Below, piece after piece: positions 1-64,000 of a DNA stretch of 64,000 bases. Location: NCBI RefSeq assembly GCF_037975245.1, contig NC_092572.1, positions 1,897,501-1,961,500 on the forward strand, given 5' to 3'. Numbering within the stretch: position 1 is the stretch's first letter; the number at the start of each line of letters is the position of its first letter. Position numbers and translations under genes: made by a program. The notes under the pieces were generated by a model. The model saw only the letters and a program-made list of their open reading frames with translations, ran no database searches and was not told the DNA's origin. The DNA is from Apostichopus japonicus (Eukaryota > Echinodermata > Holothuroidea > Aspidochirotida > Stichopodidae).

Positions 1-1359
1 AATGTGTATTATGTATTTAACATTACTGTTGGGCATATAACACATATACTCCTTTCGGATATTCGAAACGTAGCGGAACAGAACGTTCGACAATGATCTT
101 TTGTGAAAACTGTGTTGCAACTATTAGTTGTAAACAATGCCATGTCAGTTTTGGTAAAAGTCTTCCTCTGAAGAGATCATCTTATTATCGAGTTGCTTCG
201 ATTTTAAATCTCGCTTACTGCTTTTGTCGCTCTGTGATAACAATGAAGTTAAAGTCAAAGTCAAAGTGAAATTCAAAGTGAAAGTCAAAGTGACAACTCT
301 TATATCGTTTATTTGTTATTATTAAAAATATCTATGAGCATGCACTATGTAAACGATGCCACTAAACGGATTTCTCAAGATACAAAATACACCTGTGTGA
401 CATAGTTATAGCTTTATCTTTGCACACCATAAATTTTACAATAATTTTGTAGGGAAATATTGTTTCTCAAATAGATGCTTTGGTTTCAAGACAAAACAAA
501 TAACAAGAAAGCAATGTTGGTGCCCCTCATAAATTGTTGGTGCCCCTCAAACTCGGAGTAACTGCTTCCCAAGGGCACAAACATTTCAGTAAAGCTGTCT
601 ATCTCGGTCTTATCAAAGCCAGCATGGTGAAAAATATTGACGGCTTGGCTTCGTGGGTAGGTGACTAACATAAGATTGTACAACATTTGCGAACATGCTA
701 AGAATACCTTGTTTATTTTGTGCAAAAACTGTGTAAGTGTCGGCTAAAATCCAGTGAGTTGTAATCCATTAAAACTACATTTTTCACACAAAATTCCTGG
801 CTAATATGCTGCATCAAGTGTTTATATATTTGAAAATGAAAGATATTTTGACGATAACATCAGGATTTTGTCAAAACCTGGTTGTTATAACGTAGGCACC
901 CTAGTGCGAGTCCTCTTTTCGGGTTTAACAAGATGGCGCTAGTGACATTTATATCGCTGCAAAGCGTATTGTTTGCAGGTGCGATATGGCTTCTATCTTT
1001 ACCTTTCTGTGTCACATGTACCTACGGGGTTCACTTATAATATACTCTGCAGTCAAGTACACTATGAATATTCAATATACAAAAATATCACTATATAACT
1101 AGTTGGAATTTTCCATTTTTATTGGGGCTGGGAAAGATGATACTAGCAGTGTAAACAGTGTACTTGCGATTATAGTTTTTTCGACCAAACCACCTTTGTC
1201 ATAGTGATAGAGAGCAGAAAGTTAAAGCTTATTTTGCACGCCTTAGATATAGAATTGGGAGGAAGTGTGAGTAGTAGGGAAGAAGTATGGAGAAGTAGGA
1301 AGGTGTAGGAAGGGTAACTGTAGCTTAAACGCTAACTGAACTCCAAGGATATTCTCGGC
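1..1359. repeat. Long segmental repeat, copy A (truncated by the window edge)
   Basis: This block matches 58643-64000 almost base for base, in the same orientation, with scattered substitutions and small indels. Copy A is already inside the repeat at base 1, so the unit probably extends upstream of the window. The match breaks at 343/344, where copy B carries about 3.9 kb of extra sequence, and then resumes to at least 1359, where copy B reaches the window end. No convincing coding frame is present; the short frames here look like chance. Confidence 0.9.
240..295. repeat. AAAGTC/AAAGTG minisatellite
   Basis: Degenerate 6/12-bp units of the form AAAGTSAAAGTS run here and again in copy B at about 58886-58960, where the tract is longer. 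The length difference between copies is ordinary repeat slippage. Confidence 0.8.
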
Positions 1360-4300
1360 GTGAAATGAACTCCAAAAAAGGAAGTACAGGTCAGCTGGGC
1401 TTCTCCCTGAAGGTGTGGTATTTAAGGTAAAAGAATGATCCCCAAAATGAGCTACATCATTCCAAACGGTAACCTCTTGAAACCACGTTGTACATAATGA
1501 CCATCATTATAAGGTCTTTAAAATAAGGATGGGTGACGTTTAATTGGTGGTAGAGTCTGCCTGACAGATATTTCGGCTCCATAACATAAAAGTCAAACAA
1601 ATCTGTTTAAAAATTGTGTAATATTTCAATATATAATATAATGTACACCCCCACGCTATCTCAAGAACAATTAAGCAACATATGTTGGGATTGTATACAC
1701 CATGAAAGTACTTTAGAACTTCATTATGTTTTCACTTAGATTGGTTAAATACCAACAGACCTGTGTTTGCTGCAGTATTGCAGTACTAAAGAAGTGTTTA
1801 GTGTTGTGTAACTAAGTAGTATTCAGTACTAGCACGTGATATAAAGTACTCATAAATTACAGTACTCATCAGTGAGAACTCTTATTCGGATGCATAAATG
1901 CTCAAACTCGAACTCGATTTAAATCATATGATTCTCGATTAGGATGAGCACTTAATGAGTACTTGAGATTACTTCGTGAAAAGAGAGCTATGTTCTTTTG
2001 AAGTATTAACAAGAAACCGCAGACATATGAACTATTGACTATATACTTCTTAAAATACCAAACATATTCTGCTTTAAATTGTGATGTACTATGTTGCGTT
2101 AAGTTGCAACCTCTAAAAGCATGACACATGACTGACAAAATAATAGGGAAATTAATGCAGAGAACTGAAGTTGGTTAAAAAGAAGGTTAATATTTTCTAG
2201 TATAAACACACTATCCTTTTACGTACGACTTAATCATTAATCATAAAGTTAACATAACAGCACATGAGACAAACTTACTTATAAATACATCCTTTGAAGA
2301 AGCAAGACAATACGAACTCAAAGTAGACATCAGTGTGATGACAGAACAATAAAGTAAACAAAAAGGTATGCCTACACTTCAATTATAAAACTAGTCCACA
2401 GTCCATTGATAACAGGTCAAAGTATATGTTCTCCTGCTGCTTTTTGGCACTTTTCCTGAAGGAGAACAATCGGGCGGATATATTGACTCTAATAGGAGAA
2501 TGCTCGTAAAGTACTATGAAGACTATTCACCAATAATGGTGCATTGGTTTTTACTCAGGAATGACTACAGTGGAAAGTACACACAAGTGAAATGATCTTG
2601 ATAGTTTGAATGAGCGGCAATTATACATATAATCTGAGAACGTAACAAAATAGATATTATAAACTGTAGTAGTTTGTGAGCGTAGGACAATTATTGAGGA
2701 GGATTGGACGAGACTTTAAACTATGTAAAACTGTTACTTGCGACTTGTCCTAAGTGTGATCACGCCTCGTTTCATTTCACCACTGACCTTTCTCGTCAGC
2801 CAGCTTCAAGGATCTATTGTACCTTTTGGTAACTGAATGACATTAACATCGATGTCCTACAAAAAATTGTAAATGTGTCACTCTCCGGGCTCATATCCTC
2901 GTTGTCTCTTAGTGACCCCTGTATTTTTTGAATTGGTCAATCAATACAACAGTGAAGTGAGGAATGACTGTGATAATGATCATACACTATGTTGACTTTG
3001 TGTATTGAACGTCGTCACCTGATTGTATAAGCAAATATCGGAACGAAGTCATGTTAGCTTCATATTTATTTCATGGAGGTGACAACTAAGTGGATGACAA
3101 CATCAAGTACATTTCGCAGATATTTCGTGCACAAAAAATTATGTTAACCCAATCTCCACTCCGCTCGAACTTTAAGAACGTTTCATATAAAGAAGTGAAT
3201 AAAATGTAACACCTTAGCTTTGCCTTTTTAAGATCATGAAACTGTTATTAAAGTTTAAACGAAATGCTTTTTGCTAAGAACTGCAAAAGTAAATTGAGCA
3301 TGCTTTGGTGCAACTCGACTGATTACGTTCCTCACGACATCCTTGCTGATAATTGTTGAAAAAGTCTTAATAACTCAATGAAATTCCTGTTTTGGGGTTT
3401 CATATGCAAACAATAGAATAACAGTAAACGTATTACTGGAAACGTTTAACTGAGTTATTTATACCTATTAACTATTTTGTTGCTTCTTAGGAGCTGAAAA
3501 CGGTTATGACGTTTCTAAAGCAATAATCAACGTTGTAGCCTGTGCGACAAAGTATAAACCCAATGATGCGCTCTGAGTTATCCTTTAATTGACAGGTAAT
3601 ATATGAGGCTGACAAAGATGGCCCCATACGTATTACGTTCTAGGTTAGTGGACACTTGACACTCGGTCCATGTTTATTTGACCATACTTCGTAGCTTATT
3701 CCTTTCGGCAATAAGAAATCCACTAACAATGTAAGCTAAAAGAAGGTACCGATTTACTTGAGAGTAGGTTAATGATATTCATTACAGTTGGTGTGAATTA
3801 CGTTTACATTAATTTTTCTTTCAAATTAAGTATAATTACCTTCTACTGCGTAGGAAATTTTCATACAGTGATAATGTTTGAGCAATTTGTATGGCGTCCT
3901 AAAACGACATCATTTATGGTCGAGAAATACACAGTCACATATATCACATAAGAAGTCGATCACTAGTGAGCACAACGCCTCTTTTTATAAGTGTCTAATG
4001 ATTTTGTTTGAAAATCTTTGCACATTTCTGCTTTCAGTGAAGAAAATTCTGAAATGTTCTGACAATTATTGACAATATTAGCCATAATAATGGATACGAC
4101 CTCACGGCTGCATTGAATCTGTATTAGAAACCAAGAGAGTCCCTTAATCGAGGTCATCAAGTATTTACAGTTGTTGCTTCAAATTTACAAAATGAAACCA
4201 ATATTGCAACACGCATAGCTCCAAAGGCTAAATACGTCGTTGTTTCTTCATCTAAAACAATTATAAACCCTCTTTAAATAGCATTGTCGATATATATATA

Positions 4301-5500
4301 CTCCATATCAATATTGTCAGTGGTAATTAAGAACGACCTTTGTCATTGACACATTAGCTAAGCAAATGAAAAAAAAAAACACAGGGTAAAGGTAATTTGA
4401 GGTAACCATAAGGTCATTGCTACATTAAGTAAAACTCATTTTGGTCTTGAACCATGAGCTCTCGTTGTCATCGACTACAGGGCTATGTGACTTGTACGCG
4501 GTGGGTGAGATGGAATGCTATCATTCACATACCAAGAGGACATCAATAAAATACTAATCACATGTGCAGACTACGTTAGCCTTGTCAGCAGCATTGTCGT
4601 TAAGGAACGCATAACGATTGCCTATAAAAGGAAATTAGTTTTGAAAGCCAATTCCTGTTTTCGATAATAGACAAAGTGCGTTTTTAAAACAAGCAGGTGA
4701 CATTGTGAAAAAAAAATAGTCGAAATTTGCTAACAACAAACTTGGAATATCCTTGATTAAAAGGGCAACTTCCGGTTTGGGTACCGTAGTATCTGTAAAA
4801 CGTTTTTGAGAGAATACCCCACAACCACTGTTTTTCTGTTTTTCATTTTTTTTTTATAAGATTCTACCTCACAGTGCAAGCATTTAAGAACAGGTTGAAC
4901 TAAGACGAATCAGAATTAGGATACAAATATGAGTGGAGCTTTTAGCTGTAACAAAACAAACTTTTCACAAAAAATCTTTCCATACAACGTGTATCAGGTT
5001 TAGAAAGCTCATTCTTCTCTTTCTAGCAACTTACAAAGCCCAATATAAGGTTCTATTTTGGTACCATTCGTAAGGAAATGTGATAAAATATATGAGGAAG
5101 CGCACAATGAGGGTGACTGTTGAAGATTTCCAGGTTTTCCAAACACAGCACAAGTTTTGTGAAAATATCAAACAAAGAGAAACGTCAAAATGGCTTTGCA
5201 AGTATACATAATTGGTATTTTAGTTTATATATTTACTTCGGGTGGGAGGGGGGGGGGGGTGGATTGCTCTAATGGTGTTAAGGAGGCAAATATCCTAGAA
5301 GCGGCAGCGTTTTCATATAGTTGGTATTGTTTTGGAAACGATTTTCAAGTGCATGTTACAAATTGAAATACTCTGAACTCATTTTAGGATGTATCGTCTT
5401 CCATGCCTTTTTTATTTGAAATATTTGAGAGCAAATAATACCCTTGCTCCTCTCTTGACTCTTGGCAATTTTTATGGAGCGGCAAAAAGTGCACCCCAGT
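1360..5500. other. Gene-free AT-rich stretch
   Basis: I see no frame with coding character, no domain motif and no paired splice sites on either strand. There are short homopolymers and a G-run near 5245-5260. Open frames here are short and cysteine- or hydrophobic-biased, as expected from AT-rich noncoding DNA. Confidence 0.5.
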
Positions 5501-5559
5501 ACTAGAGCCCCCCAAAAACGAGCATACAAAGCCGATTACATTACTAATTTAATTTGCTA

Positions 5560-6070
5560 TTGTAACGCCCCTGTACCCCGGCCGAGCGGTAGCGTGGGTT
5601 ATCAGGCAGCTAGAGGCCACTTGATATCAGGGCAGGGGAAAGGGAGAGGCGAAGACTAATTCTAGCAGGGCTTGAACCAATACAACTGCAAAATGGAACA
5701 AATGTTAGTGGAATGGTGAGTGAATGGGCAACATATCGCATGGTAAATTATTCTTAAAACTCGGGTAAACATATTCTGAGTAGCCGTGGGCGTGTTCGAA
5801 ATACGGGGTACACGCATCCCAGGGCGTAAGACCATTCGCAGTTGCTGGCCAAAGTCAGCGACTCTTTCCAGATTTTCTTTCGAATTTCACAGCAAAAAAT
5901 GGAAAACATGAACACATGGACATGTTTATAGTAGCCAGCTATTAACCCAAATTCATTTATTTTGAAATTACTAGCGATATCATAAGAACATACACACAAA
6001 ATTTGCTCAAGGGGGTGGTGGGCGATGCCCCCCTCCCCTTCGCTTCGCGCCTGTATTGGCCTCAACCTGT
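5560..6070. repeat. Dispersed GC-richer repeat remnants
   Basis: This is locally GC-rich sequence unlike its surroundings. The part near 5957-6060 (TTTTGAAATTAC, AGCGAT, TCATAA, then AAATTTGCTC and a G-run) matches 61339-61390 inside the DNA-transposon region near the window end, so it belongs to the same dispersed family. Near 5576 there is a tRNA A-box-like GGCCGAGCGG, and near 5670 a B-box-like motif on the opposite strand. The two are not arranged as one tRNA gene, so SINE ancestry is only possible. Confidence 0.45.
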
Positions 6071-6806
6071 ACGCTCGAAAGGCATGCATATGAATTTTAT
6101 GCATGATGTGGTATATCCTGCAATTGTATTGAGGTGAATGCCAAGACAATCAGTGGGTGGCAACATAGTGTAGGAGTCAGATAATATTGGTTAGGTTTCA
6201 AACCCGTTACGTGTATAAGCAAAATACTGTATGCTGAGAATGATTTGGATGACGTTTGGGGTAAGAATGAAGGAAACATCATCTATTTCCTCTTACTTAG
6301 AAGAAGTTTGTTAAACACAGCTGATCACATCAATGTTTTAAATATACCAAAAACGGACTGGAAGGTAATACCAGAAACTAATTTGGTATCAGAAACAAAC
6401 AACGCTACAACAGTAGGACATCGATTGTTTTCATCTTTTTGTTTCGTCAGTGCTTGGGCCGTTCTTTGTGTGTTCGGGATGAAATTAGATGTTTTTATTC
6501 ACTCTTCATAAAATGAGGTTATTCTGCTACTGCAATTTGATTCTATGTAATCTGCCATAAGTCAGTATGACGTTATCACCACAATTCATATAAATCTATT
6601 CTAGGGCAACGGTCTATAGACGGTTAAAACTAACGCTATTAGAATGAAAGTAATCTAACTAAGCTAGGATAAGATCTATATATAGGCCTACATTAAAACT
6701 AATCATTATATCGAAAGCTGCGTACGGTACTTATCAAGTTGGTTCATACTGAATATTAAACTTTAAGTTTTGTTATAGCGCGTCATACAGTATAGCTACT
6801 ACTATG

Positions 6807-6824
6807 CTGATTTCACTTTTACAT
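6807..6824 (+). promoter_or_regulatory. Conserved upstream block of K1 with IRF-like core
   Basis: The 18 bases CTGATTTCACTTTTACAT end 81 bases before the K1 start codon. The identical 18 bases occur at 45140-45157, 70 bases before the K2 start codon. On the reverse strand the block contains AAAAGTGAAA, which fits the AANNGAAA core bound by interferon regulatory factors. The conservation is seen directly; the factor is an inference. Confidence 0.5.
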
Positions 6825-6904
6825 TAGTTCACGAGAAGTGTGTCCGATAATAATTTGTCATATGCACGGTGTATTGAATTATTACAACGAAAGCAATTAA
6901 CGTC

Positions 6905-9900
6905 ATGTCTCACTTACGGTCAATGTTATATTGCTTATTCTGTGTTCCTTTAATCTTCTGCGGTAAGTGAATCATTGCATGAAGTCTGGTTTCAAACAAT
7001 GTTATATAACAAACTGCTGAACTTCTCACCTAATTATTTTGTAGATAAACAAGAACGCGCAGCTGAAGCTTGCAATGAAGTCGATGAGACTCAACCATTT
7101 CCGACTATTGTATGTAGGTGATGCCCGAGGATCCTGTCTGCCTTGTGTGTCCAGTTTATCAAGAAGTTGACGTGGAGTGGTTTACAGCTGAGACTCGAAT
7201 TACATACGGAAACTTTTATGTGGGGAAATATAACGATTTAAATGTAAACATCTGCCATCAGACGAAAGCTTTTTCACTATATACTTTTCAATATAGACTA
7301 TTTTCAATAATTATCCATTAACTTAACTGCAGTTAATAGGATCGCAGCTTAACATTAACAAAGACCAATATTGTTCAGCTGACCAGCTAATGCATTCTAG
7401 GCAACAATATTTCTAGGCAACAATAATTTGGATCACAAAAGCAGAATGCTTCTCACCTTTCACCAAAGAAAAAGATACGCGTACAATGTATATTCCACGT
7501 ACCACTGAACATATCGAATTTTCAGGATAGCTGCGAAATCTCAACACAACAACTTCCTTAACAAGTATAACTCTCCAGCTCGCAGCATGTTACATTTTGT
7601 GTATATGCAATAACAAATACAGAAAATCATAATACTTAAACACCACAGTATATCGTTTCACACATTGGTTGCGTTAATCTGCTGATATTCATCTGTAATG
7701 GTAAGTGAGTGAGAATTATCATTGCGGTGCTGTTTTTATATAATGCTCTACATGTGATCTTCAAACGTCATTCAATTCAAAATAAAACATTATAACCATG
7801 CTCTTAAATACCAAACAAGGTCGTATCATAACTAACAGCCATATCATTAAAGCATAATAAATGAATACCACATATGCTGCAGATAACCATTGCATTGTAT
7901 TCAACACAATATGTAATTGACAACATGTCCTACACTGCAGCTGTTGGAAACCATATCATTGAGTTTTGTTTTGTGTTGTGTCTAACGGACTGATCTAATG
8001 GAATGTGTGCTAAAATAGTCCAATCACTGTAATTAGTGACAAGGCTCTAAAGTTAGAATGGACAATTCTCAGAATTAATTGTCACATGAATGCAAAATGT
8101 ACTGGTGGTAGCACGTTTTTGACGGATAACATCTTATCAATCTTATCAATTTGATGCCCACAGTCATTCTGTAAGTTATGAATAAAATCATCCTACAGTT
8201 TATTCAAGTACATATTGAAATATTTAATGAAAATAGGGTAACACCTACACAAGACGAAGGTGGACAGTTTTGTGTGAGTGTGCGCTTACATGGTCTCTAT
8301 GGTTTTGTGTATTTGTGTGGCAAGACTAACGAACGATTTGTATTGAGACCACACCTTTACATTTATACGAACATATTTGTAAGAATTCAATATAGAATAG
8401 CATACAGTGTAAACATATTTTTACTATCCTTTTATGTTATTTTGTCTGGTAGTTGCAATAGTATTATACAACATATTCTATTGACATAATTCAGATGCTT
8501 AGGTGGGCAGCATGTGTCTGTGTAACGATATATTACTTAACAGGATATTGAATGAGGACAATGAACAATAAAAAAGAAACGGAACACTGTGCTCGTCTAT
8601 AGTCACCATCTAAACATCCCTTATTTTGGATATATAAGATACAAAATAAGTTACAATTGTTTTAAAGGTATAAAAAGCCAAACAAGGAAGTAAACTTAGC
8701 AATCTGATTCTATATAGGTCAAGCACATTATTCTACGAAAGCTTTTGATCCAGTTCTAGCTATGAGAAAATAGATTTTAGTCAAGTAGTTTGATGCAGTT
8801 TCGTAAGTTGTTTCCCTTAATAAGTAACATGAGGTCGACATTTAATTATTCTCTTGATTTGAGAACAATACGAATAATTTAATCAAACCCGGTACTTGAC
8901 AAACACGTTCATGATGTTTTCATGACTACAGACATGACGGACGTTAAAACAATAGGGCTCTCATTTTCCAGCCTTCGACCGAACGGGCAAATGTTTCACC
9001 CATGGGTGTTTGCACCAAAAACTAACTATTTCTTTCTTTGTCCCACTGACACTCTACATACAACACAAACTCCGGAAGAGTTACAACCACGGCAATTAAA
9101 AAACACGTGGGTCGTAGCGGTTGTTGTATTCGGTTTGATTTCCAGTGGCCTGTTTGTCTGTGTTTATATCACAGTCAGACAATTTAGATGTAGGTAAACG
9201 TGCTGTAAATACCTTTGATATTTAAAGTTAATGAACAGAAATATGGAATCATTTGTTTTATATAGGCTTACGATGTCAAATGATATCGCACTTTTTCAAA
9301 TATGATAAAAAAAATTGAACCAAGGCATGGAAGCACTATTCAGGGGTAGCTATAAGTTATTCAACATGACTGGCGCATTGTTTTTGTAATTACGGTAGGC
9401 ATTATCTTTTCGTTCACACTTTTAATAAATTACATCGTCAGATAATGAAATGAAAGATCATAATATGTTTAACAAGGGTTTAGTGATTGCTAATATGCAA
9501 TACATTTTCGATCGGTACATTGTAATCATCTGCGTCGCCTCTTAACGACTAATCATGTCACAAAACACTTGTATAGGGATGCTTCACGCAGGAAGTTTTA
9601 CAATTTGATTTCAAATTAAACAAATTAAAAAAATATAAAATAAGTTTTCAATATACATCTCATGATATAGCTTTACGATTGGTTAGTACTTTTGTTACCA
9701 ACAAAGTAATAGTAATCAGAGTTTTTGTTTCGTTACTTACTCTCACTTTGGAGGGATTGAACCGTATTCATTACTTCTCTGTCCATTTAAATTTTCAGTA
9801 ACAAGAAACAGGCAAGGGTTAGTATTATTTAAAAAAAAATATTTGCAAATTGATCATCCCCCCAAATCACTCTTGCAGTTCGCTCTTGGACGTCTGTATT

Positions 9901-12900
9901 AAATGTTGTTAGTTTGTTAGCTTTGGAGCTTAGTCAAATGACCATCAACGTTGATAATACTAAGCAACAGTTATACTCTACTTTATCTACTGTATCAAAC
10001 ACTTTATCACCATGAAAACAATTGAATTAGATATAAACTAGAAACTAATGCAGTTGTATAAGATAAAACACCGACTTTATTATTTTACAGTTAAACGAAA
10101 GAAGATATTGACAGAAGGGAGGTAAGCTATGTTCTTAATGTTCTTTACAACTGTATAACGGAACCGCCAAGCCTAAACTAATCGACATACTGAATGTTAA
10201 ACTTTATTCTAGTTACGATAATTACAGATAATTGGCATTGATATTAATAAGTCATGACATGGGTTATTGTGATAGGAGGAAAGTATTCATGTAACTTCAC
10301 GGGTTATCGTCACTGATTTTTGTAGCAGGAAAGAATTACCAAAGACACCTGTTGACGAGGAAATCTCACAAAACTCGCTCAATTCTGGAGGGAGTGAACC
10401 TAGTAAGTTTATTCAAAATATCGATAGTAATTTAAATGAATCAATTAAAACGTAAAATTCATATTATTTTTACACATCGCAAGCACTAAACAAGAGATGC
10501 AGATAACATTTGCCAACGAGAGTGTAATCCGTATATCTATAGAAGAAAATTGATACAACTGTTCGATACTTATGTCATTGTGTTATACAGTCCACCAAGA
10601 GTAAATTGTTACTAAGGGTCATATGGAGCCACTGCGTATTAATAAATACTGAGTAATTAAAAGATACACTCTCATATAGGTTATTTGTAGTACTATTTAG
10701 TATGTAATTTGCATGTTTATCACTTTAAGATATTTTCTCTTTCGCAGATTATTATTCTACAGCAGATGTAATTTCAGGAAAAGATCCCCGGATGTTGACT
10801 GAGAAAGACATTTCCATCATCATGGAAATAAAGATAGGAAAAGTCTACAAAAGATGGATGGGATCTATTCATCTTTCTAATGAGACCAATAAGTGTGTTG
10901 TAGTAACAACTCTAACAGGCTAGTAACATTATGATATACAATTATTGTACTTATTGAGTTTAAAGCCACGGTCAGATATTATATCATACAACGTATGTAT
11001 CGATTTTGTGTGCAACAACGGTAAACTGTTGGTAATGGTGTCCCTTATCACTTCATTTAAAGATGAGAGGGGATTAATCGAATTTTGCAACCAACCGCAC
11101 TATTTATTAATTCGTGACTATTTTTGGTTCTGTTTTTAGAACAACTATTTAGAAAGAAAGAAATTCATTGGGAGGCTTACATCAGAAAATGTCTCGAATT
11201 ACCAGCATCGAACCATCTAGCAAAGATCGAGGCTATATCTATACAAAGCAGTGAGTTGTTATTGTCCATATTTTATTAATCAAAATATAGTATATTGTTA
11301 ATCTATGTTAGTGGAATGCAAACAAAGCGAAATGAAGTCCATACATCCATATTTGTTCCGTTTTTAAAACTCCAAGGGTGACTATGTCCGCCAAGTGGAA
11401 TAAAAAGAAAATGCATAGACCGATGACCTGATATGATCTTCTGGTCATAATGTATATGAGAACAAGAAGCTTATATTTTTATCACCAACTTAATGAGCTT
11501 TCCTATGTTACAATAATTATATGCAGGACATTCCACATATGTTAACGTATTTTACTATAAACACGTTTTCTTTAACGTAGTTTCTTCTATTTTGTCTCTT
11601 GTATTGTTTAAGATAAACTGTTTCTTATCAGTGAACACCTCGTTTGTGAAAGTATGCACAAAGTCTTATCACGTGACACTAAAGATGAAAAGGACATCTA
11701 CTGCTGTAGCTCATTATCAGTTCCTGACGTCATCAAACATATATCAGGAATTTTGGAAGGAATGGACATTATAAATACGTTCGGGGTAAGTAATAATAAA
11801 ACCTTTGCATTCAATATGTAGCAACCTAAACAACGTATTTTCATATAGCTGTCTGATTATTGAGTATTATCGGCATCGTCAATGTTCATTAAAACCTATC
11901 TTTCTGTTTAAAAGATCATTTCTAAGTGAACAACGTGTTAACATTTTGTCTCATATTACCCGTTTGTGCTTCTCCACACATGAATCTAACTTATTGTTTT
12001 TTCTTCTTCGTTTAGTTCCTTCACCCTGGCTTAACAACGGAAAAGGTTTTGCTAACAAAAGGAGGGCAGGTCAAATTATTTGACTTCTGTCTGGCTCGCG
12101 ATGCACCGAAAATAGCTGCTCTCAAGAAAGAAAAGGTAAAATGTACAATGTAATTATATATTAATTACAAGATTATGATAGCATAACGGATAAAAAGATT
12201 ATATCATCCAGTCAAAGCACAGTCAGCGTTATATCCTGGTGTAAGACACATCCGTACCCTTGAAAACTGTATGCAAAAATGGCCTGAGGTTTTTCTTTGG
12301 AATAGTGCTACACGTTAGGCTTGTGCGTTCAAACTTTATATCGATTTCTCAATGTTAAAACATTTTACAATTTTCTGTGTCATATTAACTTATTATTGGT
12401 ATAACGAGGTCTGTGATGTACATATATAACAAAGAACAACATAAAACACATTAATTTAGCCTTCAGCGGGATTGATTTTTATTTCAAAGTGCCTCGATTA
12501 AAATATTGAATAATAGTTTGCGATAATATGCATGACTTGTTTGCGTCTTTGTACTTAATGAAGTCAGAGCAACTTCTTCTTTATTACGCCTTACCATAAT
12601 TTGATAAAGTTATCAACACATTCGCTTTAACAATGTCACAATGTAATAAATAGTTTTAGAAAATATAATGTCGCCCAATGCAGCAGCAATGTTTATCTTG
12701 CAGCTAATTTAATTGTGGTTTCTTACAACATTTTTTTTTTCATATTTATTTTTTACATAAGATTCGTTCCGTGACTTTGAATCAATTTCCACCTGAAATG
12801 TTGATGTTGAATCAATATACAGAATCCAGTGACGTGTGGTCTACAGCAGTAGTAATATGGGAGATTATGAAAGCTGGTAAATCAAACTAAATTCTTATCA

Positions 12901-14666
12901 AATTTTAGGCAGTTGCATAAAGAGAAAGTATTGACACTTTTTCAATGTTGTAGCATTAAATTAAACTGAATATACCCATGTCACATTTACAACAAAAGAT
13001 ATCCGGTGATGTTCTTAACTGTAAATATACATGTAAATATAAAGACACCTTGCGATTTATCACATGGGATACCGTCGACTTGATACCGATTGTAATTTTT
13101 GTATAATTACAATTTTCATTCACGGAAGACGTAAAATAATGTATTCATCTTGGAATCAATAATTAAGGACAATTTCTTGGTACTTGTTGCACCTCAAGCA
13201 TTATGCAGTGTGTAGAAGCAACGTAGTGTGTTCGATTAATAGGGAGAATAATAGGGAGAGAAGTTATGACTAGTTAATCAGGAACAGAAAAGACGGATTA
13301 TTGAGGTACTCATTAAGAAATATTTCCGTATTAGTTGTCTGTTTGAGAATACCTCTTAACTAATTAATCACATTATCAAGTATACCATACCAGTAGTTTG
13401 ACTTTAACCGCAGCTCATTAGGTTTACTGATATTATAAAAACGTGTATATAAAATGTAAATTATAACATAGCTAGAGTATATCTTGCCCGCTCCACATTG
13501 ATTTAGGAGGCATGGTAACTTTGGTGTTTGCTCAGTCTTCAGTATCAATGATTCTAAAAAACTACTTTTGTTAGGAATCCCACCATTTCCGGTTGACCGG
13601 GAAGTTAGATTTGACGAGGACATAATCAAACCATCAGTACCCTGGCCCGAGAAGTACTTACAGTTAAGGTTAGAAAGCATTATACCTCTTCCATAATCTA
13701 GTTTATTGCCAACATGACACTTTTAATATGTTATTATAACACAACAATATAGTAACCGCATAGTGTAAAACCGTTATATACCGTGTTCGAATTTTGTATC
13801 TGGATGTAGAACTGGGAACATTTGGAAAAGGATTATGAAGCATAGGAAGAAGTTACTCAGTTATGTTCTTTCATTTTGGTTTTACTAAGTGTATTATGCA
13901 ATGCAGACAACATAGTACATTAAGTAAAGAATACTGACTTTTTCTCCAAACAAAATCCTGATAAGTAAATGTTTTCATTGTCGATTATGATACAGATATG
14001 TAGTCCTTTTTTCAGTCGTTATTTTTCAGTTGTCGTTTTACTTAACCGATTGATAGCGCAAATCATTTCATAATGCCTTAATTCGTTTCAAGCATCTTGT
14101 AGTTTACATTTCATTAAGATCTACAAAGTAGATTCACATCTCGTTCATTCAGTTCTTGTCGTCTATTTCTCAAATATTTACAGAGATAAAATCTTGTTCG
14201 ATTGTTGGAAGTATAACTGTTCTCTTCGACCTTCCATTCATCAATTGAGAGCAACATTCGTAGCTGTAAGTAATCCATTACTCATATTATGTATCAACCA
14301 GTATTTAGAATGCTGATAGTTAACAACAGTATACTTTGCTAAATAGTCTGCTTTGCCTTTGAAATACTTCAACTCAGCTTTTTTTTTTTTTTTTTTTTTT
14401 TGGGGGGGGGAGGGCGGCAAAAACGGTTAATGTACAAAGAAAGCACTATAGCTGATAGTTACTTAAAATTTAATGCTAATTCTACTTTGCTCATCCTGAT
14501 TTTATATCCTACATTAAGTACTCATATTATCCCTCAACAGATATTTGAGAAATTAATCACGGACAGTTCTTACGAGATACCGATACCTACGACGTATTTA
14601 CCTATGAGAACCCCTGATACCACTCAACCTACCTATGCAGAACAAATCTACCATGCTGGAAAGTGA
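6905..14666 (+). CDS. K1: Ig-like transmembrane receptor with a degenerate tyrosine kinase domain (spliced)
   Basis: Exon 1 (6905-6962) encodes a signal peptide, MSHLRSMLYCLFCVPLIFC, with phase-1 donor GTAAGT. Its length and phase match K2 exon 1. Exon 2 starts at 7045 and holds the Ig-like region, which is broken (see separate entry). A transmembrane exon ends at 9193. Ten exons then join in frame to the stop: 10091-10121, 10326-10402, 10748-10918, 11140-11250, 11613-11785, 12016-12135, 12762-12876, 13575-13668, 14184-14265 and 14541-14666. Kinase landmarks in order are LFLISEHL (hinge), HPGLTTEKVLL (HRDLAARN position), DFC (DFG), PPE (APE), SSDVWSTAVVIWEI (helix F) and CW..NCSLRPS (C-lobe). 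The beta-3 lysine appears to be Thr in CVVVTTL. The domain should lie inside the cell and is probably catalytically inactive. The phase join between the transmembrane exon and 10091 is unresolved. No nearest RTK family could be assigned. Confidence 0.8.
7045..7321 (+). pseudogene. K1 Ig-like exon, frameshifted and truncated
   Basis: After the acceptor at 7044 the frame runs DKQERAAEACNEVDE and reaches a stop at about 7120. The matching K2 exon (45371-45691) has one more base in this interval, so K1 carries a 1-base deletion or a sequencing error. In the shifted frame, homology to K2 resumes: DPVCLVCPVYQ, then VEWF.AETRI.YG, then CH.T.A. It ends at a stop near 7321, where K2 continues for about 40 more residues. 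Either the ectodomain is dead, or the exon is replaced by one I cannot see. Confidence 0.65.
8972..9193 (+). CDS. K1 transmembrane exon
   Basis: The open frame contains a proline- and threonine-rich stalk (TTQTPEELQPRQ), then a hydrophobic helix beginning TWVVAVVVFGLISSG and ending in basic residues, and then donor AG|GTAAAC. This is a type I single-pass segment. The acceptor at 8971 (TTTTCCAG) is a guess. The exon leaves phase 2, whereas the next exon needs phase 1, so another indel or an unseen small exon lies between them. Confidence 0.55.
14379..14408. repeat. Poly-T followed by poly-G tract
   Basis: A run of about 22 T is followed by 8 G in the last K1 intron, upstream of the final-exon acceptor at 14540. 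It is a low-complexity tract with likely length polymorphism. Confidence 0.9.
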
Positions 14667-14779
14667 ACTGGGTGTCGCATGGCTCTGATATTGGATGTAA
14701 CGGCTGGACGGTGCGGTATCTGGAGAGCACATGATGCTGTTGGAGTTACTTACCACGGTAGTTCTAACATGCTGGAATT

Positions 14780-14995
14780 ATACGCTACGCCAAAAGGGTA
14801 TACAATATACCATGATGATGTATAACCTAACGATGGTGGTGCAAATTGAAAGACGATGATGTAAGACCTAACAAAGATGATGAAGAATATACGATTATGA
14901 TGTAAAATACACGATGATGAGGTAACAACTAACAACGATGATTTAAAAATATACAATGATGATGAAATAATATACAATATATGATAAATATTAGA
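14780..14995. repeat. Degenerate GATGATG-rich minisatellite
   Basis: Loose units built on ACGATGATGT, AACCTAAC and AATATAC recur every 30 bases or so just 3' of K1. They may form part of its 3' UTR. They create frames on the minus strand that have no coding character. Confidence 0.6.
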
Positions 14996-15699
14996 TAATA
15001 ACAACTTTAGATTGGTTCACTTTTATATGATGATATGTTTTGGATATAACACTTTTCATGTAAAAGCTTTATGTTCATGAGCTACGGAATCCTTTAATAG
15101 TCGTTGATATAATTCAGCATGAAATTCACACAAATTACACACACTAGACTTGAGTAAAACCTGTTAGCCAATCAGCGATGTTGTATGATGCGAACCACAC
15201 ATTACAAAGTAATAACAGCTTAAATGACGGGCTGTTTTGGAAGTGCAAGACTTTTTATCAAAGAAAGGTTAACCAATTTTCCCAGAAGTATTATTACATC
15301 ATATTCATAACCAAAAGCCAGCAATTAAATAACGCTGCTTTTCTCTTCCGTACCTGTTTTCAGCTCCCTTCCATCCCAGAAAATTAATTACTTCTTGAAC
15401 ACCGTTGTTAACCATTAGAGTGTTTTGAGTTTGATTTATTTCCACATAATATAAATACAATGGTGAATAATTTAAATCACTAGCAGGTGGAGGTGGACAG
15501 AAGAAACAGAGCTTTTACAAGCATTCTCCTTTTACGAAATCAATAAATGAAAGAATACAAATTATAAGAGAGAGGAAGAAGGAAAGAACAAAGAACAAAG
15601 AAAAAAAAACGCAAGAAACTAAGAACCAATGCTTAATGATAATAATCGTTAAGTAAAATTGATTTCATTTTTCTTTGAAGCTTAAATAGTTTTAGATTC

Positions 15700-18600
15700 A
15701 TCATTGTGTTGTCCAAACTATTCCAGATTGTATCTCCAGAATTGATAAAAAGTCGATGAGTCCTCGTAGAAGTGACTAAATTTTACGGAAATGTTGACAA
15801 AAGCGTGCATTGTAGTTATGAATGTCAAAATTCGCAGGCAAGAGTCCATGACATATTTATACATAAATAGAGCCAATTGGAATTTGTATGTGTCAAAGAT
15901 ATTTAAAAGTTTGAAGTTAGAAAATATGATATTACTCTGCGCACGATGACTAGAGTTTGTATTTAGGCTGATGGCTTTCTTCTGGAAAGTAAACAGGCGA
16001 TTAAGGTAAGATAGAAAGGGCTTTTCCCTATATTATGTCCCAGTAAGACAGTTTTGATTTAATAAGGGAATCTTGCAGTGTTGTAAGTGTATGCGATTGT
16101 ACAATATAGCGATTTTTATGAAGTATTTCATTAGTCTTTGAAATTTGAGGGCATTGACTTTTAATATGATACTTCCAGGTGAGATTTGAGTCAAGTAGAA
16201 CACCTAGAAATTAACGAGAGTAATATCACCATTATCAATAAATACGTTAACAATATCAACCTTTCGCTGAACAGGACGAAATAGTATACAATTGATTTGC
16301 CTACATTTAAAGGCAAATTATTTTTGTGCTTAAAAAGAATACGTCTGTAAAGAGTGTAATGTTAAAAATTTGAGAACAGTTACACACGTCATTGATGCAT
16401 GTAGATAAGATCACGTAGTGGTCCACAGAACCATGTGGGAGGCCGCAGTTGACTGTACTGGTCTTAGAAGTTTGACGATTGATGCGTACAAAACGTTCTC
16501 TCTTGAAAGATAGCTTTCGAACCATATATATGTAACCCCACGTATTCCATAATGGCTAAGCCTTTTTTAATAAGATGTAATGGTTGATAGTGTCGAATGC
16601 TTTAGACGATTTCAAAACACAGCAAAGTAAATTCATCGTTAATGAGGTTAATATCTAAGAACTGAACTGTATCTGCTGCCGCCATATACGTGGAAAGATT
16701 CTCATAAAAACCAAATTGACGTGATGAAATGATATCATTCTTGTCTAGGGAGTCTGTGAGTTATATAAACATGGTTTTCTCGAGAAGTATATAAGATGTA
16801 GACAGAATCTAGATTAGTCGTTATTTTGAAAGCACAGAGGGATCACCAGTTTTGTAAATAGTCGTTATTCTAGCAACTTTCATACCATAAGGAACAATAC
16901 CACTAGAGAGGGAAAGGTTGCAAGTATAGGTGAGCGGTTCAAGAAGATTTTCGCAAGTAAAACTTATATTGACAGTTGTACCGTCAGTCCCAGCCGCTGA
17001 ACCTATGATAAAATTATGAATGATTGAAGACATTTTCATACAGTTAGTTGAGGAAATAAACATAGTATTAGGGTAAGAGTTTTTAAGAAAACCATTGAAG
17101 TCGACATTACCATGTACCCAGCTTAGTTCAGACCGAAACTAGACAATAAATTATTATTAAAGCAATTAACAACCCTTAATTCTTCGCTATTGTGATTTAT
17201 TCTAAGTAGGCTTGATATTTCGGTCATGGCAGGATCTTCTTCAGAGGTTAAATGGCAAGTGTTATTAGTCAATTCAGCCTCTGAAGCAGATCCTACTAGG
17301 ATAAAAAACGGTCAGGCCTACTTACTGTTACACATTTATTGTGCTTACAGTTTTTGTTTTGTTTTATTTTAATTTTATATGATTTATTCTAAAATTCATT
17401 TTATCTACCAATTATTTCATTGATAGTTCCCCAGGTTTCCTTCTGATTATTTTTAGTTTCATTGAGTAAATTGCTATAGTAAAATAGGAATTTTTTGAGA
17501 GCCTAATTAGTGAAGTAAGGATATTTTTGTAATTGACGTTGTGTAAGTTATTTCGAAGAGATCTGTTTTGAAGGTACGATTTGTATTATTTTCTTAAGTA
17601 GCAATTGATTAATGAGGTTGGTAATCAAAGAATTGCATTTGCGTGACCCCTTGACACCACTGCGCTTAATAGGATAATCTCACTTATTACACTAACAAAT
17701 ATTTTACAAGCATCATTTACATCTGTTTTTGTGTATAGCTGATGCCATAGTTGAAGTCGTTGGGCTCATAGGAAAACCTATAATATTTACCCCTCGACGT
17801 ATCCATTTTCATTACATAACGTGTGAGCAATTTGAAGAATTGAACGCAGCTGACATATAATAGGTCAATGGTCACTTATAGCAGACACAGAAATGCCAGA
17901 CATATTGAAGAGATTGAAGTCATTACAGAAATTAGTATCAATTTAAGTGGAAGATGAATCAGTAATCCCGTTAGTTTTTTTTATAAGCGGCGTGAGTGAA
18001 TCAGAGAACATATTATCTCAAAAAGTGGCAACATGACTACTAGAGTCATTCTTGAGGAGGTCAATATTAAAATCACTGAGAAGCAAGCGTGATTTTTTAC
18101 CCAGGTTAATGGCATTTACCAGGTTGGACATCGCATCATTAAAAGTAATCACGGAACCATCTGGCGGTCGATAAATAACACCAATTATAAAATTGCGGTC
18201 TTGGTGTATAGCTTCAATAATTACAAATTCAAAAGTACTCTAATTGAAATTAAAATCATACCTTGTTTATACTAACACCATTGCGAATATAAAAAGCACC
18301 ACGTTTACCAGTTCTATTATTATGTATGAAGTTATAATTATCCACCTGTAACATATTTGGAGGAGTGTTTTCTTGAATCCAAGTCTCAGAAATGGCAACT
18401 ATTTAGACTCTAGAGTCTTATTCATCATTAATGAGATAACGAATATTATAATAATTTTTCCATAAACAACAAGTAAAGTGAGATCCAGGTGCCTGATGTT
18501 CACTATAAACAATTGTTTGGAATTCGCTAGTTTCTATCGTAAAGATACACATCATAAAAATATAGTGAAACATTTATGGAATGGAAAGAACTGAGTTATT
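15700..18600 (-). mobile_element. Decayed CR1-like non-LTR retrotransposon (endonuclease plus reverse transcriptase)
   Basis: Minus-strand fragments appear in the expected order. Near 18400-18290 is an endonuclease N-terminal motif (AISETWIQENTPP, then NNRTGKRGAFYIRNG), and near 18200-18150 FIIGVIYRPPDGS followed by LLLSDFNIDLLKN. Near 17460-17400 is the linker KETWGTINEIIGR. At 17063-16821 is the RT N-terminus (AAGTDGTTV, SLSSGIVPYGMKVARITTIY), at 16525-16307 a decayed GLPHGS...INDV region, and near 15990-15720 the RT C-terminus (FQKKAISLNT, LALFMYKYVMDS). These motifs identify a CR1/L2-type EN-RT element. Numerous stops and frameshifts show that it is dead. An inverted hammerhead-like repeat interrupts it at 17205-17335. 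Confidence 0.85.
17205..17335. repeat. Imperfect inverted repeat with hammerhead-like cores in both arms
   Basis: The left arm read on the minus strand has CTGAAGA (17244-17238), then GATCC..., then GAAA (17221-17218). The right arm read on the plus strand has CTGAAGC at 17281, then GATCCTACTAGGAT and an A-run, then GGTCAGGCC. The arms are reverse complements over about 50 bases each (AAGTAGGC at the outer ends, CCTCTGAAG near the loop). The motif set resembles the conserved core of hammerhead ribozymes carried by Penelope-like elements and retrozymes, but pairing of the third stem is not convincing. Confidence 0.5.
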
Positions 18601-20188
18601 GATGTCAATTGAAAAATGCTAAATACATGTATTTTGTTTTATTTCTGTTATGGTCGGAATAAATTTGTTAAATATTATCCGTCACGACACATCTACAAGA
18701 TAAGGAGAGGATAAACTGTTACACTGTACATAACTAACTCACATACGCAGATGTGACTCAGCAAAAAAAGCTGAAAGTGGTTCATCAAATATAATTTCCA
18801 AAGTGTGATGTGTGTGTTTATTTAATCTTTGACTTTCTATGAGTTCAACCAAGAGAATATTGTATCTTTAGAAGATAAATTTCGATCGACACTGCAAAAC
18901 TTGTTCGGTGATGAGGCCAGCTTGTAGTAAAGGAATGTAATAGCCTTTATTTATTTTACTTTTGCCTTTTGCTACAGATACGTACTAGCACATTGCTCCT
19001 TTATAGGCCTACTCCTACATGAAGACAAACATTAAACAAAAAACTGAATTTGCGACAACTACAGATAATTGGATTGCAGAAACATGAAAAAAGGCATTGT
19101 AAATCTCCATTTTCCGCATGTAAATACATAATTATCATAGCAAATATGATGTTCTTTCCCTGTTTTGGAACCTCAGCAGCACTGGAGTAACTTAAAATAC
19201 ATTTGATCATTTATATCAAACTCTTACTGTATTATTGAACCAAACTGAAAGGACCAAAAGGTATGTTTCTCGTCATTCGACACTTTGTTCGCTGCATTAC
19301 TAATACATGCTAAACCCTTAACAATCACGACAGCTTTACGCAATAACATAATGACGACAACACAATATAAACTACATACAATGACGTACTGTATATACAG
19401 AATCCTATGCTATATACAAACCTATAAATACTCTCAGTATTAACATAAACCATGGTTGATGCAAATTCTAGCACCGTAAATGGTACAATAAAAAGGGGTT
19501 GCAAACCGTTATTAACCAAGCAGAGTTGTACATCAACCCCAAACCGGTTCCTCAAGGTCTACTGAATACAACAATCTTTTATATAGTTGTTTTAATATGG
19601 TAATAATAAGAGTATAACTGGAAGTGGTAACAATAACTGTTACTGGTTCTTGTACATAGCTACTTGATCACTTAGGTTTCTACTGCTTTAATATCCGTAA
19701 ATTCCATTATCGTCTCGGTAAACATCCTGCGCACTTACTAACTTGAATCATTTAATACATGTCATAACTTACCGAGAGGTTTTTCGTTTCTGTTGGTGAT
19801 CTTAAAGATTACAACAATTTTTGTTTCATATCTGCTTTGTTAAAATTATATATGAATACAGTTTAATAATAATTGAAGAATATTAGTACATTGGAATTTT
19901 GAACTTTGGCCTCAGCCACTAGGTGGAATGTTTGATAACAATCGTATACACAGTAAAGATACATAAACCATGCAAACTAGGGAAACGTCTGGTTTCAGAT
20001 ACAGCTGAATCATAAACGACTAAGTTAGGAAAACAAACTATCGTATGGTTTTGTAACCCTTATAATATTCTAATTTATATTCAGTTATTAGTCAAGGAAA
20101 ACGGAGATCATGAACCTCGAATGAAGGAATTATAACTGATATAAACACAAGAAGGGGCCAATTGGTCAATAAGTGGCGAAAATAATGA
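18601..20188. other. Gene-free stretch between the LINE and the N1 3' region
   Basis: No domain motif or paired splice signals were seen on either strand, and the open frames are short and compositionally random. Confidence 0.5.
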
Positions 20189-20207
20189 AACTTAACCAGC
20201 TGTGGTA

Positions 20208-20295
20208 TAGTGAAACATTCCACGACGACCTTGGTATTGCAGCGTCCGTTCTCTAAGCCGAAAAGAGTTACATTTATGTCCGCTGACCTTACAAT
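20208..20295 (-). CDS. Orphan exon candidate downstream of N1
   Basis: On the minus strand, a GTAAG-type acceptor context is followed by an open stretch reading ADINVTLFGLENGRC, then VVVECF, and a GTTAAGT donor-like site. Composition is GC-richer than the surroundings, as in the real exons here, and it has an Ig-like Cys spacing. No neighbouring exon joins it. It could be a relic of another receptor copy or chance. The plus-strand frame over the same bases is less convincing. Confidence 0.2.
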
Positions 20296-20862
20296 GACAA
20301 ACCAGGGCATACCCACAAATGGGTGGGGCTTGGTTGGCAAACGAAGACTTTGTTATAACAATGGCCGCTTCTCAACTTCATACACTAATCACTGTATCTT
20401 GAAACTATAAGACATACGTTTTGCTAAACAATATTAATGAAATAATCAGTAGATGGGTTGGGCCGAAGCAGTTATATGTATTTACAAATAGATAAAAATT
20501 ACTATGTGAGAATCACATAAGATGTGATTGTTACAAAATAATTTTAAAAACGAAAAGTGCGACTTATTAACATTGAAATTGAAACTAAGAAACACAACGT
20601 CACATATTTGACTACAGTGATGACATCACGCACAAGGCTGATCATAATTCATAATGTCATATTTTGTGTATGAAATAAATCAATTCATCATTGCATAATA
20701 CATGTAGATTCACGTGTATTCCGACTGCAAATAAGACTAAATTGAGACAGGGCTCAAGGCTGACATTTCGATTAACAAACAAAGGCTGAATAAAAGCATT
20801 GTATTTCTTACTGAAGTGAGTTTATTAATTTAATTTTCCTTCTTTTCCTTTTCGGTGCTGAT

Positions 20863-20868
20863 TTTATT
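20863..20868 (-). terminator. Candidate poly(A) signal of N1
   Basis: AATAAA on the minus strand lies about 77 bases past the N1 stop codon; a second AATAAA is at 20821-20826. Both positions suit 3'-end processing. Confidence 0.45.
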
Positions 20869-20944
20869 TTCTCTTGACACTGATAAATATCAGTCAGCAT
20901 GTTGGTTTTATAAGTATTGTTATTAAACTTTTGCAAGTTGTATA

Positions 20945-23900
20945 CTAAGCGTTGTTCTCTTGTTCGCTTGTCCACTTCTCCCACTCTCCATTTTTGCATA
21001 AACGCTCATAAGAGGCATCTTCATTCTTGCGAAAAACTGTAAAATTAAAAGAACATTTTTAGATTTAAAACGTCATTACAAATATTTAACACCAAAGCAT
21101 TTACGTGTATTTCTTTATTTATTTTTTCTTTTCCTTTGATACAGATGTTCAATGGATTATTAGATAAAAGTATAAAAAGAGCTGATATTTAGTTAAAGCA
21201 AATATTGCTATACATCTTGTAACAATTTCTTATATTGATTAATTAATGAACCATGGCAGCACACATTTTCTCGTATGTATTCTTACATTTAGTTTATTTT
21301 CCAAGGTTATTCAATCATTTCAGTGTTAAATAAGAAACCGCTTAATTGTATAATGCATGCATTGCGTGGGGCCTCAAGTTATACGTTTTTCGAAATAACT
21401 TTACCTTACTTAAAATTAGTTTTGGTTTATGTTATTTTGAATATGTACCTTCAGTCTTTTCGATATCAACAATATCATGTAGTTCCTCTTGAGAAAGTCT
21501 TTCTGGGATTTCGCTGTCACAAAACCTTGGGAAAACGAAGAAGAGATATTGAACAGTATTAATCTTTTGCACACGTTGACTTCTCAAAGTATGTGTGTTA
21601 CTTTTTATCGTTGGTTGATTATAAAACCTACAGACAACGAACGTCAAACTTCTTTAGCACAATATTATGCCATACTGTGCCATGATTTGTTTCTGAAACG
21701 ACAACATGTTCATGCAAAGTATAACACATAATAGACTTTAATACGAATATTAGCTTTAACATTTTCCAAAGCAAATCTCAATCAATTTGGAGGAAAAATA
21801 AAATCGTTAAAAAGTCTCTCATAATGAAGTTTGATGCCGCCAATTTTAGAGTTCAACATGTCTCAATTTTGGGTGTGAAGGCTTATAAACAATAATTATA
21901 ACATTACTTTCTTTATTGATTTTAAGGGGAATCTTTTTCATTTAGCTCTTTATAGGAAGACATGAAACAGTATAGTGTTCCGTTTATTTGGTTCTATGTT
22001 AATGACGGTTACATAATTTTTTGGGCGAAAAAATACACTTTAGCTATATCAGCTGTGAACAATGTCAATTTGTGTACTTAGTTTCATTCTTAGCGGACAC
22101 GACAAGATAGGACATTGGTCTATACATCATCAGTTTAGTTATATATGGTTGCTTTATAAATGAAAACTTTGCTTGTTAAAAAACCCGTAGCGATACCTAT
22201 GCTAGACAATACTTTAGAGAGAATTAATATAAAACTCATGAGAAGAAAAGAAATAATTCAAGCGTCACTCACTTTATTTTTTTCGTCGTTTGTGGAACCT
22301 TTTCCATCACAGCTTTGAATTTAGCTTTGTCTGCTAAATGGACCCCGTGAAAGACAAGCCGATCACGGATGCTCGGTAAACTGCTCAATCGAACAATTGG
22401 TAAGTCTCCATATATCTCCAAAGATTCAATCGTGATCTGTTGGCCCAAAGTATTAATATCAGTGTATATTTATTTGTTTCGGCAAACCGTATTTTATCTT
22501 AGACTGTTTTTTTCACCGTTGTTATTGCGGGTAATTTGCTTTGATTCACATTAATGAGAATATGTGTGCTACAAGTTAAATGCAACAATGGTGGTAAACC
22601 AAGCGACGTATCTGATGAAGCTATTAGGAGAATCGATTGGAATTGACGTCATTCTTGATGATTACACTTTTACAGTCAATCAAGATACTTCATACCGACA
22701 TATATAAAAAAAAACGTCTAGTCAACATTTGGAGCCGACCGTCAGCTCAAACCGTCAAATTGTAGAAAGAAGAAACTTAACAAGCTGTTCATCTACTGCA
22801 ATTATTTAAATATAGTTACATATTATTAAATACAATATAATGCTGCCAAGATCGTCAAGGCGGCCACAGACGCAACCACTAAGGACACATTTCAGCTAGA
22901 TGATAGACAGACAATATAACTGGCCCGATGAACATTCACTGGCATAAAGTACATAGGAAAAAGGGATAAAACATGAAAGGAGAGATATAGCAATAGTTAT
23001 CGAGACGAATTGAGACTAATAATTAAAAAATGATAATTTCTTTTTTTGTTTACCCACATGAATTCAGTATGACAACAACTCACATTATCTACTAGAAAAG
23101 CAAGTTTGCATGAGAAGCAATAATGCTCATCGGATAATTCAAAGCAGGATGCTAACACATGCTTTCGTTTAAGAAAATCAAATTCTTTTCTTTTCTAACT
23201 ATTTAATATAATACAATATTTGATACACCGTTTATACCCTTTAGGTTCTTTACTAGGTACAAAATGCTAACGTAAAATATGAATGTGTTAGCAACTTGAG
23301 GAAATCTAGAAATGGCTTAATCCTTACTTCTGTCTTCTTGCAACTCTTCAACAAGTGCAATATTGCGTCTTGGTAATATTCTTCTGTGCTATGATTGAAC
23401 ACCACCTTCTCCAAATGTAACATGTCTGCATGTTCTTTGTATTTCTCTTCATCTAGCGTTCCCACTTCCAGTAAACATGCTATTAGATCGCATTTACCGA
23501 CTTCCAAAAGATTATTGATTGCCTTAAGCTTGTTTTCAAAGAACAGAAACAAATTTTTTTCCAGCATTGTATTGTCTACCCTGTTTGTATGTAAATAAAT
23601 CGAAGCAAACAAGCGAGCAATTAATGGAGATCTTGTAATATAATCTTTACAATTAGAAACAGTTCTCATCTGAGATTGCCAATTTTCCAAAATATCTGCA
23701 ACAATTTTGTAATTCAAGGGTCTCTCCTCGGGATTAGGTGTTTGGTCTTTCCATTCCTTTTGCTTTTCCTCTAACATGCTGTACACCTCGATGTTTTCCT
23801 TTTTTTTTTGGTTTTCCTTCTCTTGCCAAAATCTTTCAAAAAACGCATTTCTTTGGATTTCGGTAAATCCGAGAACGTCTACCCTTGTGTAAGGTTTGCT

Positions 23901-26900
23901 CATAACTTTCAAATCCTTGTCAATGTTACGAGAGGTTACCCAAAGTTTCATTTTTCTAAAGTTACCAATATTACCCTTCAAGATATGCTCCACAGGTAGC
24001 CTCTTCTCACTGACTACATTCGATATATTATTTTTATTATTATTATTATGAAGTCTTGACCAATTGCTAACTCCATCTAACATTACAATGCTATCTTTCC
24101 TTTCTAATTCCAAAATTAAACTATTAGTTTCTTCAACAGAGTTTTCGCGGTTCAACAGTTTCATGAGTTCATCCAATATACAAGCGTCTTTGGAAAGATA
24201 CTTGAGCTGAAGGTAAATGAGAATAATATCTTTTAGAATGTCTCCATTCTGCCACTTTCTTGATATGTCCCGAAATAAATGTGATTTGCCAATACCAGGC
24301 TCGCCAATAAATAATACTCTGTTATCCCGCTCGTCCCTGGATAATGCCTCAAGCAGCTTATAGGTATTATTAACACAAGATGTACCGTTGTCTTCGTACG
24401 TTATCGAGAACTGAGAATCACAACACCAGCTGTCACTGAATGAGACTTGTTTTAATTCTTCCAACACATTAGTCTGTTTTACTTCTTCCAACAACGTTCC
24501 TATCGAAAAGAATAGAAAAATAACCAACTTTTTTTAAATGACTTTGTAATGTATTTTTACCAAAAGTCTCCCTCAAACTCAGGCAACACAAACAGACTAA
24601 GTATCATTTATTGCTTCAATATTTGATAATTAAAAAGAGGCCATTAACGATCTCTTAAATTTATTCCTCTGGTTTCTATTCACCCACAAAATTAACAAAC
24701 AAAAAAACAGAGCAAATAAATGATGCCATAACCTAATTTTGTATTTGAAAAGTGCATTAAGGTTCAACAGGCATTTGAAAGAACATGAACTAATCGATGC
24801 GAGTCCTATTACAATTCATAAAAAAAGAACGTTCAATTGTACCTTCTAAATATATTCTGGTATGGGCATTCGCAAAAAAAAAAAAAAAATGAGAGGCGGC
24901 AAGCGCACTTCCATTGTCAAAAACCGATTAACTGTCCAAAACATAAACTTATTAACCAATTAACCGTCTACATTGAATTGTGTATTGTCGTGGGGCATGG
25001 GTAAATGATGTTCTAAGAGGGACAGCAATATCTACCAGATTCCAAGTCTTTGTTTAACTATTAGATACCTCCAGCCGTCCGGACATGGCTCTCACGGGCT
25101 TTGTCTGTTATGGACAGTGTCTAGAATTTACATTATGGTGATTTTTAGGAGAGCGTTTCTTTTCTGTTTTCTTTTCGTTTTGTGAAGGCCGATTTCAGTG
25201 GATGGGTGCATTTTCAAAACCTATTACCAGGTCGCTGTACTGGCTGCATTGGCCTAGCCACGTTGCTTTCTAGTGATCATTCTCTAGATTTTGGGTGAGT
25301 ACCGCAACATTTATGACCATTTAATCAATTACAGTTCGATAACTACGTTAATCTTTGTAAGTTCGGCAGATGAAGCGACTTGGAACCTGGAAACATCTAT
25401 CAAAGAGGTGTGGAGTAGATCGATTTTGAGACTGTAGAATGAAGCCCCGGAAGTTCCAGCATAATCAGCTTTTGTATTATGCTGACAATTGCATAGCACA
25501 TAATTACATGTCAGAAAGATAAAGTACTCTTTAATACTGTGGAATATATTTCATACCCCGTACGATGAAATCAGATGAGCCGGGGGGGGGGGGCTCAGTG
25601 TCGTAAATAAATGTCAGAGAGAGTTATGGACATTCCCAGGAACGTACTCCTAGAAAGGGTGGGGGTCCTGGGGTATTCAGTTGTAACATTTTTTTCTTTT
25701 CATATATTTTTCTATAAGTGACTCATTAAAACTAAAAAGATTACTTAAATATATGTGTAGCCCCTATGGGGTCCAGAAGCCGTAGTACTTGTAGCGGGAA
25801 CACTTTGGCATAAGTTTTGCTCTAGTTCTCACCCCCCTCCCCCTCTAAAAAAGAATATTAGAGTAATCCTTCCTTAGTTCTACAGTCCATACAACTTTTA
25901 ATCATATGCAGAACGTAAGCAGTTGAAAATTCTTCAACATTGTATCAAAAATGACAATATCTTATAGTTTTGACATGCAATGACCGCTAGCTTTACCGTA
26001 ATTCTCACAAGGGAAAGTATGTACGCAGCTGGTAAAATCCCTACTATTAGGAAGATAATTATCACAAAACATTTTACAACCTCCCCCACTCCCGTAATAA
26101 AGATGGTGATTTTGCCCCTTGTTTATAGTTGTTATTATATTTGTTTAGTTGCCAAGTTAAACCAAAAATGATGACTTCAAGAAACTATTTACATTTTGGA
26201 ATTGCTACGTTATCTATATTTGCAACATTTAAATCACACGGAGTCGGTTGAATTGTCAAGTTATCTTAATATGTGATCATGAAATAAAATAGTACTACAA
26301 CCAATGTTTGAGATCATGTGTTATAGACTATACGTGACAACTCGTCAAGAACCGATGTAAGATTTACTAAGGAAGCAGTGGTGAATCTCATTCTTTCAAA
26401 TACGACTTAATAAAGTAAACGAATTTACATACTTAACCCAAGATATTACCTTGCCATCCACCGTGCCGCCGATGTAGCTTATAATAAAATATAGCTAAAG
26501 CAAAAAGAATTATCCCCACGACAGCCAAAACACACGAAACAATTACTTGCGTTGGAGAGCTCATCTGTTTCGTGTTGTCTTCATTGCATTTTTCTGAAAA
26601 GACATGCGTCACAAAGATGGAATGTTAGATTCACTCCTTTGTTGATGTTGACATTGTCCGAATATCTTGAAGTTAAGTGACTATTATTTTGTGATACCAC
26701 AAGCTCCATGTGTCAATTAACATCCTCGGATTCTTATCTGATCAGGTAAAATGATCAACACATCGCTTATATAATCGTGTAATACATATGTATTTCTTCC
26801 TACATGATAAATATATATATAAATTATGACAGTTGAAAAAAGAAATACATTTCTTTGTACTTAAATCAGGTTGCGTATTTTACTATATTCAATCGGGCTT

Positions 26901-28474
26901 TGATACACTTATGTAGCTGCAAATAAAGAAATGAACATGTGCATTTTGCATCACGTTTATCACTAAAGAACAAATATCTGTTATTTTTTCTATAACTGTA
27001 ATTAACTAACCATATCTTATTTTCAAGTTTACATATTGAATGTAATCAGTTTTATTACATGTATAAAATAATTTTTTACTAACACAATGGGTGCTCATCG
27101 TTTACAAGACTTACCTGATCGAATGTTAACTGTCTTATTCCCTATTTTCAACAACTCTCTATTGTAATAAACAGAGCAGTGAAATATGGCATCTTCTGCA
27201 CATTCTAATTCGAAGAGAACTGTAGTAGAAGTATTCCAGGTATCTGTTATGTTATTCTTGATCTCAAATGATGTCCTTTCGGTGATTGTAGTATTATGTC
27301 CTTCGACACTCCAATACAATGTAACATTCGGGCGTACATGTTCTATGTAACAAGTTAAACTAGTAGGATTGCTGGATTTAACTCTAATAATGCATTCATC
27401 GCAGTTAGAACAAGACTGGACGAGAGGACACGGAGGTGTCGGCGTAACTTCAAAAGAATAAAAACATATAAACGTGGATTTATGTTGGTTGCGACAATGC
27501 AATTTAGTTTAAAATTAATTGTAACAATAACAGTGAACGTAGAGTATTTGAATGAGTGGATCTAACTTCAACTGAAGATATATTTCCAAAATTGCATCTA
27601 AACTTTCTTTTACTTTTGTGAAGTTCAATGTTAATATAAATCTAGTTATGTAAGACAATGTGTGTGATGGAAAGTGCTACAAAGTTTGTCTACGCACATG
27701 AACTCTCCAAAAACAAAAGTCACAAATTATTAAATAGAAAGCTGATTAAACGTATGTCTTACTCTGAACATTCTGATGGAATATTTTTAGATATGAACAA
27801 TGCAGATATCAAGACCGAATCTTAAAAAGAAAAGAAAAGACAAAGACAAAGAAGTAACATGAAAATGCAAACACCAAGCATCATAATTGGTAAAATTCTC
27901 ACCTATAATCAAGACTGAAATAGACCGTCTCCACACGGTTCCGTTTTCAAATATTACAGCATATGTGTAAGAGGCCTCTTGTTCCAGCCTAGCATTGATA
28001 ATTTTCATATTACCTTCAGAGGTGATGTCATAATGGTCATCATCATACTTTTCTCCACCCTTTACACCATTCTCTAATCTAAGTATTGGTTGAGTCAGTG
28101 ATATTGATCCCTGGTACCAATAGTATTCCTCGACGTTACCGCCAACGTCACAGTATATGGTTTTGGTTTCCATTATCTCGACATGTTGATTCGTAGGACA
28201 TGTTTGGCAAAAACCTGCAGGTAATAGAACAAAATCTAAAATATTGTTGAAATATCGACGTTGTCCAAAATTTTCGAGAATATTACCCTATGTAGAAATA
28301 TTGATCTTTCTGTAAGGATTTCTTCAATGAAGCGTTTGCTACAGTCCTCGATTCAACTAATGTCGTGAAGGGTTCGGTTACTATTACGTAAGACCTTCCT
28401 ATTAACAGTATTAAAAGTACGTTACCTTGCACCACGAGGATGGACAGCATGAACAAAGACGAAAACATTATCAT
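20945..28474 (-). CDS. N1: Ig-Ig-transmembrane-NACHT receptor, 780 residues, complete
   Basis: Eight exons, all with GT-AG borders and matching phases, are (5' to 3' on the minus strand) 28426-28474, 27903-28214, 27115-27447, 26450-26593, 23328-24499, 22273-22436, 21449-21525 and 20945-21036. They total 2343 bases, exactly 781 codons with the stop. Residues 1-17 form a signal peptide (MIMFSSLFMLSILVVQG). Residues 17-121 are V-set-like Ig (YCDVG, YYWYQG, EASYTY). Residues 121-232 are a second Ig (SLTCY, LYWSVEG, IFHCSV). Residues about 248-269 are a transmembrane helix followed by basic residues (KLHRRH). Residues 280-670 hold a NACHT NTPase: Walker A GEPGIGKS at about 345-352, Walker B VMLDG near 418-422, sensor-like WVTSRN. 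Residues 671-780 are a tail of unknown fold. The second Ig and NACHT are clear; the V-set call rests on W and flanking motifs. A NACHT domain usually drives NTP-dependent oligomerisation; here it would be tethered under the membrane with an ectodomain outside. No death-fold domain was seen. Confidence 0.85.
23328..24499 (-). CDS. N1 NACHT exon (about 390 residues)
   Basis: A single large exon carries the whole NACHT core, as is common in invertebrate and fish NLR genes. In order it has VLFIGEPGIGKSHLFRDIS (P-loop), then LIYLQL, then DSIVMLDGVSNW (Walker B: the DG is kept but the following acidic pair is SN), then KLWVTSRN (sensor 1, TSR kept), then a helical region with SPLIARLFASIYLHT that resembles the winged-helix/superhelical part of NACHT proteins. 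It enters in phase 1 and leaves in phase 0 (GAA|GTAAGG), exactly like the N2 exon. Confidence 0.9.
24500..26449 (-). other. N1 intron between transmembrane and NACHT exons
   Basis: This is the longest N1 intron. It contains a poly-A tract near 24873, a run of 12 G near 25580, and GC-richer patches (25590-25680, 25760-25850) that look like decayed repeats. I saw no coding exon for a death-fold adaptor domain inside it. Confidence 0.6.
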
Positions 28475-31017
28475 GAAGTCAAAGTGCCTGATGCTATCTG
28501 AAATTAAGATAGAAGATAATGGGCTCAATAACATAGGGCCTCACGTAAAGAAGATTGATATCAAGCAATGTATTGAAAGCAGTAGAAAGACATAGGGAGA
28601 GGGGCATCCATGACAACATTTAATGTGAGCAAAGAACGAAAATTAAACAGCTGAAAACTAACTGTGAGTAGTAACAAATAAAAGTGCAACAGATTTACCA
28701 CGGGTTTCGAAACCGGAATTAAACGATTACAAGTCTTTTGCTTTATGAACTGAGATTATGATATCTTAGTTGCAGGTGATCCGTATCTAATCTTTTCGTT
28801 CCATAGGATGCCAGTCGGAAGTGACAGTACCTTGCATATTACCATGCAAACAGTAGTCCCACACGGTTTCAATTCGATAAAACCAACCCATCAGAGAGAG
28901 GAAAGAATTATGGAGCCAAAAGTTAATTGATCTTCATAACAAACATGCTGTTAATATTTAGTCAATTTTCTTCTAATATTACAATTTGTTCTACATTGTG
29001 GGTTACACTGCTAGTCATATGGAAACAAAAAGAGCCAAGCAAACAAGATTTCAAAGTTTGAATTGAAGTCCACGATTTTTTTTTTGTTGCGTTTAAGGAC
29101 TTTAATTTATTGTAAATAAGCTGCGCTTGTATTATGGAACATGCGGTAAGTCATTCACCGTTAGTACATCAGAAAATGTCGAAAACTTCCTGTTAACTTT
29201 ACTTCTGTATCTCGTAGAGATTAAAACATACAGTCCAAGACTTCTGTGATTAGCATTTCTGTTAGGAATATGTAATAATTGCTTCAAATTGCAGAAGTTA
29301 ATGGCTAATGTGTAAAGTAAAATATCATGGATAAGTAAGGTCTAGGTTTGTTTGTATTCTTAAATGAAAGTTGAATAATGCTGGAATAAAACTTTTTTCT
29401 AGTAACCAGATCAATACCCTTTCAAAGAAAACATCACAATTATCCAACAGAGGAAACCTGGAATCTATCCAAGCTTGAGATTTGATAACACATTATAAAA
29501 ATAAACATAATGGCACAGCTTCCTTCTCCCTTCATGTTTGAATTTCATAAATCTAAGTCTTATGTTAACATATCAGCTTTCACCGATTTCAGTAAAGTTT
29601 CATTCTAAATATCATAAGATTTGACGACTTGAACTTCAGCTATACACATCACTGGTTTTCGTATAATTAAAGGCCATTACATCTCCAGTGAACTCTTTAG
29701 GACAAAAAGTCACAAAGTTGAAACTAAATGTCAAATAAGTTACATGTTTTTTATGAAACATATGAAGACAACTATTGAATGCTAAGTGTTATTTGTTACT
29801 ACCACTTTGCTAAAGGATAAAGGAAAGCAACTATTCTCATTTTACCTTTAGATATATGTTATGGAAAGGCAGCTGGTTATAGAAAATAAATTCAAAGAAC
29901 AAATAATTAACAAATAAGTTAAAGTAAGATTAGAGTACGTTAAGCCTTTAGTTAGGTTATTACATGAAAATCACCTTAGCCATCTGCAAGCTAACATTTG
30001 ATTTCACCAACTGAGTAAACATAGACCTAGAGCAATGATGATCGTTTACTCCACGAGATACATTTGTACATGTGTTACATGTGTGTAATGGTGGATAATG
30101 TCCGCCTTTCATATATGAGACAGGTGTAGTTAAGTGAGGACCAAACAAAACATAGGCAGTAACAGCAGTAGCCTAACCATGCATGCAAAACGTGTATAGG
30201 CTAGGCTATGTGAATTTACAACTCGAAGTCAACAATGTATATTGCATATAATCATTAGAATAAGTATTGCTAAGTTGTTGTAATAACGTTGAAACACACC
30301 TCGGTTATTTGCGTGACGATTGTTTTTATTGGAATACTTGCAGTTTGACTCAGTGCATCAATACATGGCCCAAATGCCATGAAAATTATATTATACGATA
30401 GTAATATTGTTAACTCGGGGTTCTTGAGAATGTTCTTTTATGTAGGTGTAAATACAAGAACTTAAATAAAATGAGATCCTTTTTCGGCTTGGCGTTCACA
30501 AATGCAGACGACTGGGTACAAAACACACGTCACACACCTTCACCAGCTCATTAAAAACGTTTTTTTTTATTGTCACTACAAGCCTGTTCACAACGAATTA
30601 TGAGGGTCAGTCCGAATATGAGGTTCGCAGGAATGGTTCCAATTGACTCGTTACGCTCTACATCATTCGCCTTATCCTTGCATTATAACACACATATGAT
30701 ATACATACATCGTATGCCTAGCCTATGAATCGATGCCATATCCTACCCTAGTCCTAGTCTTAGCCTATACATCAGCCCATCTACCGCTCAAATGGACAAA
30801 CAACGAGTCAACAATATCATATGTTATCAATACCGTGCCGTCACTACACCTTCCAAAGGCATAATTGGTTCATCCATCGACCAGTGTTACACTACACTGT
30901 TGAATTTAACGTCATCAATGATATTAACGATAATAATTGTAAGTATTTAGCAGTTGATAGAGGTAGAATTCACATCATATTTAAATATACAAGCTAGACC
31001 ATATTCAAATGACTTAC
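28475..31017. other. Upstream region of N1, no gene seen
   Basis: I found no copy of the K1/K2 18-bp promoter block upstream of the N1 start codon and no recognisable exon up to 31017. The sequence is AT-rich with no clear repeat structure. Confidence 0.5.
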
Positions 31018-31174
31018 TCAGAACTTTTTGTTTGTGCTTTCTACTGATGAGTAACGGACCGCTTATACAGCGTTGCAGGGAAGCTATTCTATGAACATAG
31101 TCGAATAAACTCGTATTACCTTCTATGGTTTGACGAAACGTGGACTTTGGAATAACGATTATAGGCGGAGCTTG
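31018..31174 (-). CDS. Orphan exon candidate
   Basis: On the minus strand, acceptor CCTTGCAG is followed by 157 open bases reading QAPPIIVIPKSTF, then DYVHRIASLQR, then SRKHKQKVL, and a consensus donor CTGA|GTAAGT. Both borders are good and the composition is protein-like, but I recognise no family and no partner exon. It may be a relic exon, perhaps from a lost receptor copy between N1 and N2. Confidence 0.3.
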
Positions 31175-31534
31175 CTGCAAGGTAAATTTCTGCTATACAA
31201 ATGCAAGTGCGACACTCTTGTATCATTGGATTTGTTATAGTGTACATGTAATGATGGGACAGTATTCTTTGATTATCAATGACATTGCCATGTCATGCTT
31301 AAGCATTCATCATAACTGTTTGAACAATATGAATAATATTCTCTTAACAGAAATTAAGGACAGTACAATTTATTTAAAGCTTTACTTGGGAAGACAATAT
31401 AGAGTGTTATAATTCCTTGAAACTGCTCCAACCGGCTGCTGTAATTTAAATTTAAAATAAAACAAAGCTGTAAGCAAACTGTTATCCACCAATCGCCTGT
31501 GTTAGAGAATGTGTCAAAGTTAGAGGGCCTGGCG

Positions 31535-31875
31535 TTTCGATCCTAGCAGGATCTTCTCCAGAGGCTGAATGACAAGTCATAGTAACAGAAGGGTCCTACA
31601 CATACGGAATACAGACAGGTTAATGAGCAGGTTGAACACAAAAGAGAAGATGTAAGATGATTAGTGGACAAAGGATGGAGAGAAGAAAGAAACCGACAGG
31701 GGGATCGTTCCTAGCAAGATCTTCTCCAGAGGCTGAATGACAGGTCATAGTAACAGAAGGGACCTACACACACGGAATACAGACAGGTTAATGAGCAGTG
31801 TGAACACAAAAGAGAAGATGTAAGATGATTAGTGGACAAGGTATGGGGAGAAGAAAGAAACCAACAGGGGAAAGA
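31535..31875 (-). repeat. 168-bp tandem repeat with hammerhead-ribozyme-like core (two units)
   Basis: Two adjacent units begin with TCCTAGCARGATC at 31541 and 31709, a period of 168 bases, with a few differences between them. On the minus strand unit 1 reads CTGGAGA, one A, a perfect GATCC/GGATC hairpin with a 5-base loop (31553-31539), and then GAAA (31538-31535). This is the arrangement of a hammerhead core: CUGANGA, stem II, GAAA. The deviations are G for A at the fourth core base and one extra A before stem II. Monomers of this size with such cores are typical of metazoan retrozymes and Penelope-like element termini. Confidence 0.5.
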
Positions 31876-34800
31876 GGAGAGGTAGGAGATAAACTGAAGA
31901 GAGACAAAGAAGAGTAATTTAAATTACATATATTCATATCATGAGGCTTACAATATACTCCTGTGCATTATCGATGGTATTGGATTGGAAGAATATGAAT
32001 GAACTGGTGAGGATCATGAGTGTAAAACTGTTTTACTGAGTTAATAACCAATACCACCAACTTACACACCGGTTCTAATACAATAGTCCAAAGGGTAGTT
32101 AGGGTATACTTGAACTTGAAGGCCGATAACTTCAGATGAATCGCAGCACGCCTACATCTAGTATACAGCTTAGTGTCAAACTCAGGGTACCGAGACGGAA
32201 AGAGAGCAAAATGGCTATGAACTAAGTCTGTCACGACGGGTGGCTTCCATTTCAACATTTTAACTGTACCTCTAATACTCTAATTTGTGATGTCCGTATG
32301 TTCCTTCTTAATTCTCGTTCATTCTTTTTAAGGGATGATTCCACACAAACCTTCACTTCTGAATATATTTGTTACCTTTAATAGAAAACTCAATTTTAAA
32401 GGGGTTGTTTACTTCATGATCATGCTGTTCATTCTCTCACTTTTAGATCCTGTCCACGTCCCCTGGATGTGAATTTTAATACTTTAATTGACGACATAAA
32501 TAATTTTTCTAATGATGATCTAGATTCTCATGTTTATAATATTACTCTTTGTCTTGCCAGTACTACTTTGCCCAATAGGTTAATAGAAGGTGTATGTTCT
32601 TCTATGCCATGGTCACTGGAAAGGAAATTGTGCGTACTGTAGTGATCGACATGTTAAGTTGTATGTGCAACTTAAATCATTTAAGGATTTACTTGAAATC
32701 TTCTCAATTCTTCAATGGCTCTAATGTGAAAGGTCCTACAATGTCATGTCATATTTCTCATTCAGTACCTTGAATTAACGTCTTACTTGTAATACTAGCT
32801 CAGTAGTAGAAGTAATCCACAAGGAATGGGGACTAAGGGTATTTTGTACTCGTGTTATACGAAAAGAAAACAAACAAGATCGTAAATATTATAAACACCT
32901 CAAACGAGAATAGTTATAAGGAGTGTGTTTAGCAATAAGATTATTTTTGTTAATGAGAAGAAACATAAATATTGTTATTATGCTAAACCTTATAAGTATT
33001 CTGGTAACATCAATCGAAGAGTCATTTGAAATAACCAATATTATGCTAAAGGATAGTTGATTGAGGAGACAGAGATCAATAATGTTAGAGACTTCTTCAC
33101 CGACAAATGTCCTAAAATGCATTTAGAACTCAGTTCAGATGACAATACTTATTTTCACAACAATTCCATGCATTATTCTAATGTTTGTACTATGTCCCAG
33201 TTATGACGAAATCTTTTCAAATACCATGTAAAATAGCAGCATTTATATTCACATGTACCTAATGGCGAAGTTATGTTTTCAAGTTTTGTTTGTCAAATCA
33301 TTTTAATTACAGGCTAATAACTATTTTACTTTGGTTTCGTTCCGAAATCATTGAGAAGATATTATTCACCAGACCTATCAATGTCTTTACCAAAACATAG
33401 CTTATAGGTAAAAATTCCGTTTGATTATCCGGTTTCAAGTGTCATCAAGCTGCAATATTTATTTTCAATTTTGTAACCTCTGTAAATCGTTATTCACACT
33501 TGTTCCATAGCTCTTTTGGTATATAAGCATTCGTGACGTTTCCTGTCTTTTGTCATTTTGTTGTTTACCGTAACATGGTTTCGTAAGGATGTGGCCATAG
33601 AATGGGATGGGCGAGATTGGTTGTTCTGTGTCATCTTCGTTTATAAACTCTTACCACTTTCCTCGATCCTTTTCAATGTTTTATTTGCTCTAACTCGACG
33701 TCTATTCCATTAATGTTCTTGCTAAACATTCAGAGCAGTCTCTTCAATCATTCATGTGTCTCTCCACTATATGTCCTAGTATTTGTATCGTAATATCTAT
33801 CTCATACTATTCAAGGATTGGTATAGATGTTCCCAATATTTTGTTTAACATTATTTCCTTTTGTACTGTTATTTTGGTTGATTGGTTGACTGAAGCTTTG
33901 AATGGTTTATAAGACGCAGTTAGCATCGTAAAAACAAGAAATCTGTAGAGTTAAACATTTATCATGGTTAATTAGTTTCTCTTCAAATTGTACTTTGCCT
34001 AATCGGTTTCGTGGCTGAATTGTTTTAAACTTTATTGGAAGGGAAACTCTTTTGCCTGTTTTCTTATACGATAGGAACTATACCTTCCACAAAAGGAAAA
34101 CACTACCAATGTATGAATCTCCGTGTGAGTCATAGAATACGCCTTACTTGTGGGATCTGCTTAATTGTGATAACTTCTCGTGAGGCACCGCGTGTAATAT
34201 TGTATGAGAAATGAAGTTAGATTCCTGACAATTAATTAAGCTTACGAAAGTTCACTGGTTCGACAGTATAAACAAGTATGTGTTCTCCTTTTCTTGGAAG
34301 AATACTATGGGGTTTTATATAAGAAAGACTTTTTTCCATTATACTGTAGCATAGGGACTTGGAAGGGTTTTAGTAACATTAAGGATCTGTCACGACATAG
34401 TCTTACTATTGAAATTTCACTTATTTAATGTCACTATTATGTCAGCAGTTGGATGAATCATCAATACAAGCAAAGAAGGAGAAGGCATAGAACATAGTAC
34501 TGATTTTATTAATAACAGCAAAGTACACGATTGCAAATGCGATAAAGGGGACAAATAAACAAGCGAGAATCGTAACATGTGTAGGAATAAATTGACAAAT
34601 TATAACTACATTCAATAAATCAATACTGTAGTTTTCAAACGTTATACCGACAGATTTCGTAAGCGAAAAAGAAGAACCTATTCTCACATTCAACCATATT
34701 TAAGATCGATTTATAATTCACCTGATTAATTAATTTATTTAACTTTGAACAGGCTTTCTGCTTCACAGTAACTAGACAGCTAATCAATAACTATCTTATT

Positions 34801-37800
34801 ATTTTATTCATCCTGCAAAATAAACGTTATATTGGTTTGGTTGTCAAAGCAAGTAAAATGCTCATTGAAAGCAAACGCATTACATTCCAGCTTTTCACAG
34901 ACGATTTGAGATTATATTAAAGATTTACTGCCTTCTTATTTCCCCTGATTGCAAACCTTTCATGAACAACACATATTTATTTTGTCATTGCTATGTGTAA
35001 TATTATATACGAAGCTTACAATCTGACATTTACAAACTTATTTATACACTATCGCAGCGTTTGGTCACAATATGTACATTTAATATACGTTGCTCAAAAC
35101 CGCTAACAAGATAGATAAAATATTACATACCACAATGGAAACGTAATTGAAAATTACGGAAAAGCAAACACGCAACTCGTTTAACCTACATTGAGGAATA
35201 TTTACAATGAGAATGGAAAGAAAATCTAGAAGAAATCATTTATATTGTTTACGAACCATTTTTGATTTAGAAAACAATCGATTAGCACTTTTGGCTTAAG
35301 ATTAAATCTCTAACACTAGCGTTTGGGCAATCCTTTATTTTATTACGCAATGTTACTTCAAATATATCATGTATACTTTCTTTCTAGCTAATAATTACAA
35401 CGTGAAAGAAGAGAGCCCGCGCTTCATATTATGTTATTATCGTTTTCTGTTAGCATAAAAAACTTTTAGAGAACATTTCATGCAACTATCGAACCTCACA
35501 TATAAGGCTAACAGTTTATTTTCATTTGGTAGTATCATTTATCATTATCATGATATAATCGTCTTAGAGTCATTCACTCTCTTAAATACTACAGCTTAAA
35601 GATGTAAAATTAAGCTAACATTTGTTGGCTAAACAGAGATTCATATAAACGTTTCTGTTTTTATTTTGAATATTGGAGCAAGTCCGGGTACTTGTAAATA
35701 AATTTGTTTTGTCTGGTGTTAAAGAGTTAATACCTCCATGCGAGTTTCAAGCAGGGGTGTCAATCTGCAGGTGCGTGTAGTTTTCAGGCTTATAATTACT
35801 CGTGTATCTCATAAAAGGAGTTCAAAAAATGTGCTATGAGATTATTAGTTATCTGTATCTTGTGCTCATCTGATCAACCTCCTGATGAAAAAAAAGAACC
35901 GTCCAACTGGGTTGATACTGAAGCCCGCAGAAGTGCTTATCTCCTTTCCACAATATTTGTTGGTCATATTTTATAGTATGTTGTGTTATCACGTAAAATC
36001 AATATAACAATATATGTTTATTATTGTTTGGTTAGCAATGCCACTCATGATAGATTTAAGTGATTTTGAGATAATTATATATTTCGTAGGAGGTTTGGGA
36101 CGGATACATATATAGTTGGCTGGGTGCTAAGCTGCTAGTCACGCTGTTGTTATAACCATGTAGCTTATTATACCTCAAGTTGTAGTGTGTTAGTTATGCA
36201 CATAATTATAATTATGTTCACAAAAATATAATATTCATGTATAATTTACCGATGCCAAGTACAGGCCGTAGCCTGCAGGAAGGAGGGGTGGGTAGGTGAG
36301 TAGGAAGACTATATACTTCATAAAAGACAGTAGGCCTACGATCAAGTGAATCCCTGCACAGCAATAGTATGCGCAATTTAAGTTAGTTTAGCGGAATCAC
36401 TTCTTGTTTTCATTAGTCAGTGGCGTGCAACATCAAGATTATATAGGCACATATTGTAGGAATGAAGTTCATTAAGAACATATAAAGGTTTTATTTTAAA
36501 CGTTCATCACGTATTTGCACGACCGCTGATACGATGACCATGGGTTTGCTTTGGTTTTTACGAGTGTTGTTAGAATAACAATACACGTAGTGAGCTCCTT
36601 ACATTAATACTGTATAATTTTGCGTGTACAGTGCAGTGGTCTAATGTAAAACTATGTTTCATAAATTGATCTTTGCGTCTGTATGTTTTAATAGCCCTAT
36701 CAGTTTCATTATTAGCCCCTATATCATTGCCCCAATGTTTTAACTAAGAAGGTTGAGGCACACAGTCCCCTACAGGTCCCACCCACTCAGCTCATTTACC
36801 ACAACCCCTCCCCAACACAGTATCGGTAACATTGTTTGCATGTAAAGCAAATATTAATAAATCAAATCTAAATATTAATTTACATATTAAATTCCCATCG
36901 GCATTCCCTGGCGTATTGTTATATTTCAATTACAATGAATAAAGCAGAGCTGTAAAGCAGTGTAAAATTCTAAAACATGAAAATTTAAAATGTTTAGCTG
37001 CCACTTACATGGTCTGTGAAGTGCTATTTTCAGAAAGTTGGGAAGCGTTTTGGGCAAAATAAATAATTCCTACGCTACATGCCAACTGACGGTGGCGTTC
37101 TGCTCCCATATTGTTGAGATGGTCTCTTTTTGGGAATGGCCCACCCACTACAAATTTCTTTGAAAAGGTAATGGTTTATACGCACATCAAAAAGCAGCAC
37201 TATGTAACATTTTGACGATACATAATGCTTCTCGATGTTTCTCAACTGCCCTCTAGAGATTGTACCCAACTCAACCCTACAGCCCTGAAGTATATTTTAT
37301 ATGTTTATTTTTTTGCTAACGTGAATGTGCCCAGATACTCAATAGTGTGCTTTAAATGTACTTATTATGTGTGCATTTTGTTAACATCTGTAGGTATAAG
37401 ATCATTTTACTCTTGTGTGCAAAGTTTAAGAATGTTTCCCCTTTGTTATAAGTTTCAATTTTATTAATTGTGATGAAGGCTCTAGGTTATACCCGGATGT
37501 TAAATAGAATATTAATTTAAGTCTTATCACTTATCCGATGTGACTTTTGTTAAAATATAGATATATGTCTGACATATAAATCAGCAGCAAACATAAACAC
37601 CCTTGTAGATTCCTAGACCGGAGTCCGCACCTCGCTCCCAACGTGGCTTCGCTCCTGGACACCATCAGGGACACAAAAGGCCACTGGAACCAAACCGATA
37701 AAGGCTTTGTACCAGAGCGCTCCCTCAGCTTTTATCCATGTTCAGTGATTTATACGCACGACCCTCCCCCCCCCCTCCATTTTTCAATTGGTATTGACGC

Positions 37801-37875
37801 CCTGGTTTCAAGCTGTATTTTAAGATACTTGATTTATGTATCTTCCACGTTTTCATATTTCCAAAATTTAGATGT
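31876..37875. other. Gene-free region between the two NACHT loci
   Basis: I see no reliable gene. A short stretch near 32490-32590 (plus) reads LIDDINNFSNDDLDSHVYN in one frame and may be a transposon remnant. A GC-richer patch at 37610-37740 has an open plus frame (NVASLLDTIRDTKGHWNQ) that I cannot place. Confidence 0.45.
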
Positions 37876-40800
37876 TCATGAAGAGCTCTTAATTTTCCGT
37901 ATCCTGGGAATAAAAAAGAAACAAAAAACGTAAATATAAGAACGAATTCTTATTTTATTTACTTTTGCGCATTGTTCGAGTTTTCATTGATAAATAATGA
38001 GTAAATAACATGGAGGTAGTCACGTTTGCAAAGTAAATTGTAACCGCAGTGTTGAAATATATGATCAGTTGGAATATTGAAAGATTTGTGAAAAAAGAGA
38101 TTTATATAAGTAACAATCTGACCAGTATACTCGTCATTGACATCCTGTTGCGACTATTAAGATCAGTACTCTCATGAAGAACTGCATGCTATGCATTAGC
38201 ATACACCAAAGGCTAAAAACTTACCGTATTTTATTAGTATTTGCAATTTGTGTGTAATCTGGATCTTGCGAAAACCGAGGGTTGTAAAAGTCTACTGGAT
38301 TTTCAACCTTTGGTAAATAGCTAAGCAGACGGATCGGGTTATCATCATATATCTCCAACGAGTCGAGCTTTACCTGTTTGCATGAAATAATAGATTTACA
38401 TTTAATTACCATATTTCTATATATCTATATTAACGTCAGATGTGAATTAAAATAAATAGTTCTTTTATCTGAATTTTAAATAATGTAAACGACGCAGGGT
38501 AAATTCCATCATTTTCAGTTTCTTCTTTCTGGGATTTACTTAACTTCATAAGTACAAATATAATTCGGAGACTTTGATGCAACAAGATTTCTCTGTTGTA
38601 CCAAACGAGTAAAAAAGACACGGTTTTGTCTAAAATAATGTGTGTTTAACTCGTCAACATACAGTTTTATGTCTTAAACAAACAATCGCTTCGTTTTAAT
38701 TATATCGCAATGACAAAAAAATAAGATGAAAATTAGATCAATGTAGATATATAAACCACTTACACTTGTTTCATTGAGAGTCGTCAATAAAAGCAGTATC
38801 GCTTGTTTGTAGTAATCACTTGTGCTTTTTCTGAACACCAGCTTCCTCATTTGTAACTTTCTAGCATATAGTTTGTATTCCTCTTTGTCTTTTGTTCCTA
38901 CTTCTAGTAAACATGCTAATATATCAAAGTTTGTAGATTGCGTAATAAACGTGACGGTTTTACCCTCTTCAAAAAAATTGAAAAACTTTAGTTTTGTACT
39001 TCCGTTAGTATTTAAGTAGACTGACTGAAACAACTTAGCAATTAATGGAGAAATAGTGCGGTCAAGATTATCGTAAATGTTCTGATCCTTTTTAAAGTTA
39101 TCTAACATTTTTTGCAGAGGTGTTTCAGCAGCCCATCGTTGTCGTATTCCCTCTACAACTTTTAATATTTTCCACATTTTTCCATGCATCTCAATTCCGA
39201 AAAAGTCTTTCATTTGTTGTTTATTAAACCCCTGCAGTTTTACCCGAGTAGTATGTTCGTGAAAAAGTTCTTCATCATCGGAAGTTATCCAGATTTTCAT
39301 TTTCTCGTACTTGCTAACTTCAGGATCCAAAAGCTCTTCTACAGTTAGATTATGTTTATATACATTGTGAAGACTCGATGAAGTGATACTAAGCCTTGAC
39401 CAATTGTTAATTCCATCTAACATTACAATGCTTTTTTTACTTGTTAAATCATTGTGTAGTGTTTGGAAAGCTTCCTCAGATATTTTATATCTCAATTTTG
39501 TTAAGATTTCCTCCAATATATTAGCGCCTTTGGGAACATAATCAAGCTGAAGGTATATCAAAATATAATCTTGAAGAATTTCTCCATTCATCCACCTCCT
39601 TGCTATGTTCTGGAATAAGTGTGATTTGCCAATACCACGTTCTCCACAAAATAACACTCGTTTATAATGGTCGCCCCGGCAGAAATGGTGAAGAAGTATA
39701 TCGTCGTTGTTTGCTGCTATATTTCCTTGTCCACTTGTTATTTTATGCAACGTTATCTGGTAAGTGCTATCACTGCACCAAATTCCTCTTAAGGGAATGT
39801 AGCTCTGCTTTAAATCTCGTTTCAACGTACCTGTAATAGAATCGAACAATCGTAAACGTTTACAAAATTACATTGACTACTTTAATGATAGAGAAAAAAC
39901 CTAGCAAAAGCATGATACATAAGGAGACCTGAAGTATTCATTATAACACCCAATTAGCACGTCTCAACAACAGGAAGAAAACGGAACGAAAATTGGTATA
40001 CGTATGAACATGATAACTACTTAAGAGAAGTCACCTCTCGTATGGTAACACAGGGAACACATCGTATACGTGGTTGGGGAATTGCCCTACTGTGACATAA
40101 GCTAATATTAAGCCAGCTAATATGTATTTAGGGAACAACAACAAATTATAGTATGCAAAACTATTAAAACAGCTACCTTGTTTACGACACCACTTCCATA
40201 GTCCTAAGCAAAAGACCCCTGTTATTGGGATGCCACATATCACATCGATCAGAAATATGCTAGCCGTGATGATGTCTTCGTTAGCACGATTGTCTGATAA
40301 ATAAGATAGAAAGTCACTATTAAGAAGGCATTTATCCATCCACCAGCCATCCATCCAGCAAACCAGCCACATATACAAATACAAGTGATATTAACATGGT
40401 TACATCATACTGCTATCGTATTGTACCTTTTGCAGAGAAGCGCAAAAAAAAGAAGTGCAAATACTTATTAAATCGTTTCCCTTACGCTTCTGAAATGAAG
40501 ATGACATAACGATACAAAAATATGTTCAGATTTTGTAAACACACTATCCAGGAAGTCGAACAATTTTCTTATTATTGTTTAAGTAAACTGAAAATGCGTA
40601 ATACGAATCATTATCAAAGGGCTATAAACGTATTTAATTTGTAAGAAATGTCTTAAACTGTAGCTGTGCGCAGGGTGGATCACGTGGTTAATGTGCTCCT
40701 GTGTCACTCGTGTACACGTATGTTTGAATATATCTCATCCTATATTCCATGTATATATCCGTATATCTAGTTATCGGGTATCAGGTAATGTAGACATTTG

Positions 40801-42950
40801 CCTACTATGTACTACATTTTGTTTTGATAACTTAGTTGACTAATTACAGTATATTTACAGAATGGCCAATTGCATAAAACTTAACGTGCTTGCCGAACGG
40901 CAGGGAACTTCCTATCAACAGTAATTTCTAGAACATCAATATGTGCGGTCATACAGATACAACTAGACATGCACATATCTAATAGTGCTAATAATGATTC
41001 CGTTAGCAATGACGATGACATTGACGATGTGTTACATACATCGTGTAGTGCGAGGTTGGGTTGCTTGTATAACTTAAGCCCCTTAAATCATATATAAGAT
41101 TTTTTGATTAGCATGTTACGAGCTAGCTATGTATAAGCACGCATAAATGTCGTAAATTTTTCCTTTATATCTTGCAATGCATATATAATCCGATATGTTT
41201 ACATTTTCTGCATTTTGTTTACATATGTTCAAGACTGACTAATTGCAAAGTAACTACAATCAAAGAGAGATTCACTATTTACTGATATGACGTCATTCAC
41301 GTGACCAGCTCAACTCAAATTGCGGCAATTGTGCAATAGCGCATAGCTCAAGTCTCTAATTTCATACTGTCGATTCAATCTCCTAGTAAATAAAGTTACC
41401 ATCAAGAAAAAGGTGGGTGCAATAATACTACAATTTTAAAATGTGCAGAAATGTTAAAACGGGAGTTTATAAATAGCCTCTGTGAACATAAGTCGATGTC
41501 GCTTATACTCCAACAAATCGTTAGCAATCAATGCAAGCTGATGCATATTGGTAGTAGTAAACTTAAATGTGAGGAGTTGCAGGAGGTTTTCAATTGTTGA
41601 AAGAGACCTAGGTATCTACATTGACTCATCTTTGCAACCTTTTAAACATTGTCGCGAAGCTGCTAAAAGAGGAAATAGGGTCTTAGGTATGATCAAGAGG
41701 AACTTCAGTTTTCTTAAAGAGGACATAGTTGTTAGGCTATATAAGTAGTTGGTTAGGCCTCATATCGAGTATGCTGAGCAAGCTTGGAAACCATATTTTA
41801 CTAAGGATAAGGAAGTACGCAAAGAGGTCCAGAGGAGGGCTGTTAGGATGAATAGTTCTTTAAAGGGTGTTTCTTATTATATGCGGTTACAAATGTTGAA
41901 TCTCACCACACTAGAGCTTAGGAGGTTACGTGGTGACTTAATTCAGGTTTTCAAGCTTGTGTATGGTTTTGACAATTGATCCTTCACTGACTTTTTCATG
42001 TTTGCTAATAGTAGTTGTACCAGAGGTCATTGTCTTAAACTCCAAAAGACACAAAGTAGGATTAATAATCGGCATATTTTTTTTATTAGGGTTGTGAATG
42101 AGTGGAACGATTTGCCTGAGAAAGTTGTACTTGCAAGTAGTGTCAATGGGTTTAAGAATGCTTTGGACAAGCACTTTAAGCATTGTAATCGGGTCTGAGT
42201 GTTTGTCTTCAGTTTTTTTCCTTTCCATAGGGTCATTGATGGGGACTTGAGTGTCCGTCCTGATCCTATATTTCTACTAAACTAAACTAATAGGAAGCAT
42301 TAATCTATTAAACTTATATTTAAAAAATGGCCAAATAGGCGTTAAAAAGATAATTTACAAAAGAAAAGTCTGGTCTCATACCTACTTCTGCTACCATCGT
42401 CGTCATTGACGACATATGTCACGTGTGTTCCATTACATGTTTCTCTAGATAGGCATATGCCAAAGCAATGCTACACACTACAGATAAAACAAATCTAGCA
42501 ACTGATTCTATTTTATAAACATGTCCAATCTTAGTCATTTATAAACTCGACGACCATGCAAAATTGTTCTGACCATGATCTGAAATATAGTCTTGCCTAT
42601 ATCAAGCTACGATTAAACAGGAAGTTTGACAGAATGTACATGTGACTAATATAAAAACTTACCAAATGCACTTTGAATAGACATCTCTCCGTTGGTAATC
42701 TTCTGTTTAACTTTGTAGACTACAGTTTTAAACATAAAAGAAGTATATGTGTTATTATCCTTCTTGGTTTCTAGAGATGTCTCGCTGTATGTTGCTCGAG
42801 TTATTGTCACATTCGAAGACAAATGTTTGTTTAGGGACACTGTGTTAAAGTAACACGTTAAGCTGCTAGGTTGGGAAGTTTGAACTGTTATGATGAACTC
42901 GCCACAGGTATGGTCATATGTAAGCGCTATCACAGGTAATGTTGGAGTCA
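37876..42950 (-). CDS. N2: Ig-transmembrane-NACHT receptor, 5' end missing
   Basis: Minus-strand exons are 42663-42950 (Ig-like), 40177-40293 (transmembrane), 38764-39830 (NACHT), 38225-38373 (tail) and probably 37876-37903 (ending IRKIKSSS and a stop, after a strong polypyrimidine acceptor). Phases match N1 exon for exon through the fourth, and the sum stays in frame (549 codons with the stop). The NACHT exon has VLFCGERGIGKSHLF (Walker A), SIVMLDGINNW (Walker B) and KIWITSDDEE where N1 has TSRN. The Ig exon begins VTPTLPV and has PSSLTCYF, aligning with the second Ig of N1 (VTPTPPC, PTSLTCYI). It lacks the usual Trp and the second Cys, so its fold is doubtful. The transmembrane part is ASIFLIDVICGIPITGVFCL. 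No signal-peptide exon or first Ig exon was found upstream. Confidence 0.75.
41480..42290 (+). mobile_element. CR1-like LINE 3' fragment inside an N2 intron
   Basis: Plus-strand frames with a few stops encode the C-terminal part of a reverse transcriptase: ERDLGIYIDSSLQPFKHC, NRVLGMIKRNFSFLKED, LVRPHIEYAEQAWKPYF, VQRRAVRM, then VVNEWNDLPEKVVLASS and NGFKNALDKHF. The end at about 42240-42290 has a short TAAACTAAACTAA tail typical of 3' termini of this class. It is 5'-truncated and antisense to N2, within the intron between the Ig and transmembrane exons. Confidence 0.85.
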
Positions 42951-43774
42951 CTATTGAAAAAGGTAAGAAAGAAACAACAGTCAGTATTTCGTGTTGATAA
43001 TTTCCAACGATTTTTTAAGCAATCTACTTTAGCCACCGAAGTATGCGTTAAACATTAAAAACACTTTACCACACAATTTCAATAACTTGCATAAATTTGT
43101 GTAAATTTTTCCCCGTTGAAATCCATTGAACATTTGTTCTTTAAGCTTTTACGTGAATTAATGCAATATTAATATGTAGATTCTGGTGTTCACCAAAACT
43201 TGTGGGTATCCACCATTTTTTCAGTTTGATATGTGCATAATGGCCAAAGTATACGGTTTCCCCCTTTTGTGTTATTTTCAAAAAGGTTAAAGTTTAGAGT
43301 CCTTCGGCATTACGTTAAGTATGTTGTATGTTTATGAAAACGCTTTTTGTTTGAAAACATAATCAGTTAACCTGTTTTTTCTTTTTTTATCTTCTGCGCT
43401 TTGTTTCTTAAGGTCAATTGCCATTGCATTATATTTCCCGGAATATTGTCCCCAAATATTGAGCCCGTCGGTGCCATGGTCAAGGAATACAGCCATTTTC
43501 AAAAAAAGCTTCTTTGCACAAACAAAGTTTGATATTTAACTTTTTTACATCATGTGGACTTTTAATATTTGTTTACATCTGTTTTTTTTTAATATTTTAT
43601 CAAATAGTATGATACTCTATATAAGTGGGAAGGCTTCGACAATTTTGTAATATTTTCTACGTATTTGGTATTTCTTCTTTACATATAAAGAAATGCACAT
43701 GTTCTTGCTACCAAGATAACGCTTATAAGATTGCATGTAAATTCAATACAAACCTATCATAAAATATCATGCCG

Positions 43775-43777
<3 letters not shown>

Positions 43778-43839
<62 letters not shown>
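43778..43839. repeat. (TA)n microsatellite
   Basis: About 31 pure TA units in the N2-K2 intergenic region. It produces an artefactual Tyr-Ile frame and is not coding. Confidence 0.98.
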
Positions 43840-43842
<3 letters not shown>

Positions 43843-45139
43843 TGTGTGTATGTATGTATCAATCTATCTATATAGAAAACGTGGAATGTACAAGAAAACG
43901 CTTTTTATTTGGAAATTTAATTGGGTAACCTGTTATGAAACTCAACGCATAATTCGATGTGCGGCGTAACGACTTGAACATTTTAAAATTCAATCAGTTA
44001 CAGTTATCAGAAAAGAACACCAAGAAAAGAAATGAAAATGAAAATAAAGGAAACAAAATTTTATTATAATCATAATAGTTATAGTTACCGTTATCACTTA
44101 AGTCATCTTCGCCTTCGTCCTCAAGTTAACCAAAACTATTAACGTCGCTACCAATACTACCGTTACATTGTCACCAAACAAACTTCTGATTGATTTATTC
44201 AGTGATAATTCCACATCCAATATAATTTGAATTGTAAAGATATTAACAAACTATACTCTGAAAGAAACATGTCTGACACATCTGAACATCATTGTAACCA
44301 TAAGTTATTGCTGAATTGTGTCGAAGGATGAATAGGCGGTGCTTACTTTGACTTTTTTTATATCAACATCTTGATTACACTTTATAAAATTCAAAATTAT
44401 GAGTTAGTGGTAGTTGTTGAACATTAACAGAAATATCTCTGACTTACTTCTGCGCCAATCGGTAGTATATTAGAAGTGCCACAACAGAAGTTTGTCATTT
44501 TGACGTTTCTAATTAGTGACAACCATTTTGTTTTCTATGCAACCTCTCTTATTATTTCGAAAATTAGATAATTTGTCGATATAGCATCTCTGGTTCATTA
44601 GGATAGATAAATAGTGTACGTATTATAAGTAACCTTGAAAAACCTATTCGACGACGTCAGTTGAGAACAGAAAGTTTACAATTTCCTGTTCTTCCTTGCT
44701 TGGACCTTACCTTTAGTCGGGTACATCAAATGAGATGTTGTCATAAAAGTTAGGGAGATTTGCTATTTTGCTACTTCAAGATTACTAGACAAAAAAAATG
44801 TTGAATTCGTTACCTAACGGAACGACATACAGTTCATAACATTTCTGAAACTCTTGTATGGATCCAAGAACTGTAACATAATAATTAATCTGGCATTATT
44901 AGCTATGAGTGGATGACTGTACCAAGTCCTACTTATAAATGTGCTCTGAGAAACGTTTCTGCAGGTCATAAACGCAACAAAAAAAAGTATTTCATTCGAT
45001 CTATGATAATAAAATCATACACTAAAGTTAATCAATGCATCGACCGCTAGGAACGTTAGTAAAAAAGTAGTTAATAATAAATCACATGATAGTTGACAGT
45101 CTCTGTTATAACGCGTCACTGAATGAAACTATTACTAAT

Positions 45140-45157
45140 CTGATTTCACTTTTACAT
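45140..45157 (+). promoter_or_regulatory. Conserved upstream block of K2 with IRF-like core
   Basis: This is identical in all 18 bases to 6807-6824 upstream of K1, and at nearly the same distance (70 versus 81 bases) from the start codon. The flanking DNA is much less conserved, so the block stands out. The reverse strand reads AAAAGTGAAA, an IRF-type core. Confidence 0.5.
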
Positions 45158-45226
45158 CATTACATGATAATATTTTCTGATAATCACTTTTGTCGGATAC
45201 ACAGTGTTTGCATTACCAAGAACACA

Positions 45227-51964
<6,738 letters not shown>

Positions 51965-54900
51965 TGTTAATTGCGCTTGATTTAATGGTATGGAGCAATA
52001 TCTTTTTGCTCCTACCAATGTTTCAGAAAATTATTAATGGCTTGTACATAACGCATTGTATTACTTCGTTTTCTTCCAGAAATGTCAAGACTGTAATTAC
52101 TCAGAAATACCGAAGTGATTCTATGTCGATCGTTAAATCAGTGAATGGTGTTTATATATCGACGAGTCTTGACTTCCTCGTCTGAAGTTTCAAATTATCG
52201 TAAAATCTTCTTCGGGAAAAAAAAAAAAACATGGGATTGAACTATTTACCTACTGGGATAATCCGAGAGACCAGCATAACATACAAAAACGCCAGGCTTG
52301 TTTTGCTTTGTTTTGCTTCAGTAACGTGAACAACAGTATATAAGTCACTGTCTGCCAACCATACCCACACTTTAAGGAATTTTGGAAGACGCTTATTGCT
52401 TTGTACTGATACTGCAATGGTTAATATTTATATCTATCAGATAATCGATGGAAGGTATCTGTACTACTGTAAATCATGGTAGTTTTCGGCTTCTTAACTG
52501 TATCTATCAATAGTAACATTATATGGAGGTCATAAGTGCAACAACGCAACCTACATCTGTGAAAGTGTACACATTAAGATTTGTTTCTAGGTAGTACTAA
52601 ATTATGTCAAAATGTGTATAATCGAAGGAAGATCCCTCTTTGGAATAACACAGAGAAATGAGAGTTTATCTTTATTCAATGTGTGGTTAGATATCAGTGG
52701 TGCCCTGTACAAAACGACATACGTCATTAACTCAGTACAGAGCAATCTCGCAAGTAACTTCAAAGTATCTAGTTTAAGGTCATTACATAAAATAAGAGAC
52801 AACCTAGCTACCTGTAAAATACAATGCTCTTGTTATGCTTAGGTATCAACAAAAATCTACTGACTTAGATTCACTAGGAGAGTTTATTTTCATAAATATA
52901 TGATGAAATTGGTTACGACTGATCCAGTTGTTCTATAATTGTAATTTGCTCACGTCATTATTTGACGTGGCAGTCATACGTTAATGATTTTCTGACTGCT
53001 TAGACGTATGAATAAATGGAAAACCAAAAGTGAAACAAGCATTTTATGAAATATCAAAGTTCAAATGAACAGAGTGTTTCAAGTTGTAATTAATCATTGA
53101 TACGCCAATTGAAAGCAGATAAGATATTAAACCTAACCCGATTTAGTATAATCTATAAAATACGGTTTCATGACGCATGGTGAAAGAACTACTACCTCAC
53201 TATGCGCAGAACATTGCAGTGTTTGCAAATTAATAGAAGATTATGTGTAAAACTTATACGCAATAACGCAAAAATATAACTAAATTACAGAATTTACCAA
53301 CAACAAGAAAACATTACCGCTGTAGGTATGTCTAATGTTCACGTTACTTTCAGCAACGATCAATATGACAAATTATCGTTGACAATTACGAATTAGTGTG
53401 TACAAAGCCCATTGCATTTACCACTGAACATATATATTTTCCACAATTCCCTCTAACATTACATTTTAAAACATACTGAGTAGCTAATAAATATGATTAC
53501 GCCACAACAGCAGTTATTATAATTTATTGAGGTTAAGATGACTTACCAACAACGTTGCGTTCTGTCTGAAACCGATGATTAACAAAGATGTTATGTCGTC
53601 TTGCACGCAAACTATCGTACGTGCAGTTTACGGTAAATAGTGTTTCTTTGTGCGGCTTATCAATACTTGAACTTTGGATTGTAGATTATAAAGCCTGGTA
53701 TAGCATAGACTTTTCTTCATTTATGGCAAACAAGTCTGTGATATAGATAATAAAATATGTTTACTTAGTGTTCGAGTTGTGTAAACCACCGATTATAAAT
53801 AACATTACGAGATATTTATGAAGTAAGGTTTGACTTTTAGGTAAATTATTCGTAGCATAATACATACATATTTCTTACGTTAGGTTTGGTAGACTTTTGA
53901 TAGACTATTCGGTTCCATAGAAGTTCATTGGTTTGACTGTTTATATTGACATGATATTCCTTTCTAATGTAATCACACGTGAACCTTTCCGGTTAACGCA
54001 ATTATTAAAATCATGGAAATCATAATACTTAACATTAAACACATTAATATTCGAATCGGTTTAAGAATTATCAGGATTGTACACCAAGAACGCTCCATGT
54101 ACAAAATGGATAGTATTACAAACATTATCGAACTGAGAGAACTATTTTGTCGTTTAGTTCGAAACGTTCACAGTTTTAACATAATGAAAACGTTAGCCCA
54201 ACCACGGTACTGCATTTAACGTCACCCCCTGATGATATTAGCAAATACAGGACCAAAATCGTCATCACTGAGAAACATTAACTTCATATTTATAACATGG
54301 AGGTAACTACTAATTGGGTGAAAACATCAAATATATTTAGACTGTATGTACACTACAATTTTTTTGCAATAGATTTACGCCGTCGACGCCTACCAGATCT
54401 GTTAACGAAGTTAGAAGGTTATAATTATTTGTTTGGTGCAATGTGTTTTGTTTAGAACTCATAAAGTTATATTCCTCAGTTGCAAAAAGGAAGATGAGTA
54501 TATCTTCATATACATTCAATGTTTAATGACTGCGTTACTCGTTCCAGACGCTTTTGATGATCAATGTAAAATATAGCTATATAATGAATCAACGAAGTAT
54601 ACTTTTCTCAGTTTCATACAAACAACACTTCTTAAGAGCTGACGTTTCTAATGACAAATCAATGCCTTGATGACAACGTATACGCCAAATTATGCTCTCT
54701 AAAGTCATCTTTCAAGCGACAAATAATATGAGAGGTTTGTAAAGATGGATCAAACAAAAATGGGATCAAGCTCCTGACAGTAGTATAATGGTGAACATGA
54801 AACAGATTTTACCTTTTATAATATATTATAAGCAGGTTTAAACGCTCATCAAATAATGAAAGTGCATATATAATCAGTTCAAGTGGACAAAACCATTTTT

Positions 54901-55960
54901 TTTAACGAAACAATGGAACTATACCATAAGCTCTTTTAATACTTTATAGTTTGTCCTTCAGCAATGAGTGTTACGAGTTATATCGCAATCTATAGTCACG
55001 ATGGGAACGTAGATGACAGATATATTCGATGCAGGAACACCTGGTCTACAGAGATATTCCGATGCAATATAGTTAGATGTAACTTAATATGTTTGTACAT
55101 TCTTCTAGTTAAGGCTTTTTAGAAAGGACGTGTAACAGATTTTTTTTTTTTAACTCATTCCCGATTACATATTTTTCTAACCGCATATAAATCGTTCTTA
55201 CCTCATTACGACTTTTACGATACCAATACGAACAATGTAGTTCTATTGCTAGTTTCTTACATTGTCATAAATCAGTATGTTCCGTTGACAAAGCACCTCA
55301 AAACTAATTAATTAAATACACATTAATTACAGACAAATGTACTCATGTTCTCTGTTTTCTTCTTGTTATTGTAATTTTTGTCGTGTATTTATTTTATGTA
55401 ATGTAGGGTTACTGCATATCTGCTCATATGAGCTACTATTCAGCTTCTCCTTCGATAGTATTCTCATAAACGTTTAATATAATACCCGTTGGACCGGTTT
55501 GACAAATAAATGTGTAAACTTTAAGCATTTGACGTCAACTTCACTAAGTGTGACGACATAATAATGGGTTGTTTTAAAAGTCAACCGTACTAATGAATGC
55601 GGACCGGTGAAGCTCTACTAGTATGGGATATGTTTTTAATTTCGAGGACAGTGAATAAATGCCTTCCTCTCCCTTGCATCCCTTGCTGTCGTTCTGTCCA
55701 CTGAATAATTGCCTGCTGTCGTGTTCCAAATTTTATATGAGACAGTCAGCGTCCTAGTTGTGATTATTGTATCAAACGTCGGTCTCAAATCAACGGCAAG
55801 TCGTTATAAACATTGGAGGTTGATATCAGTGTGATCATCTGCCCATGAACGTAAGCCTTGAGTAACAATACACAGATAACAACGACAAAATTGATCTCTA
55901 GTTGTGTAACTCTCGTCTTCGTTCCCATATGTGTATAATATGAAGCTAACAATATGATAT
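51965..55960. other. Gene-free region 3' of K2
   Basis: AT-rich sequence without recognisable domains. The open frames near 52602-52842 overlap each other on opposite strands and have no splice context. No further receptor exon was seen. Confidence 0.5.
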
Positions 55961-56375
55961 CCTACGAGGTTGTGAAATACATTCCGCTGAAGTTGAATTC
56001 TTTCCGGAAACGTATTACTGCGCATGTAAATCGCTTCACGGGCACAGAGTATATGCAGGAGATTCGGCTGAGCACCCCACAGTTCCCAGAAAGGGTTGAA
56101 TGATACTTTAAATATCTTCATTTTCCTAACACGTTTTGTGCATTCACGTCAATACGAAAAATCACCAAAAGCTAACGCTTCGCCACTTGGACCCCAGGGG
56201 CTTTGAAATACATCCCATAGAGATTTAATTTCTTTGGCCTGAATTTGTTACTGTGTTTAAACTGACTAAAAGACATCAAGAAATATTTAATCATACTGCA
56301 GCTTGCCGGGGTTTTGGTTCAAGGGCTCTGAGATACATTCAATGGAATCTTCGAATTAACAGATTCTTCTCATTT
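55960..56375. repeat. Three degenerate copies of a roughly 45-bp motif
   Basis: TGAAATACATTCC, TGAAATACATCCC and TGAGATACATTCA occur near 55974, 56201 and 56328. Each is followed by GA..TT.AAT. and a TTC-rich stretch, and two are preceded by GGGCT. This suggests an old duplicated segment, either a decayed repeat or a relic of repeated exons. The minus-strand open frame over the first copy is probably fortuitous. Confidence 0.35.
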
Positions 56376-58642
56376 CCAGTCGATACGGTATGCACTAGTT
56401 ATTAGACAGTATGCCACTTTTGATGCACTGAAGCCGCGCTCAGAAAAGATACTTGGTCTTGAGCTTGCTATACACCCTATATCCCTTGACAAAAATGTAA
56501 ATGCCTTTCACTAGTATTAGCTCTAGATTAAAAGCAGACATATTGCTAGTTAAAAATAATCAGAACACAGAGAAAAAACACCCCATTTTATCAGAACAGG
56601 GAAATATTTTGCGAAAGGGAAACAGGAACGAATCGATGCGGTAATCAATGAAGCGTGAATGTGAAACTTACTGAGCTGTAGAAAAACAGTTATGATTGAA
56701 GCTGAACACAAATAAAGTTAATAATATGATTTCTTGCCTCCACATAAAAGGACAATGAAGTGAAATGAAGAATGAAGTTAGCAGACACCATGAATGAGTC
56801 ACATGTTATATAGTTATGTTAATAGCTATGAAATATAATTGAATGGCGGTTCATTCGACTTCTTTCCAATTGAATGAGTGATTATTATGTCCTATGTATG
56901 AATCCTAGAAGGAGAGGACAGAGTGCTGGGTGGCAAGTTGGCAGGAGTGTTTTCTGTCAACATTTGTGGATATACATAACGTTATTCTATTAATTATTGA
57001 ATGAGTGGCTAATTAGTTTTAATATATTATCAGCGGGGAATCTTTGGAGTGTTGACTCTTCTTGCTTCCCTAATAATAGTACAGATACAACGGTTATAAA
57101 ATCTTTAGTGAAGATCTAATTTACTAAGTTCAGCAAACAGTTTTTACAGATAAGAACAAACATGTTTGTCATATTAGCAAAGTGACTTTACTTGTGTCAT
57201 TGCTCTTAGAGGAAATATGAATAGAGGGCGAACATCAGGGTGAATTTTATAGGACGTGTGTTAGTCGTGCTCTGAATTCTCGAATTCTAAATGACCGACC
57301 TTTAGCCTGAGTCGCAACCTAAACTCGTCTGGGTCCTTCAACACCGGTGTACAGCACAGTACATTGTTTTAATGACATACACATAATATGTTACTGTCGA
57401 TATTCTTTCAACGTTGCGAATTTGTCAGGCGATTAAACAAGTACTATTTGGTTGGATAGGGAAATTGTGGTTTGAGATTAGCTTTTACCGTTATGTCAAC
57501 TAGTTTCATCTCCATGCACGGTTAAGATACAAACCCGAATGGTTTAAATTACCAATTTTGTATTACCATGGTTTAGTCATGTATACGGTTAAGTAGGTGT
57601 ATGTTCGAAATAGCAGAGGTGGATGGTAAGCAACGCTATCCTGATATAGTGTAGGTCTACCGTGGATCTGTATCAGAAATTTTCTCCGCAGTAGTCATAC
57701 ATATTCCATCACTCATAACCCTGACTCACATTATCCTGTATGTTAAATTTGAGTGCAAACAATAATATACCATATTCACTTGTACTCCAAAGTTTACCCA
57801 CATTTGTTAATCTGTTTATATAATAAATCAAAAAAAAAAATATTGGACTTGTTCGTTGCAATAACTGCATTGAAAAATAAGTAGTTCATGAAGTTGCAGA
57901 TTTTATTTCAAATGTTGGTTATATGACGACTATGTCGTCACGACAAGCTTTTTCGCACATATTTTCCAAGTTCAACTGACCACGTGATCATTGATGTTCT
58001 CCATTATACAAAACTATTGTTCATAATTTTATATCCTAGCTAAATGGTTATAATAATAACGAATTCTAATTTTGGCATGCGCGTAATGTTCATACTTTTG
58101 GTGTTGTTATTTGTCATAAATCGCAGACAAACTACACCTTTTGCATAGCTGTATATGACATTGTCCCATACAGTTTATAATTACATATTGATGCCTTTCT
58201 TATAAATTAATCTTCGAAACAACTCCCTCTGCCCAAGGATCCTTAGTCGTTAATATATTGTCAATAACACCTAACTTACCAACTGTATCTAACTAAGGCA
58301 TAATCTTTGAAACACTAAATTTAACGGCGTGATCGCAATCGATCGCTAAGCTAGAATTTTTCTTCAGCTTAACAAAATTGGTGGCGCTATGAAGCAAACC
58401 ACGACGCTAGACAACGAGATTACAGTTTTAGGAGGAAATGAGCGACAATTTTTGTAAGAACTCTCCCATACACCTAACACACACAACTTACAAACACCTC
58501 ACACAAACGGCCACCTCAAAAACTTACCACCCTTTTCTCTCCCACCTAAAACTAGAATCTTGGTCAGCAGTCGAGGCAACCGGCAATAGGAAGTAGAATT
58601 AGCTTGTGGCGATTTATGCAATATTATTAAATAATATTATGA
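56376..58642. other. Gene-free region before copy B of the segmental repeat
   Basis: No coding or structural feature could be supported on either strand. Confidence 0.5.
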
Positions 58643-59987
58643 AATGTGTATTATGTATTTAACATTACTGTTGGGCATATAACACATATACTCCTTTCGG
58701 ATATTCGAAACGTAACGGAACAGAACGTTCGACAATGATCTTTAGTGAAAACTGTGTTGCAACTATTAGTTGTAAACAATACCATTCCAGTTTTGGTATA
58801 AGTCTGCCTCTGAAGAGATCATCTTATTATCGATTTGCATCGATTTTAAATCTCGCTTACTGCTTTTGTCTTTCTGTGATAACAATGAAGTACAAGTGAA
58901 GGTCAGAGTGAAAGTCAAAGTGTAAGTCAAAGTGAAAGTCAAAGTGAAAGTCAAAGTGACAACTCTTATATCGTTTATTTGTTATTATTTAAAATATCTA
59001 TGAGCATGCTTTAATTCTATTAGATTACTCTCTTAGTACAATATAAGGGGAAATAATTAACTAACATTCTGAAGTCATTGTTCTTTATGATAATGATGTA
59101 TTAGTGTTTTAATTTCCCTACAAGAGAACAATAAATCACTGAAACACTGCGGCTACACCCCCTCCCCAACCCAAACCCAATATATATAGTGCTGAGATAT
59201 ATTCAAAGGTTTACAAGAGGAGTAATTCTTCTGTCTGACATTTAGTTGTGTGCTTCAAATTGCTTAAAGGCCACGAACTACCTAAAAATGCTGCAGCTCT
59301 CGGTAGCTTCCTCGTTGGTGTCTCAGCCAACAATTTAAACCAATGGAAATACTTCCTACATGTAAAGATTCATAAGTTATACAGTTAAAAAAAGCAAATT
59401 GTTCATTTTAAGGATGGTGAATAGAACAGTCACTGCATTTGATCCCTAAAAGCTAAGTGGTATCGAAAGCGACGTTTCTAGGTCAAGGCAGCCGGTACCG
59501 ACAAAGAAGAACACCCATCTACTGATGCCAACACACTAAAGGAAATGGGTAAAATCTCTCCTGAAACTGGACATTGAAAGGAAATTCTTCTTCATGGAGA
59601 AAGCATAAACGTTCCATATCCGTGCGTCCACGGTGTCAAATATAAAACAAAATTACCAAAAGTCAAACCAAGGTTGGACTTGATGATTATGGTTTGTCCT
59701 TCAAGGCCCATATTATATTCCGGTGCCTCTCCTTGATACGCTACTATCACCCCATATTAAGAGGATTGACATGGATCCAAACTTTAGTACGGATCATAAT
59801 GGCATGTGAGTTCAGCGTGATACCTGCGTGATATATTAATCACATGACTACACTCACATTTCAATATTAACATTAATTTATGCGTTATTTGAAGGTAATA
59901 CAATTACACCCTGACTTGTTTATGTTTCATAACGTATTAATTAGCAGGCGCGTATCCAGGATTTTCTAACCCGGGGGGCGCGAATTA

Positions 59988-60110
59988 CTATCTAAGCGGA
60001 GCGCCACCATCAGTTGGCGCGCAGCGTACAAGAAAATTTCTGGTTTTGATACCCCCCAGATCACCGGAAATAGCACTTCTCGGGCTTGAAATGAGCAACC
60101 AGATGTACAC
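59988..60110. repeat. Internal direct repeat, copy 1
   Basis: TCTAAGCGGAGCGCCACCAT and the following hundred or so bases recur in the same orientation at about 61210-61325, with perhaps 20 percent difference. The element is therefore a mosaic of nested or duplicated related units. Confidence 0.65.
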
Positions 60111-61209
60111 TTTTGCCTGAGAACCAAGTGTTTCCCAAAAGTTTTTTCCATCCATAACCTTTTTGCAGATTGTCACCAGTCACACATCATGTTCGACCTG
60201 ATTGCATGTCCTATGGATGATTGCTTTTGTAGGTGATTCTACGTCACGGCCCACAATATCCGAAAGCCCCACTTTTCAAGGTTTTAAGCCGATTATTTGT
60301 TGAGAATTTGAAAATTCCCATTTCTCGTGAATAAAATCACTTGAAAACATACCCATAATGTTGCGCAAAATTCAGTCTATGGACAAGCAATATAGAAAAA
60401 CCTCCTTGAACCCCTAACAGACAGGTCAAAGTTGCACGAGTAGAGGAAAGTATGATGAAGAATGTTGGTGAGGAAATTTTCGAAAATTCACTGAGACACA
60501 GTTAATTTATTGGTGTAGAAATATTGCAACCTCTTATAACGGCTATTATAAAACTTGGTTGAAGGAAATGAAAAATAGCAGATATTTCCGATATCAGGTA
60601 TATCGAAACCGAACACTACACACATAGACGTAGGTCCCGTAGGAGGCGGTGGCTGCAGCCCCCCTCCCCCCCCCTCAACCAAATTTTTCCCCATCTTTTT
60701 CGGGCACCTACTGAAAGAAAAATAAATAGCAATGAATAGCTTAAAAATGATCTCCTTGGTAATTAAAATAAAGTTGTAAGCTTGGCCGACATTACTACTG
60801 TAAAAGAGAGTTTTGACATAAATGGATCTGTATGATTTTTCTCCATCTACATAAGACATTTGGTTGTTAGCATCCAGCGGTATACTGTGGAACTTTCACG
60901 GACCATAAGGTGCACGATGCTATGCACTGTAATGACCGATGCTTGCTTATATGATATTGGCATCGATATGTTGAACGCGCGCTTCGCGCGCGAAAAATCT
61001 TGGCTTTTTTTCGGGCAAGTCATTACAGCCCCCAAATCCAATTGGGCTCCTACGCCTTTAACTACACACATAGACAGTTTTTGAGGCTGTTCATCGTGGA
61101 ACATGCATTTCAATGCTCACTGATATGATGTTATATCTGCTCTTTGCTTTACAAATTCGAACAGGCGTGTAGCGAGTAATTGCCAAGGGAGGGGCGAAGC
61201 CTGTAGGCA

Positions 61210-61325
61210 AACTATCTAAGCGAAGCGCCACCATGAGTTGGCGCGAAGCGTACAAGCAAAATTTTGGCCGAAAATGCCTCCCAGATCGCTGGAAATGACA
61301 CTTCCCAGGCCTTGAAAGTTGCATC
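61210..61325. repeat. Internal direct repeat, copy 2
   Basis: Matches 59988-60110 (TCTAAGCGAAGCGCCACCAT, then GTTGGCGCG, then GCGTACAAG and CCCAGATC). The sequence just after it (TTTTGAAATTACAAGCGATG) matches the dispersed repeat near 5957. Confidence 0.65.
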
Positions 61326-61689
61326 TAAGCATTGTCTATTTTGAAATTACAAGCGATGTCATAAAGAAAATTTGCTCGGGGGGGGGGTTCGCCCCCTTCC
61401 CGAAATGCGTCATGTACCCCGACGACTCGGTCGAGTTCAAGACCAGCCACAGTTGGTTCCATATAGCACAATTGTACAATTGTTTAAGGCGTCCATACAC
61501 ACACACGCGTTATGATAGACCATATATATAGTATTTATATAGATACATTAGTGAGAGAGGAAAAATGGAAACGTCAAAAATGGAGTTGTCGGTGTAAGGG
61601 GTAGGGTGAGGCGCACACCCCCCTCCGTAATCCTTGATCTGTCACTGGCTACCCTGTGTATATAATAGTGATCAGCGCTTTAACTATGA

Positions 61690-61855
61690 CTGTTCCTCTT
61701 TCTCTTCCCGAGGTCTTGGCTATCTTCCACTCCTTCCTTTTTTCCTTTTTCTCTCTTTTTTCTTTTTCTTTTCCCTTCCTTCCTCTCCTCCTTTTCTTTT
61801 TCCCCCCCTCCTTTTCCCTTGTTTCTTCTCTTTTTTTCTCTCCTCTTTTCCTTAC
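61690..61855. repeat. Polypyrimidine tract
   Basis: About 165 bases of nearly pure C/T lie next to the right end of the DNA transposon. The Ser/Phe/Pro frames here and the Lys/Arg/Glu frames opposite are composition artefacts. The tract could form triplex (H-DNA) structures. Confidence 0.9.
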
Positions 61856-64000
61856 CCGGGGGGCGCGCGCCCCCAACGCCCCCCCCTGGATACGCACCTG
61901 ATTAGCATTATCCATTGATAAGCTCAAGTTAAATTTTCCCGCATATGAAACTGTAAGTGCATTTATATTTAACGGAAAACAATTTCTTCATGTATTGTGA
62001 GATTAGTAACAACAATTCTTATTATTTAAATAGATTGTCAAACAAACATTGAGATGAGAAACAAATCTGAATTAACTGTGTTCAAAGGGAGTACTGAATC
62101 GGCATCCATTAGTTGCAACAATGTTTAGTTTATCCTGAATCGTAACTAGCAAGTGCGAAATCCTAGAAATACAGCTCTAAGTTGAGAAAAGTTCTTACAA
62201 TCAACATTTACAGTATGCCTTTACTCCATGATCAAATTCGTTAACAATGTGCACATATGCATATCAATTACATTGAAAAAATACTTCAAGTTCTCCACAC
62301 TACGTAACTTTACGACAAGTGATATAAAACAGGTGAAAATGCTCAAAACATTTTGGACGACTTAGATCAAGGTTAGAGAGAACTTTTCAGCTAAGCCTCA
62401 AAACAGCATTGGTGGAATGGCGGGGGGAGGGGTGCTCCTTTAGAAATTAGGACTTGACCATTCCTTCTCTTTTTACACTTAACGCCAAACGTTTTATCTA
62501 TTGACCATGAATAAAGTTCCATTTCGTTTGAAACACTGAGGTTTAAAACAAGAAAGTTGAGTGCTATGTAAATGTTTCAAATTATCCTTGGATTGGACCA
62601 TCCCACAATTTATGTAGGCATTAACTACTATACTGCTTAACTGATATAAAGTGATCAATAATATAGAAAAATCGATTCTGAAACGTTTCCAGTTCGTTTG
62701 AAGAAGCTATTCATTTGTAAAGGAAAGTCGAAAGTGAACAGCATGGAACGTTTCCATAATTTCCGGGTAGATGTGTGTATTAGTGCTGTGAAAGTGCGAC
62801 ACGTGATCTTAACATGCTCGACTGCTGATATATTGCAACTTTGTAAATCCATTCGTGGTGCGTTGTCCGTTAATCGTTTATCAAGCGTGTTTGTCAGAAA
62901 ATACATAGTGTTTTATTCAGTTTCCTTCTTAAACTATGTAAACGATGCCACTAAACGGATGATGGCTTACCATTTTACAAGATACAAAATACACCTGTGT
63001 GACATAGTAATAGCTTTATCTTTGCACACCATAAATTTTACAATAATTTTATAGGGAAATATTGTTTCTCAAATAGATGTTTTGGTTTCAAAACAAAACA
63101 AATATCAAGAAAGCAATGTTGGTGCCCCTCATAAATTGTTGGTGCCCCTCCAACTCGGAGTATCTGCTTCCCAAGGGCACAAACATTTCAGTAAAGCCGT
63201 CTATCTAACATTTCGGTCTTATCAAAGCCAGCATGGTGAAAAATATTGACGGCTTGGCTTCGTGGGTAAGTGACTAACATAAGATTGTACAACATTTACG
63301 AACATGCTAAGAATACCTTGTTTATTTTGTGCAAAAAGTAAGAACAACTGTGTTAGTCTCGGCTAAAATCCAGTGAGTTGTAATCCATTAAAACTACATT
63401 TTTCACACTAAATTCGAGCTAATATGCTGCATCAAGTGTTTATATATTTGAAAATGAAAGATATTTTGACAATAACATCAGGATTTTGTCAAAACCTGGT
63501 TGTTATAACGTAGGCACCCTAGTGCCAGCCTTTTTTTCGGGTGTAAGAAGATGGCGCTAGTGACATTTATATCGCTGCAAAACGTATTGTTCTTTTCAGG
63601 TGCGATATGGCTTCTATCTTTACATTTCTGTGTCACATGTACCTACGGGATTCACTTACAATATACTCTGCAGTCAAGTACACTATGAATATTCAATATG
63701 CAAAAATATCACTATATAACTAGTTGGAATTTTCCATTTTTATTGGGGGCTGGGAAAGATTATACTTTAAAAGGTATATGTATTATAACAGTGTAAACAG
63801 TGTACTTGCGATTATAGTTTTTCGACCAAACCACCTTTGTCATAATGATAGAGAGCAGAAAGTTAAAGGTTATTTTGCACGCCTTAGATGTGGAATTGGG
63901 AGGAAGTGTGAGTAGTAGGGAAGAAGTAGGGAGAAGTAGGAAGGTGTAGGGAGGGTAACTGTAGCTTAAAAGGTAACTGAACTCCAAGGATATTCTCGGC

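What the first reader, a model, noticed from the sequence alone, without database searches (positions are those of the whole stretch)
20945..28474. A complete Ig-Ig-transmembrane-NACHT receptor gene
Eight exons with canonical borders and fully compatible phases give a 2343-base frame: signal peptide, two Ig-like domains, one membrane helix, NACHT NTPase and tail. Described NLRs are cytosolic and carry CARD, PYD, death or similar N-terminal domains. Here an ectodomain and membrane anchor take that place, so an NLR engine could be driven directly by an extracellular ligand. I know of no described family with this plan.
Basis: partly seen in the sequence, partly recalled or inferred. Interest (0 to 1): 0.92.

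Follow-up and report, generated by a model that had tools for sequence, protein, structure and literature searches.

The report
Sea cucumber surface Ig–NACHT receptor family
The stretch holds a sea cucumber gene for a likely cell-surface immune receptor that joins two antibody-like domains to an internal NACHT module; that plan was already published for the same species, but this copy belongs to a large tandem family whose NACHT has lost residues normally needed to split ATP.

Summary
The gene model is confirmed: eight exons (28474..20945, - strand), 780 aa: signal peptide, V-set Ig, second Ig, one membrane helix, NACHT, tail. One gene, not two: exon 5 has no Met before its P-loop, and 8 of 8 paralogues examined keep the order Ig-Ig-TM-NACHT. 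No transcript was seen.

'No described family' is wrong. The genome matches the published Apostichopus japonicus assembly, and AjNLRC4 of that species (PMC8699970) is a membrane Ig-Ig-TM-NACHT receptor. I located AjNLRC4 by its printed primers; it is a distant relative on the other side of the NACHT tree.

New here: (i) 48 of 155 NACHT places have a related Ig exon upstream, 8.8 by shifting; (ii) the 23 NACHT places that one search found around this gene lack the first Walker B acid in 23 of 23 and the second in 22 of 23, whereas AjNLRC4 keeps both; (iii) both printed primers for AjNLRC4's intracellular part match a p62-like gene exactly, so the published NACHT-actin link needs rechecking.

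The parts
28426..28474 (-). exon 1: start codon and signal peptide (MIMFSSLFMLSILVVQ)
   Evidence: found in L010 (100%) and L011 (81%), not detected (16 aa query) in the other six paralogues
27903..28214 (-). exon 2: Ig domain 1, V-set (residues 17-120)
   Evidence: 38-99% identity in 8 paralogues
27115..27447 (-). exon 3: Ig domain 2, C1/C2-like, cysteine-rich (residues 121-231)
26450..26593 (-). exon 4: stalk, membrane helix (about residues 244-264) and basic KLHRRH flank
23328..24499 (-). exon 5: NACHT (P-loop GEPGIGKS, degenerate Walker B MLDGVSNW, VTSR) and helical part (residues 280-670)
   Evidence: no Met before the P-loop
22273..22436 (-). exon 6: C-terminal tail
   Evidence: seen in 6 of 8 paralogues (L010-L013, L016, L017); in L014 and L015 only 1.5 kb beyond the NACHT match was held; the tail's only Pfam match is far below its cut-off
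21449..21525 (-). exon 7: tail
   Evidence: L051, L052; weaker in L053
20945..21036 (-). exon 8: tail and stop codon
   Evidence: L052; L051 with two single-base gaps that offset each other; weaker in L053
38764..39830 (-). second NACHT exon in the window (gene g2, 42% identical in the aligned part), P-loop GERGIGKS, Walker B MLDGINNW, sensor ITSD; borders set by eye
40177..40293 (-). membrane-helix exon of g2; borders set by eye
42663..42950 (-). Ig2-like exon of g2 (37.5% over 80 aa); second Ig cysteine apparently missing and no Ig1 exon found: g2 may be incomplete or decaying

Best explanation
A type I surface receptor of the sea cucumber Apostichopus japonicus, a divergent relative of AjNLRC4. 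Read from sequence: signal peptide, V-set Ig, C-type Ig, single membrane helix, NACHT with a consensus P-loop but without the Walker B acid pair, and a tail, in a large tandem family. Inferred: the Ig pair binds a microbial or self surface ligand outside the coelomocyte; ligand-driven clustering brings the NACHT modules together under the membrane; they bind ATP but hydrolyse it poorly or not at all, so they act as a nucleotide-held assembly platform rather than a cycling switch; the clustered receptor then drives uptake or death signalling, as reported for AjNLRC4 (internalisation with Vibrio, caspase-1 activation), possibly by pairing with sister receptors that keep the acids.
For: Gene model. 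Domains. Same order in 8 of 8 paralogues examined with conserved splice frames. dN/dS over eight chosen pairs: Ig1 0.09-0.63, Ig2 0.25-0.38 where defined, NACHT exon 0.36-0.74. Genome-wide pairing 48 of 155, none on the opposite strand, shifted control mean 8.76, maximum 16. Three of three further Ig pairs without a NACHT hit have a membrane-helix frame and a P-loop exon downstream (of two scanned, one passes the NACHT cut-off). Walker B loss on one side of a supported branch (99/97). AjNLRC4: membrane location, Ig binding of microbes, internalisation (PMC8699970, passages).
Against: No transcript or protein evidence for this gene. AjNLRC4 is only about 26% identical in the NACHT exon, so its function may not carry over. 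The published NACHT-actin evidence uses a fragment whose printed primers match a p62-like gene. PMC11932488 reports that AjNLRC4's Ig domains, not its NACHT, bind caspase-1, which is hard to square with Ig domains outside the cell. dN/dS exceeds 1 for the short TM exon in two pairs (2.12, 2.43) and for exon 6 in one (1.28). Three of 21 aligned cluster members also depart from the P-loop consensus (L022, L029, L030), which fits relaxed constraint in part of the cluster. The same interval holds Ig-NACHT copies that keep the second acid (L065-L067). ATP behaviour is predicted from motifs only.
Confidence: 0.6

Rival explanations
1. Pseudo-enzyme partner or decoy: the receptors without Walker B acids do not signal themselves but bind ligand and dampen or tune canonical Ig-NACHT receptors such as those of the AjNLRC4 branch.
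For: First acid lost in 21 of 21 aligned cluster rows while 18 of 21 keep the P-loop consensus; canonical Ig-NACHT relatives exist in the same genome.
Against: The NACHT exon stays constrained (dN/dS 0.36-0.74), more than a mere decoy would need; no partner is known.
Confidence: 0.2
2. Two neighbouring genes: an Ig-TM protein and a separate NACHT gene, joined only on paper.
For: A 1.95 kb gap between exons 4 and 5; no RNA seen here.
Against: Exon 5 has its P-loop at residue 66 and first Met at 113 (some paralogues do have an earlier Met, e.g. L011, L013, L015). Order kept in 8 of 8 paralogues examined, with TM-NACHT gaps as short as about 330 and 390 bp in L012 and L014. AjNLRC4 is reported as one protein with both parts (PMC8699970).
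Confidence: 0.04
3. A decaying duplicate in a fast-evolving array.
For: Walker B loss; neighbour g2 looks incomplete; L027 has an in-frame stop and the L018/L031 copy is broken into pieces; L022, L029 and L030 have a damaged P-loop.
Against: No stop in any matched exon of g1 and the eight paralogues; dN/dS 0.36-0.46 for g1's NACHT exon against L010, L011, L012 and L016; the SNW motif is kept in paralogues only 54-58% identical.
Confidence: 0.1
4. Inverted topology, NACHT outside and Ig inside, as claimed for AjNLR-new (PMC13133943).
For: A published claim for a related protein, based on TMHMM and antibodies (passages).
Against: Here the first hydrophobic stretch directly follows the start codon and looks like a signal peptide, and basic KLHRRH follows the helix, which puts the NACHT inside (positive-inside rule recalled). 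By eye the Ig part holds several N-x-S/T sites and paired cysteines.
Confidence: 0.04

Closest known systems
AjNLRC4 (A. japonicus; MN607598 as cited in PMC11932488; PMC8699970)
   Same: Species; order Ig, Ig, TM, NACHT; no CARD or LRR reported; homologous Ig2 exon (28.6% over 91 aa, E 1.9e-5) and NACHT exon (25.7% over 175 aa, E 4e-7; E-values for a small local set)
   Different: Other side of the NACHT tree, on C16; an extra V-set region in the ectodomain; canonical Walker B DGFDE; longer open frame around NACHT (530 vs 426 aa)
AjNLR-new (PIK48001.1; PMC13133943)
   Same: Ig, TM and NACHT in one A. japonicus protein
Ig V-set NLRs of Chiridota heheva (PMC8913654)
   Same: NACHT protein with an Ig V-set domain in another holothuroid; V-set reported as not found in sea urchin NLRs
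   Different: Counted among 6 NLRs 'with other domains'; no membrane part described in the passages I saw
Vertebrate NLRP3, NLRP9, NLRC4
   Same: NACHT homology
   Different: Cytosolic, CARD/PYD and LRR, canonical Walker B (general knowledge, recalled)

Membership tests
AjNLRC4-type Ig-TM-NACHT receptors | N-terminal Ig domains, one membrane helix, then NACHT in one frame | tested here: met
   (sequence model; no transcript)
AjNLRC4-type Ig-TM-NACHT receptors | Sequence homology to AjNLRC4 in Ig and NACHT | tested here: met
   Ig2 28.6% E 1.9e-5; NACHT 25.7% E 4e-7; Ig1, TM and tail exons gave no hit
AjNLRC4-type Ig-TM-NACHT receptors | Same NACHT clade as AjNLRC4 | tested here: not met
   separated by a 100/100 branch; long branches flagged by the tool; so a related sub-family, not an orthologue
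AjNLRC4-type Ig-TM-NACHT receptors | Located on the coelomocyte membrane, binds microbes | not testable with these tools
   needs wet work
Metazoan NLR | NACHT NTPase of the STAND class | tested here: met
Metazoan NLR | C-terminal leucine-rich repeats | tested here: not met
   tail (exons 6-8) matches no LRR family in Pfam at E<=1
Hydrolysis-competent NACHT | Walker B acid pair (DGxDE) | tested here: not met
   DGVSN here; both acids absent in 20 of 21 aligned cluster rows

The most novel reading that the evidence does not exclude
Sea cucumbers have moved a large share of their NLR repertoire to the cell surface: dozens of tandem Ig-TM-NACHT genes in which a variable V-set ectodomain replaces the LRR sensor, including a whole sub-family whose NACHT has given up ATP hydrolysis and works as a ligand-clustered, ATP-held signalling platform.
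Probability: 0.35. Interest if true: 0.75.

Novelty: new variant of a known kind. Interest (0 to 1): 0.5.

Why it matters
It turns a published oddity (AjNLRC4) into a multigene family with at least two deeply split branches, so the question whether an NLR engine can be driven from outside the cell becomes testable by comparing branches with and without the Walker B acids. It also flags that the printed primers for the fragment behind the published NACHT-actin interaction match another gene.

Tried and rejected
Two-gene reading: rejected (no Met before the P-loop here, conserved order). Claim of an undescribed plan: rejected after the first literature search. Orphan Ig pairs as Ig-only genes: of the Ig pairs on C12 without a NACHT hit I fetched three (1717764, 1678009, 2031185); 3 of 3 have a membrane-helix frame and a P-loop exon downstream; of the two scanned, L065 passes the NACHT cut-off (30.5 vs 26.7 bits) and L067 does not (18.9); L066 was not scanned. 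Other such Ig places (1227434, 1822039, 2142705, 1259591 among them) were not fetched. Walker B was not scored in L003 and L006 (the pattern found nothing). C1-set label for Ig2: kept only as a lead, since C1, C2 and general Ig models compete at weak scores. A structure prediction was asked for and not run (tool switched off), so no fold comparison was made. The printed AjNLRC4 siRNA had 4 mismatches at best in the 7 kb AjNLRC4 locus, unexplained.
Full report
Observation. Internal borders are GT-AG, phases agree, and the joined frame is 2343 nt (780 aa). Hydropathy shows an N-terminal signal-like stretch and one strong helix around residues 244-264 followed by KLHRRH. Pfam finds NACHT at E=1.4e-11. 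Exon 2 is a V-set Ig: 9 of 9 aligned members match at E<=1, best 1.1e-10, though this gene alone is below the cut-off (18.0 vs 26 bits). Exon 3 matches C1-set: 8 of 9 members at E<=1, best 1.1e-5; this gene 21.2 bits against a cut-off of 21. A profile of exon 5 from 25 sequences of this genome matches solved NLRP9 and NLRP3 chains, best E=3.8e-10.

One gene or two. In this gene exon 5 has its P-loop at residue 66 and its first Met only at residue 113, so it cannot be translated alone with an intact NACHT; in L011, L013 and L015 an earlier Met exists. The search with exon 5 found 23 NACHT places in C12:1.13-2.21 Mb, all on one strand (my count after setting aside four second pieces of the same exons). 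For eight of these (L010-L017) I fetched the upstream DNA: exons 2, 3, 4 and 5 occur in order on the same strand in 8 of 8, exon 6 in 6 of 8 (with only 1.5 kb held downstream), exon 1 in 2 of 8. Borders of exons 2-4 are conserved and the matched pieces hold no stops (the extrapolated exon-3 end of L013 is not reliable); the exon 5 donor is GT in 3 and GC in 5 of the 8. Exons 7 and 8 are found in 3 of 3 downstream stretches fetched, weakly in L053; exon 8 of L051 has two offsetting single-base gaps. dN/dS over eight chosen, partly overlapping pairs: Ig1 0.09-0.63; Ig2 0.25-0.38 (undefined in one, dS 0); NACHT exon 0.36-0.74; TM exon 0.30-2.43 (undefined in one); exon 6 0.58-1.28 in six pairs. 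The Ig and NACHT parts are constrained; the two short exons are uninformative or relaxed.

Genome-wide. I took the 106 places and 49 of the 65 rows (leaving out 12 repeats and 4 second pieces): 155 NACHT places, against the 72 Ig2 hits and the 138 Ig1 hits. Within 15 kb, 48 of 155 have an Ig hit on the same strand upstream, 26 in the full Ig1-Ig2-NACHT order; 9 and 8 have Ig1 or Ig2 hits downstream on the same strand; none has one on the opposite strand (the arrays are largely one-directional, which helps that number). Shifting the NACHT places by 50-400 kb, 200 times, gives a mean of 8.76 and a maximum of 16. All hit lists are capped to the best candidates and tuned to this gene's Ig exons, so 48 is a lower bound: AjNLRC4 itself and g2 are not among them, and three Ig pairs without a NACHT hit proved to have a membrane-helix frame and a P-loop exon downstream.

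Which organism. The tool gives 671,581,487 bases in 35 contigs, with C16 at 46.04 Mb. The published A. japonicus assembly has 671.6 Mb, 34 scaffolds and 23 chromosomes of 18.21 to 46.02 Mb (PMC10344927, passages). The AjNLRC4 EX primers match the C16 locus with one mismatch each and both qPCR primers match it exactly. I take the genome as A. japonicus.

What is known. AjNLRC4 is described with Ig-like (31-132), Ig (251-353), TM (483-503, and a second predicted at 776-795) and NACHT (600-757), located on coelomocyte membranes, binding microbes through Ig, dimerising and internalising (PMC8699970: outline with abstract, passages, sections 7 and 35). PMC11932488 (passages) reports caspase-1 activation through AjNLRC4's Ig domains. 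PMC13133943 (outline with abstract, passages) reports AjNLR-new and speaks of screening 'these genes', so that there are several Ig-TM-NACHT genes is already implied. PMC8913654 (passages) lists Ig V-set NLRs in Chiridota heheva. One passage of PMC13228809 says that NLR CARD-type proteins and receptor tyrosine kinases were earlier found expanded in sea cucumber. PMC11508797 was seen in passages only. The 2020 cloning paper was seen only as a reference. In the listings and passages of the searches made here I saw no count of the Ig-NACHT family in A. japonicus and no mention of the Walker B loss; those searches cover open-licence PMC papers only.

How this gene differs. In the 21 cluster members of alignment A1 the first acid of the Walker B pair is absent in 21 of 21 and the second in 20 of 21 (L025 has D); 18 of 21 keep the P-loop consensus. 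Adding L018 and L027 gives 23 of 23 and 22 of 23. By contrast AjNLRC4 has DGFDE and six of six other scored NLR loci (L001, L002, L004, L005, L007, L008) have DGxDE (L003 and L006 gave no pattern match); of four more distant C12 loci, three have DGLDE and L035 has DGLHE; 11 of 11 NACHT places of a second Ig-NACHT cluster at C12:7.55-8.15 Mb have DGLDEL. The three extra loci, which lie inside the same 1.13-2.21 Mb interval but were not found and are not in the tree, read IDGLSDL or IDGFSEL: first acid lost, second kept. In a tree of 45 NACHT rows the 21 cluster rows form one side of a branch (99/97), and AjNLRC4 sits with L001-L008 beyond a 100/100 branch (the tool flagged long branches meeting, the root is drawn at the midpoint, and the Ig labels used there are lower bounds, for example g2/L021 was left unlabelled). 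That the acid pair is needed for hydrolysis is general knowledge of P-loop NTPases, not tested here.

A caution on published mechanism. The printed AjNLRC4-IN forward and reverse primers do not match the AjNLRC4 locus (10 and 11 mismatches at best); each has a single place in the genome at up to 2 mismatches, exact, at C14:1474164 and C14:1477150. These flank a gene with a ZZ zinc finger (E 1.3e-12) and, at the reverse primer, a UBA_5 domain (E 7.9e-18); that this pair marks p62/SQSTM1 is recalled knowledge. This may be a printing slip; if not, the actin-binding fragment was p62. The reported binding of caspase-1 by the Ig domains also sits badly with Ig domains on the outside.

Mechanism. Shown by sequence: architecture, family, constraint, motif loss. 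Inferred: outside ligand binding by the Ig pair, clustering, ATP-held NACHT assembly, coupling to uptake or death. I put about 0.9 on a single-pass surface Ig-NACHT protein and about 0.4 on the non-cycling platform mechanism; 0.6 is for the statement as a whole.

Noticed in passing
C14:1474164-1477174 (L048, L050): Both printed AjNLRC4-IN primers of PMC8699970 match a gene with ZZ and UBA_5 domains (p62/SQSTM1-like) exactly, not the AjNLRC4 locus.
   Followed up: yes
window 45227-51961, + strand: Divergent neighbour gene: signal peptide (45227-45284), cysteine-rich Ig-like exon (45371-45691, no Pfam match), membrane helix near 47306, then fragments weakly like a tyrosine kinase (E 0.034 and 0.13, below the cut-off) with no HRD motif seen by eye: possibly a receptor pseudokinase.
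   Followed up: partly
window 38764-42950, - strand: Second NACHT gene (g2) with a TM exon and an Ig2-like exon that seems to lack its second cysteine; no Ig1 exon found.
   Followed up: partly
C12:7.55-8.15 Mb: A second Ig-NACHT cluster with canonical Walker B (DGLDEL, 11 of 11 places read) and P-loop DLGYGKT.
   Followed up: partly
C12:1.67, 1.71 and 2.03 Mb (L065-L067): Ig-TM-NACHT-like genes of a third kind inside the same interval, with a long NACHT exon and Walker B IDGLSDL or IDGFSEL.
   Followed up: partly
L012, L013, L014, L015, L017, end of exon 5: Five of eight paralogues have a GC instead of a GT donor after the NACHT exon.
   Followed up: no
PMC8699970 Table 1, siAjNLRC4-1, against L049: The printed siRNA has 4 mismatches at best in the 7 kb AjNLRC4 locus fetched.
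   Followed up: no
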